Assembly: GCF_000504085.1 (NCBI RefSeq) | Contig: NC_022792.1 | Coordinates: 558,001 to 622,000, forward strand | Length of the DNA: 64,000 nt | Direction: 5' to 3' | Origin: Pseudothermotoga elfii DSM 9442 = NBRC 107921 | GTDB taxonomy: Bacteria > Thermotogota > Thermotogae > Thermotogales > DSM-5069 | Part shown: positions 1-64,000 of the stretch, in pieces | Layout of the letters: each line of letters starts with the position of its first letter | How positions within the stretch are numbered: position 1 is the stretch's first letter | The notes under the pieces: generated by a model | Database searches by the model: none | What the model was told of the DNA's origin: nothing | Seen by the model: only the letters and a program-made list of their open reading frames with translations | Translations under genes and position numbers: made by a program

Positions 1-663
1 TTTGCATAAATTTGAGTTATTAAGGAACCATTCATCGACTAATAATCTTACACGAATTTTTTTGCTTGAGAGTATCTTCAACGTTGCCCACACTGACGGA
101 TGAGTCAGGGCATACATGGCCACATCGACGCTTTTCTTGGCTTTTGAAAGTTCACACAAAACTGTTTCCTCAATATTGGTTGTTGTTGCATAAAGATCAT
201 CAGATCTCAATCGTATTTTCCCAAAAAATCCGTTCCAGAGATCATCAAAAAAATTCTGAAATTTTGCCCCCATATTTGGATCGTTGATTATCAGAATATC
301 ATTAAAAGATCTCTGTATACTATGAGAAGTAAAATTCGCTGATCCTATTATTGAAATCTTCTGATCAACCAGAATCACCTTCAGATGAAATAACGAACTC
401 TCAGCATCGATTTTCAATGGTATGTTACTCGCATATAATGGTGTTTCTGAAATAACTTTGACATCCACTCCTCTTTTTACTGCTCCTTCAAGTGATTTTA
501 TTATAGACGGCTCATCAATTGAAAATGTGCATATCGAAATACTGTATTCGGCTCTTTCAAGAATACTCACTATGTCGATAGCAGACATAGGTGTAAAAAT
601 AACCTCTATAGCTACAATCAAACGTGCTATTATTAATAAACAAAGGGTAAGATGCCTGATCAT
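1..663 (-). CDS. phospholipase D-like protein, 3' end beyond window
   Basis: The minus strand is open from the ATG at 663-661 to the window edge (221 codons, no stop), so the C-terminus is missing. I translated it by hand. A hydrophobic N-terminus (about residues 5-24) looks like a signal anchor or signal peptide. Then comes a PLD-type domain with the HKD motif HLKVILVDQKISIIGSANFT near residues 97-116 (H-x-K-x4-D-x6-G-S). A second domain begins around residue 155 (ETVLCELSKAKKSVDVAMYA); its HKD motif would lie outside the window. Two HKD half-sites are usual for PLD-superfamily enzymes such as cardiolipin synthases and Nuc-like nucleases, and the sequence seen cannot separate these. There is no Shine-Dalgarno site before the ATG, but TATAAT lies 9 bases upstream of it, so a leaderless transcript or a later start (Met26) is possible. 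Confidence 0.8.
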   Translation of the reverse strand, partial: MIRHLTLCLLIIARLIVAIEVIFTPMSAIDIVSILERAEYSISICTFSIDEPSIIKSLEGAVKRGVDVKVISETPLYASNIPLKIDAESSLFHLKVILVDQKISIIGSANFTSHSIQRSFNDILIINDPNMGAKFQNFFDDLWNGFFGKIRLRSDDLYATTTNIEETVLCELSKAKKSVDVAMYALTHPSVWATLKILSSKKIRVRLLVDEWFLNNSNLCK

Positions 664-693
664 ACTAATCAGATTATACAGGAGGTAGATATC

Positions 694-1308
694 ATGATTC
701 ATGAAATAAACGAAATTGTATCTCTTGTTTCAACAGGCCCTATAGGAACAAACACATATATCTTGAAAAATTCTCCAGTGATTGTTATAGATCCAGGTTT
801 TGGGATAGGGCATCATTTAAAAGAAGAGTGTGTGGTTTTGTTAACCCACAGCCATTATGACCACATATGTGGCTTGAATGAAATAAAAGTTACGAAAGTT
901 TATGTTTCTGAGGAAGATCTTCAAGGTCTTGGTGATCCATCAGTCAATAAATCACGCTTTTTTGGAAACTCTTTCGTTTACGATGGATCTTTTGATATAT
1001 TTCAGGATACTCTGACAATAGGTAAATGGCATTTTGATGTTATAAGAACTCCCGGGCATACGAAGGGTTCCGTAGTCCTTTCAACAGATGGGATGTTTTT
1101 CACTGGTGATACAATTTTTATGGATAGTATAGGCAGAACAGATTTCCCGGAATCTGATGAAAAAAAGATGGTAGAGAGTATAAAAATGCTTTTGAATATT
1201 TTTAAAAAAGTTGATCCGGATTTATTGGTTTTGCCTGGACATATGGAATGGGGTAAAGTTAAAGAACTCCTGAAAAGAAACTATTTTCTAAGGGAGGCGC
1301 TGATTTGA
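694..1308 (+). CDS. MBL-fold metallo-hydrolase (glyoxalase II-like)
   Basis: This 204-residue protein has the full metallo-beta-lactamase metal site: THSHYDH (HxHxDH), GHTKGS, GDTIF, GRTDFP and a C-terminal PGH. The spacing and short length fit the glyoxalase II-like hydrolases, which bind two metal ions and usually hydrolyse thioesters; the true substrate is unknown. The frame is open from 652, but the strong AGGAGGT at 680-686 points to the ATG at 694. That leaves only 30 bases between this start and the divergent PLD-like gene, so its promoter must lie inside that gene. It overlaps the lipoprotein gene by 4 bases and probably heads an operon with it and the glycerophosphodiesterase. Confidence 0.88.
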   Translation: MIHEINEIVSLVSTGPIGTNTYILKNSPVIVIDPGFGIGHHLKEECVVLLTHSHYDHICGLNEIKVTKVYVSEEDLQGLGDPSVNKSRFFGNSFVYDGSFDIFQDTLTIGKWHFDVIRTPGHTKGSVVLSTDGMFFTGDTIFMDSIGRTDFPESDEKKMVESIKMLLNIFKKVDPDLLVLPGHMEWGKVKELLKRNYFLREALI

Positions 1309-1784
1309 AAAAGACTTTGATTGTGCTGCTTGTTTTGTTCTTTTTCTCAAGCTGTATGATCAGGCCAATTTACGTTCCACCAAGAGTTTATTCGATAAGT
1401 TCTGCTGTGAAATCTTTGCAAGATTCGTATTTGCTTGTTTTTGTTGAGGAAGTGGATGGATATGGCCCCGTTGAGGCAAAGGGCGTGGTTGCAAGCTATG
1501 TTCACGATGGAAAGAATTACCTTTTCTACGGATTCAAATTTTATGACGACTCACCAAAAGTGTACTGGAAGAAAATCGTTAAGGAAATTGGAATATGGAG
1601 TTCACGTACCTACTTTGATCTGTTAAACAGTGGGTTATACAGCTCAAAGAAAGACGGAAAGTATATAGTAGTCTGGTGGAAAGATGTGTGGATGTTTATC
1701 GTGGAGTCATCCTCAAATGCGGAAGATTTTGCAAATTATGCCATGAACTGGTTCGCAAAATTAGGAGGTAGCGAGGGATGGTAA
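1305..1784 (+). CDS. predicted lipoprotein, unknown function
   Basis: A 159-residue protein starting at TTG 1305, overlapping the previous stop by 4 bases, with GGGAGG 7 bases upstream. The N-terminus is a clear lipoprotein signal: MKK, a run of Leu/Val/Phe, then the lipobox FSSC with Cys17 as the likely lipidated residue. The mature part is rich in Tyr and Trp (VYWKKIV, YIVVWWKDVWMFIV) and should fold as a small beta-rich extracytoplasmic domain. I do not recognise the family. Its end overlaps the start of the glycerophosphodiesterase by 7 bases, so the two are very likely co-translated. Confidence 0.75.
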   Translation: MKKTLIVLLVLFFFSSCMIRPIYVPPRVYSISSAVKSLQDSYLLVFVEEVDGYGPVEAKGVVASYVHDGKNYLFYGFKFYDDSPKVYWKKIVKEIGIWSSRTYFDLLNSGLYSSKKDGKYIVVWWKDVWMFIVESSSNAEDFANYAMNWFAKLGGSEGW

Positions 1785-2470
1785 TATTGGCGCACAGGGG
1801 TTATTCGGCAAAGTTTTTTGAGAATACACTGACAGCATTTAAAAAAGCTTTTGAATTTGGGGCAGATGGAGTGGAGCTTGATCTGAGGTCGACCAGAGAC
1901 AATCAGATTGTGGTTGTTCACGATGATAATCTCGAGAGATTCTGTGGAATAAACGTAAAAATTTCCGATCTTAACCTTAGAGAACTCAGAGAGTATAATC
2001 GCGAAGGTGAAAAGATTCCATCGTTCGAAGAAGTGCTTTCAATAATACCACCTGGAAAAATTTTGAACGTTGAGTTGAAAGAACGTACGCCAGCTGAGAG
2101 CGCTCTGCAGGCCGTGAGAAAGTTGTTCTCGCCTCAAAACACAATTGTTTCCTCTTTTGATCATGATCTGATATCTTTTCTCATCAAACATTATCCGGAT
2201 TTCAAATTTGGTTTTCTTGTTGGAGAAGAACTTCGAAATGATCCAATTGGTTTGATTCACTCGCTGCTTGAAGAAAAGCCTTACTCGATTCATCTTCCTG
2301 TTCAGCTTGTTGATTACCCACAATACTTCGAATCTATTTGCACGGCTATAAAATCGAAAAAGGTAGATATTTACATTTATACAGTTAATGATCCGGACAA
2401 ATGCGTAAGGTTTGTAAATATGGTTGATGGAATCATAACAGATGAGGTTGAAAAATTCGTGACCTTATAG
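1778..2470 (+). CDS. glycerophosphodiester phosphodiesterase
   Basis: A 230-residue GDPD-family TIM barrel. The hallmark residues are present: HRGYSAKFFENT at the N-terminus (catalytic His and metal site), VELDLRSTRDNQIVVVHDD (metal-binding Glu-x-Asp and the second catalytic His), NVELKE in the middle and a TVNDPD strand near the end. The family hydrolyses glycerophosphodiesters to glycerol 3-phosphate plus an alcohol. No signal peptide is seen, so it is a cytoplasmic UgpQ-like form of usual length. AGGAGG lies just upstream of ATG 1778, inside the end of the lipoprotein gene. Confidence 0.9.
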   Translation: MVILAHRGYSAKFFENTLTAFKKAFEFGADGVELDLRSTRDNQIVVVHDDNLERFCGINVKISDLNLRELREYNREGEKIPSFEEVLSIIPPGKILNVELKERTPAESALQAVRKLFSPQNTIVSSFDHDLISFLIKHYPDFKFGFLVGEELRNDPIGLIHSLLEEKPYSIHLPVQLVDYPQYFESICTAIKSKKVDIYIYTVNDPDKCVRFVNMVDGIITDEVEKFVTL

Positions 2471-2471
2471 A

Positions 2472-2500
2472 TTGATATTTCTGAAAACACCTGCTATATA
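2472..2500 (+). promoter_or_regulatory. predicted sigma-A promoter for murB operon
   Basis: TTGATA at 2472-2477, a 17-base spacer and TATATA at 2495-2500 make a good housekeeping promoter directly after the glycerophosphodiesterase stop. Transcription would begin near 2507, leaving a leader of about 29 bases. A second TATAAT at 2523-2528 sits 7 bases before the murB ATG but has no good -35 box. Confidence 0.55.
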
Positions 2501-2535
2501 AATATGATAGACAACAAAAGAGTATAATTATCCTG

Positions 2536-3390
2536 ATGGAAAGAGATTTTTGCGAAATAAAACTTGACGAACCTCTAAAATATCATACAAGTTTTAAAAT
2601 AGGTGGTCCTGCCCGTCTGTTCGTTGTTCCAAACTCAATCGAGGGGCTGATTTGTGCTCTGAGCCATTTCCCGGATGCGAAAATCCTTGGAAGGGGCACG
2701 AATATCCTGGCTCCGGATAGTGGTGTCGATGTTGTAATAAGCACAGTCAATTTAAATAAATGTTTTGTTGACGATGAATTGATTGTATGCGAGTCAGGAG
2801 CGTCATTGTTTTCGGTTTGCAAAAAGGCATCTCATAACAGTCTTTCAGGACTGGAATTTGCTTATGGTATACCGGGCTCCGTTGGTGGAGCAATATATAT
2901 GAATGCAGGAGCTTATGGTGGTCAGATTTGTGATGTTGTGGCATGGGTTGAAGTTTATGATGGTGAAAAAGTTATGACCTTAGACAGATCGCAGCTCGAG
3001 TTCAGTTATAGAAAGAGTATTTTCCAGAGAACACGATGGATGATACTCAAAGCCGCTTTTAAATTGAAAAAGGCCGATATGAATGAAATAAATAATGCTA
3101 TGGAAGAAATTATGACCAGAAGGATGGAATCTCAGCCTCTGGACATGCCAAGCGCAGGCAGTGTTTTTAAAAAACCGGGTGAAGATTTCTATGTTGCCCG
3201 GGTGATAGAAGAAATCGGGCTAAAAGGGCTGCGCGTTGGAGATGCACAAATATCTACAAAACACGCGGGATTTATAGTGAATCTCGGGGAAGCCAGATCG
3301 TCTGATGTATTGAAATTGATCGAGATAATCAGGCACCGTGTTAAGGAACATTGTGGTATTCAGCTGCAGTTAGAGGTGGAAATCTGGTGA
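2536..3390 (+). CDS. murB: UDP-N-acetylenolpyruvoylglucosamine reductase
   Basis: MurB (284 residues) reduces UDP-GlcNAc-enolpyruvate to UDP-MurNAc with NADPH and FAD, an early cytoplasmic step of peptidoglycan synthesis. Visible signatures are the FAD-binding segments HTSFKIGGPA and GRGTNIL, the GIPGSVGGAIYMNAGAYGG loop, the YRKSIF segment and the catalytic-serine motif SAGSVFKKP near residue 213. The length fits the short MurB class. The ATG at 2536 has no Shine-Dalgarno sequence, which is unusual in this window. It is the first gene of a tightly overlapping run that also holds glmM, another peptidoglycan precursor gene. Confidence 0.95.
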   Translation: MERDFCEIKLDEPLKYHTSFKIGGPARLFVVPNSIEGLICALSHFPDAKILGRGTNILAPDSGVDVVISTVNLNKCFVDDELIVCESGASLFSVCKKASHNSLSGLEFAYGIPGSVGGAIYMNAGAYGGQICDVVAWVEVYDGEKVMTLDRSQLEFSYRKSIFQRTRWMILKAAFKLKKADMNEINNAMEEIMTRRMESQPLDMPSAGSVFKKPGEDFYVARVIEEIGLKGLRVGDAQISTKHAGFIVNLGEARSSDVLKLIEIIRHRVKEHCGIQLQLEVEIW

Positions 3391-3971
3391 ATGGTTTTTA
3401 TACAGTGGCAAAAGAGGGTTCATTCAAATTAAATGTGAAACGTTCGCTATTTTATTCTCATATTTTCGAAGTCTCTAATAATGAGAGTATTAGAGAAAAA
3501 ATAAAATATTATAAGCAAAAATACATTGATGCAACCCATGTATGCTGGGCATACAGGCTTTACGAAACAGATGTGATTGAATTCTCTTCAGATGGTGGCG
3601 AGCCAAGTGGGACAGCAGGATTACCCATTTTGAATACTCTGAAGAAAAATAACATGATGAATACTTGTTGTGTGGTGGCTCGATATTTTGGTGGTGTAAA
3701 ACTTGGTGTAAGAGGATTGATAGATGCTTATTCCGAGGCAGCTTATCAGGCTTTGAAAGATGCAGGAACGGTTGCACTGGTTTTGATGTATGAGCATATC
3801 TTTCGTTGTGATTACGCCAAAGTGAGTGATTTGATCAGATCGATTCAAAGTTTGAGTGGGAGGGTTAAAAACATCGAATATTCAGATGATGTAGTTGTTT
3901 CAGCAATAATTCCACAAAGATTGGATTACCCCGATATTGTCAGTGTAATCAAAAAGCTGGTGAAGATATGA
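3387..3971 (+). CDS. YigZ/IMPACT family protein
   Basis: A 194-residue member of the UPF0029/YigZ family, related to the N-terminal domain of eukaryotic IMPACT. The family core is clear: DATHVCWAYR, SSDGGEPSGTAGLPIL, and VVARYFGGVKLGVRGLIDAYSEAA, followed by a C-terminal ferredoxin-like domain. The biochemical role in bacteria is not settled; a link to translation is suggested by the eukaryotic relatives. The frame is open upstream to 3351, but TAGAGGTGG at 3371-3379 selects the GTG at 3387, which overlaps the murB stop by 4 bases. Confidence 0.88.
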   Translation: MNGFYTVAKEGSFKLNVKRSLFYSHIFEVSNNESIREKIKYYKQKYIDATHVCWAYRLYETDVIEFSSDGGEPSGTAGLPILNTLKKNNMMNTCCVVARYFGGVKLGVRGLIDAYSEAAYQALKDAGTVALVLMYEHIFRCDYAKVSDLIRSIQSLSGRVKNIEYSDDVVVSAIIPQRLDYPDIVSVIKKLVKI

Positions 3972-4504
3972 ATAGAGAGAAGTTTTTTCTGGTTTTGATG
4001 TCTATTTTCGCTATATTGTTCGTCATAGCGTTTTTGAATAACCGCGCGATGGAATCTTCTTTGGCAGAGTATCAAAAAATGATCAGAGCATATGAACTAT
4101 ACACAAATGGTTATTATGAGGATTTTTTTCATTATATTGAGCAGAACAATTTGCAAAATCTGACATATCTGAAGTCCTTAAAAAGGAATTACAGTGAATT
4201 TTACATAGAGGGATTGAAAAAATGCGTATCCGGTGATTATGAAGTAGCTATAGATTATTTCAAAGAATCGCTTGGAAATGTTGAAATTAGTAATCCACTT
4301 TACACTGAAATTTTGTATTATCTTGGGCTTTCTATGATAAACGCTGAAAAATATCAGGAAGCAGAAATTACACTTGAAAGACTTCTGGATTTTAAAGATT
4401 CCATATACGCTCAAAAAGGTCTAAGGCTTCTGATAAAACTGTATACAAAAACGGGGAATCTGGACAGAGCAAAAGAAATCGAAAAACTCATGGAGGTGGA
4501 ATAA
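3968..4504 (+). CDS. membrane-anchored TPR-like protein
   Basis: A 178-residue protein with one N-terminal transmembrane segment (about residues 6-23) followed by a helical, repeat-like domain. Residues 75-150 hold two or three TPR-like units (VAIDYFKESLGN, ILYYLGLSMINAEKYQEAEITLERLL, GLRLLIKLYTKTGNLDRAKEI). TPR domains serve protein-protein binding; no enzymatic motif is seen. The orientation suggests the TPR part may sit outside the membrane, but the sequence does not prove this. It overlaps yigZ by 4 bases (ATGA) and glmM by 1 base, so a role near cell-wall synthesis is an inference from position only. Confidence 0.72.
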   Translation: MNREKFFLVLMSIFAILFVIAFLNNRAMESSLAEYQKMIRAYELYTNGYYEDFFHYIEQNNLQNLTYLKSLKRNYSEFYIEGLKKCVSGDYEVAIDYFKESLGNVEISNPLYTEILYYLGLSMINAEKYQEAEITLERLLDFKDSIYAQKGLRLLIKLYTKTGNLDRAKEIEKLMEVE

Positions 4505-5820
4505 TGAGGAAGCTTTTCGGAACCGATGGAATCAGGGGAGTGTATCAGGTTGATTTAACAGAAAGCATGGCTTACAAACTTGGATTTATTCTTGGCAAGA
4601 AATACCGTGGCGGTAAATTTCTCATTGTGAGGGACACACGCGAATCGGGAATGGCAATAGAAGAAGCAATTTGTGAAGGACTTTTGAAAAACGATGTGGT
4701 GGTTTTGCGTGGCGGGATACTTCCAACACCAGCGGCTGCTCTGGTGACAAGAGTTGAAGGCTGTTTTGGTGTGGTAATTTCAGCATCACACAATCCTTAC
4801 TTTTACAATGGTATAAAGCTCTTAAAGAGTGGTTACAAGCTTTCAGATGAAGAAGAAATTGAAATAGAACGAGATTTTGAAAATGAAAAAGAACTGAATA
4901 AAACCAGATGTGGAAAAGTAATGAACTTTGCCGAAGCTCTGGATATATATGTGAACGCAATTTACGATATGTTTAAAGACATCGATTTTTCCGGTTTAAA
5001 GGTGGCAGTTGATGCTGCAAATGGTGCAGCTTACAGAACAACGCCAATTGTTTTGAACAAACTTGGAGTAAAAGTTTCGTGTTTTGCAGATCAGCCGGAC
5101 GGAAGAAATATAAATCAGGGTTGTGGCTCTCTTTACCCTTCTTTTCTTAAAGAGAATATCAATGATTTTGATCTCGGTATTCTTCATGATGGGGATGCTG
5201 ATAGGTGCATTTTTTTGACCAGAAATGGTAAAGAAATACACGGCGACAAAACGATGGGTGTTCTGGCTGATTGGATGAAGCAAGAATCGAGGCTCAAAAA
5301 TGACATAGTTGTCGCAACTGTAATGAGTAACCTTGGCTTAGAAATTTTTCTGAGCCAGCGTGGTATAAAATTGATTCGAACAAAGGTTGGAGACAGATAT
5401 GTTTTGGAACAGATGATATCACTTGAAGCCAATTTGGGTGGTGAAAGATCAGGGCACATCATTTTTCTGGATCGCTCAACGACAGGTGATGGATTGATAA
5501 CAGCCATAGAGTTTTTAAGAGTGATGGTTTTATCCGGGAAGGATCCGTGTTATCTGGAATCGATGGTTATTGATTATCCACAGCATATGATTAATGTTGA
5601 TGTTACAGATAAATCTGTTGCAGAGCACCCAAAATTAAAAGAAAAGATAGATCAATTTCAAAATGATGGCTATAGAATTATTGTGAGACCTTCTGGAACA
5701 GAACGGTTAATCAGAGTTATGGTAGAGGGAAAAGATGAATCGTCTGTAAAAAGTGTTGCTGAAGAGCTGGCAGAGTTTGTTAAAACAATGAGTTTCCTTG
5801 GAGAAGGTGAAAGTGTGTGA
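4504..5820 (+). CDS. glmM: phosphoglucosamine mutase
   Basis: GlmM (438 residues) converts glucosamine 6-phosphate to glucosamine 1-phosphate on the way to UDP-GlcNAc. All four alpha-D-phosphohexomutase signatures are present: the N-terminal GTDGIRG, the phosphoserine loop ISASHNP near residue 98, the Mg-binding DGDADR near residue 230 with HGDK after it, the sugar-binding GGERSGH near 317, and the phosphate-binding RPSGTERLIRVM near 396. GTDGIRG rather than a general mutase form supports GlmM. It begins on the last base of the TPR gene stop with GGAGGTGG upstream, and overlaps the next gene by 4 bases. Confidence 0.93.
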   Translation: MRKLFGTDGIRGVYQVDLTESMAYKLGFILGKKYRGGKFLIVRDTRESGMAIEEAICEGLLKNDVVVLRGGILPTPAAALVTRVEGCFGVVISASHNPYFYNGIKLLKSGYKLSDEEEIEIERDFENEKELNKTRCGKVMNFAEALDIYVNAIYDMFKDIDFSGLKVAVDAANGAAYRTTPIVLNKLGVKVSCFADQPDGRNINQGCGSLYPSFLKENINDFDLGILHDGDADRCIFLTRNGKEIHGDKTMGVLADWMKQESRLKNDIVVATVMSNLGLEIFLSQRGIKLIRTKVGDRYVLEQMISLEANLGGERSGHIIFLDRSTTGDGLITAIEFLRVMVLSGKDPCYLESMVIDYPQHMINVDVTDKSVAEHPKLKEKIDQFQNDGYRIIVRPSGTERLIRVMVEGKDESSVKSVAEELAEFVKTMSFLGEGESV

Positions 5821-8800
5821 AAATAGGTTTGTGTTTGGGTTCAAGCAGCATTTCACTTTATTGTGATGAGATGCTGCCGATATGGGTCCAGCACAACGGA
5901 GATCCCTTTTCAGTACTTTCGAATTTGCTCAGAGATTTTCCAGATTCTATTCAGATTGCTTTTACTGGTCGAAAACTTAGAAGAAAGTTCAAGGTTCCTT
6001 CTTTGCCAGAGTCGGAAGCCTGCGAGCTTGCATATTCCAGTCTAAAACGAAAATATGGTGAATATCAGGCCATAGTAACTGCTGGTGGCGAAAATTTTGT
6101 CCTGTACAAACTTGGTAGCGATGGAAAAATAGCGGGTATTTATACCGGGAGCAAATGTGCTTCTGGAACAGGGGAGTTTTTCTTACAGCAAATAAAGAGA
6201 ATGGGAATAGACCTTGGGAGTATAAATTCATTCACGTATGATGGTTTATACAAACTCTCATCGAGGTGCACTGTTTTCTGCAAAAGTGATTGTACTCATG
6301 CTTTGAATAAAGGTATACCAAAAGAAATGATACTGAATGGACTTGGCAAGGTTATGGCCGATAAGATTCTTCAACTCGCCAGAGCGGCGAAAGTTGATAA
6401 AGTTTTAATTGTTGGTGGAACCACAAAAAATCCACTTATGTTAAGGCATCTTGAAAACCAAATTGAATTCACTGTACCGGAGGAAGCCACCTACTTTGAA
6501 GCGTATGGCGCATATATATGGGTATCTATGGAAAATCCACCCAGAATTGGTAAAAGCCGGTTATTTGATTTTAAACGTTCTTCAGAATTTCCTCGTCATC
6601 CACCTCTTTCTCAATTTGTTGAGCTGGTAGAATTCAAGTCGATGGACATGGGGATTCCACAAATTGATGACGAATGCGTTCTAGGAGTTGATGTGGGTTC
6701 AACAACCACGAAAGCAGTTGTTGTAAGGATCAGTGATAAAAAAATTCTTGCCAGTAGTTACCTCAGAACACTTGGTGACCCGGTAAATGCTTCAAAAAAC
6801 TGTTACAGGGAGATATTATCACAGCATCTACCTGTAAAAATAGTTGCAGTTGGCGTAACCGGCTCAGGAAGAAAAGTTGTGGGATTGCACGTGCGAACAG
6901 AAGCGGTTTACAACGAAATCATGGCTCATGCCAAAGCCGCGGCATATTTTGACCCAGAAGTTGATACTATTTTCGAAATAGGGGGTCAGGATGCAAAATA
7001 TACATATTTAAATGAAGGCGTTCCTTATGATTATGCAATGAACGAAGCTTGTTCTGCGGGAACAGGTTCTTTTCTGGAAGAAGCCGCGCGGGAAGCTCTG
7101 GGAATAAATTACACAGATATAGCCGACAGAGCTTTGAGAGGGAAAAACCCTCCCAATTTCAGCGATCAGTGTGCAGCATTTATTAACAGTGATATCAAGA
7201 CAGCCATTCAGGATGGTATTTCTTCTGAGGATATATGTGCTGGCTTAGTCTATTCAATATGTATGAACTATATGAATAGGGTAAAAGGAAACAGACCTGT
7301 TGGCAACAAACTTTTTGCGCAGGGAGGAACATGCTACAACAAAGCTGTGCCCATAGCTTTTGCGGCACTCACCGGTAAAAGAGTTGTTGTACCTCCTTAT
7401 CCGGGGTTGATGGGAGCTTACGGCGTGGCTCTGATAACAATTGAAAATTTACAAAAAGGTATCCTCAAAAAAAATCTGTATGATCTCAAAGAACTCGCAG
7501 ATCGCCAAGTGAAGTATTTGAAACCGTTTGTTTGTAAAGGCGGCAAAAGTGGATGTGATAGAAAATGCAATATCAGTGTGATAGAAATTGATGGTAAGCG
7601 GGTACCTTTTGGTGGCTCGTGCAATTTATATGAAAATATCAGGGAAAATAGAGTAACCGATGATACACTTGATTTTGTCAAAAAAAGAGAAAACCTTCTT
7701 TATTCGATTCCTCGTGTTGAAAATGCGCAAAAAAGAATAGGATTGAGCCGTTCATTTGCTATGAATAGCTTGTTTCCATTCTTTTCGGCTTTTTTTGCTC
7801 ACATGGGATTTGAGATTGTTTTACCTGATGAACCTGATGAACATGCCAAAGATATCATGGGAGCAGAGTTTTGTTTTCCTGTCGAACAATCCCATGGCTT
7901 TTTGATTTCATTGCTCAGAAAAAAACCTGATTATATTTTTATTCCAAAAATTAGAGCCATAAAAATTGACCATTCGAGCAGTAAAGGTGTCTTTTGTCCA
8001 TTTGTCCAAAGTGAATATGATTGGCTTAAGGCAGACATAAGTGAATTGGAGAATGTGAACATTTTAAGCTGCAGGATAGATTTCACAGAGAAACCTGACA
8101 GTGTTATCAAATCTTTGTATAAAATGCTTGAAAAAGCTGGTTTTAAATTGCGTGATGTTGAGAGAGCATATTCAGCAGGTATGCAAGCCCAAAAAAATTT
8201 TGGAGAGAAATTGAAGGAATTTGGTGTTGAATTTCTCAAAAAAGTCAGAGAGTTTGGAACGGGAATAGTAATTTTTGGGAGATCTTATAATGCCTTTCTG
8301 AGTTATGCCAATCTCGGAATTCCAAAAAAGATAGCAAGTTATGGTTATCCTGTTTCGAGTTTTGATATGTTGCCATTTGAAGATAAGAGTGGTTATGAAA
8401 ACATGTACTGGGCATGGGGAGAAATGATATTAAAAGCAGCAAGATATGTCAAAAATATGCCAGATCTTTACCCTGTTTATATAACCAATTTTAGCTGCGG
8501 GCCAGATTCTTTTGTAATATCCTATTTTAAAGAAATAATGAAAGGCAAGCCGGCTTTAATTCTTGAGCTTGACAGCCATACAGCTGATGCAGGCATCGAA
8601 ACACGTCTGGAGGCTTTTTTTGATGTGATAAAACATAGAAAAACGAAAGTTGAGAAACCTGCAATTAACAGCTTCATGGAGGTGAAGGTGGATAAAGCAG
8701 GTGTTTTTATAAAAAAAGATGACATGGTAATTCCATGGACAGATAGAAGGGTAAGACTTGTATTTCCAACAATGGGAGCGTTTGGCGCATCCTGTTTAGT

Positions 8801-9935
8801 GGCATCCTTTGAACACTTTGGTGTGCGTACACATGTTTGTCCAGAAATGGGAGAAATTGAATATAAGCTTGGCCGGGGGAATTCTCTTTCGAAAGAATGC
8901 CTGCCTCTGCACCTCACACTTGGTAGTTTGATAAGATATATATCTATCCGTCCAGAAAATGAGATAACTCTGTATTTTATGCCACAGACATCTGGGCCGT
9001 GTAGATTCGGGCAATACAACGTTTACATGAAATTATGGCTCAGGCAAAACAAAATCTCAGATGTTGCATTACTATCTCTGAACTCTGAAAATGCATACGG
9101 AGGTCTTGGGATAAACTTCACTATCAGGGCGTGGATTTCTATACTTATATCTGATCTGTACTCAAATATTGAAAAAACTATCTTAGCACTTCATCCCGAT
9201 AGAGAATTTGCATCAAAACTCGTACAAACTCACAAGAGTGAAATTGTTAAATCGTTAAGAAGTCAAGATATATCAGGAATATTTAAAACATTAAAAAATA
9301 TATCTACTGATCTGATCGAAATGAATCTATCAGAAAAATACAAAAATGCGCCAAAGGTTCTGTTAACCGGGGAAATATATGTCCGGTGGGATGAATTCAG
9401 CAGAAAAAAACTGGAAGATTTGTTTGCGTCATATGGCGTGGTTATGCAAGTATCCCCAATACATGAATGGATATATTATACTGATTATATATTTATGAAA
9501 AAATTGACAAGTAAAGATGCTCCTTTCTGGCAAAGAATAAAAAAGGCTTTAGAAATAGCTGTTAAGAGATACTTTGAAAAAAGAGTAAAACATATTTTCG
9601 AAGCTGCGGGTTTGTGCGATACAAGAATGTTGAATATAAATGAAATAATGGCGAATGCTTCTTTGCATCTTGATCCTGCTCTGACCGGAGAAGCGATCCT
9701 CACAATTGGCTCAGCACTCACAGAGATTGGAAAACATTACGAAGGAGTCGTTGCTATAGGACCGTTTGGCTGCATGCCAAGCAGGATTGCTGAAGCTATA
9801 ATCAAGAACGCTTTAGAAAAGAGAGAAAAAAGATATCCATTTATAGCCCTTGAAGTTGATGGCAATCCATTCACGCCTTCTGTTGAAGCCAAGATAGATG
9901 CTTTTATTTCGCAGGTCAAATCTTTGAGAAGATGA
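5817..9935 (+). CDS. giant BadF/HgdC-type activase fused to HgdB-like domain
   Basis: This 1372-residue protein starts at GTG 5817 (4-base overlap with glmM). The N-terminal quarter is an ASKHA ATPase half resembling BadF/BcrA/HgdC activators (CASGTGEFF near residue 115; the C-x3-C pair TVFCKSDC near 156). A second, complete activator domain spans about 285-545, with DVGSTTTKA, VTGSGRK, EIGGQDAKY and CSAGTGSF. Residues 640-900 match the DUF2229-type region, and the rest resembles HgdB/double-cubane-type subunits with scattered conserved cysteines (GAEFC, FSCGP, HVCPEMG, KECLP, SGPCRFG, FGCMPS). Such activators use ATP and a [4Fe-4S] cluster to push a low-potential electron into a partner iron-sulfur protein. 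Here driver and acceptor-like parts share one chain. The physiological substrate is unknown and the cell-wall/replication neighbours do not reveal it. Confidence 0.85.
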   Translation: MKIGLCLGSSSISLYCDEMLPIWVQHNGDPFSVLSNLLRDFPDSIQIAFTGRKLRRKFKVPSLPESEACELAYSSLKRKYGEYQAIVTAGGENFVLYKLGSDGKIAGIYTGSKCASGTGEFFLQQIKRMGIDLGSINSFTYDGLYKLSSRCTVFCKSDCTHALNKGIPKEMILNGLGKVMADKILQLARAAKVDKVLIVGGTTKNPLMLRHLENQIEFTVPEEATYFEAYGAYIWVSMENPPRIGKSRLFDFKRSSEFPRHPPLSQFVELVEFKSMDMGIPQIDDECVLGVDVGSTTTKAVVVRISDKKILASSYLRTLGDPVNASKNCYREILSQHLPVKIVAVGVTGSGRKVVGLHVRTEAVYNEIMAHAKAAAYFDPEVDTIFEIGGQDAKYTYLNEGVPYDYAMNEACSAGTGSFLEEAAREALGINYTDIADRALRGKNPPNFSDQCAAFINSDIKTAIQDGISSEDICAGLVYSICMNYMNRVKGNRPVGNKLFAQGGTCYNKAVPIAFAALTGKRVVVPPYPGLMGAYGVALITIENLQKGILKKNLYDLKELADRQVKYLKPFVCKGGKSGCDRKCNISVIEIDGKRVPFGGSCNLYENIRENRVTDDTLDFVKKRENLLYSIPRVENAQKRIGLSRSFAMNSLFPFFSAFFAHMGFEIVLPDEPDEHAKDIMGAEFCFPVEQSHGFLISLLRKKPDYIFIPKIRAIKIDHSSSKGVFCPFVQSEYDWLKADISELENVNILSCRIDFTEKPDSVIKSLYKMLEKAGFKLRDVERAYSAGMQAQKNFGEKLKEFGVEFLKKVREFGTGIVIFGRSYNAFLSYANLGIPKKIASYGYPVSSFDMLPFEDKSGYENMYWAWGEMILKAARYVKNMPDLYPVYITNFSCGPDSFVISYFKEIMKGKPALILELDSHTADAGIETRLEAFFDVIKHRKTKVEKPAINSFMEVKVDKAGVFIKKDDMVIPWTDRRVRLVFPTMGAFGASCLVASFEHFGVRTHVCPEMGEIEYKLGRGNSLSKECLPLHLTLGSLIRYISIRPENEITLYFMPQTSGPCRFGQYNVYMKLWLRQNKISDVALLSLNSENAYGGLGINFTIRAWISILISDLYSNIEKTILALHPDREFASKLVQTHKSEIVKSLRSQDISGIFKTLKNISTDLIEMNLSEKYKNAPKVLLTGEIYVRWDEFSRKKLEDLFASYGVVMQVSPIHEWIYYTDYIFMKKLTSKDAPFWQRIKKALEIAVKRYFEKRVKHIFEAAGLCDTRMLNINEIMANASLHLDPALTGEAILTIGSALTEIGKHYEGVVAIGPFGCMPSRIAEAIIKNALEKREKRYPFIALEVDGNPFTPSVEAKIDAFISQVKSLRR

Positions 9936-9957
9936 TATATTAACGAGAGGTGAGAAT

Positions 9958-10899
9958 TTGGCAGTTATTTTTTTGAGTGGAGATGCTCGAGTTCTAAAAG
10001 ATGAATATGTGGAAGCACTTTGCAGGAAAAAGATGCTGAAGAAAATTAAAATTTCTCTTGAAGAATCTAAAAGAATACCAGAGCTTGTTTCTCAAATGGG
10101 ATTGTTCTCTAAGGATTTTCTAATAGATGTGGTGGATTTTGACGAATGGAAGAAGGTTGATCAAAAAGAATTGCTTCAACAACTTTCATCGAGCAATTTC
10201 TTAGCTGTGCTTAGAACATTTTCTACTTCCAGAAAAACAGATGTGATTGATTTCTCTCTTCCCAAACCTTGGGAAAAGGAAAAATGGATTGAGTATATAA
10301 GCAAAAGGTTCGAAAAGAGCTCTTTGGAATATAATTATGAAGGAGTAGAGAAATTCTTTGATTTTGTCGGAGCTGATGATCTTCTCATAGAAAGAGAAAC
10401 GGAAAAACTTGCATGTATTGGTGAAAAGGTTACTCCAGATATAGTGTCTCTGGCAGTATGCAATTATTCAAAAATTCAGATGGAAGAGTTTTGTTTTGCA
10501 GTTTCTACATTAAACAGGCATGCTCATTACTTGCTTCATGATATGTCTTTTTATACCGAAATCGTTGCTTTAGTAAATGTCCTTAGCAAACACTTTGTCG
10601 ATTTGTACAGGATACTTTCTGCTGTTGAAAAACGTGATAGTTATTCTTGGATGTATATAAAGAATATATCTCAAAAACTGAATATACCCGTTGTAAAATC
10701 GGCTAAATTTCTCGGTTTTTCCTTTAAAAATCAGCCATCTTCCATAAACCACGTTAAGATTTATAGTTTTGAAAAATTGAGGATTATATTAAGGCAACTT
10801 CAATACCTGGATCGTGAAGTTAAATCCTCAGAATACCGCCTGATTGCTATCCATGTTTTCATAGATTTCGTATTTCGTCTCATGGAGGGCGAAACTTGA
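9958..10899 (+). CDS. holA: DNA polymerase III delta subunit
   Basis: A 313-residue protein with the overall pattern of HolA, the clamp-loader subunit that opens the sliding clamp: an N-terminal domain (FLSGDARVLKDEYVEAL, then PELVSQMGLFSKDFLIDV), the middle helical segment containing GADDLLIERETEKLA near residue 140, and a C-terminal helical collar domain ending RLIAIHVFIDFVFRL. The family diverges strongly, so the call rests on the arrangement and the middle motif. It starts at TTG 9958 behind GAGAGGTGA, 22 bases after the activase gene, and overlaps the radical SAM gene by 4 bases. Confidence 0.82.
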   Translation: MAVIFLSGDARVLKDEYVEALCRKKMLKKIKISLEESKRIPELVSQMGLFSKDFLIDVVDFDEWKKVDQKELLQQLSSSNFLAVLRTFSTSRKTDVIDFSLPKPWEKEKWIEYISKRFEKSSLEYNYEGVEKFFDFVGADDLLIERETEKLACIGEKVTPDIVSLAVCNYSKIQMEEFCFAVSTLNRHAHYLLHDMSFYTEIVALVNVLSKHFVDLYRILSAVEKRDSYSWMYIKNISQKLNIPVVKSAKFLGFSFKNQPSSINHVKIYSFEKLRIILRQLQYLDREVKSSEYRLIAIHVFIDFVFRLMEGET

Positions 10900-12047
10900 A
10901 GATAATTTTTAGATTTCACAAACACAACAGATACAGCTTGATACCCCTTATCGCAGCGATTCACGACAAATTTCCATCAATTGAGATGGCATTTGTTGGC
11001 AGCCTAAATGAAATAATGAACATTTCTCCACCTGCTGTTGTTGCTTATTCGTTCATGAGTTTTGACGTTGATTGGGTATCTCAAGAGGTAAATATTTTGA
11101 AGAAAAAGGGATACGCTTTGATAGCGGGCGGCCCTCATGCAACTGCAAAACCAGAAGATGTCATCAGAATGGGGTTCGATCATGTCTTTAAGGGTGATGG
11201 AGAGGAAAATATACTGCTCTTTCTCAAAGGCGAAAGGAGCACTGTTTTTGATGGACTTGTTAAAAGGATTAATATAGATGAATATCCTCCATTTTGTAGC
11301 GATTTGGATCTGTTTATGCCTATTGAGATAACCAGAGGTTGCCCATTTGGATGCGCTTATTGTGAGGTTTCACTAATAGGTGGCAAAAAACCAAGGCATA
11401 GAAGTGTTGAGTCGATTGTTCACCATTGCAAAAGTGGTATAAATAAATCAAGATACATTGCAAGATTCATTACACCAAATGCGTTTGGATATGGTTCAGA
11501 TGGGATGAAAGTTAACGTTGAGGCGATAGACAACTTGCTGTATAATCTGAAAAAAGTAGGAATGAAAGAGATTTATTTCGGCAGTTTTCCATCAGATGTT
11601 CGACCCGAGTTTGTCACTGATGAAGTGTTGAAAACAATAAAGAAATATGTCAACAACAGATATATAATCTTAGGTGCACAGAGTGGTAGCGACAGAGTTT
11701 TAAGATTGATAAAAAGATTCCACACAGTTGAGCATGTCGTCAGATCAGCCGAGATTGTTTTAAATAATGGGTTTGTTCCACGCGTTGATATTATTTTTGG
11801 ATTTCCATTTGAAAACGAGGATGACCTGGCAAAAACATTTGATCTCATAAAAAAATTAGTTAAGATGGGTTGCAAAATTCATGCCCACACATTTATGCCC
11901 TTACCAGGGACAGAGTTAGAGTCATCTGGCCATGCTGTTCTCCCAGAGTGGGTGAGAAGGGAATTGAGCAGGTTTGCACAGGAAGGAAATCTCGATGGTT
12001 ACTGGGAAAAACAGCTGTTTTTATCCAAGTATTTATCCGAGCTTTAA
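10896..12047 (+). CDS. B12-binding-domain radical SAM protein
   Basis: A 383-residue protein with two parts. Residues 1-130 form a B12-binding-like Rossmann domain (ISPPAVVAYSFMSFDVDWVS, LIAGGPHATAKPED, VFKGDGEENI). Residues 140-360 form a radical SAM core with the cluster-binding CPFGCAYC (C-x3-C-x2-C) preceded by IEITRG, and later SAM-contact elements GAQSGSDRVLRLIKR and VDIIFGFPFENEDD. It resembles the archaeal/bacterial TIGR04013 (MJ1487-like) group, whose reaction is unknown. The cobalamin domain may not bind cobalamin, since no DxHxxG motif is visible. It starts at TTG 10896, overlapping holA by 4 bases, and appears to be the last gene of the murB operon. Confidence 0.85.
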   Translation: MKIIFRFHKHNRYSLIPLIAAIHDKFPSIEMAFVGSLNEIMNISPPAVVAYSFMSFDVDWVSQEVNILKKKGYALIAGGPHATAKPEDVIRMGFDHVFKGDGEENILLFLKGERSTVFDGLVKRINIDEYPPFCSDLDLFMPIEITRGCPFGCAYCEVSLIGGKKPRHRSVESIVHHCKSGINKSRYIARFITPNAFGYGSDGMKVNVEAIDNLLYNLKKVGMKEIYFGSFPSDVRPEFVTDEVLKTIKKYVNNRYIILGAQSGSDRVLRLIKRFHTVEHVVRSAEIVLNNGFVPRVDIIFGFPFENEDDLAKTFDLIKKLVKMGCKIHAHTFMPLPGTELESSGHAVLPEWVRRELSRFAQEGNLDGYWEKQLFLSKYLSEL

Positions 12048-12129
12048 ATTTGTTTTGCTAATCTTTCTGTGAAATTTTATTAACATCTACAGGGTTCTTA
12101 TATGTTACATTTGTTTTGGAGGGAGACAA

Positions 12130-13344
12130 TTGGCAGAAAAATTCTGTTCTTTTTGTGGAAGATCTGCAAATCAAGTGAATAAATTAATAGCTGGGCCCAA
12201 TGCATATATATGCGACGAATGTGTTGAGCTTTTCCATGATTTATTAGTCACCGACAAAAGGGTTAAAAGAGAAAAGAGGCGCGAGTTGCCAAAACCGGCT
12301 GAGATAAAAGCCGAGTTAGATAAATATGTTATAGGTCAGGAAAAGGCGAAACGTGTAATTTCAGTTGCTGTTTATAATCATTATAAAAGAGTATTTTACG
12401 AGAGTGATAATGATGATGTTGAAATAGAGAAATCCAACATCATGTTAATTGGTCCAACTGGAAGTGGAAAAACTCTGATAGCAAGAGTTCTGGCAAAAAT
12501 CCTTGATGTTCCTTTCGCTATTGCAGACGCGACACCTTTAACAGAAGCCGGTTACGTAGGCGAAGATGTGGAAAATGTCATATTGAGACTGCTTGAAGTG
12601 GCGCATTTTGATGTGGAGAGAACACAGTATGGGATCGTCTACATAGACGAAATTGACAAAATTGCGAGGAAATCTCCCAACCCATCTATAACAAGAGATG
12701 TCTCGGGCGAGGGTGTTCAGCAGGCACTTTTAAAAATTGTTGAGGGAACAGTTGCAAACGTACCACCGCAGGGGGGGAGGAAACATCCTTATCAGGAGTT
12801 CATAAAAGTCGATACTTCTAATATATTATTTATAGTTGGTGGAGCTTTTGATGGACTTGAAGAAATCGTGAAAAGGCGCATACAAGACTCTTCAATGGGA
12901 TTCGGGGCGGATATAAAGAGCAAAAAGCGTATGAGGCTTGGTGAAATTCTTTCTCACGTGGTACCTGATGATCTTGTTCAATATGGGATGATTCCAGAGT
13001 TTGTTGGACGTTTCCCGGTGATAGCCACACTTGATGATCTTACTGAGGAAGATCTGGTAAGAATTTTGAATGAGCCTAAAAATGCCATTGTAAAACAATA
13101 CAAAAAATTATTTCAGCTTGACAATATAGAGCTGGAGATAACAAAAGATGCACTTTACGCTATTGCCAGAAAAGCACTTACGAAAGGAACAGGGGCACGT
13201 GCATTAAAAGGTGTTTTCGAAGAAGTAATGATAGATGTGATGTTCGAGATACCTTCGACAAAAAATGTCGAGAAAGTGGTTGTGACAAGAGAATCTGTTG
13301 AAGGAAAGGAAAAACCAAGAATAGTTATGAGGGAGATAGCTTAG
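12130..13344 (+). CDS. clpX: ATP-dependent protease ATPase subunit ClpX
   Basis: ClpX (404 residues) is the AAA+ unfoldase that feeds substrates to ClpP. It has the N-terminal zinc-binding domain (CSFCGR then CDEC), Walker A GPTGSGKT near residue 117, Walker [13 protein letters not shown] near 176, sensor and pore segments, and the C-terminal [21 protein letters not shown]. No clpP lies beside it here. The start is TTG 12130, supported by TTGGAGGGAG a few bases upstream. The 82-base gap before it, after the radical SAM gene, probably holds its promoter, though no box pair is convincing. tsaD follows with a 1-base overlap. Confidence 0.96.
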
Positions 13345-14336
13345 TGCCATCAATTCTCGCGATTGAAACCTCGTGTGACGAGACATCAGTTTCTATTTTG
13401 AAAGATAATCAGATACTTTCGAATATTATTTCATCCCAGATAGATATTCATGCTGTTTTTGGTGGTGTCGTGCCAGAAGTTGCAGCAAGACACCATTTGA
13501 AAAACCTGCCACTCGTTTTTGAAAAGGCTATTCAGCAGGCAGATATTTCACTTTCCCAAATTGACGCAATAGCTGTTACAACTGGACCAGGTCTTGCAGG
13601 AAGCTTACTTGTTGGAATCTCTTTTGCCAAAGGTGTAGCGATAGCCTTGGAAAAACCGCTGATCGGTGTTAATCACCTGCTGGCTCATGTTTTTGCTGCA
13701 AAACTGGCTTTTTCTGAGCTTGAGCCGCCCTATTTGGCATTGCTTGTTTCTGGTGGGCATACGGAACTTCTCATGTTTGAGAACTCTTCAATTAACCCTG
13801 TTTTGCTTGGAAGAACACTTGATGATGCTGCAGGAGAGGCCTTCGATAAGGTGGCAAGGCTTCTTGAAATTGGATATCCCGGTGGTCCGGCGATAGAACA
13901 GCTCTCTTTAACGGGAAACCCTTATAAATATCGATTTCCGAGAGCAATGTTGGAGGAAGGCAACTTGAATTTCAGCTTCTCGGGGGTAAAAACATCGGTT
14001 TTGTATACATTAAAAGAAAATGAGAAAATTTGCAAGCCTGATATAGCAGCTTCCTTTCAGGAAGCAGTAGTAGATGTTCTTATCGAAAAAACAGCCATGG
14101 CTGTTAGAATGACAGGTATGAAAAAAGTTGTGGTTGTGGGGGGCGTTGCAGCAAACTCAAGACTCAGGGAAAAAATAACCTTCTGGGCAAAGGAAAATGA
14201 TCTTCAGATATACATTCCTCCTAAAAACTTGTGTACCGATAATGCTGCAATGGTTGCAAGAGCAGCAATAGATCTTATGAAAAATGAAAGTTATGCCTCA
14301 CTCAATGTGACTGCTGATCCTGCTCTTTCTTTTTAA
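13344..14336 (+). CDS. tsaD: tRNA N6-threonylcarbamoyladenosine transferase TsaD
   Basis: TsaD (330 residues) transfers the threonylcarbamoyl group to A37 of ANN-decoding tRNAs. It has the ASKHA fold signatures IETSCDETS at the start, the metal-binding histidines in AARHHLKNL and NHLLAHVFA, the nucleotide-binding LVSGGHTELL and GGVAANSRLREK, and the C-terminal CTDNAAMVA. Length is normal. It starts at GTG 13344 on the last base of the clpX stop. Its last 35 bases overlap, tail to tail, the end of the RemA-like gene on the other strand. Confidence 0.95.
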   Translation: MPSILAIETSCDETSVSILKDNQILSNIISSQIDIHAVFGGVVPEVAARHHLKNLPLVFEKAIQQADISLSQIDAIAVTTGPGLAGSLLVGISFAKGVAIALEKPLIGVNHLLAHVFAAKLAFSELEPPYLALLVSGGHTELLMFENSSINPVLLGRTLDDAAGEAFDKVARLLEIGYPGGPAIEQLSLTGNPYKYRFPRAMLEEGNLNFSFSGVKTSVLYTLKENEKICKPDIAASFQEAVVDVLIEKTAMAVRMTGMKKVVVVGGVAANSRLREKITFWAKENDLQIYIPPKNLCTDNAAMVARAAIDLMKNESYASLNVTADPALSF

Positions 14337-14559
14337 GAAGCTTCTGCCTAACCTTGTTTACTTTTTCACCAAGCAGAAAAACATGGCCACTATCTGTAAT
14401 CACGACAGTTCTTGCCTGTGCACCATAAGTAAGGTTAAGTGTCTTGTTCGAAAAATTTGCTGCTTCTCTCATCTGCTTTGCCATTACACTGTTCAGCGGC
14501 ATTACTGCTTTGACTCTATCTTTGTTCACAAATACACCTCTGGTTATCTGAATGAACAT
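14302..14559 (-). CDS. RemA-like (DUF370) regulatory protein
   Basis: An 85-residue protein that aligns by eye over most of its length with Bacillus RemA, a small DNA-binding activator of biofilm matrix genes: KDRVKAVMPLNS, an AKQMREAA helix, LTYGAQARTVVITDSGHVFL, and a C-terminal KVRQKL. RemA has the corresponding [20 protein letters not shown]. It is a little shorter and its targets here are unknown. The ATG at 14559 follows AAGGAGAGA. The gene lies 12 bases after the flavin reductase gene and ends inside the 3' end of tsaD. Confidence 0.72.
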   Translation of the reverse strand: MFIQITRGVFVNKDRVKAVMPLNSVMAKQMREAANFSNKTLNLTYGAQARTVVITDSGHVFLLGEKVNKVRQKLLKKKEQDQQSH

Positions 14560-14571
14560 TGTGATCTCTCC

Positions 14572-15030
14572 TTAAAACCAGTCTCGCATGGAGAAAATCA
14601 TTGGTTCTCCATTTTTCAAAACTTTATGGTTTAAAACAGTGGCATTGTAGATCACGTGATCTCCCGATGAAAGTTTTCCAGACAGTTCGCATTCGAAATA
14701 AGCCAGGATTCCATTAACGATTGGGAGCTTGAGCTTTTCACTCTCAAACCAATCAACTATGGAAAATTTGTTGATATCTCTGCTCGATTGATAACCAAAT
14801 ATTTTAGCGATATCTTTTTGAGAATTATCAAGTACCTGAATTGAAAATTTTCCGCTTTTTTCTATTAATTCTGCGGTTCTTCTATCAGGACCAAGAGAAA
14901 CAGCTATCATTGCTGGTTTGAAAGAAGATTGCATAACCCAGGCGGCCGTTAAGCCTGCCAGTTGATTTTCACAACGTGTTGATACAAGGTAAACACCCTG
15001 CAACAAATAATCAAAAGCACTCTTTCTCAT
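14572..15030 (-). CDS. flavin reductase family protein (FMN-binding)
   Basis: A 152-residue split-barrel flavoprotein of the flavin reductase-like family. Visible family features are GVYLVSTRCENQLAGLTAAWVMQSS (flavin-contact region), PAMIAVSLGPDRRTAELIEKSGKFSIQVL, and a C-terminal FECELSGKLSSGDHVIYNATVLNH, where the GDH motif is typical. These proteins bind FMN and either reduce free flavin with NAD(P)H or act as electron carriers; the partner is unknown. ATG 15030 follows GGGTGGT. It is transcribed with the RemA-like gene and divergently from the ABC transporter, with only 40 bases between the starts. Confidence 0.85.
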   Translation of the reverse strand: MRKSAFDYLLQGVYLVSTRCENQLAGLTAAWVMQSSFKPAMIAVSLGPDRRTAELIEKSGKFSIQVLDNSQKDIAKIFGYQSSRDINKFSIVDWFESEKLKLPIVNGILAYFECELSGKLSSGDHVIYNATVLNHKVLKNGEPMIFSMRDWF

Positions 15031-15070
15031 TAGACCACCCTGCTAATATACTACCATAAGGGGGGATGGG

Positions 15071-15991
15071 ATGAAAGCGATAATTGTCAAAAATCTCAAA
15101 AAATACTACGGAGCGGTTAAAGCTGTTGATGATATAAGTTTTGATGTGAACCAGGGTGAAGTGGTTGCTCTGCTTGGGCCCAATGGTGCTGGCAAGACGA
15201 CGACTATTGAGATACTCGAAGGCCTCAGAAAAAAAGATAGCGGAGAAATTTACTACTTTGACAGAAAAGTTGATCATATAGATAAAGAGATAAAAAAGCG
15301 AATAGGGGTCCAGCTCCAAAAAACAGCTTTTTTCGAATATCTCACGGTTCAGGAAACTGTGGAACTTTTTGCCGGTCTCTATGATATGAAAGTTGATAAA
15401 AAAACACTTAAAAATCTTGTGGAGCTCGTTTCACTTGGTGAGAAAGCTAAAAGCCGGGTGAAAAATCTTTCCGGTGGACAGCTCCAAAGATTGGCGCTTA
15501 TAACGGCTCTCGTTAATGAACCTGAGATTATATTCCTTGATGAACCAACGACAGGCCTCGATCCACAGGCGCGCAGATATGTTTGGCAAATTATAGAAAC
15601 ACTCAAAAAACAGGGAAAAACAATTCTGCTGACAACCCATTATATGGAGGAAGCAGAAAGACTCGCTGACAGAGTTTTAATAATGGATCACGGAAAAATA
15701 ATTGCCTCAGGTACTGTTTGGCAACTGGTTGAATCTTTGAATATGGATAGTTATATTGAGTTTACTGTAGATGATGCGGAGAAAATAGCAGAATTGAGAA
15801 AAGAAATTGATGGAATGGAGATTTTAGAAGAACAGAGGGCGGCATTAGCCACAAATGATGTCGAAGAAACTATTCAGGTGTTGTTGAACAGAGTAAAGCA
15901 AATGGGATTTCAAATCGATAACATAACAATTAGAAGGCCAAATCTTGAGGATGTTTTCCTGCATCTGACAGGCCGGTACCTCAGAGATTGA
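15071..15991 (+). CDS. ABC transporter ATP-binding protein
   Basis: A 306-residue ABC ATPase of the DrrA/NatA-like exporter group. It has Walker A GPNGAGKTT near residue 38, Q-loop VQLQKTAFFEYLTVQETV, signature NLSGGQLQRL near 135, Walker B IIFLDEPTTGLDP and the switch histidine in LTTHYMEEAERLADR. After about residue 220 comes the extra C-terminal domain common in this group. Two ABC-2 permeases follow, so this is a complete export system. The substrate is unknown; drug, polysaccharide or sodium export are all possible for the family. ATG 15071 follows AAGGGGGG. Confidence 0.93.
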   Translation: MKAIIVKNLKKYYGAVKAVDDISFDVNQGEVVALLGPNGAGKTTTIEILEGLRKKDSGEIYYFDRKVDHIDKEIKKRIGVQLQKTAFFEYLTVQETVELFAGLYDMKVDKKTLKNLVELVSLGEKAKSRVKNLSGGQLQRLALITALVNEPEIIFLDEPTTGLDPQARRYVWQIIETLKKQGKTILLTTHYMEEAERLADRVLIMDHGKIIASGTVWQLVESLNMDSYIEFTVDDAEKIAELRKEIDGMEILEEQRAALATNDVEETIQVLLNRVKQMGFQIDNITIRRPNLEDVFLHLTGRYLRD

Positions 15992-16002
15992 GGTGGACCG
16001 CG

Positions 16003-17169
16003 ATGCGAATACTGAAGCTTTCTAAATTTCTCTTTTTCAATGAAATACGCGAATTTAATGGATTTTTTTGGCCAATAATTTTCCCTGGAATTCTTTTTTT
16101 TATACTCGTTTCGATATTTTCAGGTGTTTCAACGGAAAGCTACTCAACAACGTTCAGCTTGGCAATTGTTGAAGAAGAACAGCTTGCCGGATTTGGAAAA
16201 ATTCTTGAAAGAGTGCTCGATCAGATTCGGCCCGATCCTTTTCAGGTGGCGTATTTCCAATCTTTTGAAGAGGCAGAAAAAGCGTTGAAAAGCAAAAAGG
16301 TGGATTTGATTCTGCGCATCCCTGAAGGTTTTAACGTCAAACTAATGCGGGCTGTGTTATTTTCCGATGCGCCGGCAAAGATTGATCTGTATACACTTTC
16401 GAATTACTATGAATCTTCAACAGCTGCGCAGATATTAAGTATGATCTTTCAGCAAGTAGATTTGAGCATATCCAGGCAGATGAAAAATCAATCTGCAGAA
16501 TATGTCTCAGTTGAGGCAAAAACTGTGGCTGTTGAAAAAGAAACCGAAAATGAATTTCATTATGCTACATATATTTTCCCCGGCATACTGCTGATGTCTG
16601 TTCTTTCTATAGCTGTGTTTAACTTACCGTTGACGCTTATTTACAATAGATATGAGGGAATAAACAAAAAATTGCACACTACTCCGGTTGGTGTGCTCGA
16701 TTACTTCACTTCATTAAGTTTGAGTCTTGTCTCGATGATGATTATCTCATGTGTGGTGGTTTATTCGATGGGCATCTTTATTTACGGTGTAAGCCATAAT
16801 TGTTTAAGTGGGGAATTTCTGGTTAAATTGTTTTATGCAATGATAGTCTGTTCGGGTTTGGGGATAATGATAGCATCATTCTGCAAAAAAATTTCGACTG
16901 CGATGGTTATTTCTCAGATATCTTACCAGATTTTGATGTTCCTTGGTAGCTTTTATTTTCCTGTTTTGAATTATAATATGCCTGAGTTCTTGAAAGTGAT
17001 CGCCAGAATGCTGCCAACCACATATCTGGTTGAAGATCTCAGGGTTTCTCTCGGGTATAATTTCTACTCTTTCTCTGCCTTTGATCTGTGGGTACTCCCG
17101 GGTATTTGGTTTGCCATCTCCATGCTTATTTTTATGGTAAATTTCAAGAAGGTGATGGGATATGAGTAG
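16003..17169 (+). CDS. ABC-2 type transporter permease
   Basis: A 388-residue membrane protein with one N-terminal transmembrane helix (FFWPIIFPGILFFILVSIFSG), a large extracytoplasmic loop of about 150 residues and five C-terminal helices, the classical ABC-2 permease topology. The frame opens at TTG 15988, but the GAGGTGG at 15990-15996 lies inside that extension and selects ATG 16003. The preceding ATPase gene ends 11 bases earlier and the second permease overlaps by 8 bases, so the three proteins are probably made together as a heterodimeric exporter. Confidence 0.88.
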   Translation: MRILKLSKFLFFNEIREFNGFFWPIIFPGILFFILVSIFSGVSTESYSTTFSLAIVEEEQLAGFGKILERVLDQIRPDPFQVAYFQSFEEAEKALKSKKVDLILRIPEGFNVKLMRAVLFSDAPAKIDLYTLSNYYESSTAAQILSMIFQQVDLSISRQMKNQSAEYVSVEAKTVAVEKETENEFHYATYIFPGILLMSVLSIAVFNLPLTLIYNRYEGINKKLHTTPVGVLDYFTSLSLSLVSMMIISCVVVYSMGIFIYGVSHNCLSGEFLVKLFYAMIVCSGLGIMIASFCKKISTAMVISQISYQILMFLGSFYFPVLNYNMPEFLKVIARMLPTTYLVEDLRVSLGYNFYSFSAFDLWVLPGIWFAISMLIFMVNFKKVMGYE

Positions 17170-18217
17170 ACAATTTAGCAGCTTTCTTAAAGCATATATC
17201 TTGGAATCTTTGAGAAATTCTGTTGAGTTATTTTTTTCTGTTCTTTTTCCAATAGTCTTTCTTGTAATATTTGGGTTCATGTTTTCAGATACATCTCCAT
17301 CAAATAAAACTTTGGGAGTTTTTTTTGACAGAGAGATTTATTACTCAGAACTTGAAAAGCTTGAGAACTGGGAATTGAAATCATACAGTGATACAGAACA
17401 ATTACTCACAGATATCAAAAACGGAAAAATTCCACTCGGGGTAGTTGTTAAAGATGAAAATGTAATACTTTACTATAGCCGGAGTGAAGTATCTATCCTC
17501 GGAGATATGAAAATTTTGCAATCATCTCTTGTTCCCATAGTTGAGAAAGCTCTGAATTCTGCAAAACAATATCTTGCGGTAAATGTATCTCAGATTAGCC
17601 AGACTGGAATAGATGTATCGGAATTCGATTACATGATGATGGGGGTTATCGCATTATCTTTGTTCTCCAACGGCATGTTTTCGATGGTAACAGTTTTTGG
17701 TAGGTATAAAAAGCAGAATGTTCTCAAACGCCTTATGACAACAGGTGCTGATCCTATGAATATACTGGTGAGCATCTCGTTTGTAAGGCTTGTTATGAGC
17801 TTTATATCGCTCGCTATGATCCTCTTCATATCCAAATTAATTTTTAGAAGCAACATACAATTTAACTGGTTTTTCTTAGTACCTTCGATTGTTTTTGTTA
17901 CCCTTGGCATGATGGCAATAGGAATCTTAATCGTTGTCCTTTTGAAAAATCCAAATGCTGCTTCAAATGCCGCTTCTGTCATGAATGTGATCATGGTGTT
18001 TTTTTCTGGTATTTATTTTCCCGTAAGATTTATGCCGCCGTACATTCGCTGGATTGCTCACATCTCTCCTGTGAAATATGCGGCAGATCTTTTGAGATTT
18101 GCAGCCAATGCTCAGCAGATGAGTTTTGCATTTTACTTGATAGTAAACTCCGTTTTCTTTGCCTGTGGCATAATAGGGTTGATATTTTCTTCCAAGATGT
18201 TCATGAAGCCCGAATAG
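17162..18217 (+). CDS. ABC-2 type transporter permease
   Basis: The second permease of the exporter, 351 residues, with the same layout as its neighbour: an N-terminal helix ([17 protein letters not shown]), an external domain of about 130 residues, and a C-terminal block of five helices ([26 protein letters not shown], the [20 protein letters not shown] helix with the usual P-V-x-x-M-P, and the last helix before MKPE). The two permeases are only distantly alike, which favours a heterodimer. ATG 17162 lies within the previous gene. Confidence 0.88.
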
Positions 18218-18228
18218 GAGGAATACCT

Positions 18229-18423
18229 GTGAATTGCGTAAACAAGGAAAGAAACCTCAAAAAGTGCAATTGTTCTTATCCCGGCTGCCCCCGAAAAGGA
18301 ATTTGCTGTGAATGTCTTTCTTACCATCGGTCTCATGGTGAATTACCGGCGTGTTATTTTTCTGACGAAGATGAAAAAAGTTGGAATAGGTCAATAGAGT
18401 ATTTTGTTTCGAAAAATAAATAG
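18229..18423 (+). CDS. small cysteine-rich protein (DUF6485-like)
   Basis: A 64-residue protein with six cysteines in the first 32 residues: [21 protein letters not shown], then LPACYF. The pattern matches a small conserved family known to me as DUF6485, thought to bind metal through these cysteines; no function is established. It starts at GTG 18229 behind TAGGAGGAA, 11 bases after the second permease, so it belongs to the exporter operon by position. It is the last intact gene before the decayed region. Confidence 0.72.
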
Positions 18424-18541
18424 CCTTGAGTGATACCACTTGAGAAAGTTATTGCGCCTTTTCTTGTGCTCTTTTGCTACTTGGATTTGTGAATAGTAGA
18501 TGGTAGATCGAGAGCTACTTAAATAAAGCAACTTTCCCGGA

Positions 18542-18733
18542 ATATCCTCGAATCGCAAATATATAGCGAAGGATCTGAGTGTTATTTTCACTGAAATGAT
18601 ATGTTTGAAGCATTATCAAAAAAATTTCTGGAAGCTTCAATACGTGTTTGGGCTTTCCGGCGTTTTCTTGTCTCTTAAGTATTTATCAGCTTCGGTTATT
18701 CAGTATTTTGCGCCAGCTTTGCATCATATATAA
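18542..18733 (+). pseudogene. possible transporter remnant, low confidence
   Basis: In the frame ending at the TAA 18731-18733 the translation contains FGLSGVFLSLKYLSASV followed by IQYFAP, which resembles a helix pair of EamA/DMT-family permeases (the typical alkyisasvaailqyl-P pattern). No start with a ribosome site and no further helices are found, so at most this is a fragment. The stretch from 18424 to 18541 shows nothing I can identify. Confidence 0.25.
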
Positions 18734-18769
18734 CGCTTAAAAGGACACCTGTCTTTCATCTCACCTTCA

Positions 18770-19135
18770 AAAGAATGGGCTTTCTCTACGGAAGGTAAAG
18801 AAGAAAAATTTTCAAATGAAGGATTTGAAGTCATGAAAATTCATTCAGTGATAAGGGCTCAAATTGTTGAAAGGTTTCTCGAACTGAAAAAAATTGCTCA
18901 GATTATCAGGCGTCATCAGGAGCACATGAATGGTTCTGGTTATCCAGAAGGGCTCAGAGGTGATCAAATACCTTTTTATCTCAGGTGCTCGCTGTTTGTG
19001 ATGTTTAAGCACTTTGATAGGAAACAGACCTTAAGAAAGGCTTATTCATCTGTTCAGGCTCTAAAAATCGTGAAAAAATGCCATTAAATCAATCTTTCGT
19101 TGATAGTTTGAATAAATGTATTGCCAGAAAATGGC
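18770..19135 (+). pseudogene. HD-GYP domain phosphohydrolase remnant
   Basis: The frame through 18788-19087 reads EGKEEKFSNEGFEVMKIHSV, then HQEHMNGSGYPEGLRGDQIP and a tail RKAYSSVQALKIVKK. This is the second half of an HD-GYP domain (normal form: H-H-E..-DGSGYP-GL-G-IP, later S..EAL-I). The real family has HDIGK upstream and a ADVFDA segment after the GYP motif; HDIGK is absent and the second is ruined (FVMFKHFDRK). The frame stops at 19085-19087, and the matching end (NQSFVDSLNKCI) continues in another frame, so there is at least one frameshift and a large N-terminal deletion. From about 19136 to 19357 I see no gene. Confidence 0.65.
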
Positions 19136-19357
19136 TGCAGATGGAGATTAGATTTATCCCTGTTGAAGTTTCGTGCGCACGCCAGTGTTTCCATAATATA
19201 ATATACGGAACGGTAAATCAGAAAAATTGAAATTAAATCTTTTAGAGAACGATTTCTCGATGTTTTGAGAGCAAATAAACTGTTCAAACAGAGTGAAATA
19301 TGTGGTTGTATTAGAGTTTTTACGGCCATTTTACTGAAGAGAAATCTGATAAGGTAC

Positions 19358-19386
19358 TTGACTTTCTACCGATTTTCTGTCAAAAT
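19358..19386 (+). promoter_or_regulatory. predicted promoter of tRNA-Asp
   Basis: TTGACT at 19358-19363, a 17-base spacer and CAAAAT at 19381-19386. Transcription would begin near 19393, five bases before the mature tRNA. The -35 box is near consensus and the -10 box is weak (4 of 6). Confidence 0.5.
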
Positions 19387-19397
19387 AAATTGGTGTT

Positions 19398-19475
19398 GGG
19401 GACGTGGTGCAGCTTGGTTAGCATGCCGGTCTGTCACACCGGTGGCCGCGGGTTCAAGTCCCGTCGTCCCCGCCA
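19398..19475 (+). tRNA. tRNA-Asp (GTC)
   Basis: A full cloverleaf can be folded by hand: acceptor GGGGACG with CGTCCCC, D arm GTGC/GCAT, anticodon stem CCGGT/ACCGG around the loop CTGTCAC (anticodon GTC, aspartate), variable loop TGGCC, T arm GCGGG/CCCGT with TTCAAGT, discriminator G and an encoded CCA at 19473-19475. It stands alone as a one-gene unit with its own promoter and terminator. Confidence 0.95.
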
Positions 19476-19477
19476 GA

Positions 19478-19499
19478 GGGAGGCAAATGCCTCCCTTTT
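19478..19499 (+). terminator. rho-independent terminator after tRNA-Asp
   Basis: GGGAGGCA at 19478-19485 pairs with TGCCTCCC at 19488-19495, followed by TTTTA. It starts three bases after the CCA end of the tRNA. The T run is short, but the stem is perfect. Confidence 0.75.
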
Positions 19500-19527
19500 A
19501 TGTTATAATTCAGTTAGAGGTGACTGC

Positions 19528-20070
19528 GTGAAGCTTCTTCTTGGGAGACAGATTGTCCTGAAGGAATTTCCTCTTATAGATCTGGTGATATCATGGATTG
19601 AAGAGCCAGTTGCTGGAGCTCTTGCCTATCTCATCGGTAGCGATAGAGGCTATATGTATATACTTGCTAATTCTGAAGATATACATTACGGCAGCGGACT
19701 TGATTATCTTGACACAATTTACGGTAAGATAGCCGTAATTTGTTCTGATAAAGATCTATCGTGGAAGGTATTCAAAAGTGCAAAAACCCATGAAGCCTTG
19801 CTTGCTGTGGTTTTTAAGTATCTGGAAAGCTATGATGATTTATTTTTGACCAAAACTATTTGCTGGGGGTCCAGCCGCGAGTTCAATATACCAGTTGTTT
19901 TAATTGCAAATTATAAGGGAAATTTACATCATCAGCTGTGTGTGCCAAGTCAGGGAGAAGATAGATCAGGAATAATTTTTGATTCGACAACCACATGCGT
20001 GGTAGAAGCGAATATGTTTGAAACTGACGATGGAGTGATGTTCCGTATCCGAAGTTTCGCTGAGGGCTGA
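19528..20070 (+). CDS. hypothetical protein, orphan family
   Basis: A 180-residue soluble protein of no family I recognise. The frame is open back through the tRNA, but AGAGGTGA at 19516-19523 selects GTG 19528. There is no signal peptide or membrane helix. It is mixed alpha/beta, with phrases such as GALAYLIGSDRGYMYILANS near residues 30-50, YGKIAVICSDKDLSWKVF, NIPVVLIANYKGNLHHQLCV and GIIFDSTTTCVVEAN. Three bases separate it from the nitrilase-like gene, so the two are almost certainly translated together and probably work together. Confidence 0.7.
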   Translation: MKLLLGRQIVLKEFPLIDLVISWIEEPVAGALAYLIGSDRGYMYILANSEDIHYGSGLDYLDTIYGKIAVICSDKDLSWKVFKSAKTHEALLAVVFKYLESYDDLFLTKTICWGSSREFNIPVVLIANYKGNLHHQLCVPSQGEDRSGIIFDSTTTCVVEANMFETDDGVMFRIRSFAEG

Positions 20071-20073
20071 TTT

Positions 20074-20916
20074 TTGGTGAACCTGGTTCGATTTTTCTTA
20101 CGTTTTTTGCTTAACGATACAAAGTTGAGATATTATTCGAAGTTTTTAGAAGAGCCACTGCAAAAGATGACGTCTGGAAATGTCGTGAGAGTAGCTGTCA
20201 TACAGATGAATTATTCTCCGGTGTCTGGAATAGGTAATTTCGTAGAGTTGATAAATCAATACCTGGAAAAAATGAGAAATTTCTCTCCACAGATAATTGT
20301 CTTTCCAAATCTATTGGACACAATTATATTTGGTACATTTCCCGCTTTCTTTTATTTAAAAGGCCGGCGCACCGTTAAATTGATTAAATCGTGCTCTTCG
20401 ATAACGAGTTATGCATGTGAGAAAATCATGGCAGAGCTTTCGAATAAGTGGCAATGTACTGTTGTTTTTGGAACAACAGTTGGACAATTTGTTTATCACT
20501 GTGGTGTCAAACAGAAAAACGTTTTCAGCACTTCAAATTATAAAATTGCAGTACTGCCCAAGCGAGATATAGTTAATAGTGAGAAGCTGGAAAGATACAT
20601 TAAAGATGGAGTCAGGATAATAGCGACCACTGGATGCGGTGTGGTGGATTTCAATGAATGGGACGACAGGTTTTCCATGTGGGTTCATTCTCAAATGGTT
20701 GGTTTTTACGGCTTGTGGTCTCTTATGAGTGGTATAGTTTTTGGGAAAGAAATCAAAGGAAGAGCCTGTGTAACAGCCCCTGTACCAATAACGAGATCCC
20801 AGGATGGGTACATAGTAAAGAGCGATACACTGCAGGGTGATGTAGTTTTGCTGGCAGAACTGGATATGCAAAAAATAGATTTTTTTCTTCTGTCAAGAGC
20901 AGTTTCTATTTACTAA
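20074..20916 (+). CDS. nitrilase-fold protein lacking catalytic residues
   Basis: A 280-residue protein (start TTG 20074 or GTG 20077 behind GAGGG). From about residue 38 it follows the carbon-nitrogen hydrolase pattern: VRVAVIQMNYSPVSG, then NFSPQIIVFPNLLDT, where active enzymes have FPE. Further on, YKIAVLPKRDIV takes the place of the nucleophile strand (normally GVLICYDxxFPE), and a later MWVHSQMVGFYG resembles the RARA-iEn helix. Both the Glu (to Asn) and the Cys (to Lys) thus appear to be replaced, judged by eye. If so it is not an amidase and may be a binding or structural protein. Residues 1-35 carry a basic, hydrophobic extension. It converges with the PLP-enzyme gene 4 bases later. 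Confidence 0.62.
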   Translation: MVNLVRFFLRFLLNDTKLRYYSKFLEEPLQKMTSGNVVRVAVIQMNYSPVSGIGNFVELINQYLEKMRNFSPQIIVFPNLLDTIIFGTFPAFFYLKGRRTVKLIKSCSSITSYACEKIMAELSNKWQCTVVFGTTVGQFVYHCGVKQKNVFSTSNYKIAVLPKRDIVNSEKLERYIKDGVRIIATTGCGVVDFNEWDDRFSMWVHSQMVGFYGLWSLMSGIVFGKEIKGRACVTAPVPITRSQDGYIVKSDTLQGDVVLLAELDMQKIDFFLLSRAVSIY

Positions 20917-20920
20917 TTTT

Positions 20921-21919
20921 TCATGCTTCAGTAAATTTTGCTGCCTGAGCAAAGAGCCCAAAGATCCCTCCTGTGTGAATAAATAAAACAGTCTGATTTT
21001 CCTTGGAAATCTCCAGCATGCCTCTGAATGCCTTGGCTGTGTACACAGGATCAAGTATTATACCTTCTTTACAAGCAACATATTTTATACATTTGATATC
21101 TGATTCTGATGGAATGGCGTAAGCTGGTCCACTGAAATCATCAATTATTTTTATTTCTTCTCTATCAACGCATGTATCGATGCCGTACTGCTTCATGCCT
21201 TTTATTATTTCAAAAACAGTATTTGTAAATTCTTCCCTGCTGGTCTTTGTCACATTAATGCCGATCACTTTGGTTTTATATCCCATATATCTGAACCCAG
21301 ACAGTAAACCTGCGTAAGTTCCACCACTACCCACTGCACAATACACAGCATCTACTTCATTTAAATCGATTTGCGAAGCCATCTCTGATGCAGCAAGGAG
21401 ATATCCCATTGCTCCAAGTGAATTTGAACCACCAACTGGTATTGTGTAAACTCTGTGCGATTTTTTCTCGTAGTGTTTCTTGTATTCTTCATACACTTCT
21501 TCAATTCTTGCATAGTCTTTTGAATTGACAATAACTATTTCTGCTCCAAGCAATTTGCATAGCAGGAAGTTGCCATTGCTGTGCATTGCCTCGTCTGTTT
21601 TGAAAACTGATTGCATTTTGTTATCCAGAAGATCTGGTGGATTCTCTCTCAGAAATAAAACGGGTTTTAATCCAAGTTTAACAGCCATGTGGGCTGTAGC
21701 ACGGGCGTGATTTGATTGAATTCCTCCACACGTAAACACCACATCGCAGTTTTTTCTCAATGCATCGGCAAGAAGAAACTCAAGTTTTCTTATTTTATTT
21801 CCGCTTGAAATAAATTCGGTCATGTCATCTCTTTTCACATATATATTTCTTCCATACTGTTTACTCAATCTTGACAAAAACTCAACAGGCGTGGGAAGTT
21901 TCGCAAAAGAAAGTTTCAT
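20921..21919 (-). CDS. D-cysteine desulfhydrase / ACC deaminase family PLP enzyme
   Basis: A 332-residue fold-type II PLP enzyme. The PLP lysine lies in SSGNKIRKLEF near residue 42, followed by TCGGIQSNHARATA (substrate-binding SNH) and the phosphate-binding GSGGTYAGLLSGF near 195. These are the marks of the D-cysteine desulfhydrase / 1-aminocyclopropane-1-carboxylate deaminase group, which remove sulfide or ammonia from D-cysteine, related amino acids or ACC. D-cysteine desulfhydrase is the more likely bacterial role; substrate cannot be read from the sequence. ATG 21919 directly abuts the stop of the AlaX gene, with GGGGTGAT as ribosome site. Confidence 0.87.
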   Translation of the reverse strand: MKLSFAKLPTPVEFLSRLSKQYGRNIYVKRDDMTEFISSGNKIRKLEFLLADALRKNCDVVFTCGGIQSNHARATAHMAVKLGLKPVLFLRENPPDLLDNKMQSVFKTDEAMHSNGNFLLCKLLGAEIVIVNSKDYARIEEVYEEYKKHYEKKSHRVYTIPVGGSNSLGAMGYLLAASEMASQIDLNEVDAVYCAVGSGGTYAGLLSGFRYMGYKTKVIGINVTKTSREEFTNTVFEIIKGMKQYGIDTCVDREEIKIIDDFSGPAYAIPSESDIKCIKYVACKEGIILDPVYTAKAFRGMLEISKENQTVLFIHTGGIFGLFAQAAKFTEA

Positions 21920-23029
21920 TTATATCACCCCTAAATAGTTATCAATCAATGAGAAAATTTTGTTTATTGGTGCAGATGTCTTCAATGAACCTTTTTTGGT
22001 TCCACCGCCACCAGCTCCTTGAGTTTTTTCCCTCAAAAAAGCTATCAATTTTGAACAGTCTATTTTTTCTGAGCTGAACTGATATCCGTCTGACGTTTTA
22101 CAGATCAGTAAATCACCCTGAAAATATTTTGGCAAAAACCTGGCAACATCGTCAAAGCCATTATAGACTGAGACATTTATTCCTTTTATTTTGTGCGTTT
22201 CGAGATCTTTCGATAGATATTTTGCATATTCTTCAGATATGCGATTTATTAACGCTGCCTGGTCCTTAACTTTCTCAAGCAGGATCCGAGTGCGCGCAGG
22301 CATTTCGCCAACAGAGCTTGTTAAAAGTGTTGAAAGCTCTCTTAACACAGAAACTCTAATTGAATAATCTCTCAAAGCTCTGTTACCAGCTAAAAAATAT
22401 ACTCTTGTCAAAGTTTTTTTGACTTTTTCCCATGAAACAATTTTAATAATACCGATTTCACCAGTGTTTGAAACATGAAAACCTGCACACGCTGATAAAT
22501 CGAAATCCCCGATTTTGACAACTCGAACAATCTCACCAACTTTTTCACTCAGAGATTTTCTGAGATTTAAATTCCTTGCAGATTCTATATTTGTCTCGAC
22601 TATCTCTACTTTTATACAACTCCTCACAATCTCATTTGCCATTTCTTCCACTTCCTGAAGAACCACCTCTGTAATCTGAGGAACATCCAGATCAATTGTT
22701 GAGAATTCTTCTCCCATGTGAAAGCTTAAAGTCTGAATATCTGCTACTCTGAGAAAAGATGCCGAGAGGATGTGCTGTGCAGAATGCTGAATAGCTATAT
22801 CTTTACGTCTTAGATAATCGATTTCAAAGGTGTGTTCACCAGGTTCAACAGGTGCATCAAGAATGTGACATATTAATCCTTCCCTTTCTTCAACACCCAG
22901 AACCAATGCTGTATCTATTTTTCCTCTATCTCCAAGCTGACCGCCTTTTCCATCGGGGTAAAACGGACTTTTCTCAGCAAAGGCAAGAAATTTATCGTTT
23001 TCTTCACGAACTTTTTTTATCTTGATCAT
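21920..23029 (-). CDS. free-standing alanyl-tRNA editing protein (AlaX-L type)
   Basis: A 369-residue relative of the alanyl-tRNA synthetase editing half, without a catalytic synthetase domain. The zinc-type editing motifs are present: QHSAQHILSA (HxxxH) near residue 82 and CAGFHVSNTGEIG (CxxxH) near 181. An N-terminal beta barrel (FYPDGKGGQLGDRG) precedes them. A coiled region and a DHHA1-like domain follow, with the GAGGGGTKKG motif near the end. AlaX proteins hydrolyse Ser or Gly mischarged on tRNA-Ala. ATG 23029 follows GGAGGTAAAAACGT. It heads a two-gene unit with the PLP enzyme. Confidence 0.9.
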   Translation of the reverse strand: MIKIKKVREENDKFLAFAEKSPFYPDGKGGQLGDRGKIDTALVLGVEEREGLICHILDAPVEPGEHTFEIDYLRRKDIAIQHSAQHILSASFLRVADIQTLSFHMGEEFSTIDLDVPQITEVVLQEVEEMANEIVRSCIKVEIVETNIESARNLNLRKSLSEKVGEIVRVVKIGDFDLSACAGFHVSNTGEIGIIKIVSWEKVKKTLTRVYFLAGNRALRDYSIRVSVLRELSTLLTSSVGEMPARTRILLEKVKDQAALINRISEEYAKYLSKDLETHKIKGINVSVYNGFDDVARFLPKYFQGDLLICKTSDGYQFSSEKIDCSKLIAFLREKTQGAGGGGTKKGSLKTSAPINKIFSLIDNYLGVI

Positions 23030-23088
23030 ACGTTTTTACCTCCTTCGCTTGTAAAATATTCCCAGCGCTAAATTGAGGGGGTCTGAAT

Positions 23089-24246
23089 TTGGTAACCGCT
23101 TCTGTTATGATATCGCTTTTTACTATAATCTTACTTCAAAGATTCACAAAAATCCTCATAATATCTATGATATCAGGTTTCATGGTCTTTGCTTTGTTCA
23201 ATAGGCAGATCTTCTTTCATATGATCAAATTGTTAGGTGCTTCACTGAGTGATGGGTCTTTTTTAACATTAATACCAAGTATTTTTTTGATATATTTTCT
23301 TGGGGAGTTGATGAGTGTTTCGAGAGATTCTGATGGATTCTCACAATCCGTGCAGAAACTCTTTGAGGGTTCACGGGGTGCATCGGTTTTTATACCAGCC
23401 ATTGTAGGCTTGATGCCTATGCCAGCTGGTGCGATGTTTACCGCTCCGATGATTGACCAGATAGGTTCTGACATGAGTAAGCTTGAAAAAACAACTGTGA
23501 ATTATTGGTTCAGGCACTGTCTTGAGTTTTTTTGGCCAGTCTATCCTGCCATGTATTTGCTGGCCAGTTTAATAAATATGCCGATAGGAGTTGTTTCTCT
23601 AAGATTGTTTCCCCTGTTTCTTGTTGCGTTCTTATCAGGATGGGTTTTTTTCAATGGATTCAATTTTCCAAAGTTGAAAAACTTAGAATTGAGTGAATGG
23701 AAAAAATTATGGCCTATAGCTGTGATTCTTTCAACAGGGTTAATGATCTTGTTGTTCAAGTTAGAAGGGTGGGTCGCACTGACAATTGCCACCGTATTTT
23801 ATGCATCAATACGTAACAAATATATCTTAGAAGCCTTCAAGAGGGCAGTTAGAAAACTTGATATTATTTTCATATTGATAATCGTTTTCCTTTATAAGCA
23901 TTCTATGATTGATTTACAAATAGGACAGAAAATGAGTGAGGAACTTTCAAAAATCGGGTTCAACGTGTTGTTGATAGCTATACTACTGCCTCTTATAACC
24001 GGCATGTCAACAGGGCTGACCCATGCCGCTCTTGGAATTTCACTACCAATAGTAATGAGTATGGGTGGTTATCGTCTCGGTTTAGTGACATATGTTTTTT
24101 CCGTCACAGGTGTTTTGCTCTCACCAGTTCATCTGTGTCTTGTTTTGACAGCAAACTATTTCAAGGTTGATTTTATCAAGGTGCTTGGAAAAATTTTAAT
24201 ACCTATACTAATTATTTCAGTCATAACGGTGGTTTTTTATCCTTAA
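23089..24246 (+). CDS. DUF401 family membrane protein
   Basis: A 385-residue protein of about ten transmembrane helices. It resembles the DUF401 family, recognisable by VFIPAIVGLMPMPAGAMFTAPMID and the LEKTTVNYWFRHCLEFFWPVYPA segment, and is related in shape to ion or gluconate permeases such as GntP. The transported substrate is unknown. TTG 23089 follows GAGGGGGT. The next two genes encode a PhoU-like protein and a Pit phosphate transporter in the same direction at close spacing, so an anion transport role is suggested by context only. Confidence 0.8.
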   Translation: MVTASVMISLFTIILLQRFTKILIISMISGFMVFALFNRQIFFHMIKLLGASLSDGSFLTLIPSIFLIYFLGELMSVSRDSDGFSQSVQKLFEGSRGASVFIPAIVGLMPMPAGAMFTAPMIDQIGSDMSKLEKTTVNYWFRHCLEFFWPVYPAMYLLASLINMPIGVVSLRLFPLFLVAFLSGWVFFNGFNFPKLKNLELSEWKKLWPIAVILSTGLMILLFKLEGWVALTIATVFYASIRNKYILEAFKRAVRKLDIIFILIIVFLYKHSMIDLQIGQKMSEELSKIGFNVLLIAILLPLITGMSTGLTHAALGISLPIVMSMGGYRLGLVTYVFSVTGVLLSPVHLCLVLTANYFKVDFIKVLGKILIPILIISVITVVFYP

Positions 24247-24264
24247 ATTGGGGAGGAGACAGGT

Positions 24265-24942
24265 ATGACAAGGTTTATAGATAAGATGTTTCCAAAACAA
24301 TCTCCACTTAGATTGCTTTATGAACACGCCCTTTTAACAAAAAAAGTTTCGCAATTCATAGTACCCGCTTTGAAAAACTATTTCGAAGATTTGCCGGTTG
24401 AAAAGATGAGCGAAGAAGTTGATGTACTCGAAGACAAGGCAGATGAAATAAAAATTCTTATCAGGGAGAGTTATACAAAACTCAAATTTGTTTATTTTGA
24501 CAGGGTGGATATATTGACAATACTGCATGAAGAAGATGGTGTAATTGATGCAGTAGATGATTTTCTTAAAGCTTTGATGTTGAATAAGGTGGAGAAACCT
24601 GTTATTGCCGAAATTCAAAATATCATGATCGAACTTGCTGAAAGCTGTAGTGATGCTGTTGAAGGAATGGTGAAATCTGTTTCTGATCTGCTTTTATTAG
24701 TAGAATCTTCTTTTGCTCCATCTGTTGCTCTGGAAGAAGACAGGACAGCTACGAGAGTGGAATCAAATGAGTCTAACACCGACAAATTATCTTTGATAGC
24801 TGGAAAGAAGATTTTCTCCCTGAAAAATGCTATCCATCCTGTAGATATCTACTATCTTGAAAAGTTAATCAGATTGCTTACAAGAATTGCTGATCACGCT
24901 GAAAATGTGGCAGAGAGAGTACGAATGATAACACATATTTGA
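24265..24942 (+). CDS. PhoU-like (DUF47) accessory protein of Pit transporter
   Basis: A 225-residue all-helical protein of the DUF47/PhoU-related family. It shows the heptad-like helices VDVLEDKADEIKILIRESY, the metal-site acidic stretch DRVDILTILHEEDGVIDAVDD and a C-terminal repeat YYLEKLIRLLTRIADHAENVAERV, which carries the EN-type motif of these proteins. DUF47 proteins accompany Pit phosphate transporters and are thought to regulate them. It lies 18 bases before the pit gene, with GGGGAGGAG before its ATG. Confidence 0.88.
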   Translation: MTRFIDKMFPKQSPLRLLYEHALLTKKVSQFIVPALKNYFEDLPVEKMSEEVDVLEDKADEIKILIRESYTKLKFVYFDRVDILTILHEEDGVIDAVDDFLKALMLNKVEKPVIAEIQNIMIELAESCSDAVEGMVKSVSDLLLLVESSFAPSVALEEDRTATRVESNESNTDKLSLIAGKKIFSLKNAIHPVDIYYLEKLIRLLTRIADHAENVAERVRMITHI

Positions 24943-24960
24943 TCTAAGGAGGACTGGACG

Positions 24961-26166
24961 ATGGTTACATTAATTGCGTTTGGAACGGGCGTTGCTATGG
25001 CATTTGCCATAGGAGCAAATGATGTTGCTAATTCTATGGCAACGGCAGTGGGAGCAAAAGCAATTACTCCGAAACAGGCTGTTTTGATAGCGTCTGTTTT
25101 GGAATTCTTGGGAGCAGTTTTATTTGGATCTCACGTGACCTCCACAATAACGAAGGGAATTGTCAAGGTAGATATTGTGAATGATCCAAATACTCTGATG
25201 ATAGGTGCTCTTGCGGCTCTTATCTCATCATCTGTTTGGGTTCTGGCGGCAACTTTCTGGGGTATGCCTGTTTCAACAACGCATTCCATTGTTGGCGGAA
25301 TGGCTGGTTTTGGAATAGCTGCTGGTGGATGGAATGCAATACACTGGGCAAAGATGGTATCCATTGCGATGAGCTGGGTGATTTCTCCTCTGCTTGGAGG
25401 ACTGCTTGCTTACGGAGTATTCAAATTAATATCACTTTTAGTGCTTCGTAGAGATAATCCTGTTCGAGCCGCCAAAAAAACCGGGCCTATAATAATCTGG
25501 GTCACATTTTTCATAATTGTGTACCTGTTTGCAGTTAAGACTGTGAAAATTGGTTATGGAAAAAGCTTCGTTTTCTCTTTTTCCGTTTCTGCACTGGCTA
25601 TGATCGCAGGTTATTTTCTTCTCAAAAGAAATTCTCAAAAACACAACGCGGATCCTTATGATTTCGTCGAGAACATGTTCAGACGACTTCAAGTTATGAC
25701 AAGCTGTTATGTGAGTTTTTCGCACGGTGCTAACGATGTTGCAAATGCGGTTGGCCCTGTGGTAGTCGTTTATTCTGTTATTAAGACAGGGATGGTCTCT
25801 TCACAAATACATACACCAATCTGGATACTTTTCCTTGGAGGCCTTGGAATTTCTATGGGCGTTCTATTTCTTGGATATAGAGTTATGAAAACCATTGGCA
25901 GTGATATAACCCCTCTGACCAATACGCGTGGCTTTTGTATAGATTTCTCTACAGCTTCTACCGTCTTAATGGCTTCGGTCCTTGGGTTCCCTGTTTCGAC
26001 AACACACATTGTTGTCGGGTCTGTGGTAGGTGTTGGAATGGCCCGCGGCATTGAGGTTGTCAACGTCGGGGTGTTGAAAAATATCGTGCTTTCGTGGCTT
26101 TTTACAGTTCCACTTGCCGCAGTATTTTCAGCGATTTTGTTCAAATTGTTCACGCTAATCATTTAA
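24961..26166 (+). CDS. pit: low-affinity inorganic phosphate transporter (PiT family)
   Basis: A 401-residue PiT-family permease with roughly ten helices and the internal duplication of the family: GANDVANSMATAVGAKAIT near residue 18 and SHGANDVANAVGPVV near 258. Each half also holds a PVSTTHSIVGG or PVSTTHIVVGS helix hairpin. PiT carriers move phosphate, or a divalent metal-phosphate complex, with a cation gradient. The upstream PhoU-like gene is the usual companion. ATG 24961 follows AAGGAGGA. Its end overlaps by 8 bases the end of the small membrane protein gene on the other strand. Confidence 0.92.
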   Translation: MVTLIAFGTGVAMAFAIGANDVANSMATAVGAKAITPKQAVLIASVLEFLGAVLFGSHVTSTITKGIVKVDIVNDPNTLMIGALAALISSSVWVLAATFWGMPVSTTHSIVGGMAGFGIAAGGWNAIHWAKMVSIAMSWVISPLLGGLLAYGVFKLISLLVLRRDNPVRAAKKTGPIIIWVTFFIIVYLFAVKTVKIGYGKSFVFSFSVSALAMIAGYFLLKRNSQKHNADPYDFVENMFRRLQVMTSCYVSFSHGANDVANAVGPVVVVYSVIKTGMVSSQIHTPIWILFLGGLGISMGVLFLGYRVMKTIGSDITPLTNTRGFCIDFSTASTVLMASVLGFPVSTTHIVVGSVVGVGMARGIEVVNVGVLKNIVLSWLFTVPLAAVFSAILFKLFTLII

Positions 26167-26476
26167 ATCTTTTTCTGTAGAAAATTGCCTGCAATAAACC
26201 GCATAATCCCATAATGATCGTTAGGTAATACGATGGTTCAGGCAATTCAAGTTTTGATATGCTGTACAATATCGAGAAAATTGAAAGCAAAAAAAGCAAT
26301 CCCCCACCGACCATTAAATGTGCGTTTATTTTATCAGAATCTTTTTCAGAAACTCCGAATAGGAGAACGGATGAAAAAATGAGTACGCAGATTGAGAACA
26401 TGGGGTCAATTTTTATAAGAAATGCAAAATTTATCAATGCGGCTATAAACTCAAGAATCAGAATGATTTTCTTCAC
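26159..26476 (-). CDS. small membrane protein downstream of feoB
   Basis: A 105-residue protein with four predicted transmembrane helices (IILILEFIAALINFAFLI, FSICVLIFSSVLLFGV, LMVGGGLLFLLSIFSIL, YYLTIIMGLCGLLQAIFY) and a basic C-terminus. I do not recognise the family. It starts at GTG 26476, overlapping the feoB stop by 4 bases (GTGA), so it is translated from the feo message and may assist iron uptake. It is not a FeoC: it has no winged-helix or cysteine features. Confidence 0.68.
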   Translation of the reverse strand: MKKIILILEFIAALINFAFLIKIDPMFSICVLIFSSVLLFGVSEKDSDKINAHLMVGGGLLFLLSIFSILYSISKLELPEPSYYLTIIMGLCGLLQAIFYRKRFK

Positions 26477-28392
26477 AGAAAGATTCCTCCAATTAATCTA
26501 ACAATATACGCCAGAAGATAGGCAATTGAAAAACTGTAAATTACTGAGATAAGAGCGTATTTCTTACCGAGTTCGCTTGATATCGAGCCAAGTGTGGCGA
26601 AACATGGTATATATGCCATTATGAAGATAAGCAGAGAGAATGCCGTTACTGAATCTATAGAATTTGCCAGAGCAATCCTGAATGATCCTTCATGACCAAA
26701 AAACATTCCAAAAGCTGAAACAATAACTTCTTTCGCTGCCACGCCGAAAATTAATGATGTACTTATTCTCCAGTCAAATCCAAGTGGCCTGAGAATGGTT
26801 TCAAGGAATTTTCCTATATACGAAGCAAAGGATTCTGATGGATTCATCGATGGAAAATACGAGAGTATCCACAGCAGGACCGATGCTACAAAAATTATGG
26901 TACCGGCTTTTATTAGAAAATGCTTTCCTCTGATCCATACGTACAGGGCAAGATTTTTGAACTTTGGCATTCGATATCTGGGAAGTTCGAGAATAAGGAA
27001 TCCCGGTTGACCTTTGAAAAGAATCTTGTTAAGCAGCACAGAACTTATAAGTGTCACAGCTATGCTCAAAAGATACACAATAAAAACTATCAATCCTTTA
27101 TTTTTGTCAAAAAAAATACTGGCGATTAAAAGATATACTGGTAGCCTTGCACTGCAGGATATAAAGGGAACTGACAAAACAGCGATTGTTCTTTCTCTTG
27201 AGTCAGATATACCACGTGTTGACATGATTGCCGGTACAGTGCACCCGAAACCAAGTAAAAAAGACATAAAAGATCTACCTGAGAGTTTCAATTTGTACAT
27301 GATCCTATCCACTACGAAAGCAGCTCTGGGGAGGTATCCTGAATCTTCCATTATACCAAGAATTAGAAACAAACCAAAAATATTTGGTATAAACACCAGA
27401 ACCGAGCCGATACCTGATATAATACCATCTGCCAAGAGTGAGGCTACAAGTCTGTTACCTATCGTATGCCTTAGAGTATCTGCTATCAGATTAAACGCAT
27501 TTTCTATCAAATCGGAAAGTGGTTGAACGATCTCGAAAGAGAAGGTAAATGTAATATACATAAGAGCTAAAAAAACGGGTATACCTGTGTATTTGTGTGT
27601 TAATACATGATCAAGCGCCTCACTTATACTGAACTTTTGTTGAGAAAAGTTCATCACTTCTTTTAAGATCAAATCTATATGCTTATATTTTTCCCGAGCA
27701 ATTTCTTCTCTCAATGCGCCAGCTTTTGATGATATTTCACCAATCAATTTTATTGTATCTGGATCTCCTTCGAGATATTTGATTGAAAGCCACCTGACCG
27801 GAAAAGTTCGTAGCTCAGGTTTGCTTTGGATACTTGATTCTATTTCCTCTATTTCATCTTCTATCTCTTTTTTGAGGGCGAACCTGACTGTTTTTTTCTG
27901 ATCTGCCGCGACTTTCACTATGCTGTCCAAAAGCTCGTTGATTCCTTCGCCAGTTACAGCACTTGTCAAAATAACGGGAACGCCAAGATGTTTTGATAAC
28001 TCTGACCTGTCAATGTGAATCCCACTTTTTTTTGCTTCATCTATAGCATTTACAACGAGAATAATTTTAACATCTAATTCTGCTGCTTCAAGGAAAAGAT
28101 ACAGCCCCTGCTTTAAAGAAAGGGAATCCGCGACAACAAGTAAAATATCCGGGGTGTTGTAGAGAAGGTAATCTCTTGCAATTTTCTCATCCAAACTGAA
28201 AGACGATAAACTGTATGTGCCGGGAAGATCAGTAAATGTAATCTGCATGCCTTTCCAATTTCTGATTCCCTCTTTGATGTCTACAGTCACACCTGCCCAG
28301 TTGGCTGTATATTGCCTTAATCCAGTCAAAGCATTGAATAGACTCGTTTTTCCAACATTTGGATTGCCACATAAAGCTACTCTCAAGCTCAT
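26473..28392 (-). CDS. feoB: ferrous iron transport protein B
   Basis: FeoB (639 residues) is the membrane part of ferrous iron uptake. The N-terminal G domain has GNPNVGKTSLFN (G1) and the switch/G2 region ANWAGVTVD, then DLPGTYSL (G3) and NAIDEA (G4 variant NxxD). A helical spacer follows (about 165-270). The membrane domain has the two gate regions, with the conserved cysteine in LGFGCTVPAIMSTRG and its partner region, and ends with a run of helices including MAYIPCFATLG. Its start overlaps the feoA stop by 4 bases. The protein is somewhat shorter than E. coli FeoB. Confidence 0.95.
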   Translation of the reverse strand: MSLRVALCGNPNVGKTSLFNALTGLRQYTANWAGVTVDIKEGIRNWKGMQITFTDLPGTYSLSSFSLDEKIARDYLLYNTPDILLVVADSLSLKQGLYLFLEAAELDVKIILVVNAIDEAKKSGIHIDRSELSKHLGVPVILTSAVTGEGINELLDSIVKVAADQKKTVRFALKKEIEDEIEEIESSIQSKPELRTFPVRWLSIKYLEGDPDTIKLIGEISSKAGALREEIAREKYKHIDLILKEVMNFSQQKFSISEALDHVLTHKYTGIPVFLALMYITFTFSFEIVQPLSDLIENAFNLIADTLRHTIGNRLVASLLADGIISGIGSVLVFIPNIFGLFLILGIMEDSGYLPRAAFVVDRIMYKLKLSGRSFMSFLLGFGCTVPAIMSTRGISDSRERTIAVLSVPFISCSARLPVYLLIASIFFDKNKGLIVFIVYLLSIAVTLISSVLLNKILFKGQPGFLILELPRYRMPKFKNLALYVWIRGKHFLIKAGTIIFVASVLLWILSYFPSMNPSESFASYIGKFLETILRPLGFDWRISTSLIFGVAAKEVIVSAFGMFFGHEGSFRIALANSIDSVTAFSLLIFIMAYIPCFATLGSISSELGKKYALISVIYSFSIAYLLAYIVRLIGGIFL

Positions 28393-28826
28393 TCTTCAAT
28401 CCTCCTGAGGATAATCCTGCCTGACATCCCACGACCAACCTGGAAAGTCCCTTTATTCGTTTTAATAAGAAAAGGTTTTATAACTTCAACAATTGAACCA
28501 TTTTCTACACCTATCTGCGCCATCTTATCTTTGAAAAATCTTCCACCTATTACATTTACTACACTGTAAATGCCCCTCGGAGCATTGGAAAGGTTAATAA
28601 GATTATCCTGTAATAGCACTTCTATCAAGTTTGCATCGTCATTTCTCAGTGTTATGAGTTTATCCATTATGTTATAAACACGAGGATCACCAAGAGGAGC
28701 AGCTCTTACGACCTTTACTGAAGCCCCGGGAATAAATCCAAGCGAAATCAGTCTTGCGCCGGCGGGGGAGTTATGTACAGATTTAATCGTTGCGAAAAAT
28801 CCAACAGGGACTTCTGATAAAGACAC
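28389..28826 (-). CDS. feoA: FeoA protein with two tandem FeoA domains
   Basis: A 145-residue protein made of two SH3-like FeoA domains. The first covers about residues 1-72 (LGFIPGASVKVVRAAPLGDP is the typical segment) and the second residues 76-145 (MAQIGVENGSIVEVIKPF and a C-terminal GMSGRIILRRI). Most FeoA proteins are single-domain, about 75-85 residues. FeoA is a cytoplasmic partner needed for FeoB activity. GTG 28826 follows GGGGGTGAAAAG. A Fur-like operator lies 13 bases upstream, so iron repression is likely. Confidence 0.88.
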   Translation of the reverse strand: MSLSEVPVGFFATIKSVHNSPAGARLISLGFIPGASVKVVRAAPLGDPRVYNIMDKLITLRNDDANLIEVLLQDNLINLSNAPRGIYSVVNVIGGRFFKDKMAQIGVENGSIVEVIKPFLIKTNKGTFQVGRGMSGRIILRRIEE

Positions 28827-28838
28827 CTTTTCACCCCC

Positions 28839-28861
28839 TTATTGAGATTCATTCTCAATAA
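28839..28861 (-). promoter_or_regulatory. Fur-like operator of feoAB
   Basis: A perfect inverted repeat of 9-base arms (TTATTGAGA and TCTCAATAA) around TTCAT. The core TGAGATTCATTCTCA at 28843-28857 fits the 7-1-7 Fur box pattern and differs by one base from the common Fur-type core TGAGAATCATTCTCA. It overlaps the predicted -10 box of feoA, the right position for an iron-dependent repressor. Confidence 0.72.
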
Positions 28862-28885
28862 TACCACTTTTATCTGAAAAATCAA
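28858..28885 (-). promoter_or_regulatory. predicted feoAB promoter
   Basis: Read on the minus strand: TTGATT at 28885-28880, a 16-base spacer, and TATTAT at 28863-28858. Transcription would start near 28851, inside the Fur-like palindrome. Confidence 0.6.
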
Positions 28886-28907
28886 GATTTTCAGTATATA
28901 TTTGCCT

Positions 28908-28937
28908 TTGCGAAATAATGAAATGATGGGATAAAAT
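28908..28937 (+). promoter_or_regulatory. possible uvrC promoter
   Basis: TTGCGA at 28908-28913, an 18-base spacer and TAAAAT at 28932-28937, about 20 bases before the uvrC start. It is divergent from the feo promoter. The boxes are moderate, so this is tentative. Confidence 0.4.
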
Positions 28938-28956
28938 ACTGTTGGGAGGTAATCAG

Positions 28957-30633
28957 GTGGATCTTCTCCACAAGGCGAAACTTGCACCGCTTTTGCCGGG
29001 AGTGTATATTTTTTATGGCAAAAACAAAGAATATATATATGTTGGTAAAGCTAAGCGACTCCGCAACAGGCTGCTTTCTTATTTTAACCGATCGAATGGA
29101 AAATACAGTAAAAAAATTCAGGCAATCGTGAATGAAGCAGAAGAACTGGATTATATAGTAGTTTCAAATGAAAGAGAGGCGCTTCTTCTGGAGGCAAATC
29201 TCATCTTCAATCATAAACCGAAATACAACGTAATGCTCAAGGATGCGGAATTCTATCCTTATATCGAGATAACGAAGGAGCTTTTTCCAGCCGTTCAGAT
29301 AGTAAGGATAAGATCTACCGGCGGTGAATATTTTGGACCATACACAGATGTGAAATTTGTTAAAGATTTAATAGACTGCCTTCAACAGGTTTATCAGTTC
29401 AGAACCTGTCGTAGAGATATGTCCAAATCGACAAAACCATGCATGGAATTCTATATGCATCGATGTGCTGCTCCATGTACAGGTGATTTAGAACCAGATA
29501 GCTATATAAACTCATCTATACAACCACTCAGGAGGGTTCTAAATGGCGACATATCTGAGACACTGGATCTGATAGAAGAAAAAATGAAAAAACACGCGAA
29601 AATGATGGATTTCGAAAATGCAGCAAAATATAGAGATCTTCTTGTTAAGTTTGAAAATGTAATGCAAAGACAGGGTGTTGTTCTGGAGCAGTGGAGAAAT
29701 CTGGATGTTATTGGAAGATTCAAAAATAGTTACGCTGTTTTGAGAATCAGAGGAGGCCATGTCGTTGGAAAGCTTTCATACGAGTTGGACTCAACGAAAT
29801 TAGAAGATTTTATATTTCATTATTATATGGTTGGTAAAAATGAGTTACCAGAAGCAGTGATTCTTGAAAGAAACATTAATTTTGATGCAGAAATCTATTT
29901 TGGTAGACCGAGAGACAAATTAGAAGAAGAGTTACTGCATAAAGCCAGAGAAAACGCTAAAAATCAGGCCTATACAAGCGGTTTGAGAAAAGATCTTTTG
30001 AACAAGATGGTAAAAGTTCTTAATTTGAACAGGTATCCTATGAAAATAGAAGGTTTTGACGTGTCGCATTTGCATGGAAAATTAACAGTCGCTTCTGTCG
30101 TGGTTTTCTTTGATGGCCTTCCACGTAAAAATGAATATAGGCATTACAGATTTAATTCTGACAGGATTGACGATTTTTTGACATTAAAAGAACTTGTCAA
30201 AAGAAGATATTCCAAGCACGAATTGCCAGATATGATTTTTGTAGATGGTGGCACTGGACAAATTAATGCCGTAGTAGAGGCATTGATGGAGATCGGAAAA
30301 GAATGCGACGTTGTGGGTTTAGCAAAGCAGAATGAGATTGTTTGTACACGTTTTGGTGAACTGATATTACCGTTTGACAGTCCTATTTTAAGGACGCTTG
30401 TGCGTATTAGAGATGAGGCCCACAGATTTGCAAATAGCTTCCATAGAAAACTGCGAAGAAAGAGTGCATTGAGTTCGATTCTTGATGAAATTCCAGGTAT
30501 TGGTCCGAAGAGAAAGAAAAAATTGATCGAAGCTTTTGGCAGTGTAAAAAATATCAGGTCAGCCACTTTACAAGAGATCGCTGAAGTACTTGGAAGTAGA
30601 AAATTAGCTGCTGAGATACTTTCGAGATTATGA
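28957..30633 (+). CDS. uvrC: excinuclease ABC subunit C
   Basis: UvrC (558 residues) makes both incisions in nucleotide excision repair. Domains in order: GIY-YIG nuclease (LPGVYIFYG, YVGKAKRLRNRL) at about 1-90; a cysteine-bearing linker (FRTCRRDMSKSTKPCMEFY, HRCAAPC); the UVR UvrB-binding motif (FENAAKYRDLL) near 208; an RNase H-like endonuclease (IEGFDVSHLHG, DMIFVDGGTGQINA, GLAKQNEIV) at about 355-490; and a C-terminal helix-hairpin-helix (LDEIPGIGPKRKKKL). The frame opens at TTG 28942, but GGGAGGT at 28944-28950 selects GTG 28957. Length is slightly below E. coli UvrC. Confidence 0.95.
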   Translation: MDLLHKAKLAPLLPGVYIFYGKNKEYIYVGKAKRLRNRLLSYFNRSNGKYSKKIQAIVNEAEELDYIVVSNEREALLLEANLIFNHKPKYNVMLKDAEFYPYIEITKELFPAVQIVRIRSTGGEYFGPYTDVKFVKDLIDCLQQVYQFRTCRRDMSKSTKPCMEFYMHRCAAPCTGDLEPDSYINSSIQPLRRVLNGDISETLDLIEEKMKKHAKMMDFENAAKYRDLLVKFENVMQRQGVVLEQWRNLDVIGRFKNSYAVLRIRGGHVVGKLSYELDSTKLEDFIFHYYMVGKNELPEAVILERNINFDAEIYFGRPRDKLEEELLHKARENAKNQAYTSGLRKDLLNKMVKVLNLNRYPMKIEGFDVSHLHGKLTVASVVVFFDGLPRKNEYRHYRFNSDRIDDFLTLKELVKRRYSKHELPDMIFVDGGTGQINAVVEALMEIGKECDVVGLAKQNEIVCTRFGELILPFDSPILRTLVRIRDEAHRFANSFHRKLRRKSALSSILDEIPGIGPKRKKKLIEAFGSVKNIRSATLQEIAEVLGSRKLAAEILSRL

Positions 30634-30646
30634 GGTGGTATTCAGT

Positions 30647-31099
30647 ATGAAAATAGCCAATTATCTGATCATGCTTCTGGGGATCTTTTGTGCTTCTATA
30701 GGTTTTCTGATGCTTTCAGTATATGGTGTTGCAGTCTATCTTTCACCAATGCTCGAGGAAATGTTAAATCTTACGATAAATACGTCAAAGTGGTTTTTAT
30801 TTGTTGTTCTTTTGACAATTTCTTCTGGTATCTGTATCAGTTATTACAGCTTGGCAAAGGCTAACAGGGATAATTATATGATATTTCTTTCATTTACTGT
30901 TATAGCAAATGGTTTTTCATTTTTTGTTCAGCTTTTCAGAATGGTGGTTCATGGAATTGCCTGGGTAGGAGTTGAACTTCTTGGCGAGCATGGAGATGTG
31001 AAAACCGTTCAGTATCTGTCGATAGGTTTTCTTTTGTTTACATTAGTTAATTTTGTACTCAGCTTGAGTATTTTGAGGGGAGAGAGAGTATCTCATTGA
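30647..31099 (+). CDS. hypothetical four-helix membrane protein
   Basis: A 150-residue membrane protein with four predicted helices (LIMLLGIFCASIGFLMLSVY, WFLFVVLLTISSGICISYY, FLSFTVIANGFSFFVQLF, YLSIGFLLFTLVNFVLSL). No family is recognised. The frame opens at 30635, but the GAGGTGG at 30632-30638 overlaps that and points to ATG 30647. It lies between uvrC and tmcAL, overlapping the latter by 4 bases, so it is part of that operon without giving a hint of function. Confidence 0.7.
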   Translation: MKIANYLIMLLGIFCASIGFLMLSVYGVAVYLSPMLEEMLNLTINTSKWFLFVVLLTISSGICISYYSLAKANRDNYMIFLSFTVIANGFSFFVQLFRMVVHGIAWVGVELLGEHGDVKTVQYLSIGFLLFTLVNFVLSLSILRGERVSH

Positions 31100-32382
31100 G
31101 AGTTTTAGGAATTATTGTTGAGTACAATCCATTTCACAACGGGCATCTTTATCATTTGCGAAAAGCGAAAGAACTGGTAAAACCAGATTATACAGTTGCC
31201 GTTATGAGTGGCAGCTTTTGTCAGAGGGGAGAGCCGGCTATAATTGACAAGTTTTCTAGAGCTGAGATAGCACTTCAGAATGGTGTTGATGTTGTATTTG
31301 AGTTGCCTTTTGTCTATGCTCTGCAGGATGCCGGGGGATTTGCAAAAGGTGCGGTCTGGTTACTTGAAAAAATGAATGTTGTCACAGACCTGGTTTTTGG
31401 TAGTGAATCAGGAAATCTCAGCTTTCTCAACAAAATAGCTGATGTTATGATAAATCAGCCCTATCCTTTTCCGGAAATTATGAAAGAAGAATTGAAAAAA
31501 GGTTATTCATTCCCAAATGCAAGAAAATATGCACTGATGAAATATTTTGAACGAACTGGGGAGATGAATCCTCGAGAAGTGCTTAAAATAGAAAAGTCCA
31601 ATGATATACTTGGCGTGGAATATGTGAGATCTCTGAAAGAACTTGGTAGCAAGATAAATGTGCAACTAATAAAAAGAGTTGGAGCAGATGAAAAAGATAA
31701 AGTTTTTAAAGGTAAATTCCCAAGCGCCACATCGGTGAGAAATATGATTTTTAAAGGGGACTGGTCAGGCGTCAGTCGTGCTGTGCCAGACAGCAGCCTT
31801 CAGATTATTTCCAGAGAGCTCAACGAAGGTCGAGGACCAGTTACTTTATCGCAACTTGAAGAGATTTTGTTAGCAAAACTCAGACTTTCTTCTAAAAAAG
31901 AGCTTCAGATGCTGTATGGTTTTAGCGAAGGTATTGATGTGAGGTTCTCAAATTGTGCTTTGAAAACTGGTGATCTTGAAGAATTTTTCAATTGTGTTAA
32001 AGCAAAACGTTTCACAATGAGCAAGATCAGAAGATTGTCGCTTTATGCCCTCTTTGAGTTAAAGCAGGATTTAATTGTTCAGTGCAATGAGAAGGGGCCA
32101 CAGTATCTCAGAGTTCTGGGCTTCACAAACAATGGCAGGAAACTTCTGTCCATAGTAAAGAGGAAGGCATCAGTGCCAGTAGTATCAGTATGTTCGCTTT
32201 ACAAAAAAATACTCTCGAAAGCTCTGAAAAATAAAGAAGGAAGATTCGAGGTTGATGAAAAATTGTTCGAACACCAGTTGCGTTTGGATATCAAATCCAC
32301 TTCTATTCACTCGCTTCTTTTTCCATCTAAAAGCGAAAGAAACGGAGAGAGAGATTTTAGAATCCCTCCCATCATGGTTTAG
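31096..32382 (+). CDS. tmcAL: tRNA(Met) cytidine acetate ligase
   Basis: A 428-residue protein of the YlbM/DUF795 family, shown in Bacillus to be TmcAL, which forms N4-acetylcytidine at the wobble base of elongator tRNA-Met using acetate and ATP. The nucleotidyltransferase-like N-terminus has GIIVEYNPFHNGHLYHL (the HxGH-type ATP site), VAVMSGSFCQRGEPA, then ELPFVYALQDAGGFA and FGSESG, and the later FPSATSVRNMI. It starts at TTG 31096 with GGGGAGAGAGAG upstream. It converges with the peroxiredoxin gene after 16 bases. Confidence 0.88.
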   Translation: MRVLGIIVEYNPFHNGHLYHLRKAKELVKPDYTVAVMSGSFCQRGEPAIIDKFSRAEIALQNGVDVVFELPFVYALQDAGGFAKGAVWLLEKMNVVTDLVFGSESGNLSFLNKIADVMINQPYPFPEIMKEELKKGYSFPNARKYALMKYFERTGEMNPREVLKIEKSNDILGVEYVRSLKELGSKINVQLIKRVGADEKDKVFKGKFPSATSVRNMIFKGDWSGVSRAVPDSSLQIISRELNEGRGPVTLSQLEEILLAKLRLSSKKELQMLYGFSEGIDVRFSNCALKTGDLEEFFNCVKAKRFTMSKIRRLSLYALFELKQDLIVQCNEKGPQYLRVLGFTNNGRKLLSIVKRKASVPVVSVCSLYKKILSKALKNKEGRFEVDEKLFEHQLRLDIKSTSIHSLLFPSKSERNGERDFRIPPIMV

Positions 32383-32398
32383 TAAAAAGTAAAATGTA

Positions 32399-32848
32399 TT
32401 ATTTCTTAAGAAAACCAATCAATTCTTCGATATCTGGTAGTTCTTCTATTGGATAGATTTTATAAAAGATTACTACCTTGTTTTCATCCAGAATAACATT
32501 GGCTCGTTCTGAAAAGCCATCTTTTTCTCGAAACAAACCGAATGATTTTGCGATTTCGCCATGTGGCCAGAAATCAGTAATCAGGGGCAATTTTTTAATA
32601 TTTAAAGACTCCGCCCATGCTTTTTTGCTGGGAAGTGGATCGACACTTACTCCGAAGGGAGCAACATTCAATTTGGCAAAAACGTCGTATTTTTCTTCAA
32701 TTGAAAGCATTTGTTTGCTGCAGATAGATGTCCATGCAAGCGGATGAAAAGAAAGGAGCACCTTCTTTTGCAAATGATAAAGTTTTTCTATTTTTCCGTT
32801 ATGGTCTTTTAGCGATAAATTATCAATTTTTTTCCCCAAAAATTCCAT
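32399..32848 (-). CDS. peroxiredoxin (AhpC/TSA family)
   Basis: A 149-residue thioredoxin-fold peroxidase. The peroxidatic Cys is in LAWTSICSKQM near residue 43 (TxxC form; the usual preceding Pro is in HPLAW), and the conserved Arg is probably that of SERANVILDE. No second Cys is evident elsewhere, so it may be a 1-Cys (AhpE/Bcp-like) enzyme. It removes peroxides with an external thiol donor. ATG 32848 follows GGGGTTGAT. It starts 4 bases after the korB stop and so is likely made with the oxygen-sensitive ferredoxin oxidoreductase. Confidence 0.82.
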   Translation of the reverse strand: MEFLGKKIDNLSLKDHNGKIEKLYHLQKKVLLSFHPLAWTSICSKQMLSIEEKYDVFAKLNVAPFGVSVDPLPSKKAWAESLNIKKLPLITDFWPHGEIAKSFGLFREKDGFSERANVILDENKVVIFYKIYPIEELPDIEELIGFLKK

Positions 32849-32852
32849 TTTA

Positions 32853-33707
32853 TCAACCCCTTCTGATATCTAAAATTTCCTTTATTTTTGCAAGATCGTG
32901 TTTTCTTTTAAAAATTGCATCCCTGTTTTTAGAATAAATTGGTAATTGCTCTTCAAAAGTAGGTTTTTCCTGTTTGTAAAATATTCCCAGTGGTAGGGGG
33001 TCTACTTCTATTGCTTTCGCAAAAGCGGCAGATATATCCGAAGGATTGTGGTTTTTGAAATAATATGTGTGCTCCTTAAACCATTTATATGTATTTATTT
33101 TGTTAAAAGTGACACATGGTTGAAGAATATCAACAATGGCCAGTCCTTTATGAGTAATAGCCTGTTTGATTATTTCTTTTGTTTGCTCTGTGTCTGCACA
33201 GTACGCCCTTGCAACAAAAGATGCTCTCTGAGAAATTGCCAGAGATATAGGATTTATTGGATCAGATATTGTTCCCTGAATCTGCACAGGTGTTGTGAAT
33301 CCTTTTGGGCTTGTAGGAGAAGCTTGCCCTTTAGTCAAACCATATACCATATTGTTGTGAATCAAGACTGTTATATCAGGATTTCTTCTTATTGTGTGTA
33401 ACAGGTGGTTACCCCCTTCACCGTACATACATCCATCCCCACTTTCAGCTATTACTATTAAATCGGGGTTACAGGCTTTTATTGCGGTTGCTACAGGTAA
33501 ACTTCTTCCGTGAAGCCCGTTAAAATAATTACACTTTATGTACTGAGGTGCTTTCGCTGCCTGTCCTATTCCTGAAACTATTACCAGTTTTTCTGGAGGG
33601 ATATTTAATTCCTGGAGAGTCTTTCTCAGTATATCATGTATAGCGTAGTTACCACACCCTGGGCACCAGGCAATGTCGATATTTGGAATATTATATTCTG
33701 TATTCAT
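32853..33707 (-). CDS. korB: 2-oxoacid:ferredoxin oxidoreductase, beta subunit
   Basis: A 284-residue TPP-binding beta subunit. It has IAWCPGCGNYAIHD at the start (CxxC cluster ligands), GIGQAAKAPQY, the TPP/Mg motif GDGCMYGEGGNHLLH near residue 93 with NNMVYGLTKGQASPTSP, and further cysteines in CVTFNK. These enzymes oxidise 2-oxoglutarate or other 2-oxoacids to acyl-CoA with reduction of ferredoxin. The two-subunit layout with a fused alpha is the common Kor/Oor form. It overlaps the alpha gene by 4 bases; GGAGGGAGAAGT precedes ATG 33707. Confidence 0.88.
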   Translation of the reverse strand: MNTEYNIPNIDIAWCPGCGNYAIHDILRKTLQELNIPPEKLVIVSGIGQAAKAPQYIKCNYFNGLHGRSLPVATAIKACNPDLIVIAESGDGCMYGEGGNHLLHTIRRNPDITVLIHNNMVYGLTKGQASPTSPKGFTTPVQIQGTISDPINPISLAISQRASFVARAYCADTEQTKEIIKQAITHKGLAIVDILQPCVTFNKINTYKWFKEHTYYFKNHNPSDISAAFAKAIEVDPLPLGIFYKQEKPTFEEQLPIYSKNRDAIFKRKHDLAKIKEILDIRRG

Positions 33708-35398
33708 ACTTCTCCCTCCTCTGTAAATTGCTCAAATACATTTTTTATTTCCTCAACGCTGAAGGGCATACCGTCATATTTCGTAACCTTCTTTGAATGG
33801 TCGAGATTTGCAAAAGTTTTTAACAAGGAAGCAAACTGCGAGGTAAAGTTGTTCTCTATGATGACAACTTTCTTTGCCATATCAAAATATTTCTTTAAGT
33901 CCCTCGGCAATGGGTAAAGTTGTACCAAATGCAAGACAGCTATGTTTTCAAATGATTGTGCGGCTTCTTTCACAATTTCCTTTGTTGATCCAAAGCATAC
34001 AGCAAGGACTTCATAACCGCTATTTCCTGTTAACTCTGGGGTATAGTAGTCTTTGAAATTTGACATCTTTTTCATTCTCTTTTCCACCATCATTTTTCTC
34101 ATCTCAAAATCTTCAGTTATTCTCCCCGATTCATCATGTTCATCACTATCGACACAAACTAATCCTTCACCCCATCCCGGAATACCTCTTGGTGATATAC
34201 CTTTTTGTGTTAACTTGTATCTTAAATAATCAGAATCAGTTTTTATTAAATAATTTTCTATATTCTCAGGTAAAGGTACATTCTCAATGTTGTAAATCAT
34301 ATCCATCAAGTACTGGTCTGTTAGAATCAGAGCGGGTATCTGATATTTATCAGCAATCTGAAAAGCTTTCCAGGAGCATAAAAATGCCTCTTCTAAATTT
34401 CCTGGCGCGTAGATTACACGGGGAAATTCACCATGCCCTGCATACAGGGCAAACATGAGGTCAGCCTGTTCGGTTCTTGTTGGTAAACCTGTTGCAGGTC
34501 CAGGTCTTTGCGCTAAATGTACAACTATTGGGCTTTCTATCATCCCGGCGAGGCTCAGCCCCTCAGTCATAAGAGCAAATCCACCTCCAGATGTCGTGAC
34601 CATGGCCCTTCCCCCAGCGTACCACGCTCCAAGAGCCATGTTGATTGCAGATATTTCGTCTTCGGCCTGCTCGACAATAAGATCGAAATTGTCGGAAAGC
34701 TTTGCTAATTGCACTAAAACTCCTGTTGATGGCGACATGGGGTATGAAGAGATAAAGTTGCATCCGCCGGCTAAAGCGCCGAATGCAACTGCTTCAGCAC
34801 CGCTCAGCAGAAATTGATCACATATTTGTTTATTTTGCTTCAGCTTGGTAATCGAAAGCTTCTTTTTCGATGCAAGACCATTCTTATATCCGGATTTTAC
34901 CGCCTCAAGATTCTGGAATATTACTTCTTTGCTCTTTTTTGAAAAATACTGTTTGACAATGTTCATGGTATTTTCAAGATCAACTCCCAGTAAAGCTGTT
35001 GCAAAACCAATCATCACAGAATTTGCATAAATTTTGTTTCCCAGTGCACTGGCAGTCTTCAAAAGAGGTATGCGGAGCACCTTCAAAGTATCATCGATAC
35101 CTGGAAACTCCTCATCAACCACCAGAATCGAATCACTGCTTAATCTGTTTGATATACGTTTTAAATGCGAGACATCGTTTGATAAAAAGAGAGCAAAATC
35201 TGCTTTCTGTTTGAAAGCACGCACCGGTATATCGCTGACTCTTATTAAAGTAGAGTTACTTCCTCCTCTTACTCTTGACATATACTCTTTATAGCTGAAG
35301 ACGTTCAATCCGGCTTTTTTGAAAATTTTTGGCAGTAAAACTTCAACTGTTTGAATACCTTGCCCTGCTTCACCAGCAATAATAAAGGAATACTCCAT
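33704..35398 (-). CDS. korA: 2-oxoacid:ferredoxin oxidoreductase, fused gamma-alpha subunit
   Basis: A 564-residue subunit. Residues 1-180 are a gamma-type domain (IIAGEAGQGIQTVEVLLPKIF, SRVRGGSNSTLIRVS) and the rest is the alpha part (AVAFGALAGGCNFISSYPMSPSTGV, VEQAEDEISAINMALGAWYAGGRAMVTTSGGGFALMTE, then RPGPATGLPTRTEQADLMFA). This fusion is usual in the KorA/VorA type. ATG 35398 is chosen because the GGAG at 35411-35408 lies 9 bases before it and directly abuts the earlier in-frame GTG at 35407. The substrate (2-oxoglutarate, pyruvate or branched 2-oxoacids) cannot be decided from motifs. Confidence 0.88.
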   Translation of the reverse strand: MEYSFIIAGEAGQGIQTVEVLLPKIFKKAGLNVFSYKEYMSRVRGGSNSTLIRVSDIPVRAFKQKADFALFLSNDVSHLKRISNRLSSDSILVVDEEFPGIDDTLKVLRIPLLKTASALGNKIYANSVMIGFATALLGVDLENTMNIVKQYFSKKSKEVIFQNLEAVKSGYKNGLASKKKLSITKLKQNKQICDQFLLSGAEAVAFGALAGGCNFISSYPMSPSTGVLVQLAKLSDNFDLIVEQAEDEISAINMALGAWYAGGRAMVTTSGGGFALMTEGLSLAGMIESPIVVHLAQRPGPATGLPTRTEQADLMFALYAGHGEFPRVIYAPGNLEEAFLCSWKAFQIADKYQIPALILTDQYLMDMIYNIENVPLPENIENYLIKTDSDYLRYKLTQKGISPRGIPGWGEGLVCVDSDEHDESGRITEDFEMRKMMVEKRMKKMSNFKDYYTPELTGNSGYEVLAVCFGSTKEIVKEAAQSFENIAVLHLVQLYPLPRDLKKYFDMAKKVVIIENNFTSQFASLLKTFANLDHSKKVTKYDGMPFSVEEIKNVFEQFTEEGEV

Positions 35399-35508
35399 AA
35401 AACTCACTCCTTAAAATTTTGGAAAAACAATAAAAGTTAAGGCTTGTTTTATTTAATTCTATCACAAGTTTTACTTTTCAAGTTGTAGAATCTTTTTGGA
35501 GAGATTGC

Positions 35509-37047
35509 ATGTTTTTAGCTATAACCCTTTTGAGCCGTGTGGCATTGTTAGGATTAATAGTATTTGTTGTGATTCAGTCTTATTCTGCCAGGATTTCACT
35601 GGCGAAAATCTTCAACACTAAAAAACCCTATATACTTGGTTTGCTTGGTGGCATCTTTGGTGTGGCAGGTAATTTCCTTGGTTTGCCTTACAAAGGTGCA
35701 ATAATCAATTTTCGAGATATGGGTATAATTGTTACAGCCCTTTATGGGGGTTTTCCAGCGGCTTTGATAGGCAGCACGATTGCTTCCATTCACAGATATT
35801 TACTTGGCGGTCCAGCGGCTTTTGCGTGTGCCCTGGGGACAATCGGCGCCGGGCTATTTTCAAGTGTTTTTAGAAAACGATTTTTCCATTCGAAAAACAA
35901 AATTCTTGCAGGGAGCGTAGTTGCTATTTTTGCGGAGTTAATACACCTATCGATAGCCTATTTTTTTATATACCCACCAGAACTGGCGGCAGATATCGTT
36001 TTCAATGCACTAATCCCGATGACTGTGTCGAATTTTCTCGGTGTTGGACTCACACTCACTCTGGTTAAACAGAGTGAGCTGTATGTAAAAAATTTTTCCT
36101 CGCAGATTTTCTCAATCACACTTAGAGTTTTTGAAAGCGCTGTTAGACTACTGGAAAATCCAAATATGGAGAATCTAAACCTCTTTTCAAAAGATCTGGC
36201 AAAAATACTGAATGTCGATAAATTAACAATAAAACTCGAGGATGAGTTTAAACCAGAGAGAAAAAAGGGCGAATGCAGGCTCTTTATCCCACTAATTTCC
36301 AGAGGAAAGATCATCGGTCGAATCGTCGTTGAAAATCGAGATGGTTTCGACGAGGACCAGATTTTCATGATAAAGCAAATTTCAAAGTTCGTTGAGATAG
36401 TTGTTATTGGTGCTACAGCTGTTCGTGAGGCAATACTTGCCCGGGAAGCAATGATGAGAGATTTCATGTCCAAGTTAGGTCCACATTTTATTTTCAATAC
36501 ACTTGCAAGCATCAGATATCTTACTGTTAATAATGCAAATGACGCTGTAAAGATGATCGATAATCTATCAGAGTTATTGAGATATTATTTCAAAAATCAG
36601 AAGGCTTTTGTCTCTCTTGATGAAGAAATCAAAATAATCGAGTGTTATTTGTCGATAATGAAAGCGAGATATGGCGATATTTTGAGTTATCATATAAATG
36701 TAACAGGAGATTTTAGAAATCATCCTGTTCCGCCCATGATTCTTCAACCAGTAATTGAGAATGCAGTTGAGCATGGCGAAAAAAATGGAAAGATCTATGT
36801 AAAAATAGAAGCTGAAAAATATGGCGATTATATGATTTTGAAAGTTTCTGACAGCGGTAAAGGTTTGTCCAGGGGTTTTAAGAAAGGCGTTGGAATGAAA
36901 CTCCTGGAAACAAGATTAGAAAATATTTACTCAAAAAAAGCGAGTGTAAAATATGTAAACGATAACGGACTGACAGTTTTAATAAAAATTCCGCTGGAGT
37001 GTGAAAGTGTGAATATGTATGATAAAAGTGGCTATTCTGGAAGATGA
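35509..37047 (+). CDS. LytS-family sensor histidine kinase
   Basis: A 512-residue sensor with an N-terminal 5TM-LYT membrane domain (about residues 1-180; note KGAIINFRDMGIIVTALYGG and ASIHRYLLGG), a GAF-like domain (about 200-305), the His-kinase box HFIFNTLASIRYLT around 325 (His in PHFIFN) and a HATPase domain (PPMILQPVIENAVEHGEKNG, VSDSGKGLS, GVGMKLLETRLENIY). LytS-type kinases sense small metabolites or envelope state; the BtsS/YpdA relatives respond to pyruvate. ATG 35509 follows GGAGAGATTGC. It overlaps its response regulator gene by 29 bases, so the two form a pair. Confidence 0.9.
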   Translation: MFLAITLLSRVALLGLIVFVVIQSYSARISLAKIFNTKKPYILGLLGGIFGVAGNFLGLPYKGAIINFRDMGIIVTALYGGFPAALIGSTIASIHRYLLGGPAAFACALGTIGAGLFSSVFRKRFFHSKNKILAGSVVAIFAELIHLSIAYFFIYPPELAADIVFNALIPMTVSNFLGVGLTLTLVKQSELYVKNFSSQIFSITLRVFESAVRLLENPNMENLNLFSKDLAKILNVDKLTIKLEDEFKPERKKGECRLFIPLISRGKIIGRIVVENRDGFDEDQIFMIKQISKFVEIVVIGATAVREAILAREAMMRDFMSKLGPHFIFNTLASIRYLTVNNANDAVKMIDNLSELLRYYFKNQKAFVSLDEEIKIIECYLSIMKARYGDILSYHINVTGDFRNHPVPPMILQPVIENAVEHGEKNGKIYVKIEAEKYGDYMILKVSDSGKGLSRGFKKGVGMKLLETRLENIYSKKASVKYVNDNGLTVLIKIPLECESVNMYDKSGYSGR

Positions 37048-37690
37048 GCAGCTTGCCAGGGACAATTTAGAGCAGTTGATCAGAAAATATAGTGAATTTG
37101 AGCTGGTGGGATCTTTTTCAACAGGAAGAGAATTGTTGAGACATCTGAAAGATATCGATGTTGTATTTTTGGATGTGCGGCTTTCTGGCGAATCTGGTTT
37201 AGATGTTTCAAAAAAAATAAAAAGTACGGGTATCGTCTTTGTAACAGCATATCCAGAATATGCCGTGGAAGCTTTTGAAGTAAATGCCATAGATTATCTG
37301 GTTAAACCTGTGAGTGAAGAGCGATTCAGTGAATGTGTTGAAAAAATCTCACAGATTTGTTCACGATCGCTTGCCAAACTTCCTGTAAAAGATTTTGATG
37401 GAATATTATTGATTGATTTTAAAGATATTCTTTTCATAGAAGCTTTTGGGAAAAAATGCATGGCATGCACAATAAATGGAGAATATGAAGTTTATCATTG
37501 GAATATATCCCATCTTGAGAGAAGACTTCCTCGAGAATTCGTCAGAGTTCACAAGTCTTATATTTGCAACCTCGAGCACGTGAAAAAAATATTATGTTCT
37601 CCATGTTTTCAAATAGAGATGGAGAACTCCAAATTGATACCTGTTTCGAAAAAATATCAGAAATTTGTCAAGTCTGTTTTGTTGCGTTGA
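37019..37690 (+). CDS. LytTR-family response regulator
   Basis: A 223-residue regulator with a receiver domain (residues 1-120: acidic LEDEQ, phospho-Asp in VVFLDVRLSGESG near 53, Thr/Ala in VTAYPEYAVEAF and Lys in VKPVS) and a C-terminal LytTR DNA-binding domain (about 125-222: ILFIEAFGKKCMACT, SHLERRLPREFVRVHKSYICNLEHVKKI). LytTR proteins bind pairs of 9-base direct repeats spaced about two helical turns. A candidate pair sits just downstream in front of the cstA gene, its likely target. Confidence 0.92.
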   Translation: MIKVAILEDEQLARDNLEQLIRKYSEFELVGSFSTGRELLRHLKDIDVVFLDVRLSGESGLDVSKKIKSTGIVFVTAYPEYAVEAFEVNAIDYLVKPVSEERFSECVEKISQICSRSLAKLPVKDFDGILLIDFKDILFIEAFGKKCMACTINGEYEVYHWNISHLERRLPREFVRVHKSYICNLEHVKKILCSPCFQIEMENSKLIPVSKKYQKFVKSVLLR

Positions 37691-37706
37691 AGATTATTTT
37701 CCACTC

Positions 37707-37736
37707 ATTTGTTCCAAAAAAAATGCTATTTATTCC
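37707..37736 (+). promoter_or_regulatory. candidate LytTR operator before cstA
   Basis: ATTTGTTCC at 37707-37715 and ATTTATTCC at 37728-37736 are direct repeats differing at one base. Their starts are 21 bases apart, the spacing of known LytTR sites. They lie in the 105-base gap between the response regulator and cstA, upstream of a weak TAGAAT at 37759-37764. Confidence 0.5.
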
Positions 37737-37795
37737 CTCCTTGTTTTTCCTAGACCATAGAATAGTTAATACAAACTAAGGTGGGAGGGAAGGAA

Positions 37796-39517
37796 ATGAA
37801 CTCGCTGGTGCTTATGTTGATCTCTTTTTTTGGTTATATAATTGCGTACAACACATATGGAAAATGGCTTTCAAGGAAATTATTTCAGCTTAAGGATGAT
37901 AATCCAGTACCTTCAAAGAAATTTCAGGATGGAGTTGATTATGTTCCTACCAAGAGACATATTTTACTCGGTCACCACTTTACCACAATAGCAGGAACAG
38001 GACCCATAGTTGGTCCTGCAATAGGTGTCATTTGGGGTTGGCTGCCAGCATTCCTCTGGGTATTCCTTGGGCCAATATTTGCAGGTGGTGTTCATGATTT
38101 TGCCTCGTTAGTTATCTCATCACGACATGGTGGTAAAACGCTTGGTGAGATGACAAAGGGAATAGTTTCAAACAGGGTAGGGGTGATCTTTCTAATTCTG
38201 ATTCAATTTCTTCTCTGGTTAGTTGTTGCAGTTTTTGCTATGATTATGGGAATTTTATTTGACATGTATCCTCAAAGTGTCCTGAGCATCTGGATGGAGG
38301 TTCCCATAGCTATTTGGGTTGGTTATATGGTCTATAAGAAGGGAAAAAAGGATACCTTTTATTCTATCTTGGGTTTGATACTTCTCTATGTTTTTGCTGT
38401 TATTGGTATATATCTTCCCATGAAGATACCTCAAATGGGCCCTGTTTCACCGATTGTAACCTGGATAGTGATACTCCTTGTTTATGCTTATTTTGCCTCT
38501 ACTTTGCCGGTGCAAACACTTTTACAACCGCGTGATTATATAAACTCACACGAGCTCTTGGTACTCATGGCTGTTCTCTCAATAGGGGTTATAATATCAA
38601 GACCACAGGTAGTAGCTCCAGTTTATCAGCATGCGCCTGGTGCCCCAAATCTGTGGCCTGTTCTTTTTGTGACGATAGCTTGCGGAGCTATAAGCGGTTT
38701 TCACAGTTTTGCTTCCTCAGGAACGACAGTCAAACAACTTGAAAGAGAAACAGATGCGCAATTTGTCGGTTATGGCGGTATGCTTCTTGAGGGAGCTCTT
38801 GCGACATTAATCATCATAGCAGTGACAGCTGGTGTGGGAATGTTCGGAGCCGGAAGTTCTGGATATTTCAATTATTACTCCTCTTGGTCCACAACCGCTG
38901 GAGCAGGGTTAGCTGCACAATTGAAAGCAATTGTTGATGGTGCTTCTAATTTAATGAAAACAGTAGGTATACCTAAGGAATTGGGAGCTACATTAATGGC
39001 AATTTTTGTTGTGTCTTTTGCTGGAACAACACTTGATTCTGCTACGAGAATACAGAGATTCGGATTAGAAGAGCTGTTCAGGGGCAAAGGCAAAAAACCG
39101 ATAGGACCTTTTAAAAATAGATATTTTACAACTTTTGTCGTAGTAATAGCCGCATTCGGACTATGTATGGTTTCACCTGACGGAAAAGGTGCATTAAAAT
39201 TGTGGCCAGTGTTTGGCGCGTTGAATCAGCTTCTTGCCGGCCTTGCCTTGATGATAGCAACAGTATACTTAGCTAAAAAGAGAAAACCTATCTGGCCGAC
39301 CTTGCTTCCAATGATCTTTATGCTTCTCATGACTGTCTGGGCTACTATTTCAAATCTAACCGGTTATATTCGGTCACAAAACTGGCTTCTTGTTTTCATA
39401 ACACTTGTTACGTTAATTATAGCTGTATGGATGATAATAGAAGCCTTTATATCGATGGCAAAAGCTTATAAGAAAAAACAGGTTTATCAGGAAGAATTCG
39501 CGAAATCTGATGAATAA
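37796..39517 (+). CDS. cstA: CstA-family carbon starvation / pyruvate transporter
   Basis: A 573-residue membrane protein of the CstA/BtsT family, with the conserved GHHFTTIAGTGPIVGPAIGVIWGW region near residue 60, GGVHDFASLVISSRHGGKTLGE, FHSFASSGTTVKQL and FAGTTLDSATRIQRF. E. coli relatives of about 700 residues carry pyruvate or peptides; this is a shorter form. The frame opens at GTG 37781, but GGGAGGGAAGG inside that extension selects ATG 37796. The upstream LytSR pair suggests induction by an external nutrient, probably pyruvate by analogy. A strong terminator follows. Confidence 0.92.
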   Translation: MNSLVLMLISFFGYIIAYNTYGKWLSRKLFQLKDDNPVPSKKFQDGVDYVPTKRHILLGHHFTTIAGTGPIVGPAIGVIWGWLPAFLWVFLGPIFAGGVHDFASLVISSRHGGKTLGEMTKGIVSNRVGVIFLILIQFLLWLVVAVFAMIMGILFDMYPQSVLSIWMEVPIAIWVGYMVYKKGKKDTFYSILGLILLYVFAVIGIYLPMKIPQMGPVSPIVTWIVILLVYAYFASTLPVQTLLQPRDYINSHELLVLMAVLSIGVIISRPQVVAPVYQHAPGAPNLWPVLFVTIACGAISGFHSFASSGTTVKQLERETDAQFVGYGGMLLEGALATLIIIAVTAGVGMFGAGSSGYFNYYSSWSTTAGAGLAAQLKAIVDGASNLMKTVGIPKELGATLMAIFVVSFAGTTLDSATRIQRFGLEELFRGKGKKPIGPFKNRYFTTFVVVIAAFGLCMVSPDGKGALKLWPVFGALNQLLAGLALMIATVYLAKKRKPIWPTLLPMIFMLLMTVWATISNLTGYIRSQNWLLVFITLVTLIIAVWMIIEAFISMAKAYKKKQVYQEEFAKSDE

Positions 39518-39546
39518 TATTTCTCTGTCAAATTTTGCCAAAATAT

Positions 39547-39580
39547 AATGATGTGGGGTTTACCCACATCATTTTTATTT
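39547..39580 (+). terminator. rho-independent terminator after cstA
   Basis: GATGTGGG at 39550-39557 pairs with CCCACATC at 39563-39570 around the loop GTTTA, extendable by three A-T pairs, and is followed by ATTTTTATTT. It ends the LytSR-cstA region before the ribosomal cluster. Confidence 0.85.
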
Positions 39581-39693
39581 TCAATCACCAAAAAGATATT
39601 TTGAATATCATCGAAATTATTCAGTCGTTTAGTTTTGAATATAGTAATTTCTATCTTTATGAAAAAAATCGAAATAATAATTTCAATTCATTG

Positions 39694-39724
39694 TTGCCTG
39701 AGTAGCTCAAAATAATAGTATAAT
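39694..39724 (+). promoter_or_regulatory. possible upstream promoter of ribosomal cluster
   Basis: TTGCCT at 39694-39699 and a perfect TATAAT at 39719-39724, but with a 19-base spacer. It lies about 60 bases upstream of the better promoter and may be a second start. The AT-rich stretch before it (39581-39693) holds no gene. Confidence 0.35.
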
Positions 39725-39757
39725 CAAGCTTGCTGAATCCGTTTTTAAGATTAATAG

Positions 39758-39786
39758 TTGACAGAAATAAGTTATTGTAATAAAAT
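39758..39786 (+). promoter_or_regulatory. main promoter of str-S10-spc-alpha cluster
   Basis: A consensus TTGACA at 39758-39763, a 17-base spacer and TAAAAT at 39781-39786, giving a start near 39793 and a leader of about 28 bases before rpsL. It is the best sigma-A promoter in the window, which fits the heavy expression expected. Confidence 0.82.
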
Positions 39787-39820
39787 CGCCATTTGGTACG
39801 TCATCGAAGGGAGGATATAA

Positions 39821-40195
39821 ATGCCAACTATAAACCAGTTAATCAGGCTTGGTAGAGAAAGAAAAGTTGAAAAACCAAAAGCACCGGCTCTTCAGGGAAA
39901 TCCGCAAAAGCGCGGAGTCTGTGTTCGTGTAACCACGATGACGCCGAAGAAACCAAATTCAGCGTTGAGAAAAATTGCAAGGGTCAGGTTGTCGAATGGT
40001 ATAGAAGTCACGGCTTATATACCTGGAATAGGCCATAACCTTCAGGAACATTCAGTTGTTCTTGTTAGAGGTGGAAGGGTCAAAGATCTTCCGGGTATAA
40101 GATACAAGATTATTCGTGGAACTCTTGACACAGCCGGGGTTGAAAACAGAAAACAATCCCGAAGCAAATATGGAGCTAAGAGGCCTAAAAAGTAG
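39821..40195 (+). CDS. rpsL: 30S ribosomal protein S12
   Basis: S12 (124 residues) lies at the decoding centre of the small subunit. The family signature [20 protein letters not shown] and the loop [13 protein letters not shown] (streptomycin-related positions) are intact. It opens the ribosomal super-cluster, 28 bases after the predicted start of transcription; GGGAGGATATAA precedes the ATG. rpsG follows after 17 bases. Confidence 0.98.
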
Positions 40196-40212
40196 TTTGG
40201 GAGGATGGTTGA

Positions 40213-40680
40213 ATGAGAAGAAGAAGAGCTGAGGTAAGAAAAATAGCTCCCGATCCTGTTTATAGCGATATCCTTGTCGCTAAACTTGTGAATAGAATAA
40301 TGTGGGATGGGAAAAAGGCAGTGGCACAGAAGATAGTGTACAGATCTTTTGAATACATTCAAGAAAAATCTGGAAAAGATCCACTTGAAGTTTTTCAAAA
40401 GGCAATCGAAAATGTTCGTCCGGTTTTGGAAGTCAGACCAAGACGTGTTGGTGGGGCAACTTATCAGGTACCGGTAGAGGTTCAAGAACCAAGAAAAACC
40501 TCTCTTGCGCTCAGATGGATTGTTGCTGCGGCTCGTGCCAAAAAAGGTAAACCAATGTATGTAAGACTTGCTGAGGAAATTCTTGCTTCTTATCAAGGAA
40601 CCGGTACTGCAATGAAAAAGAAAGAAGACGTTCATAAAATGGCGGAGGCGAACAGAGCATTCGCACATTTGCGGTGGTGA
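40213..40680 (+). CDS. rpsG: 30S ribosomal protein S7
   Basis: S7 (155 residues), the 3'-domain assembly initiator of 16S rRNA. Seen: an N-terminal basic [45 protein letters not shown] and a C-terminal [14 protein letters not shown]. The rpsL-rpsG gap (17 bases) is too short for the S7 autoregulatory site of the E. coli str operon, so that control is probably absent. fusA begins 11 bases later. Confidence 0.98.
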
Positions 40681-40691
40681 AAGGAAAACTT

Positions 40692-42776
40692 ATGCTGGAG
40701 ATTGAGGCGCTTTATGTACCACTCAGTAAGTTGCGTAACATAGGAATAATGGCACATATAGATGCCGGTAAAACAACTACAACAGAGCGTATACTTTATT
40801 ATACCGGTCGTAAACACGTGCTGGGTAGCGTTGATGAAGGAACTGCCACAATGGATTGGATGGAGCAGGAAAAAGAGCGCGGGATAACTATTAAAGCCGC
40901 TGCTACAACTTGTTTCTGGAAAGAACACCGTATAAATATAATCGATACGCCCGGACACGTGGATTTTACAGTTGAGGTTGAAAGAGCATTAAGAGTACTT
41001 GATGGCGCGGTAGCTGTTTTTGATGCTACAGCTGGAGTTGAACCGCAAAGTGAAACTGTCTGGAGGCAGGCTGAAAGATATTCAGTTCCAAGAATTGCGT
41101 TTATGAACAAAATGGATAAAACTGGCGCGGATTTTTTCATGTCTATAAAAAGCATGGTTGAAAAGCTCCATGCTAAGCCAGTTGCGATACAGGTTCCGAT
41201 AGGAGCAGAGAAAGATTTCATAGGTGTAGTAGATCTTATTGAGATGAAAGCCATAACGTGGACAAGTGAAGATGGAAGTGAATTTATCAAGCACGAGATT
41301 CCCGAAAACATGTTGGATCTTGCAGAGGAAATGCGCGAGGAAATGATATCGATGCTTGCAGAAGAAGACGAAGAACTTTTGGAGCTTTATTTGGAAGAAC
41401 AAGAGTTGCCTGTAGAAAAAATCAAGGATATTCTGAGAAAGGCAACTATAAACAATAAACTGGTTCCAGTTCTGTGTGGTGCTGCTGCAAGAAATAAGGG
41501 AATTCAACCATTGCTGGATGCAGTTGTGGATTATCTGCCTTCACCAATTGATATTCCTGCTGTCAAAGCAATTACCCCTTCTGGTGAAGAGATACAGATT
41601 CCTCCCTCAGTGGAGGGAGATTTTGCTGGGCTGGCTTTCAAAATACAGACAGATCCTTATGTTGGTAAGCTGGCTTATGTGCGTGTTTATTCTGGTAAAC
41701 TTGAAAAGGGATCATATGTTTATAACTCGACAAAACAGATTCGTGAGCGCGTGGCAAGACTTATATTTATGCATGCTGATAAAAGAGAAGATGCCGAGTA
41801 TGCAAGAGCAGGTGATATAGTAGCGATTATAGGCTTGAAAAACACGACCACAGGCGATACGTTGTGTTCACAGGAACGGCCAGTTCTTCTGGAAAAGATG
41901 AGTTTTCCTGAGCCAGTTATTTCTATAGCAATTGAACCATTGACGCGTGACGATGAAGAAAGAATGGTTAAAGCTGTTGCGGCATTGTCAGAAGAAGATC
42001 CAACTTTGCGTATTAATGTGGATAGAGAAACTGGTCAGGTAGTGCTTTCGGGGATGGGCGAGCTTCATCTGGAAATTGTTACAGACAGGTTAAAAAGAGA
42101 ATTTGGTGTAAATGTTAGAGTTGGAAGACCACAAGTTTCTTACCGTGAGACAATTCGACAGACTGGAACAGCTGAGGGAAAGTATGTAAGGCAAACTGGC
42201 GGAAGAGGTCAATATGGGCATGTTATTATGAAATTTGAGCCGTTGCCTCTTGACGGAGAAAAGCAATTTGAGTTTATCAATAAAACAGTTGGAGGAGTAA
42301 TACCAAGAGAATATATCCCTGCTATTGAAGAAGGTGTAAAGGAAGCTATGGAAATGGGAGTCCTTGCAGGTTATCCTATGATAGGTGTAAGGGCTGTCTT
42401 GCTTGATGGTTCTTATCATGAAGTCGATTCGTCTGAAATAGCTTTCAAAGTGGCTGCAAGTCTTGCTTTTAAGAATGCAATGAAAATTTGCCAGCCTGTT
42501 CTTCTGGAACCTGTTATGAAATTAGAGGTGGTTGTTCCGGAGGAATATGTAGGAGGTATAATAGCTGATTTAAATGCGAGAAGAGCACAGATAGAGTCAC
42601 TGGAAAGCAGAATAAATTTGAGAGTTATAAAAGCGTTTGTACCACTTTCTGAACTTTTTGGGTACGCAACCACGTTGCGATCTCTCAGTCAGGGTAGAGC
42701 AGTTCATGTAGCTCAGTTTTCTCACTACAAGGAAGCTCCAGATAAAGTTGTTGAAAAAGTACTCAAGGTTGTTTAG
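40692..42776 (+). CDS. fusA: elongation factor G
   Basis: EF-G (694 residues) drives translocation with GTP. It has [18 protein letters not shown] (P loop), [15 protein letters not shown] (switch I), [18 protein letters not shown], domain II and the EF-G-specific C-terminal domains IV-V ([53 protein letters not shown]). The frame opens at GTG 40674, but GAAAGGA at 40679-40685 supports ATG 40692, which gives the usual N-terminus. Confidence 0.97.
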
Positions 42777-42796
42777 GTGTGAAGGAGGGAGAATGA

Positions 42797-43996
42797 ATGG
42801 CTAAGGAAAAATTTGTAAGAACTAAGCCACATGTCAACGTCGGTACAATAGGCCACATAGACCACGGTAAAACGACGCTGACCGCAGCAATAACTAAATA
42901 CCTATCTTACAAAGGTTTTGCTTCTTTTGTGCCTTTTGAGCAGATTGACAAAGCTCCCGAGGAAAAGGCGAGAGGTATAACCATCAATATTACGCATGTT
43001 GAATATCAGTCAGAGAAGAGACATTATGCTCATATTGATTGCCCTGGACATGCGGACTATATCAAAAACATGATTACGGGCGCTGCTCAGATGGACGGTG
43101 CTATACTGGTTGTGGCTGCAACAGATGGTCCAATGCCACAGACTCGCGAGCATGTTCTTCTTGCGAGACAAGTTAATGTTCCTGCTATGGTTGTGTTTTT
43201 GAATAAAGTCGATGCAGTTGATGATCAGGAACTTGTTGATTTGGTGGAAATGGAAGTTAGAGACCTTCTGACAAAGTACGAATTTCCAGGGGATGAAATC
43301 CCAGTTATTAGAGGTTCTGCCTTGCTTGCTTTAGAGGCAAACGATCCAAATGATGCTGCATACAAACCTATACAGGAGCTGATCGACGCGCTTGATAGTT
43401 ATATTCCCGAGCCTGTTCGCGAAGTTGATAAACCATTCCTGATGGCTGTTGAGGATGTTTTCTCTATAACTGGTAGGGGAACTGTTGCAACTGGAAGAAT
43501 TGAGCGCGGGAAAATCAGGCCCGGTGACGAAGTTGAAATAGTTGGTCTGAGTTACGAAACCAGAAAGACCGTTGTCACCAGTGTCGAAATGTTCAGAAAA
43601 GAACTTGACGAAGGTCTCGCAGGCGATAATGTAGGTTGTTTACTTAGAGGAATAGATAAAGACGAAATTGAGCGTGGACAGGTTCTTGCAGCACCGGGAT
43701 CAATAACGCCCCATACGACTTTTAAAGCTAATGTGTATGTGTTGAAGAAAGAAGAAGGTGGAAGACATACTCCGTTTATGAAAGGCTACAGACCACAGTT
43801 CTTTATAAGAACAGCAGATGTCACTGGTGAAATCACCGAACTTGGTAACAATGCCGAAATGGTCATGCCTGGGGATAATGCTATTTTGACTATAAAATTG
43901 ATATATCCGGTCGCAATTGAAAAAGGTATGCGATTTGCTATTAGAGAAGGTGGAAGAACAGTTGGTGCAGGTGTAGTAGCCGAGATCGTGGAATAA
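42797..43996 (+). CDS. tuf: elongation factor Tu
   Basis: EF-Tu (399 residues) carries aminoacyl-tRNA to the ribosome. Signatures: [10 protein letters not shown], the effector [38 protein letters not shown] and SALLALE. Length and domain order are normal. The protein carries the usual ISQ-type insertion-free form of thermophilic bacteria. ATG 42797 follows GAAGGAGGG. It is the last str gene; a hairpin follows at 44006-44031. Confidence 0.98.
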
Positions 43997-44005
43997 ATCT
44001 TAAGA

Positions 44006-44036
44006 GAGTCGGGGAGCGATGCTCCCCACTCGTTTT
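44006..44036 (+). terminator. hairpin between tuf and rpsJ (weak terminator or attenuator)
   Basis: GGGGAGC at 44011-44017 pairs with GCTCCCC at 44021-44027; the stem continues after a bulged C as GAGT/ACTC (44006-44009 with 44028-44031). Only GTTTTG follows, so full termination is doubtful. It may tune the ratio of the str and S10 parts. Confidence 0.5.
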
Positions 44037-44061
44037 GTAGAAGAGGGAGGGAACGAAATTT

Positions 44062-44370
44062 ATGCCTGGACAGAAGATCAGAATAAAACTTAAAGCTTAC
44101 GACCACGAAGTTCTTGATGAATCAGCAAAAAAAATAGTTGAGGTGGCAAAATCTACAAATGCGAAGATCTCCGGTCCCATTCCTTTGCCAACTGAACGTG
44201 CTTTGTACGTGGTCTTAAGATCACCTCATAAGCATAAAGACTCGCGGGAGCAGTTTGAAAAGCGCGTTCATAAGAGACTTATAGACATAATTGAACCATC
44301 TCCGAAAACAATTGATGCCTTGATGAAGATAAACCTCCCAGCAGGGGTCGACGTGGAGATCAAACTCTAA
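44062..44370 (+). CDS. rpsJ: 30S ribosomal protein S10
   Basis: S10 (102 residues), a 3'-domain protein of 16S rRNA that also binds NusB in antitermination. Seen: [21 protein letters not shown], the [20 protein letters not shown] loop and [19 protein letters not shown]. It follows tuf after 65 bases that contain the hairpin; GAGGGAGGGAAC precedes the ATG. Confidence 0.98.
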
Positions 44371-44389
44371 TCGCCGGAGGTGTGACGCG

Positions 44390-45022
44390 ATGAAAATGAT
44401 ACTTGGTAGAAAAATTGGAATGACCCGATTGTTTATAAACGATGTATCAATTCCTGTAACTGTTGTTCGTGCAGGACCTTGTTATGTCGTTCAGAAGAAA
44501 AATCCTCAAATTGATGGTTATTGTGCAATTCAAGTGGGTTTTGAGCATTTGAAAAGAGTTAACAAACCCCTTGAAGGTCATTTTAAGAAAGCACAGGTTA
44601 AGCCTTTGAGGTTGCTTAGAGAGATAAGACTTGAAGATGAAAATGAGCTTGATTCATACGAAATTGGTCAGGAAATAAAATTGGATATTTTTCAACCAGG
44701 TGAAAAAGTGGATATCACTGGCTGGACCAAAGGTAGGGGATTTTCTGGAGGAATTAAACGATGGGGATTTTCTGGAGGTCCCCGTGCTCATGGTTCAAAA
44801 TTCCATCGCGAACTGGGATCGCTTGGCCAGCACACCGAGCCTGCAAAAATTTTTAAAGGTAAAAAGATGCCTGGTAGATATGGAAATGAGCGCGTGACAA
44901 TACATAATCTCGAAGTAATCAAAATTGATCTGGAAAACAATCTATTAGTACTCAAAGGTTCAGTTCCAGGTGCGAGGGGAAGCCTGGTTATTATAAAGAG
45001 TCCCAGGAGAACCCGAAAATGA
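44390..45022 (+). CDS. rplC: 50S ribosomal protein L3
   Basis: L3 (210 residues) helps start 50S assembly and reaches the peptidyl transferase centre. Seen: ILGRKIGMTRLF at the start, the central extension GWTKGRGFSGGIKRWGFSGG with HGSKFHRELGS, and GRYGNERVTIHNLEVIKID. ATG 44390 follows CCGGAGGTGTGA, 19 bases after rpsJ. Confidence 0.98.
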   Translation: MKMILGRKIGMTRLFINDVSIPVTVVRAGPCYVVQKKNPQIDGYCAIQVGFEHLKRVNKPLEGHFKKAQVKPLRLLREIRLEDENELDSYEIGQEIKLDIFQPGEKVDITGWTKGRGFSGGIKRWGFSGGPRAHGSKFHRELGSLGQHTEPAKIFKGKKMPGRYGNERVTIHNLEVIKIDLENNLLVLKGSVPGARGSLVIIKSPRRTRK

Positions 45023-45045
45023 GCCACCTTAAGGAGGAATAAAAG

Positions 45046-45726
45046 ATGGCAGTTGTTGATCTTTATAATATGAAGGGTGAGAAAGTTGGCACTCAGGAAT
45101 TAAAAGATGACATATTCAATATTGAACCAAATTTTGATGTTATGTGGAGATATGTGGATTATCAGCTTTCTTTGAGAAGGGCAGGTACTGTTTCAACAAA
45201 GACACGGTCGGAAGTAAGCGGTGGTGGAAGGAAACCATGGATTCAAAAACATACCGGTAGAGCAAGGCATGGGTCTATAAGATCTCCCATCTGGCGTCAT
45301 GGTGGGGTAGCCCATGGTCCAAAGCCGAGAGACTGGTCAAAAAAATTGCCAAAGAAAATGAAAAAACTTGCCCTGAAGTCAGCTTTATCACAGAGATTTA
45401 AAGAGGGAAACATAATAGTGGTTGATGATATTGGGTTTGACAGTTCAAAAACCAAAAACATGAGACAACTTATTAAGGCTTTCGGATTTGAAGGAAAGAA
45501 AATCCTTTTCGTCCTACCGTGGAAAAGGTCAGAATATGAAAATGTGAAACTTTCATGCAAAAATATTCCTGGCTTGAAAGCCATTATAGCTGATAATCCT
45601 GGTGCCACTCGAGAAAATGAATCCATAATGAGAATAGATGGCTTAAATGTTTTTGACATATTGAACCATGAAAAGCTTGTGCTAACTCGCGATATGGTTA
45701 TGAAGATTGAGGAGGTGCTGGGATGA
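45046..45726 (+). CDS. rplD: 50S ribosomal protein L4
   Basis: L4 (226 residues). The tunnel-lining loop [20 protein letters not shown] with [22 protein letters not shown] is intact. In enterobacteria L4 represses the S10 operon through a leader; no matching long leader exists here. The gene overlaps rplW by 4 bases (ATGA). Confidence 0.98.
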
Positions 45727-46025
45727 ACCAGCAAAAACTCACACATTATGATATATTAATTAAGCCAATCACAACAGAGAAAACGATGTTAGACAGGGAA
45801 AAACGAAAGTACGTTTTTGAGGTTAACGTGCTATCAAACAAAGCTCTTGTTAAAAATGCTGTTGAATCTCTTTTCAACGTTAAGGTGGAAAAAGTTAATA
45901 TTTCCCTGGTTAAACCTAAACCGAAGAGAAGAGGAAGGTTTGAAGGCAAAACAAGAAGATGGAAAAAAGCCGTTGTAACTTTAAAAGAAGGATACACGAT
46001 AAAAGAGCTTGAAGGCCAACAGTAA
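45723..46025 (+). CDS. rplW: 50S ribosomal protein L23
   Basis: L23 (100 residues), at the exit of the peptide tunnel and docking site for trigger factor and SRP. Seen: [58 protein letters not shown]. Translation is likely coupled to rplD by the 4-base overlap. Confidence 0.97.
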
Positions 46026-46039
46026 GAGAGGTGGAAATC

Positions 46040-46867
46040 ATGGGACTGAGAAAATATAAGCCTGCCACACCCGGGGTACGTTTCATGATTCGAAATGATT
46101 TTTCAGGTTTGACCAAAAAAGAACCGGAAAAATCCTTATTAGTACCTTTAAAGAAAACCGGTGGGAGAAATCATTATGGTCGTATAACAGTACGCTTTCG
46201 AGGTGGTGGTCATAAAAGGCAGTACCGTTTGATAGATTTTAAGCGCGATAAGATAGGTATACCAGCAAAAGTTTCTGCTATAGAGTATGACCCAAATAGA
46301 TCAGCAAGAATAGCTTTGCTTGTTTATGCCGATGGAGAAAAGAGATATATTCTGGCACCAAATGGACTTCAAGTTGGGGATACAGTTCTAAGCGGTATCG
46401 ATGCGGAAATACGTGTTGGCAATGCGTTGCCGCTTGAAAACATTCCACTTGGAACACTTTTGCACAATGTTGAGATAAGACCTGGATCTGGTGGGAAGAT
46501 AGCAAGATCTGCAGGAGTTTCCTGCCAGCTTATGGCTAAGGAAGGAAATTATGCGTTACTTAGAATGCCTTCTGGCGAACTGAGAAAAGTGCACATAAAA
46601 TGTTACGCAACGATTGGTGTTGTTGGTAATGAAGATCATAAAAATGAAGTCTTTGGAAAAGCTGGAAGAACTCGCTGGATAGGAAGAAAGCCTCATGTTA
46701 GAGGAATGGTCATGAATCCTGTGGATCACCCGATGGGTGGTGGCGAAGGAAGAGGTAAAGGTCAGCATCCAGTTACGCCTTGGGGTATGCCAACCAAAGG
46801 TTATAAAACCAGACGTGGTCGTAGAGCTTCTGATAAATTCATAGTTCGCAGACGCAATCAAGTCTAA
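46040..46867 (+). CDS. rplB: 50S ribosomal protein L2
   Basis: L2 (275 residues) is needed for subunit joining and peptidyl transfer. Seen: [13 protein letters not shown] at the start, [14 protein letters not shown], and the C-terminal [20 protein letters not shown] with the essential His. The frame opens at GTG 46031, but that codon is part of the GAGAGGTGG ribosome site; ATG 46040 gives the family N-terminus. Confidence 0.97.
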
Positions 46868-46883
46868 GGAGGTGTAGTAAGAA

Positions 46884-47171
46884 ATGGCACGTTCTCGTAA
46901 AAAAGGTCCGTATGTCGACCCTAAGTTATTGAAAAAAATCAGGATGCTTAACGAGAGTGGGGAAAAGAAAATTGTTAAGACGTGGAGCAGAGCATCAACC
47001 ATTGTTCCTGAAATGGTTGGACACACTATAGCAGTCCACAACGGTTTAAAACATATACCAGTTTACATAACTGAGAATATGGTTGGTCATAGACTTGGAG
47101 AATTTGCACCAACAAGGAGATTTGGTGGCCACGCTGACAAGAAAGCAGCAACTAAAGGACAGGTAAGATGA
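46884..47171 (+). CDS. rpsS: 30S ribosomal protein S19
   Basis: S19 (95 residues), in the head of the small subunit next to S13. Seen: [49 protein letters not shown] and [24 protein letters not shown] precedes ATG 46884; gap to rplB is 16 bases. Confidence 0.98.
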
Positions 47172-47186
47172 TATCGAAGGGAGGAA

Positions 47187-47615
47187 ATGGAGTCGATGGT
47201 GAGTGAAAACGAAAAAACCAGAAGGCCCAAAAGATCTATTCAACACCGACAGAATAAAGATGAAAATAATATAGAAATAAAAGCTGTCGCTAAATTTCTC
47301 AGAGCGTCACCGAGGAAAGTCAGGTCAGTTGCCAATACAATCCGTGGCAAATCAGTTTCAGAGGCTTTCCAGGTGCTTGAAATGTCGCCTAAGAAGGCTG
47401 CAAGGCTTATTGAGAAAGTTTTACGATCAGCTGTTGCAAATGCCGAAAATAATGCAAATTTGAGCAGTGATAGTTTATATATTTCTCGCTGCTTTGTTGA
47501 TGATGGTCCAAGATACAAAAGAATATGGCCTCGTGGTAGGGGCAGAGCTGATATAATTCAAAGGCGTATGTGCCATGTTACTGTTGCTGTAAAGAGTATA
47601 GAAGCGAAATCTTAG
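47187..47615 (+). CDS. rplV: 50S ribosomal protein L22
   Basis: L22 (142 residues), a tunnel-lining protein. Core: [47 protein letters not shown], and the hairpin [24 protein letters not shown] polar N-terminal extension of about 30 residues precedes the core. The start is ambiguous: the ATG at 47187 lies only 2 bases after GGGAGG (47179-47184), while the ATG at 47196 lies 11 bases after, so the shorter form (139 residues) is just as likely. Confidence 0.95.
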
Positions 47616-47627
47616 TGAGGTGATACG

Positions 47628-48257
47628 GTGGGTCAGAAAGTACATCCCAGAGGATTTAGGTTAGGAGTTAGCGCCGATTGGCAAACGAGATGGTTCAATG
47701 AGAAGAATTACGCAACGTGGCTTAAGGAAGATGAGGAGATAAGAAAAGTTGTAAAAAATGCCTACAGTCAGGCCGGCATAAGTGAAGTGTTCATAGAACG
47801 ACCAGACAACGAAAGTGTTACGATAACAATCAAAACAGCTCGCCCCGGCGTAATAATAGGAAAGAAAGGTGCTGAAATAGGTAAGCTTAGAGAAGATCTT
47901 GAAAAAGAGCTTAACAGGCGTGTTATTGTAAATGTAGAAGAAATAAAAACGCCCGAGACTGATGCACAACTCGTTGCTGAAAATATTGCCGGTAGAATTG
48001 AAAAAAGAGCTTCTTATAAAAGAGCGATGAAACGAGCTTTGTCCGATGCCCTTAGAAAAGGGGCCACTGGTGTCAAAGTCATGGTTTCCGGTAGACTTGC
48101 CGGTGCAGAAATTGCAAGACGCGAATGGTATCTGAGAGGCAGGTTACCTCTTCAAACAGTTAGAGCAGTTGTAGATTATGGTACGGCTACTGCCAAGACT
48201 AAGTATGGGACTATTGGAATAAAGGTCTGGATATATAAAGGAGATGCAGAGGTTTAG
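47628..48257 (+). CDS. rpsC: 30S ribosomal protein S3
   Basis: S3 (209 residues), at the mRNA entry site. Seen: [22 protein letters not shown], the KH domain with [20 protein letters not shown], and the C-terminal [27 protein letters not shown]. Starts at GTG 47628 with GAGGTGATAC upstream; gap to rplV 12 bases. Confidence 0.98.
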
Positions 48258-48275
48258 TAAGAGGAGGGCTTTAAG

Positions 48276-48704
48276 ATGTTGATGCCTAAGAGGGTAAAAT
48301 ACAGAAAGCAGCAGCGCGGTAGAATGCGCGGAGAAGCAAAAGGTGGAACCACCGTTGATTTTGGTGAATGGGGTCTGAAGGCTCTGGCACCAGCCTGGAT
48401 AACTGCGCAACAAATAGAGGCAGGGCGTATAGCTATAATGAGGGTTATGAAAAGAAGTGGAAAGCTATGGATAAGAGTTTTTCCAGATAAGCCCTACACG
48501 AAAAAGCCTGCTGAGAGTAGACAGGGTAAAGGGAAAGGAAACGTTGAAGGTTGGGTTAGTGTGGTAAAACCGGGAAAGATTATTTTCGAGATAGCCGGTG
48601 TTGATGAAAATACGGCGAAAGAAGCTTTAAAATATGCAGCGAGTAAATTTCCTATCCCAACAAAAATAGTCTCAAGATCAAATATCGGAGGTGAGGCTGT
48701 ATGA
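48276..48704 (+). CDS. rplP: 50S ribosomal protein L16
   Basis: L16 (142 residues), near the A site of the large subunit. Seen: [74 protein letters not shown] precedes ATG 48276; a second ATG at 48282 would give the common MPKR start. It overlaps rpmC by 4 bases. Confidence 0.97.
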
Positions 48705-48901
48705 AGGCAGCCGAAATCCGAAACTATTCGGACGAAGAACTGAAAAAATTGCTGTTGGAAAAGAAAAAACAGCTCATGGATATGAGATTTCAACACGCTA
48801 TGGGTCAACTTAGAAACACTGCACAAATCAAAGAAGTGAGAAGAGATATAGCAAGAATCAGAACAATTCTTCGAGAAAGAGAACTCGGTATAAGGAGGTA
48901 A
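48701..48901 (+). CDS. rpmC: 50S ribosomal protein L29
   Basis: L29 (66 residues), a two-helix protein next to L23 at the tunnel exit. Seen: [57 protein letters not shown], the full family pattern in one stretch from residue 5 on. GGAGGTGAG precedes the ATG. Confidence 0.97.
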
Positions 48902-48906
48902 GTCCG

Positions 48907-49194
48907 ATGTCTAAAAAGAGGCTAACAGGTGTTGTCGTGAGTAATAAAATGGACAAAACGGTGGTTGTTGAAGTAACAAGAAAACTGGAACATCCTGTGT
49001 ACAAAAAGTACATTCAAAGATCCAAAAAATATTATGCACATGATGAAAAAAATGAATGCAAAGCTGGCGATACCGTTCTTATAGAAGAGACAAGACCACT
49101 CAGCAAAATGAAAAGATGGCGCGTTGTTGAAGTTCTTAAAAGAGAAGTCATAGCAGAGGAAACACTCAATACCAAGGAGAGTGAAGAGGTATGA
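48907..49194 (+). CDS. rpsQ: 30S ribosomal protein S17
   Basis: S17 (95 residues), an OB-fold assembly protein. Seen: [61 protein letters not shown]. It starts 5 bases after rpmC with AAGGAGGTAAG upstream and overlaps rplN by 4 bases. The C-terminal 15 residues form a polar tail. Confidence 0.97.
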
Positions 49195-49559
49195 TTCAAA
49201 ATGAAAGTTACCTCAATGTTGCAGATAACTCCGGGGCTAAGAAACTACGAGTTATAAGAGTGATGGGAGGCTTTCACAAAAAGTATGGGACTGTGGGAGA
49301 TATAGTTGTTTGCTCTGTCAGAGATGTTGTTCCGAATACAGGTATCAAGAAAGGGGAAGTAGTCAAAGCTGTGATTGTGAGGACGAAGAAACCCGTCAGA
49401 AGACCTGATGGTACGTATATAAGATTTGATGATAACGCAGCTGTATTGATCGATAAATTCAACGAACCTCGGGGAACGCGTGTTTTTGGTCCTGTCGCAC
49501 GAGAGATAAGAGAAAAAGGATATATGAAGATAATATCTCTTGCTCCGGAAGTATTATGA
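49191..49559 (+). CDS. rplN: 50S ribosomal protein L14
   Basis: L14 (122 residues), at the subunit interface. Seen: [58 protein letters not shown] and [11 protein letters not shown]. Standard length. AGAGAAGAGGT precedes ATG 49191 inside the rpsQ end. Confidence 0.98.
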
Positions 49560-49571
49560 GAGGTGAGTAAT

Positions 49572-49889
49572 GTGAGAGTAAAAAAGGATGATCTTGTAGA
49601 AGTTATCTCTGGAAAAGATAAAGGAAAAAGAGGAAAAGTTTTGAAGGTTCTACCGAGAGAAAATAAAGTAGTTATACAGGGGGTCAATATAGTTAAGCGA
49701 CATCAAAGACCTATTCCGCAGCTTAGAGAGGGAGGAATAATTGAAAGAGAGGCGCCAATATATGCATCCAAAGTTATGCTTGTATGTCCGAATTGTGATA
49801 AGCCTACAAGAGTTGGCATGCGATTTCTTGACGATGGTGCTAAAGTGAGATTTTGTAAGAAATGTGGTGAGATTGTAGACAAGGCGTGA
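49572..49889 (+). CDS. rplX: 50S ribosomal protein L24 (zinc-ribbon form)
   Basis: L24 (105 residues), an early assembly protein. Seen: the KOW segment [34 protein letters not shown] and a C-terminal zinc-ribbon pattern CPNC then CKKC. The frame opens at GTG 49563, but that codon lies inside the GAGAGGTGAG ribosome site; GTG 49572 is the better start. Confidence 0.95.
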
Positions 49890-49903
49890 GGAGGAATAAA
49901 AGT

Positions 49904-50455
49904 ATGGTTACTCAGTACATTCCGCTTAAAGAAAAATATGAAAAGGAAGTTGTACCAAAGCTGATGAAAGAGTTTAATTACAGAAATATAAATCAGGTTC
50001 CGCGAATTGAAAAAATTGTCATAAATATGGGTATAGGCGAAGGATCAAGAAATGCTGATCTACTTAACAAACACCTTAAAGAGCTTGCAGCTATAACTGG
50101 ACAGAAGCCAGTGATTACAAAAGCTAAGAAAAGTATTTCCAATTTCAAGATCAGGAAAGGTATGAATGTGGGCTTAAAAGTCACATTACGAGGCTTGAGA
50201 ATGTGGAATTTTCTGTACAAAATTGCAAATATAGTTTTGCCAAAAGTGAGGGACTTTAGAGGACTTAATCCGAATTCTTTTGATGGGCATGGAAATTATA
50301 GCTTTGGACTTACCGAGCAATTTGTTTTTCCAGAAATAACCCCTGATCAATCACCAAAAACCCAGGGTATGGATATAGTGATTGTTACCACCGCAAGAAC
50401 AGATGCTGAAGCTTTCAAATTACTTGAATTTCTTGGATTTCCCTTTAAGCGCTGA
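49904..50455 (+). CDS. rplE: 50S ribosomal protein L5
   Basis: L5 (183 residues), binds 5S rRNA. Seen: [15 protein letters not shown], the [21 protein letters not shown] segment, and the C-terminal [12 protein letters not shown] with [12 protein letters not shown]. The frame opens at GTG 49886, but GAGGAGG at 49887-49893 makes ATG 49904 the start. The frame's extra residues would encode the ribosome site itself. Confidence 0.96.
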
Positions 50456-50468
50456 GAGGAGGTAAACA

Positions 50469-50654
50469 ATGCCGAGAAAAGGAATAATAGAAAGATGGAA
50501 GAGGCCAAAAAAGTTTAAAGTTCGCGAATACACTAGATGTTCCGTGTGTGGAAGACCAAAAGCTGTTTATAGAGAATTCGGCTTGTGCAGAGTTTGCTTC
50601 AGGAAAATGGCACTTGAAGGCAAACTCCCTGGTGTCAAAAAGGCAAGCTGGTAA
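50469..50654 (+). CDS. rpsZ: 30S ribosomal protein S14, zinc type
   Basis: S14 type Z (61 residues), the short zinc-binding form. The four cysteines are in CSVCGRPK and CRVCFRK (C-x2-C-x12-C-x2-C). GAGAGGAGG precedes the ATG. Only 13 bases separate it from each neighbour. Confidence 0.97.
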
Positions 50655-50667
50655 GGGAGGGAAAATC

Positions 50668-51072
50668 ATGTGGAGTGACCCGATAGCCGATATGCTCACG
50701 AGAATAAGGAACGCTAATGTGGTTTTTAAAGAATACGTAGATGTTCCTGCCTCAAACATTAAAAAGGCGATCTGTGAAATATTGAAAAAGGAAGGATTCA
50801 TACATGATTATAAGTATATAGAGGATGGTAAACAGGGAATTTTGAGAATACACATGAAATACAAGGGCCAGAGAAGAGATAGAGAAAGAGTTATCAAGGG
50901 AATCGTGAGAGTTTCGAAGCCTGGAAGGCGCCTGTACGTCTCAAAAGATGAGATACCCAAGGTGAAAAACGGTATAGGTGTCGCAATACTCACTACCTCT
51001 AAGGGCGTAGTGACTGATAAAGAAGCTCGTGTCCTTGGAGTTGGAGGCGAAGTCATAGCATATATATGGTGA
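50668..51072 (+). CDS. rpsH: 30S ribosomal protein S8
   Basis: S8 (134 residues), a central-domain assembly protein. Seen: [42 protein letters not shown] and the C-terminal [33 protein letters not shown]. The open frame extends 120 bases upstream over rpsZ, but AAGGGAGGG at 50653-50661 selects ATG 50668. In E. coli S8 represses the spc operon at rplE; I see no matching structure here. Confidence 0.97.
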
Positions 51073-51084
51073 GGAGGTGAAGAA

Positions 51085-51639
51085 ATGTCTAAACTTGGAA
51101 AAAAACCGATCTTGATACCTTCGGGAGTTCAAATTAATATAGAAGGGGACATGATAAGCGTTAAGGGACCAAAGGGGACTTTATCGCAACGCTTATCTCC
51201 TTATATTAAAGTGGCTATTGAAGAAAATAAACTCTGGGTTCAACAAAACGAGGAATCTATAGTTCGCAGGTCCCAGAGAAAAATGCTGAGGACATTTCAG
51301 GGTACTTACTGGTCTTTGATTAAAAATATGATAGCCGGCGTGACTGAGGGATTTGAGAAGCAACTGGAAATAGTCGGGGTTGGTTACAGGGCTCAACTTC
51401 AGGGTAATAAAGTTTCTTTGCAATTGGGATACACTCACCCTATTGTTCTTGAGCCACCAGCAGGCGTGTCTGTCGAAGTTCCTGCACCGAATGTCGTTGT
51501 TGTTAAAGGAATTGACAAACAAAAAGTTGGTCAGTTTGCTGCAGAAGTTAGGTCCTGGAGAAAAGTCAATGTTTACAGCGGTAAAGGTGTGAAATACAGA
51601 AACGAAGTAGTGAAATTGAAGGAAGGTAAGAAAGCTTAA
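51085..51639 (+). CDS. rplF: 50S ribosomal protein L6
   Basis: L6 (184 residues), two homologous RNA-binding domains near the factor-binding site. Seen: [54 protein letters not shown] and the C-terminal [30 protein letters not shown] precedes ATG 51085. Confidence 0.97.
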
Positions 51640-51653
51640 GGGAGGCATGTGAC

Positions 51654-52022
51654 GTGATAAAAAAAGAAGATAGAAAATTCAAAAGGATAAAAAGGCATCT
51701 GCGAATCAGAAAAAAAGTCTTTGGGACTTCTGAAAGACCAAGACTTTCTGTATTCAGAAGCGAGAAACATATATATGCTCAGATAATTGATGATACAAAA
51801 GGACACACTCTTGTTTCGGCTTCGACCCTTGATCCTGATCTGAGGGCAAGAATAGCAAAAACATACAACAAAGAGGCTGCTAAAGAAGTAGGAAAACTTG
51901 TCGCCCAAAAAGCTTTGAGCAAAGGAATATCACAGGTTGTTTTTGACCGCGGTGGCTTTAAATTCCACGGCAGGATCAGGGAACTCGCTGATGCAGCGAG
52001 AGAAGCTGGTTTGAAGTTCTGA
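51654..52022 (+). CDS. rplR: 50S ribosomal protein L18
   Basis: L18 (122 residues), binds 5S rRNA with L5. Seen: [31 protein letters not shown] and [27 protein letters not shown]. Starts at GTG 51654 after GGGAGGCATGTGAC. Confidence 0.97.
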
Positions 52023-52037
52023 GGAGGTGCTGAAAAA

Positions 52038-52574
52038 ATGGATGAGATACTCGAGGAAGAATTGGAAAAAAAGGAATCTGAGGAATTTGAGGAACGTATA
52101 GTTGAAATCAGAAGAACAGCAAAGGTTACTAAAGGAGGAAAAACTTTAAGTTTCAGAGTGCTTGCTGTTGTTGGAAATAGAAAGGGAAAAGTTGGAGTTG
52201 GCGTAGGTAAAGCAAGAGAAGTACCGGAGGCTATAAGAAAAGCTATAGCGGCTGCTCGTGCTTCAGTTGTTGAGATTCCTCTTTACAAAACAACTATCCC
52301 GCACGAGGTTTTTGGAAGACAAGATGCGTCAAAAGTGCTTTTAAGACCTGCTGCACCAGGCACGGGAATTATTGCTGGAAGTACAGTCAGGGCTGTTGTT
52401 GAGCTTGCTGGCGTTCAGAATGTGTTAACTAAATGCCTTGGATCAACTGCGTCGGTGAATTTAGCTCTTGCAACTCTTAACGGATTGAAAGACCTTGTTT
52501 CTCCTGAAAAAGCAGCCAAGTTGAGAGATATAACTCCTGCTCAGGTTTTATATGGAGCCAGGAAGGAGGCTTAA
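52038..52574 (+). CDS. rpsE: 30S ribosomal protein S5
   Basis: S5 (178 residues), at the mRNA entry site. Seen: [29 protein letters not shown] with [20 protein letters not shown], and the C-terminal [34 protein letters not shown]. An acidic N-terminal tail of about 18 residues ([14 protein letters not shown]) is present. GGAGGTGCTG precedes the ATG. Confidence 0.97.
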
Positions 52575-52576
52575 AT

Positions 52577-52768
52577 ATGGCAAAAATTAAGATAGAGCTT
52601 GTCAAAAGCCCAATAGGTTATAAATATGATCAGCGTGATACGCTTAAAGCTCTTGGCCTGAGAAAGGTTCATGATGTTGTGATACAACCGGATATACCTC
52701 AGATAAGAGGGATGATTAACAAAGTAAGGCACCTTGTTTTAGTAAAAGCACTTGAGGAGGAGGAATGA
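52577..52768 (+). CDS. rpmD: 50S ribosomal protein L30
   Basis: L30 (63 residues). Seen: [33 protein letters not shown] and [15 protein letters not shown]. It starts 2 bases after rpsE, with AGGAAGGAGG upstream, and lies 3 bases before rplO. Confidence 0.97.
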
Positions 52769-52771
52769 ACC

Positions 52772-53218
52772 ATGACAAAACTTGAGGATCTCAGACCAAC
52801 TCCAGGCTCTGTTAAACCCCGAAAAAGAGTTGGCAGAGGTATTGGATCTGGCCATGGTAAGACCAGTGGCAGAGGTCATAAGGGGCAGAAATCTCGCGGC
52901 TCCGGTAAGGTCCACATGTGGCTTGAGGGAGGTCAAACTCCTCTTCACAGAAGACTTCCAAAAGTTGGATTTAAAAGCTTTACGCACAAAAACTATGCAA
53001 TAGTAAATATAAGGTTACTCGAGGAAAAATTCAGTGCTAACGATGAGATTACTCCAGAATTATTACTTGAAAAGGGATTCATAAAAAAGATCAAAGATGG
53101 TGTAAAAATACTTGGTTCAGGAGAGCTGACAAAGCCATTAATAGTTAAAGCACATGCCTTCAGCAATAGCGCAAAAAAAGCTATAGAGATGGTTGGTGGC
53201 AAGGTAGAGGTGATATAG
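52772..53218 (+). CDS. rplO: 50S ribosomal protein L15
   Basis: L15 (148 residues). Seen: the basic glycine-rich N-terminus [23 protein letters not shown], then [14 protein letters not shown]-type segment [18 protein letters not shown] and the C-terminal domain ending [35 protein letters not shown] precedes ATG 52772, and secY begins one base after the stop. Confidence 0.97.
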
Positions 53219-53219
53219 C

Positions 53220-54509
53220 GTGTGGAAAGCGCTTCAAAACGCCTTTAAAATACCGGAGTTGCGAAATAGAATTTTGTTTACGGTTGCCACGTTGATTGTT
53301 TTTAGACTGGGTATATATATACCAATACCTGGTATAAATATCCAAGCGTGGGGAGAAGCATTTAAGAGATTTGGTGAATCAGCGGCAGGTGGGATACTGA
53401 GCTTTTACGATGTATTTACAGGGGGTGCCCTGGAGAATTTCTCTATTTTTGCAATGAGTGTGACGCCATATATAAATGCCTCGATTGTTTTGCAGCTTCT
53501 TTCATCTGTTATTCCCAAACTCAGAGATCTTTTGAGGGAGGGAGAAGAAGGCAGAAAAAAGTTTGCTCAATATACACGAAATTTAACGGTGATTCTGGGT
53601 GCATTTCAATCTTTTATAGTTTCTTTCAGTCTTGTCAGGCAGAATCCAGATATAGTTTCATATGGTCTCAATCCATTTGCTTTTACCATGATTTCGACTA
53701 TTTCAATGCTTGCAGGGACCATGTTTTTGCTGTGGTTGGGGGATAGAATAACTGAACGCGGTATTGGAAATGGTATTTCAATATTGATCTTTGCTGGTAT
53801 TGTAGCCAGATATCCAAATTACTTTGGTCGTATATTGCTTGGAAGATTGAATATTTTTGGCTGGATCTTCTTGATAGTTGTTTCTTTGGTAACGATAGCG
53901 GGTATTGTATACGTGCAGCAGGCAGAAAGGCGCATAAATATTCAGTACGCCAGTCGGGTTACAGGAAGAAGAATCTACGGAGGAGCCTCAACATATATAC
54001 CTGTGAAGGTTAATCAGGGTGGCGTTATCCCAATAATCTTTGCAAGTGCTATAATTATGATACCCGCCGCAATTGCGCAAATGGCTGGTTGGGAGACATT
54101 GAGACGTATTCTTGGTCCAGGAAGTCTTCTTTATGTGGTGATCTATGGTTTATTGGTTTTCTTCTTCACTTATTTTTACAGTGTAGTTGTTTTTGATCCA
54201 CACGATGTTTCGGAAAATGTCAGGAAATACGGTGGATTCATACCTGGCATAAGACCCGGTAAATCCACGGAGGAGTATATTCAGAGAATAATTAACAGGG
54301 TTACTTTTATGGGAGCGTTGTTTTTAGTGCTGATAGCACTTTTACCCCATTTGGTTCAGGCTGTAACCAATGTAGATATCATAGTGGGTGGAACATCCAC
54401 TTTGATAGCCGTTGGTGTTGCATTAGATGTGGTTCAGCAAATGGAAGCTCATTTGATCATGAGACATTATGAGGGATTCATAAAGAAAGGCAGGATTAAG
54501 GGAAGATGA
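53220..54509 (+). CDS. secY: protein translocase subunit SecY
   Basis: SecY (429 residues) is the channel of the Sec translocase, ten transmembrane helices. Seen: the plug/helix region IPIPGINIQAW, PYINASIVLQLLSSVIPKL, GIGNGISILIFAGIVARYPN, KVNQGGVIPIIFASAIIMIP and the C-terminal GTSTLIAVGVALDVVQQMEAHLIMRHYEG. Starts at GTG 53220; overlaps adk by 4 bases. Confidence 0.97.
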   Translation: MWKALQNAFKIPELRNRILFTVATLIVFRLGIYIPIPGINIQAWGEAFKRFGESAAGGILSFYDVFTGGALENFSIFAMSVTPYINASIVLQLLSSVIPKLRDLLREGEEGRKKFAQYTRNLTVILGAFQSFIVSFSLVRQNPDIVSYGLNPFAFTMISTISMLAGTMFLLWLGDRITERGIGNGISILIFAGIVARYPNYFGRILLGRLNIFGWIFLIVVSLVTIAGIVYVQQAERRINIQYASRVTGRRIYGGASTYIPVKVNQGGVIPIIFASAIIMIPAAIAQMAGWETLRRILGPGSLLYVVIYGLLVFFFTYFYSVVVFDPHDVSENVRKYGGFIPGIRPGKSTEEYIQRIINRVTFMGALFLVLIALLPHLVQAVTNVDIIVGGTSTLIAVGVALDVVQQMEAHLIMRHYEGFIKKGRIKGR

Positions 54510-55159
54510 AAATAGTTTTGCTTGGTGCCCCCGGTGCGGGGAAAGGTACTCTTGCAAAAGATTTATCGATTATGTTTAGTGTGCCTCATATCTCTACCGG
54601 AGATATGTTTAGAGAAGCAGTGGCTGCTGGCACGGAGTTGGGCGTAAAAGTACAGAATATTCTCAGTTCAGGTGCTCTTGTACCTGATGAAATTGTGAAC
54701 CAAGTAGTTGAGGAAAGATTGAGAAAGCAGGATTGTGAAAAGGGATTCATATTTGATGGTTATCCCAGAACAATTGCACAGGCTATCGCTTTGGATGAAA
54801 TTTTACAAAAGATGTCAAAAAAATTGGATTTGGCAATCTATCTTGAAGCGAGTGAAGAAACAGTTGTAAAAAGATTGACCAGTAGGAGAATCTGCCCAAA
54901 ATGTGGCAAGATTTACAATTTAATTTCAATGCCACCAGTGAGTGATCAAATTTGTGACGATTGTGGAGAACAGCTTGTAATTCGTGAGGATGATAAAGAA
55001 GAAGTGGTGAGAAAACGCTACAGACTTTATCTCGAGACGACTGCACCGCTTGTAGAGTATTATAGCGGCAGAGATATTCTCGTATCAGTTAATTCTGAGA
55101 GAGATCACAGAAAATTGGTTGAAGATGTCTCGAGATTGTTGAAAAAGGTGATATCTTGA
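54506..55159 (+). CDS. adk: adenylate kinase (zinc LID form)
   Basis: Adk (217 residues) interconverts ATP, ADP and AMP. Seen: P loop GAPGAGKGTLAK, AMP site STGDMFREAV, GFIFDGYPRT and the zinc-binding LID with four cysteines (CPKCGKIYN and CDDC). The zinc LID is typical of Gram-positive and thermophilic forms. Overlaps both neighbours by 4 bases. Confidence 0.97.
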   Translation: MKIVLLGAPGAGKGTLAKDLSIMFSVPHISTGDMFREAVAAGTELGVKVQNILSSGALVPDEIVNQVVEERLRKQDCEKGFIFDGYPRTIAQAIALDEILQKMSKKLDLAIYLEASEETVVKRLTSRRICPKCGKIYNLISMPPVSDQICDDCGEQLVIREDDKEEVVRKRYRLYLETTAPLVEYYSGRDILVSVNSERDHRKLVEDVSRLLKKVIS

Positions 55160-55905
55160 TCAGGTTAAAATCCTCCTTGGAGTTAGAGTACATGAAAAAA
55201 GCATGTCAAGCTGTGGGAATAGTTTTAAAGGAGCTTGGAAAAATCATTAAAGAAGGAGTAACAGCTAAGAATGTCGAAGAATATGTTCTTAAAAGATTTG
55301 ATGAACTTGGGGTGAAACCAGCTTTCAAAGGATACAGAGGTTATCAATATGCAACCTGCGTTTCTGTGAATGAAGAAGTACTTCATGGATCTCCCCTTGA
55401 AAGAAAGGTTTTCAAGCAAGGTGATCTTGTTTCGATTGATTTAGGAGCAATATATGAAGGTTATTATGGAGATGGCGCTATTACATATTGTGTTGGTTTC
55501 GCAGATAATGTGGCTCAAAAATTGCTATGCGTAGGAAAAGAAGCTTTAGAGAAAGCTATAGGGATTGTTCGAAATGGTGTAAGAGTCGGTGATATATCTT
55601 ATGCTATTCAATCATATGTTGAAGCAAATGGTTTTAATGTTATTCGGGACTATGTAGGACATGGTATAGGAAGAAATCTCCACGAAGAACCTGAAATACC
55701 AAATTATGGAAAACCCGGTACAGGTGCTTTAATCATGGATAAGATGACAATTGCAATCGAGGTCATGGTTTGTGAAGGTGATTGGCAGGTTTCTGTATTG
55801 AATGATGGATGGACTGTCGTAATGGTTGATGGAAAAAGAAGCGTTCATTTTGAGCATACGGTACTTGTTACTAAGGATGGGGCAGAGGTTCTAACGAAGT
55901 TTTAA
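55156..55905 (+). CDS. map: methionine aminopeptidase type I
   Basis: MetAP (249 residues) removes the N-terminal Met. The five metal ligands are visible: Asp in [16 protein letters not shown] (two), His in [19 protein letters not shown], Glu in [11 protein letters not shown] and Glu in [10 protein letters not shown]. No N-terminal zinc extension, as in most bacteria. Starts at TTG 55156 overlapping adk. Confidence 0.96.
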
Positions 55906-55916
55906 GAGGTGGTGAA

Positions 55917-56177
55917 ATGCCGAAGGATGATGTGATTAAAATGGAAGGAACCATCACAGAAGCTAGAAGAAACGCGACATTCCTTGTTGAACTGGATAAT
56001 GGTCACAAAATCTTGGCTCAGATTTCTGGGAGGATGAGAAAAAATTTCATCAGACTTTTTCCAGGAGATAGAGTTGTTGTAGAGTTGTCGATATATGATT
56101 TAACGAAAGGCCGGATAGTTTACAGAAAAAAATTAGATAGAAAAGGATCTGATGAAGGCACTGGTGAAAGGAGCTGA
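55917..56177 (+). CDS. infA: translation initiation factor IF-1
   Basis: IF-1 (86 residues), an OB-fold factor that occupies the A site during initiation. Seen: [46 protein letters not shown] and the TKGRIVYR end. A C-terminal tail of about 12 residues extends beyond the usual 72. GAGGTGGTG precedes ATG 55917. Confidence 0.96.
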
Positions 56178-56183
56178 TTTATA

Positions 56184-56300
56184 ATGAAAGTCAGGTCTTC
56201 TGTGAAAAAAAGATGCGAACACTGTCAGGTAATTAAAAGACATGGGCGAGTATTAATAATCTGTAAAGCAAATCCAAAACATAACCAGAAACAGGGTTGA
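56184..56300 (+). CDS. rpmJ: 50S ribosomal protein L36 (zinc form)
   Basis: A 38-residue gene, shorter than most gene finders report. The translation [20 protein letters not shown] and the rest show the four zinc ligands of L36: CEHC, then Cys in ICKANPKH and its His. It lies 6 bases after infA, with GAAAGGAGC upstream, in the usual infA-rpmJ-rpsM order. Confidence 0.95.
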
Positions 56301-56324
56301 CTTCATGTTTAAGGAGGGAAATAG

Positions 56325-56711
56325 ATGGCGCGTATAGTAGGTGTTGAGCTGCCCGGCAATAAGAAATGCTTTGTTGCGCTAACTTATTTATATGGAGTAG
56401 GAAGAACACGAGCTTTTGAAATATTGAAAAATACGGGCATAAATCCAGACAAGAGAGTAAAAGATTTAACAGATGAGGAAGTTAGTAAAATTACCAAATT
56501 TATTCAGGATCATTACAAAGTTGAGGGAGAGCTCAGAACAGATATTAACAGAAATATAAAAAGATTAATAGATATCGGCTGTTATCGTGGTTTCAGACAC
56601 AAACTTGGGTTGCCTGTTAGAGGCCAGAGAACGAGATCAAATGCAAGGACACGTAAAGGTCCAAGACCAAGTAGAATAAAAACTAAAAAGAAAAAAGAGC
56701 AGACAGTCTAA
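56325..56711 (+). CDS. rpsM: 30S ribosomal protein S13
   Basis: S13 (128 residues), head of the small subunit near the P-site tRNA. Seen: [80 protein letters not shown] precedes ATG 56325, 24 bases after rpmJ. Confidence 0.98.
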
Positions 56712-56729
56712 AGTCAGGGAGGTGCTAAG

Positions 56730-57116
56730 ATGGCAAGAAGATCAGAAGGAAAGAAAAAGAGAAAAATTCTAACAGATCGTGGAGTTGTTCATATAAAATC
56801 TACTTTCAACAACACTGTTATAACTCTCTCGGATGCAGATGGGGCAACGATTTTATGGTCCAGTGGAGGTACGGCGGGATTCGAGGGAACCAGAAAAGGA
56901 ACACCATATGCTGCTCAGCTTGCAGCAGATAAGATCGCAAAAGAAGCTTTAAGGCTTGGTATAAAAAGAGTTGATGTACTTGTAAAAGGACCTGGACCGG
57001 GTAGAGAAGCTGCAATCAGGACACTTCAGGCAGCTGGTTTAGAGGTAGATAGCATCAAAGATGTTACGCCTATACCATTCAATGGATGCCGGCCGAAAAA
57101 GAAACGCAGGGTATAG
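56730..57116 (+). CDS. rpsK: 30S ribosomal protein S11
   Basis: S11 (128 residues), on the platform at the mRNA exit. Seen: [70 protein letters not shown], and the C-terminal [24 protein letters not shown] precedes the ATG. Confidence 0.98.
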
Positions 57117-57134
57117 TATAAAGGAGGGAATTGA

Positions 57135-57764
57135 ATGGCAAGATATACTGGACCTATATGCAGACTCTGTCGCAGAGAAGGAATGAAGCTTTACTTAAAG
57201 GGAGAACGTTGTTTTACTGAGCACTGTGCGTTTGACAAAAGACCATATGCGCCTGGCGATCATGGACGGCAACGCGGTAAACTCTCCCAGTATGGCACAC
57301 AATTACGCGCCAAGCAAGTAATGAGAGTTATATACGGCATTCCCGAAAGACAATTCGAGCACTATTTTGAAAAAGCCCTGGGAATGTCTGGCGATACACG
57401 AGAAAATCTTGTCAGATTGGTAGAATCCCGTGTTGACAACATAGTCTACAGATTAGGATTTGCTATCAGCAGAAGGCAAGCAAGACAACTTGTAACTCAT
57501 GGACATTTTTCTGTAAATGGTGTGAAGATAGATATACCTTCTTACAAACTCAGGCCAGGTGATATCGTTGAAGTAAGAGAAAAGAGCAGATCACTGGCTG
57601 CCATTAAGCATGCTGTAGAAAGCTCGAAAGATAGGACTCAGGTGCCTTGGGTAGAGGTTGATTTTGATTCTTATAGGGGAACTTTTCTACGTCTTCCAAA
57701 CTTAGAAGAAGTCACAGATCTACCAGTTGATGTCCAGGCAATCGTTGAATTCTACTCGAGGTGA
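57135..57764 (+). CDS. rpsD: 30S ribosomal protein S4 (zinc form)
   Basis: S4 (209 residues), an assembly initiator. Seen: N-terminal zinc motif CRLCRREG with later [41 protein letters not shown] (the S4 RNA-binding domain), and a [13 protein letters not shown] end. In other bacteria S4 represses the alpha operon; no pseudoknot leader is evident. GGAGGGAATTGA precedes ATG 57135. Confidence 0.98.
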
Positions 57765-57769
57765 TGAGT

Positions 57770-58768
57770 GTGATAGAATATGTTATACCAAAAAAGTTGA
57801 AAATTGAGGAAGAACGTTCTGAAACTGAATATTATTATGCAAGATATGTTCTTTCCCCGATGGAAAAAGGTTATGGTACAACTATTGGGAATGCATTGCG
57901 AAGGGTTCTTCTTTCTTCAATACCTTCTGTTGCGATTGTAGGAATCAGATTTATAAAACCTGAGAAATACCATGAGTTTGATACTTTACCTGGAGTCAAG
58001 GAAGATATTCTTGAGATTATACTCAATCTCAAGAGAATTCAGCTTAGGGCAGATGTCCCTGTACGTGAAAGGGTCAAGATGACTGTGGAAAAAAGGGGAC
58101 CAGGTAACCTGACTGCTGCAGATATAAAGGTCCCTGCTGGTTTTGAGATAGCAAATCCTTCGCTAAAAATAGCTACCCTGGATGAGGAAGCTGATTTATT
58201 TTTTGAGCTGTATGCCCAGGCTGGAAAAGGGTTTGTCCCTGCCCAGGAGATGGATGATCATCCTGAAATAGGATGGATACCGATTGATGGTGTTTTTTCG
58301 CCTGTTATGAAAGTAAATTTCAGAGTTGAGAGTGCAAGAGTTGAGAAACGAACAGATTATGACAAAATGATACTTGAGATATGGACCAAAAAGACGATAT
58401 TTCCCAACGAAGCTTTGAAAAGAGCTGTCGATATATTGATGAACCATCTGCAAATCATAACAGATAGTTTGCCAGAAGGTATGCCTCCTCTAACAACTGA
58501 GTTTGTTCCAATTTCCCAGGAAGAAGTGAAAGTAGAGCAAACAGTCAGTGAAGAAGAGGCTGTTTATTCGAAAAAGATAGACGAACTTGAACTCACTATC
58601 AGATCTTTGAATTGCCTCAGGAGAGATAAAATTGAAACTATAGGAGATCTACTGAAAAGAACTGAAGAGGATTTGTTGAAAATAAAGAACTTTGGTCCGA
58701 AATCTCTTGACGAAGTTAAGCAGAAACTTCTTGAAAAATTTGGCCTCAGTCTCAAAAAAGGAGGATGA
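57770..58768 (+). CDS. rpoA: RNA polymerase alpha subunit
   Basis: RpoA (332 residues). The N-terminal domain (dimerisation and beta/beta' contacts) has GYGTTIGNALRRVLLSSIPSVAI and the PNEALKRAVDILMNHL segment; a linker leads to the C-terminal domain with IDELELTIRSLNCLRRDKIETIGDLL and the KNFGPKSLDEVKQKL end, which binds UP elements and activators. GAGGTGATG (57758-57766) overlaps earlier in-frame GTG and ATG codons, so GTG 57770 is chosen. Confidence 0.96.
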   Translation: MIEYVIPKKLKIEEERSETEYYYARYVLSPMEKGYGTTIGNALRRVLLSSIPSVAIVGIRFIKPEKYHEFDTLPGVKEDILEIILNLKRIQLRADVPVRERVKMTVEKRGPGNLTAADIKVPAGFEIANPSLKIATLDEEADLFFELYAQAGKGFVPAQEMDDHPEIGWIPIDGVFSPVMKVNFRVESARVEKRTDYDKMILEIWTKKTIFPNEALKRAVDILMNHLQIITDSLPEGMPPLTTEFVPISQEEVKVEQTVSEEEAVYSKKIDELELTIRSLNCLRRDKIETIGDLLKRTEEDLLKIKNFGPKSLDEVKQKLLEKFGLSLKKGG

Positions 58769-58773
58769 TTTGG

Positions 58774-59154
58774 ATGAGGCACAGAATGCTGAGAAACAAA
58801 ATAGGTTCTTATGGCAGCCACAGTCGTATGCTGTTGAGAAATCAAATGAGAGAACTGGTCGAACACAAAAGTATTGTTACAACTGTTACTAAAGCAAAAG
58901 TTGTTCAGAGAATGTTTGATAAACTAATGACTAAAGCGGTTAAAGCAGCGAAAACGTCTAATAAAAGCGAAAGTGTGGCTTTGAGAAGGCAGATAAATTA
59001 TTATCTTTTGAGCAGAAGATTAACCAATAAACTTGTTGATGAAATAGCTAAATCTACAAAAAAGACAAGCGGCTTCACAAGAATTGTAAAAATGGGTATG
59101 AGACGTGGAGATGCAGCAGAAATGGCTTTGCTTCAAATTATAGAAAGTGATTGA
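58774..59154 (+). CDS. rplQ: 50S ribosomal protein L17
   Basis: L17 (126 residues), the last gene of the cluster. Seen: MRHRMLRNKIGSYGSHSRMLLRNQMRELVEHKSIVTT, VVQRMFDKLMTKAVK and MGMRRGDAAEMALLQII. GGAGGATGA precedes ATG 58774; the frame extends to TTG-like codons at 58765 that lie in the ribosome site. A terminator follows directly. Confidence 0.97.
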   Translation: MRHRMLRNKIGSYGSHSRMLLRNQMRELVEHKSIVTTVTKAKVVQRMFDKLMTKAVKAAKTSNKSESVALRRQINYYLLSRRLTNKLVDEIAKSTKKTSGFTRIVKMGMRRGDAAEMALLQIIESD

Positions 59155-59160
59155 AATCAT

Positions 59161-59186
59161 CCCCTCGCAAGAGGGGTCTCTTTTTT
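59161..59186 (+). terminator. rho-independent terminator of ribosomal cluster
   Basis: CCCCTC at 59161-59166 pairs with GAGGGG at 59171-59176 around a GCAA tetraloop, followed by TCTCTTTTTT. It lies 6 bases after the rplQ stop. Confidence 0.9.
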
Positions 59187-59195
59187 GGATGTCTC

Positions 59196-59224
59196 TTGAC
59201 TAAATAGTTTTTATCTGGTAAATT
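59196..59224 (+). promoter_or_regulatory. predicted rho promoter
   Basis: TTGACT at 59196-59201, a 17-base spacer and TAAATT at 59219-59224. The transcript would start near 59231, leaving a leader of about 92 bases before rho, which contains a perfect palindrome TTGTATACAA at 59296-59305. Confidence 0.65.
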
Positions 59225-59322
59225 CTAATTGTAACCTCTTATGCTTATCCAGCCGAAATTGTCGTTTTCTATTCCTCAGCAACATAAACAAGACGTTGTA
59301 TACAATTTGGAGGTGTTTTTGC

Positions 59323-60621
59323 TTGGCAAACAACGATCAAGACAAAAGCGAACTTGTGGCGGTTAAAGTCGAAGATCTCGAACGAATGACTATAAGAGAA
59401 TTATACGATCTGGCTAAGAAATATGATGTACCAAGATATACCAGCTTGAGAAAAAGGGATCTTATCTTTGCTATTCTTGAAGCTCAGGCCAAGTCACATG
59501 GTTTGTTTTTTGGCACAGGCGTGTTAGAAATACTACCGGATGGCTATGGGTTTCTGAGGAGTGGAGACAATCTTCTCCCAAGTGCCAATGATATCTACCT
59601 GTCTCAATCCCAGATAAGAAAATTCAACCTTAACACTGGGGATATCATCTCGGGAATTATAAGACCACCAAAGGATACTGAAAAATTCTTTGCAATGATA
59701 AAAATTGAAGCTGTTAATTTTAGGCCGCCAGAAGCCACAAGTGAAAGAGTGAACTTCGAGAATCTCACGCCAGATTATCCACGAGAACGATTTTTGTTAG
59801 AAACAAATCAGAAAGTTCTTTCAACAAGACTCATAGACATATTTGCTCCAATGGGTAAAGGGCAAAGAGGTATGATAGTTGCGCCACCCAAAGCTGGTAA
59901 AACCACTTTACTGAAAGAAATTGCCAATGGGATAGCGATAAATCATCCGGAAAGTCACAGAATAGTTTTGCTTATAGATGAGCGTCCGGAAGAAGTGACA
60001 GACATAAAGGAATCTGTCAGTGCGCAGGTTATAGCGGCCCCATTTGATATGGCACCAGATAAGCAAATAAAAGTTGCAGAGTTAACCTTGGAAATGGCAA
60101 AAAGATTGGTTGAATACGGTCATGATGTAGTGGTATTGCTTGATAGTCTGACGCGGCTTGCTCGCGTTTACAACATTCAGGTCCCCCCCAGTGGCAAATT
60201 GCTGAGTGGTGGGGTTGATCCGGCGGCGTTGTACAAACCCAAACACTTTTTCGGAGCAGCTCGAAATACAAGAGAAGGAGGAAGTCTCACTATTATAGCA
60301 ACCGCTCTGATTGAAACTGGTTCAAAGATGGATGAAGTTATATTTGAAGAATTCAAAGGAACAGGAAATATGGAACTGGTACTATCAAGACAGCTGGCAA
60401 ATAAAAGAATCTTTCCAGCTATTAATTTACAACTTTCTGGAACAAGAAAAGAAGAACTTCTGCTTGATGAAGATACATTGAAAAAGGTTTGGATATTGAG
60501 AAGAATGCTTGGTGGGATGACTGAAGAGGAAGGTTTGATGCTGATCTTAAGGAAACTTGAAGAAACAGAATCAAATGAGGATTTTCTTGCGCTGATAGAT
60601 CAACAAAAGGTAAAATATTAG
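59323..60621 (+). CDS. rho: transcription termination factor Rho
   Basis: Rho (432 residues), a hexameric RNA helicase. Seen: the N-terminal Rho-N helices (MTIRELYDLAKKY), the cold-shock RNA-binding domain (GTGVLEILPDGYGFLRSGD), Walker A VAPPKAGKTTLLKE near residue 185, Walker B VVVLLDSLTRLARVYN, and the Q/R-loop parts GGVDPAALYKPKHFFGAARN. The frame opens at 59296, but TTGGAGGTG at 59307-59315 selects TTG 59323. Length is normal for the family. Confidence 0.95.
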   Translation: MANNDQDKSELVAVKVEDLERMTIRELYDLAKKYDVPRYTSLRKRDLIFAILEAQAKSHGLFFGTGVLEILPDGYGFLRSGDNLLPSANDIYLSQSQIRKFNLNTGDIISGIIRPPKDTEKFFAMIKIEAVNFRPPEATSERVNFENLTPDYPRERFLLETNQKVLSTRLIDIFAPMGKGQRGMIVAPPKAGKTTLLKEIANGIAINHPESHRIVLLIDERPEEVTDIKESVSAQVIAAPFDMAPDKQIKVAELTLEMAKRLVEYGHDVVVLLDSLTRLARVYNIQVPPSGKLLSGGVDPAALYKPKHFFGAARNTREGGSLTIIATALIETGSKMDEVIFEEFKGTGNMELVLSRQLANKRIFPAINLQLSGTRKEELLLDEDTLKKVWILRRMLGGMTEEEGLMLILRKLEETESNEDFLALIDQQKVKY

Positions 60622-60636
60622 CTGGAGGTAGAGTCT

Positions 60637-61587
60637 TTGAAAGTTATAGGGATAGATTTGGGAGGAACAAATTACGCAGTAGGTCTTGTTGATGAAACAG
60701 GAAATATTTTATCTCGCATCGAAGGAAAAACGAAGGTGGATGAAGGGCCGCAGGCTGTCGCAAAAAGGCTTTCGGAATCTGTAAAGTCTGTCATGTCAAA
60801 TACCGGTGTTTCAGCTCGAGCTATCGGGATTGGGTCACCGGGGAGTATAGATCATGAGAAAGGTGTGGTCAGGTTTTCGCCAAATTTCCCTGGCTGGTAC
60901 AATTTTCCGCTTGCTGAAGAAATCAGGACCCATACGGGTTTAGATGTTTTCATTGAGAACGACGCCAATGCTTACGCGCTGGGTGAACATACATTCGGTG
61001 TGGCCAGGGGGTTTGATCATGTTATTTGTCTCACGCTGGGTACAGGCATCGGTGGTGGGGTTATAACTCATGGATTTTTACTCAGAGGAAGTGTTGGAAT
61101 AGGGGCAGAACTGGGACATATGAATGTTTTACCAAATGGGCCAAAATGCGGTTGTGGCTCTAACGGGTGTCTTGAATCACTGGCGTCTGCGACGGCTATA
61201 AGAAAATATGTTGAAGATGGATATTCAAGACATATCGACTCTTCTCTTTTTAAAGAGAAAAACGCCAGCCAAATAACTCCTAAGGACGTTTTCGAGCACG
61301 CGAAGAATGGAGATTATTTTTCACTATCCGTTTTTAACAGAGTTGTTAGTGCCCTTTCGGTGGCAATAGGAAGTTTAATCAATATTTTTAATCCTCAGGT
61401 AGTAGTTATTGGTGGTGGGATGGCAAATGCCGGTGATTTTCTACTTGAGCCAGTTGAAGAAATGGTAAAAGACTATGTACTACCAACCATGCTTGGAACG
61501 TATCAGATAAAATTGAGCCAACTTGGCAAGAATGCAGGTATTCTTGGGGCAGCTTCTATAGTTTTTGAGAGGGCGAGTAAAAGATGA
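60637..61587 (+). CDS. glk: ROK-family glucokinase
   Basis: A 316-residue ROK sugar kinase. Seen: IGIDLGGTNYAVGLVD (phosphate 1), GSPGSIDHEKGVVRFSPNFPGW, catalytic Asp in FIENDANAYALGE, TLGTGIGGGVI and the ROK zinc cluster CGCGSNGCLES, with the ExGH-type His in GAELGHMNV. ATP-dependent glucokinase is the most likely role, also because the gene after rho in Thermotoga maritima (TM1469) is a known glucokinase. TTG 60637 lies 15 bases after rho, with GGAGGTAG upstream, so it shares the rho message. Confidence 0.87.
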   Translation: MKVIGIDLGGTNYAVGLVDETGNILSRIEGKTKVDEGPQAVAKRLSESVKSVMSNTGVSARAIGIGSPGSIDHEKGVVRFSPNFPGWYNFPLAEEIRTHTGLDVFIENDANAYALGEHTFGVARGFDHVICLTLGTGIGGGVITHGFLLRGSVGIGAELGHMNVLPNGPKCGCGSNGCLESLASATAIRKYVEDGYSRHIDSSLFKEKNASQITPKDVFEHAKNGDYFSLSVFNRVVSALSVAIGSLINIFNPQVVVIGGGMANAGDFLLEPVEEMVKDYVLPTMLGTYQIKLSQLGKNAGILGAASIVFERASKR

Positions 61588-62066
61588 CTCTTTTACTTGT
61601 TTCAGATCTTCATGTGCCAGTGAAAATGATGTCAATTCCAGATAATTTACTTGAAATTGCAAAGCAGGTTGATGCTGTTTTTGGGTTAGGAGATTTTGTA
61701 GATATGGAAACTGTTTTAACGTTAGAATCTGTTTCGAATAAATTTTATGCCGTTTGTGGAAATATGGACTATCCTGACGTAAAAGATCATTTGCCTTCTG
61801 TAAAACTGTTGCAGCTTGAAGAATGGAAAATAGGGCTATTTCATGGATGGGGTGCACCATTTAAAATAAGAGAAAGGATTCTCTCAACAATGACTCAGAA
61901 ACCTCAGGTAATCTTTTATGGGCACACACATATTCCGGATGATACTGTGTGCGAATCTGTAAGATTTGTTAACCCGGGTTCTGTTGCTGAAGATGGTTCT
62001 TATGCGCTGGTGGAATTATGCAAAGATCACTTGAAAGTGGAATTCAAGAAATTGCAAGCGGATTGA
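61584..62066 (+). CDS. YfcE/MJ0936-like metallophosphoesterase
   Basis: A 160-residue phosphodiesterase-fold protein with the calcineurin-like metal site: SDLH, LGDFVD, GNMD, HGW, GHTHIP and NPGS. It matches the short YfcE/MJ0936 group of Mn-dependent phosphodiesterases with broad activity on model substrates; the natural one is unknown. It overlaps the glucokinase gene by 4 bases. A PP-loop ATPase gene begins 49 bases before its end. Confidence 0.87.
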   Translation: MTLLLVSDLHVPVKMMSIPDNLLEIAKQVDAVFGLGDFVDMETVLTLESVSNKFYAVCGNMDYPDVKDHLPSVKLLQLEEWKIGLFHGWGAPFKIRERILSTMTQKPQVIFYGHTHIPDDTVCESVRFVNPGSVAEDGSYALVELCKDHLKVEFKKLQAD

Positions 62067-63004
62067 TAGCAGATATAAGACGGACTGTTTCTGAAAAGTT
62101 ACTTGTTGCATTTTCCGGTGGGGAAGACAGTACACTTGTAGCATACCTTGCAAAGCAAGCACTTGGTGAAAAAAAAGTAATCCTGGTTACCGTCGATTGG
62201 GGAAAATTTACTTATGAAAAGGCAAGAAAGGGAGTTGCTGAAGTTTCTAAATTACTTGGACTGAGTCATTACTTCATTGACGGTGTGGAGAAACAATCGC
62301 AGATCTGGAGATATGGCCCGAGTTGTAATATGTGTACAAGATATGCTAAATTGCAGTCAATTCTTGACTTTGGTGAAGAAGCTGTTGTTGCAACAGGAGC
62401 AAACCGGTCAGACAGCTGGGGGATTAATGGTGTAAAAATTAACGGAAAATTTTACTCTCCTCTTATAGACCTTGATAAAGGTACTATTAGAAATATGTTA
62501 TCTTTTTTTGGTTTGCAACCTGTTAAGATAGGTGAGTCGTCTCATAGAGAAGGTTGCAAATTAAAGCACTTGCTGAAGATGATGATAAATCCTGATTATC
62601 ACGGTAATGCTGTTGCTCTCTCAAATGAAATCCTGCTTGATTTTCTTAAAGAGATAGACCACAAAGCTTCATTGGCAAATGTAAAGATAATTGGACCATT
62701 GTCAAAAAATATAGCTCTTGTTAATGTCTTTCCCCATCTTGACGTTTTAGCCTCAAAAGAGGTGGTAAAAAGAATTAATAATCTCAGCTGCGTTGATGAA
62801 GCTTATGTTTTAAACAATCCAATCAAACTCAAAGTACTTGCAAATCCAGGTTTGTTCAATGATTTCACTGCAAGAGATCATGTGTTGCAAGGATTCCTTC
62901 AAAGAGATTTTTCTGTAGCTGTATCTGTGGAATGGATCAAATCATCAAATCCCCGGCTGAGAACCTTCCAAGTGATAGGATTTGATCATGAGGACAACAA
63001 TTGA
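62018..63004 (+). CDS. PP-loop superfamily ATPase
   Basis: A 328-residue protein whose first 200 residues are an adenine nucleotide alpha-hydrolase (PP-loop) domain: VAFSGGEDSTLVAYLA (the PP-loop SGGxDS) near residue 33, VTVDWGKFTYEKA, and GPSCNMCTRYAKLQSI, where a CxxC pair could bind a metal or cluster or take part in sulfur transfer. AVVATGANRSDSWG follows. The C-terminal 130 residues are of unknown fold (a ferredoxin-like domain is possible). It resembles ExsB/LarE-type proteins but the reaction is unknown. ATG 62018 has GGTGG 6 bases upstream; it overlaps the phosphoesterase gene by 49 bases. Confidence 0.8.
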   Translation: MQRSLESGIQEIASGLIADIRRTVSEKLLVAFSGGEDSTLVAYLAKQALGEKKVILVTVDWGKFTYEKARKGVAEVSKLLGLSHYFIDGVEKQSQIWRYGPSCNMCTRYAKLQSILDFGEEAVVATGANRSDSWGINGVKINGKFYSPLIDLDKGTIRNMLSFFGLQPVKIGESSHREGCKLKHLLKMMINPDYHGNAVALSNEILLDFLKEIDHKASLANVKIIGPLSKNIALVNVFPHLDVLASKEVVKRINNLSCVDEAYVLNNPIKLKVLANPGLFNDFTARDHVLQGFLQRDFSVAVSVEWIKSSNPRLRTFQVIGFDHEDNN

Positions 63005-64000
63005 TTTTCTGAAATTAAATCTTGAAAAGCCTGTCCTGATAGTGGTTCCAACTGAATATGAGGCGCAATTGCTTTCTCAGAAATTAAATGCGTTTTATTT
63101 TCCCAGTCATGATGTTTTTCCATTTGAAGAAGTAGCAGTTTCATTTGAAGTTCGATGTCGAAGGATAGAAATACTCTGGAAATTATTAAACGATCCAAAG
63201 ATCGTTATCGTGTGTACTTTGCATGCTATTAGCCGAAAAACGTTTTCACCCGTTCAGCTCAGACAAGCAGCGAGAATTCTGAGAAAGGGAGAAGTTTTTC
63301 ATAATCCTGAAGAAACAATGTTAAATCTTGGATATGATCGAACATATATAGTCCGCACTGGCGGAGAGTTTTCTGTAAGAGGTGATGTAATAGATTTTTT
63401 CGGACCACTGTATGATAATCCAGTTCGAGTAGAGCTTTTTGACCAAACGATAGAGGCAATTAGATGTTTCGATGCGTCAACTCAGAGATCTGTTTTCAAA
63501 GTGGAAGAAGCGTTTTTACTGCCTGTCCGTGAATATCTGTGTAATGAACATTTGTTTGATACTGTGCCAGCCAAACTGGGATCTAATTCCACAATACTTG
63601 ATTATTCAGATTTTGAGATTTTTGTGGCGGAGTTTGACCGGTGTCAGGAAGAATTTGCAAAAAGAGAAAGAGAAGCCCGGGAGATGCTTGAAAAGAAACA
63701 AATAGAGGATTATGTAGAAAATTCTCAGATAAGTTTTTCCAGTTTGGTAAAGCGCATAGAATTTTTCAAACCCCTGGAAATTGATTTGAATACCTTAAAA
63801 ATTCTTCCCCAGACGTCTCAGAAATCAAGAGATCAGATACCTATTTTTGATGAAGAAGAGTTGATTGAAGGTGAGTTTGTTGTTCATAGAGATTATGGAA
63901 TAGGTGTATATGACGGCGTGAAAAAGATTAGCAATCCTCTGGGAACGAGAGAATATTTTGTTTTGCGCTATGAAGATTCAACAGTTTATGTTCCCGTTGA
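62988..64000 (+). CDS. mfd: transcription-repair coupling factor Mfd, 5' part
   Basis: The first 337 codons of a large gene cut by the window end. Residues about 20-230 resemble the UvrB-like module of Mfd (PSHDVFPFEEVAVSFEVRCRR, TLHAISRKTF, LGYDRTYIVRTGGEFSVRGDVIDFF); then the CarD-like RNA polymerase-interacting domain begins near residue 290 (GEFVVHRDYGIGVYDGVK, REYFVLRYEDSTVYVPV). In E. coli this domain lies near residue 470, so the N-terminus is about 180 residues shorter, as in Thermotoga maritima Mfd. Mfd frees stalled RNA polymerase and recruits UvrA. ATG 62988 follows GATAGGA and overlaps the PP-loop gene by 17 bases. Confidence 0.9.
   Translation, partial: MRTTIDFLKLNLEKPVLIVVPTEYEAQLLSQKLNAFYFPSHDVFPFEEVAVSFEVRCRRIEILWKLLNDPKIVIVCTLHAISRKTFSPVQLRQAARILRKGEVFHNPEETMLNLGYDRTYIVRTGGEFSVRGDVIDFFGPLYDNPVRVELFDQTIEAIRCFDASTQRSVFKVEEAFLLPVREYLCNEHLFDTVPAKLGSNSTILDYSDFEIFVAEFDRCQEEFAKREREAREMLEKKQIEDYVENSQISFSSLVKRIEFFKPLEIDLNTLKILPQTSQKSRDQIPIFDEEELIEGEFVVHRDYGIGVYDGVKKISNPLGTREYFVLRYEDSTVYVPV

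Follow-up and report, generated by a model that had tools for sequence, protein, structure and literature searches.

Positions 5817–9935 of the window (the whole stretch analysed, 64,000 nucleotides from the complete 2.17-Mb genome of Pseudothermotoga elfii DSM 9442 = NBRC 107921) raise the question of what a single protein that joins the activator and acceptor sides of an electron-injecting system might reduce, and why its gene should lie between glmM and holA. The initial annotation had described a 1372-residue activase of this kind, had called its substrate unknown, and had found its setting surprising. The ORF, its translation and its neighbours confirmed both the protein and its place. 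The reading frame runs from 5817 to 9935 on the + strand, begins with GTG, and overlaps the glmM stop codon by 4 nt (GTGA), so that its translation is probably coupled to that of glmM; scanning for promoters and terminators returned the same counts as in shuffled sequence and was uninformative. Pfam placed PF01869 twice on the 1372-aa protein (the second copy at residues 289–540) and DUF2229 at 640–852, while NCBIfam reported TIGR00241 ('acyl-CoA dehydratase activase') over two stretches. These matches, together with the dehydratase-type folds described below, bear out the combination of activator and acceptor modules in one chain. The features discussed in this work are as follows:

5800..5809, + strand: likely ribosome-binding site of the GGAG type within the 3' end of glmM, from direct reading of the sequence.
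5817..9935, + strand: very probable ger orthologue encoding a single-chain, 1372-aa glycerol ester reductase (modified PlsA), from the ORF and its translation, Pfam, NCBIfam, and 56–57% identity over 1365 aa to the Thermotoga protein L019.
5817..6536, + strand: ASKHA1, residues 1–240, a whole ASKHA fold with Cys6 in place of the phosphate-site Asp (fold match, hhalign, column counts), carrying cysteines 114 and 151 (cluster) and the clade-specific 155 and 159 (column counts).
6672..7463, + strand: ASKHA2, residues 286–549, an intact activator ATPase with cluster cysteines 412 and 452 (fold match, motif conservation).
7533..7622, + strand: linker with C573-x6-C580-x3-C584-x17-C602, a putative metal site (Fe-S or zinc), all four cysteines being kept in 95/96 sequences.
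7692..8639, + strand: HgdB-like repeat 1, residues 626–941, containing DUF2229 and cysteines 686, 727 and 894 (fold search, cysteine conservation).
8739..9932, + strand: HgdB-like repeat 2, residues 975–1372, with cysteines 1028, 1062 and 1319 (hhalign to repeat 1, split homologue).

Two AlphaFold models, covering residues 1–640 and 541–1372, were built from input alignments of 71–72 homologues. In the first of these (mean pLDDT 86.9, pTM 0.69), a fold search matched ASKHA2 to the activator of 2-hydroxyisocaproyl-CoA dehydratase (4eht) with a Z of 31.3 and 2.3 Å over 256 residues, and the key positions of its GVDVGSTTTK and EIGGQDAK motifs were kept in 95–96 of 96 sequences, in agreement with the complete second ASKHA domain annotated initially. 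The N-terminal part, taken at that time for one ASKHA half, is in fact a whole fold with a degraded nucleotide site: residues 1–240 gave a Z of about 20 to the type II pantothenate kinases, which form a further family of the ASKHA type, and profile comparison found the two domains to be homologous (hhalign probability 99.4). The degradation consists of Cys6 replacing the phosphate-site Asp and GGEN/GGET replacing GGQD, and the Asp/Gly phosphate-binding motifs are therefore intact in ASKHA2 and not in both activator halves.

The cysteine-bearing HgdB-like region noted initially was resolved into two tandem repeats, at about 626–941 and 975–1372. In the second model (pLDDT 89.6, pTM 0.86), repeat 1 matched component D of 2-hydroxyacyl-CoA dehydratase (HAD; 3o3m_D) with a Z of 14.0 and 3.8 Å over 267 residues, followed by the benzoyl-CoA reductase (BCR) BzdNO (8s02_B, Z 13.2) and the double-cubane-cluster protein DCCP (6eno, Z 12.3), with unrelated rows from 6.8 down; it thus has the HgdB-like fold of HAD/BCR component D as well as three cysteines in keeping with [4Fe-4S] ligation. 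Repeat 2, for which the Foldseek and VIA rows showed no entry of its own, was placed by profile, through a weak but specific hhalign match to repeat 1 (probability 44, E 2.4e-4) that pairs C686 with C1028, C727 with C1062, and C894 with C1319; its split homologue (L054:6606-7763) matches HGD-D (E 1.4e-7), and it probably corresponds to clostridial PlsR. The link of the C-terminal region to HAD/BCR comes from the fold search and the HGD-D match rather than from a PDB sequence search, in which query A2 gave no significant match beyond activators and the split subunits of family f8 gave none.

Conservation in 95 or 96 of 96 sequences was seen for each of 14 cysteines along the whole chain: C114, C151, C412, C452, C573, C580, C584, C602, C686, C727, C894, C1028, C1062 and C1319. 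They fall into a 2+2 arrangement in the activator domains, four in the linker, and 3+3 in the repeats, a layout common to some 95 members from many phyla, and the cluster cysteines sought in the C-terminal region are accordingly present, three invariant ones per repeat. The 2+2 arrangement is the bridging [4Fe-4S] pattern of HAD activators, each ASKHA fold contributing two cluster cysteines (C114/C151 and C412/C452, 95/96 sequences) as in HAD component A.

Long proteins of this type, said at the outset to exist elsewhere, proved to be widespread. Full-length, single-ORF homologues with 52–73% identity occur in several Thermotogota families, and one family of that phylum (f10) has a more remote version, about 1490 aa long and 25–30% identical; the homologue search found no fused gene in f2, a family within the order. 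Scanning genomes of every phylum turned up at least 551 relatives, and the best 80 of these, which were inspected, included full-length members with 42–48% identity in many other phyla and groups (Bacillota, Halanaerobiales, Desulfobacterota, Calditrichota, Hydrogenedentota, Marinimicrobia and one Thermoplasmatota MAG). Because full-length single-ORF homologues span both the Thermotogota families and many phyla, the architecture is, judging from these sequences, far beyond chance. Independent support for the division of the fused chain comes from another Thermotogota family (f8), in which the related parts are three adjacent genes encoding DUF2229/HGD-D (346 aa), HGD-D (385 aa) and an activator (351 aa). 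These three-gene operons were located at L054:5636-8808, L055:1855-5040 and L056:7055-10264, the L054 copy adjoining a TIGR03960 radical SAM gene and DUF2344. In genome G019, ger (L057:7140-12533) is broken into pieces of 595 and 818 aa with ORFs of 99 and 276 aa between them, an interruption in the linker region that looks like an insertion-sequence element. DUF2229 was also detected in the control genomes of Thermus composti and Deinobacterium chartae, which belong to groups generally held to be aerobic, an unexpected place for an oxygen-sensitive Fe-S enzyme.

No separate partner subunit consistently accompanies the fused gene, most genomes of the Thermotoga family (f3) that carry it having no stand-alone HGD-D gene or pair. 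The P. elfii genome does contain an HGD-D gene and, after it, an HGD-D/activator fusion gene (L138, G000:C1:1569999-1572691), at ~1.57 Mb and 1 Mb away from ger; this pair has its own activator, consistent with a fused protein that needs no separate partner. Two-gene HAD/BCR-like systems of the same type were also seen in other Pseudothermotogaceae and in family f9.

As to the substrate, the window protein is 56–57% identical over 1365 aa to a Thermotoga orthologue (L019 of genome G090), which we take to be the T. maritima MSB8 protein Ger Tmari_0479, and it is via this assignment that full-length homology extends to a validated Ger. In the tree, the window and Thermotoga proteins lie in one 93-tip clade with a support of 0.993. 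Tmari_0479 has been proposed to be a 'modified PlsA' that turns the ester bonds of lipids into the tougher ether bonds (PMC8788747), and alkylglycerol ethers are reported to form in E. coli when either the T. maritima or the Desulfatibacillum (D.) alkenivorans Ger is expressed there anaerobically (PMC11150832; PMC13274423). A second D. alkenivorans homologue, Ger2, is reported as inactive on expression (PMC11150832), hence family membership is no guarantee of activity. Thermosipho, without the gene, is without ether lipids and has only ester membrane-spanning lipids (PMC8788747); the absence of the fused gene from f2 is in line with that report, the comparison being one of gene presence alone. 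Set against the two Ger proteins (T. maritima Tmari_0479; D. alkenivorans SHJ90043), the window protein has the same full-length orthology and domain order and shares its phylum with T. maritima; the Thermotoga protein likewise has a degenerate ASKHA1 with Cys6, Cys155 and Cys159, and only the genomic neighbourhood differs. With high confidence, the product of 5817–9935 can be assigned from its sequence as the anaerobic enzyme Ger, a PlsA-like glycerol ester reductase of the BCR/HAD superfamily whose modules are all joined in a single chain. Given its orthology to Thermotoga Ger, the substrate would be an acyl ester of membrane glycerolipids, and the same ester-to-ether activity as that of the tested Ger may be expected.

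The best structural matches, being HAD/BCR components, and database names such as 'CoA enzyme activase' could suggest an activator joined to a 2-hydroxyacyl-CoA dehydratase or a benzoyl-CoA-reductase-like enzyme that acts on a CoA thioester in fermentation. The protein does resemble components A and D of 2-hydroxyacyl-CoA dehydratases (HadI, HadBC; HgdC, HgdAB) in its activator fold, in having two cysteines in each ASKHA domain, in its component-D fold and in its three cluster cysteines per subunit, but it is one chain, would act on a lipid ester rather than a CoA thioester, and has one of its two ATPase sites degraded. With class I benzoyl-CoA reductases (BzdNO/PQ, MbdONPQ) it has in common a heterodimer-like activator, a heterodimer-like reductase and, as predicted, net reduction rather than just dehydration, but it lacks a six-cysteine BzdN-like subunit, is fused, and would have another substrate. 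No acyl-CoA gene recurred beside ger across 84 loci, the separate HGD-D pair, which has an activator of its own, is the better candidate for CoA chemistry in this genome, and the closest tested orthologue works on glycerolipids (PMC11150832); action on a CoA thioester is thus very improbable. Still less credible is a small-molecule reductase of the double-cubane-cluster type, a partner option that had been raised initially. The general HgdB-like fold is common to both, and repeat 1 matches DCCP as noted above (Z 12.3), but the [8Fe-9S] subunit BzdN has six ligating cysteines (Cys36/73/100/263/293/327), whereas BzdO has three (Cys95/128/380), as does HadB (PMC11971306). Aligned with these proteins, each repeat has three conserved cysteines (95/96 sequences) rather than the six of an [8Fe-9S] site, a count that fits 2-hydroxyacyl-CoA dehydratase, disfavours a double-cubane protein, and led us to drop that reading of the C-terminal region.

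A closer contender is plasmalogen synthase (PlsA), which would halt at the vinyl ether after a two-electron reduction and dehydration and yield no saturated ether. PlsA is of the HAD family; C. perfringens encodes it in an operon of two genes, plsA-plsR, and lactic acid bacteria in one ORF (PMC12838417), where its length is similar. Superfamily and domain order are the same. PlsA and PlsA-PlsR (C. perfringens, E. faecalis, Lactococcus; the Listeria-type L146) share with the window protein the two ASKHA domains, the four-cysteine linker, the DUF2229 repeat and the second HgdB-like repeat, and all 14 cysteines are present in the Listeria and Collinsella members, plsA having been reported from both taxa. 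The occurrence of PF01869 twice in one chain with DUF2229, as expected for Ger, does not by itself discriminate between the two, because the PlsA-type proteins of Listeria and Collinsella also show PF01869 twice. The C. perfringens system, however, is split over two genes, and PlsA-type proteins are only about 24% identical to the window protein, compared with 56% for the Thermotoga protein; their ASKHA1 nucleotide motifs are intact, they have no Cys155/Cys159, and they yield a vinyl ether where Ger yields a saturated one. In Thermotoga, ethers are made but no plasmalogens (PMC8788747). Taken together, a PlsA-type activity appears unlikely, and assignment as Ger is preferred.

Ger and PlsA have been described as indistinguishable from sequence alone, with a discriminating motif not yet known (PMC13274423, 2026). 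We scored the ASKHA1 residues in an extended set of 104 sequences, comprising the 93-tip Ger clade (three tips with that end missing) and 11 others. Cys6 was present in all 90 scorable Ger-clade sequences, the window and Thermotoga proteins among them, and the Cys6-bearing clade is monophyletic, with Cys155 and Cys159 as further characteristic residues. In contrast, all 11 sequences outside the clade, Listeria and Collinsella included, had Asp6 and no Cys155 or Cys159; in most of them GG(E/Q)D was intact, the f10 type having GAKD instead. Within this sample, residue state therefore splits the family perfectly, as an association of clade and residues in which one clade member is functionally anchored and PlsA is represented through taxa reported to carry plsA. 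The combination of Cys6/Cys155/Cys159 and a dead ASKHA1 could serve as a Ger/PlsA diagnostic and may be new; that it is the hallmark parting ether-making Ger from vinyl-ether-making PlsA is a tentative proposal, which we rate somewhat below even. The choice of 'one versus two activation domains' as discriminator was abandoned. Since two PF01869 stretches were obtained for either type among the sequences tested, the state of the first ASKHA domain may discriminate better than the activation-domain count proposed in the literature. Genome G105 (Desulfobacteraceae Eth-SRB1) carries both a Ger-type gene (dead ASKHA1) and a PlsA-type gene (intact ASKHA1) about 20 kb apart (L154/L155), a natural pair for functional comparison.

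The position of ger between glmM and holA, initially thought surprising, turned out to be a feature of Pseudothermotogaceae only, the family in which synteny with glmM, holA and clpX is kept, and has no functional meaning; other Thermotogota families have different neighbours. Clustering of 84 loci from many phyla gave no useful recurrent neighbour family, putative operon partners being unrelated in kind, and genomic context was therefore dropped as a clue to the substrate. Such a lack of recurrent neighbours is in keeping with an enzyme that works without a partner gene on a substrate found in every membrane. Within the same gene string, a DUF3242 protein (window 1305–1784) is encoded upstream, with synteny kept in other Pseudothermotogaceae, and a TIGR04013 B12-binding-domain/radical SAM protein (a hypothetical equivalog; window 10896–12047) lies two genes downstream of ger in this family.

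By analogy with HAD/BCR biochemistry and the Ger studies, we propose that ASKHA1 and ASKHA2 pair within the chain as a pseudo-dimeric activator around one bridging [4Fe-4S] cluster on C114/C151/C412/C452. ATP binding and hydrolysis would take place at ASKHA2, ASKHA1 having probably lost the ability to hydrolyse; that ASKHA2 alone hydrolyses ATP is a speculative element of this scheme. Single low-potential electrons, from ferredoxin or a similar donor, would then be driven out of the bridging cluster and on to the pair of HgdB-like repeats, with one [4Fe-4S] site predicted in each (C686/C727/C894 and C1028/C1062/C1319), and the linker cysteines might, speculatively, form an electron-entry or structural metal site. 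At the repeats, the sn-1 acyl ester of a membrane phospholipid, followed less readily by that at sn-2, would undergo reduction and loss of water to leave an alkyl ether, with the net balance ester + 4 e- + 4 H+ -> ether + water. The reaction would contribute to the ether-containing lipids of Thermotogota.

The puzzle of substrate and setting is thus one that published work on Ger has already solved, the window protein being an unremarkable example of an enzyme already known. If the ASKHA1 signature does mark Ger, its activator would be asymmetric and use a single ATP; the dead half might house an additional metal or redox site, and loss of ASKHA1 function would be tied to the further reduction of vinyl ether to alkyl ether. 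The signature could then separate Ger from PlsA in genomes and offers a concrete target for mutagenesis. More broadly, bacterial ester-to-ether conversion by Ger bears on the 'lipid divide' and on brGDGT palaeothermometry.

Follow-up and report, generated by a model that had tools for sequence, protein, structure and literature searches.

Genes and features of the locus

The window, i.e. the whole analysed stretch of DNA (64,000 nucleotides), carries on its forward strand the genes for a LytS-type sensor kinase, a LytTR-type response regulator and a CstA-family carrier; the host appears to be a thermophilic fermenter. The features of the locus are:

35509..37047, + strand: lytS, membrane sensor histidine kinase with 5TM-5TMR_LYT, His_kinase and HATPase_c domains (Pfam)
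37019..37690, + strand: lytTR, DNA-binding response regulator with Response_reg and LytTR domains (Pfam; own-genome search)
37703..37715, + strand: predicted half-site A, ACTCATTTGTTCC, which includes the first repeat, ATTTGTTCC (matrix scan)
37724..37736, + strand: predicted half-site B, TGCTATTTATTCC, 21 bp downstream of A, which includes the second repeat, ATTTATTCC
37758..37763, + strand: -10-like hexamer TAGAAT, beginning 21 nt past half-site B
37796..39517, + strand: cstA, CstA-family carrier (Pfam); the listed open reading frame begins with GTG 37781
39547..39573, + strand: terminator-like hairpin 3' of cstA (consensus match only)

The genes lytS and lytTR overlap by 29 bp, and their five domains scored 110, 76.2, 28.1, 64 and 67.1 bits in Pfam, each above its cut-off; coordinates and domains agree with the earlier note, which had described overlapping regulator genes with cstA downstream. 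The start of cstA is likely ATG 37796 (MNS...) rather than GTG 37781, since the equivalent position reads MNS or VNS in 14 of 20 other loci. The consensus match of the hairpin at 39547..39573 suggests a single-gene cstA transcript; three such hairpins were found in the scanned stretch, and 3.2 were expected from shuffles.

A search of the genome that carries the window gave a single PF04397 match, namely this regulator. Residues D52, F174, R176, H178 and K179 are invariant in an alignment of 19 sequences (A1), and the motif FhRhHRS, described as the DNA-contact motif of LytTR domains (PMC4227749, accessible part), is present as FVRVHKS, with S180 conserved in at least 90% of A1. The score against the BtsR equivalog NF008677 was 118.5 bits (cut-off 246), and identities of 31% to BtsR and 33% to YpdB do not settle orthology to either.

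The carrier matched PF02554 with 461.9 bits (gathering cut-off 27) over the complete profile (1-560 of 560), and scored 256.4 bits against the E. coli CstA equivalog NF011590, below the cut-off of 1188. The PF04328 partner (YbdD/YjiX), which adjoins cstA and btsT in E. coli, was found in none of the 103 genomes of the phylum set. The genes for a 2-oxoacid oxidoreductase and a peroxiredoxin (32399-35407) were rejected as members of the module, as they were not found around lytS in any of the three other genomes of the genus (14-16 kb stretches that retain the flanking genes on either side).

A tandem repeat between lytTR and cstA

The two 9-nt repeats in the lytTR-cstA gap lie at 37707-37715 and 37728-37736, with 12 nt between them and 21 bp from start to start, exactly where the earlier note had placed them and with the period it gave; both are real, but comparison with relatives sets the half-sites in another register and extends them to 13-mers (37703-37715 and 37724-37736). 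LytTR sites are described in PMC4847170 as a pair of 9-11 nt repeats with 11-13 nt in between, and the predicted sites of the window conform to this layout.

Taken alone, the repeat is no better than chance in 2000 shuffles of the window gap (p=0.106 at lag 21; p=0.27 for lags 20-22; p=0.97 for any lag of 10-45), and it was therefore ruled out as evidence by itself. A half-site matrix from which the window's own genus was excluded gave p=0.0004 for the pair, so that the repeat becomes significant only through comparison with relatives; with the relatives' matrix, the window scores higher at a lag of 14 bp (17.0) than at 21 (13.6).

Conservation of both repeats in close relatives, which the earlier note had proposed as a check, holds in two of the three other genomes of the genus (L033 and L034), where both half-sites are kept at exactly 21 bp. 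In the third (L032/G063) half-site A is kept but half-site B has decayed, and the lytTR gene is frameshifted. With L032 left out, the three remaining genus members agree in 15 of 26 columns of the sites and in 10 of 41 elsewhere (p=0.006); L034 and the window alone give no excess of identity in the sites (15/26 vs 21/41, p=0.40).

A chance origin of the repeat in an A+T-rich gap agrees with the shuffles of the window alone, but is highly improbable in view of the matrix result, the conservation of the sites in the genus, the peak at lag 21 over 13 gaps, and the lack of a match in any of eight control genes (the latter two below); the comparison with relatives largely refutes it.

The predicted operator across the phylum

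Of the 103 genomes, 36 bear CstA; cstA adjoins lytTR in 24 of these, and 11 have no adjacent lytTR. Distances among regulators, LytS and CstA correlate over 18 loci (r=0.85-0.94; Mantel p=0.0005). The mean lag z over 13 hairpin-less gaps is highest at 21 (2.06; next 0.61), and the relatives' half-site consensus is TACCTTTCATTCC.

The E. coli YpdB (PyrR) half-site, taken as a 21-bp pair, was found at p<=0.004 in eight of the 24 linked gaps and at p=0.012-0.048 in three more; in the window it gave p=0.056, i.e. the window half-sites are more diverged from the YpdB site than those of the relatives. Among eight of the 11 cstA genes without lytTR, neither this half-site (p<0.05) nor the relatives' matrix gave a match, and six of nine hairpin-group gaps tested fell short of p<0.05. 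Conversely, the relatives' matrix found the E. coli yhjX promoter (p=0.002) and matched neither the btsT nor the cstA promoter of that species. The likeness to LytTR sites such as those of BtsR and YpdB, drawn by the earlier note from spacing, therefore extends to sequence for YpdB in the relatives, but not to the btsT promoter.

In a contig search, three of the best 80 loci (L071, L128 and L144), which we take to be Bacillota, had lytS, lytTR and cstA within the fetched flanks, and no locus named as belonging to the window's phylum was among these 80. The relatives' matrix gave p=0.022, 0.004 and 0.096 for the three (combined 0.0007), and the E. coli half-site p=0.10, 0.31 and 0.45. Phage homologues of LytTR (58 records, <60% identity) were of no use.

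Promoter layout and the range of the regulator

A sigma-70 scan of the window gap yielded no sigma-70-type promoter (-35 plus -10). The hexamer TAGAAT has an identical offset from half-site B in L033 and L034, and in all nine gaps examined (of 24) a -10-like hexamer lies 20-21 or 30-31 nt past the second half-site. A -10-like hexamer just past site B without a sigma-70-type match is, as far as sequence indicates, an activator layout.

Alternatively, LytTR might repress or fine-tune cstA or act elsewhere, and the repeats might make up no more than a portion of another operator. The pattern matches in G000 (47 at up to three mismatches, 27 for the reversed control) would allow for additional weak sites. 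However, the best pattern match across the whole genome is the cstA promoter in G000, G064 and G065, the window site likewise ranks first in its own genome (the pattern had been widened to include the window sites), and no clear excess pointing to a wider regulon was seen in G063 (32 vs 30 reversed), G064 (18 vs 23) or G065 (33 vs 29). Upstream of lytS, eight of ten loci tested had no site at p<0.05, the exceptions being L050 (p=0.020) and L051 (p=0.036); autoregulation of lytS was rejected for the window, where no site was seen (p=0.996). With the activator layout and a single lytTR in the genome, repression or another target is improbable, and a LytTR module dedicated to cstA is well supported.

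The sensor and its probable ligand

The pyruvate-site residues Arg72, Arg99, Cys110 and Ser113 (BtsS numbering) were compared. The LytS of the window keeps R72, R99 and C110, carries Gly for Ser113, and has His382 aligned. R72, R99 and C110 are kept in all 20 LytS aligned (19 lytTR-cstA loci and L045), which have Gly (19) or Ala (1) at position 113, and in four more linked loci (L058-L061), which have Ala or Thr there; in total, 23 linked LytS have Gly (19), Ala (2) or Thr (2), a count that leaves out the broken L046. R72/R99 occur also in 5TM-LYT proteins of lytTR-less genomes and in the LytS of Streptococcus phocae; C110 is missing from the latter and from three of the former.

The same module might serve a ligand and cargo other than pyruvate, namely peptides, as CstA carriers are also called peptide permeases, or a different 2-oxo or hydroxy acid. 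Ser113 is replaced in all 23 linked LytS, and the exchange S113G in BtsS abolished btsT induction in E. coli, as reported in the accessible part of PMC10653868; PyrS, itself a (lower-affinity) pyruvate sensor, nevertheless has Thr at this position, and both pyruvate-contacting Arg and the discriminating Cys110 are kept. The low score of CstA in the E. coli equivalog and the missing PF04328 partner also speak for another cargo, as does the oxidoreductase of unsettled substrate next to lytS, though it was not found around lytS in the three other genomes of the genus. We consider a non-pyruvate module unlikely, and infer pyruvate as ligand and cargo.

Comparison with known systems

The E. coli PyrS/PyrR (YpdA/YpdB) system is, as in the window, a LytS/LytTR pair. 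Its yhjX operator, GGCATTTCATTCC, repeats at 21 bp (PMC4847170, accessible part) and matches the relatives' consensus at 10 of 13 positions, and the YpdB LytTR domain has the E-x-x-x-K that is invariant in A1 (E141, K145) and lacking in BtsR. The systems differ in target, which in E. coli is YhjX, reported to be an antiporter of the MFS type (PMC5552118), and in the window a CstA carrier, in the -10 spacing of yhjX (15 nt by eye), and in the regulators themselves (about 33% identity).

E. coli BtsS/BtsR shares with the window three of the four pyruvate-site residues of the sensor, a LytTR regulator and a CstA-family target. It differs in that btsT is unlinked to btsSR, whereas cstA adjoins lytTR in the window, in the btsT promoter unmatched by the matrix, in Ser113 (Gly in the window LytS), and in the window regulator scoring below the BtsR cut-off. 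In Bacillus subtilis, LytST controls pftAB, a carrier of the LrgAB/holin-like kind, unlike CstA. The pftAB product is described as a pyruvate carrier (PMC5626966, accessible part). In Desulfovibrio vulgaris, two cstA genes lying downstream of the response regulator-histidine kinase operon that contains the LytR-type regulator DVU0596 were mapped as its targets (PMC3333781); this organism belongs to another phylum, and the kdp operon is also given there as a target.

Proposed module

For the window and its relatives, domains, gene order, conserved tandem operator, the recurring spacing to a -10-like hexamer and the conservation of most ligand-site residues were established computationally. In the reading that we consider probable, LytTR receives phosphate from a LytS of the pyruvate type, binds to both tandem sites and activates cstA; here the transfer of phosphate, the positive (not negative) action on cstA, and the role of pyruvate as signal and cargo are the parts that we infer. 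As a membrane receptor like BtsS and PyrS, LytS would bind a small carboxylate from outside the cell (most likely pyruvate), autophosphorylate on the conserved His, and hand the phosphate to residue D52 of the regulator. The sites 37703-37715 and 37724-37736, on the same helix face and two turns apart, would then be occupied by two LytTR molecules. Site B would sit at the upstream edge of the would-be -35 region of a promoter that has only a -10 (TAGAAT, 37758-37763), and from this position bound LytTR would recruit RNA polymerase, turning on cstA, and CstA would bring in the substrate.

In a joint reading, which we regard as possible though doubtful, an old pyruvate operator of the PyrR/YpdB type would be common to Gammaproteobacteria and the thermophile phylum, with a hairpin-built site B in one group. 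Its grammar may comprise a half-site of about CATTTCATTCC, a 21-bp period, and a -10 located 20-21 or 30-31 nt downstream on a fixed helical face, and the shared operator may be attached to different carriers. The hairpin may be that of an intrinsic terminator between lytTR and cstA, a single element that would terminate the regulator transcript and also act as operator of the carrier gene.

This arrangement is found again in relatives and is similar to the switches by which E. coli senses pyruvate; the kind of system is thus already known. That the relatives' sites are nearly identical to the YpdB site is surprising, because LytTR sites are said to have a common layout without a common consensus in the YpdB binding study (PMC4847170), and it suggests that a LytTR operator sequence can persist between phyla. 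Pyruvate-type LytS/LytTR control of a CstA carrier would thereby extend into a thermophile phylum, with a concrete predicted operator. Heat-stable LytS and CstA would aid structural work, the latter because sequence searches with the window CstA and with the E. coli protein gave no CstA chain of solved structure.

Genes of the module and their linkage

Pseudothermotoga elfii is a thermophile of the Thermotogota. The features predicted for its sensor-regulator-carrier module are as follows.

Predicted features of the module (window positions; domains from Pfam)
35509-37047: lytS, membrane sensor kinase (5TM-5TMR_LYT, His_kinase, HATPase_c)
37019-37690: lytTR, response regulator (Response_reg, LytTR)
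37703-37715: half-site A, predicted LytTR 13-mer
37724-37736: half-site B, predicted LytTR 13-mer, starting 21 bp after half-site A
From 37781 (GTG, listed open reading frame) or 37796 (likelier ATG, preceded by GGGAGGGAAGG): cstA, CstA-family carrier (CstA)

The overlap of lytS and lytTR is borne out (29 bp in common), with cstA next. The ATG is the more likely start of cstA; MNS or VNS is read at this position in 14 of 20 other loci. The LytTR domain has a single match in the genome (one contig, 2,169,860 bases). No GAF domain was found in the window LytS at E<=0.001 (Pfam); BtsS and YpdA of E. coli are described as GAF-bearing in passages of PMC5552118.

Between lytS and a gene that we take to be tmcAL-like, positions 32399-35407 hold a 2-oxoacid:ferredoxin oxidoreductase pair (fused gamma-alpha; beta) and a peroxiredoxin; in three same-genus genomes the same flanking genes occur but this block is missing from the vicinity of lytS, which points to an insertion or a loss.

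Across the phylum set of 103 genomes, LytTR was found in 42 and CstA in 36. By coordinates, cstA adjoins lytTR (linked) in 24 of these 36 and stands without it in 11, some of them fragmented assemblies; fragmentation of the assembly prevents a call for G003. Distances over 18 loci were correlated between regulator and carrier (r=0.90), regulator and sensor (r=0.94), and sensor and carrier (r=0.85), which partly mirrors the shared ancestry of the genomes. L065 (G076), from a different family, encodes a CstA with 75.5% identity to that of the window, with no lytSR adjacent and no tandem site. At L046 (G041) the cstA and lytS matches are fragmentary, with an internal stop in one cstA piece, and represent broken genes or assembly errors.

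Sorted by eye, the linked gaps comprise 13 hairpin-less and 10 hairpin-bearing gaps, plus L024, whose gap of ~591 bases contains an inverted repeat. At L059 (G004; 2811-3011), 24-nt perfect inverted repeats lie 153 nt apart in a lytTR-cstA gap of ~591 bases, possibly a small mobile element.

Operator prediction

The repeats on which the earlier note had based a LytTR site, ATTTGTTCC and ATTTATTCC, are present exactly as claimed, at 37707 and 37728 respectively. By themselves they are insufficient, since shuffles of the 90-base gap gave p=0.106 for a lag-21 repeat of equal quality and p=0.97 for an equally good one at some lag of 10-45. The claim rests on relatives: with a matrix built without its whole genus, the window pair scored p=0.0004.

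This matrix comprised 16 half-sites from eight relatives, selected with the help of the E. coli motif and by visual inspection; the tested sequence was left out, as was the whole group for L033/L034 and L048-L051, whereas the training set for L032 still contained L033 and L034 of its own genus. All 13 hairpin-less gaps reached p<=0.0045, and L024 p=0.055. Counting against the lag-21 pair, this matrix gives the window a better score at lag 14 than at lag 21. Self-matching of the hairpin-less gaps had its highest mean z at lag 21 (2.06; next, lag 18 with 0.61); in the 10 hairpin gaps lag 20 was weakly ahead (0.95; lag 21, 0.69).

The YpdB 13-mer, scored as a lag-21 pair, served as external yardstick; the YpdB oligonucleotide contains GGCATTTCATTCC and GGCATTTCATGCC, spaced 21 bp, as given in part of PMC4847170. 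We found a third half-site copy another 21 bp upstream at E. coli yhjX. The pair reached p<=0.004 in 8 of the 24 linked gaps (L015, L025, L033, L034, L048, L049, L050, L051) and p=0.012-0.048 in three more (L035, L038, L047); the window gave p=0.056 and the other 12 p>0.1. Upstream of unlinked cstA, none of 8 regions tested (out of 11) gave p<0.05. L047 (G083; ~2614-3050) carries, by eye, three site copies at 21 bp and a short open frame between these sites and cstA.

Genome scans used the pattern YHWTTYRTTCC-N10-YHWTTYRTTCC, widened so as to include the window. Conservation of the repeats in relatives held in part: the cstA promoter was the top match genome-wide in P. elfii (0 mismatches), G064 (0) and G065 (1), and had 3 mismatches, inside noise, in G063. 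Identical columns among three genus members without L032 amounted to 15/26 in the sites and 10/41 elsewhere (p=0.006); pairwise to the window, the site versus non-site comparison gave p=0.026 for L033 and p=0.40 for L034. In L032 (G063; ~6419-7085), lytTR has a frameshift inside the LytTR domain, lytS and cstA are open, and half-site B is degenerate. Given this frameshift and the 3 mismatches, G063 may be losing its operator along with its regulator, a single case in which sequencing error is possible.

Promoter layout and hairpin gaps

No sigma-70-type promoter match was found in the window lytTR-cstA gap. A search for -10-like hexamers (5/6 match, offsets 10-35 after half-site B) placed the best one 21 nt past half-site B in the window, L033 and L034, 20 in L038, 30 in L048, L049 and L050, and 31 in L025 and L051 (L051 also 19). 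The two distances differ by roughly one turn of the helix and come from 9 of the 24 linked gaps, or about four independent lineages. Given a 17-nt spacer, the -35 position would coincide with the downstream edge of half-site B, and we infer an activator layout for the window cstA promoter.

In nine of the ten hairpin gaps (L035, L036, L037, L039, L040, L041, L042, L043, L046; exception L044), a terminator-like hairpin of the GACCGTTCAGGTC type, flanked by A and T runs, lies at the expected half-site B, as judged partly by eye. When the matrix derived from the hairpin-less gaps was applied to nine of the ten (all but L041), the best lag-21 pair fell on the hairpin in 8, in L037 on one hairpin arm only; 3 of the 9 reached 0.05. 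RNA folding gave z -2.4 (L035) and -2.9 (L039); a comparable fold was absent from the gaps of the window (z +1.3) and L034 (z +0.7). We read the hairpin as a putative terminator sharing bases with the operator; of all parts of the analysis, this reading is the most daring and the one tested least. In L041, the hairpin/half-site between lytTR and cstA is repeated in tandem at 6671-6965: two copies of 118 nt share 99% identity, and a third, of 59 nt, keeps the same period.

Sensor pocket and known systems

In an alignment with E. coli BtsS, Arg72, Arg99 and Cys110 (BtsS numbering) are retained in 20 of 20 LytS of the phylum set (19 from linked loci, plus that of L045, where cstA is not adjacent; the broken L046 was left out). 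At position 113, all 19 linked LytS have Gly and L045 has Ala. Linked LytS of L058-L061 also keep the three residues, with Ala, Ala, Thr and Thr at position 113, and L070 has all four BtsS residues. The two arginines are generic, because both occur in three 5TM-LYT proteins from lytTR-less genomes (L055-L057). Cys110 is missing from these and from Streptococcus phocae LytS, and is found in PyrS (YpdA), Bacillus safensis LytS and three CstA-linked LytS of Bacillota. The exchange S113G in BtsS abolished btsT induction in E. coli, according to part of PMC10653868, whereas PyrS has Thr at this position. With Cys110 and the arginines kept, the pocket is thus compatible with a pyruvate-like ligand, a possibility raised in the earlier note, without being proof of one.

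LytTR control of a neighbouring cstA has been mapped in Desulfovibrio vulgaris (in part of PMC3333781), and the E. coli counterparts are BtsSR-btsT and YpdAB-yhjX (in parts of PMC10653868, PMC5552118 and PMC4847170). No paper on a lytS-lytTR-cstA module in Thermotogota was found among the open-licence papers listed. The module belongs to an already known type of system; the conservation of its operator is unexpected.
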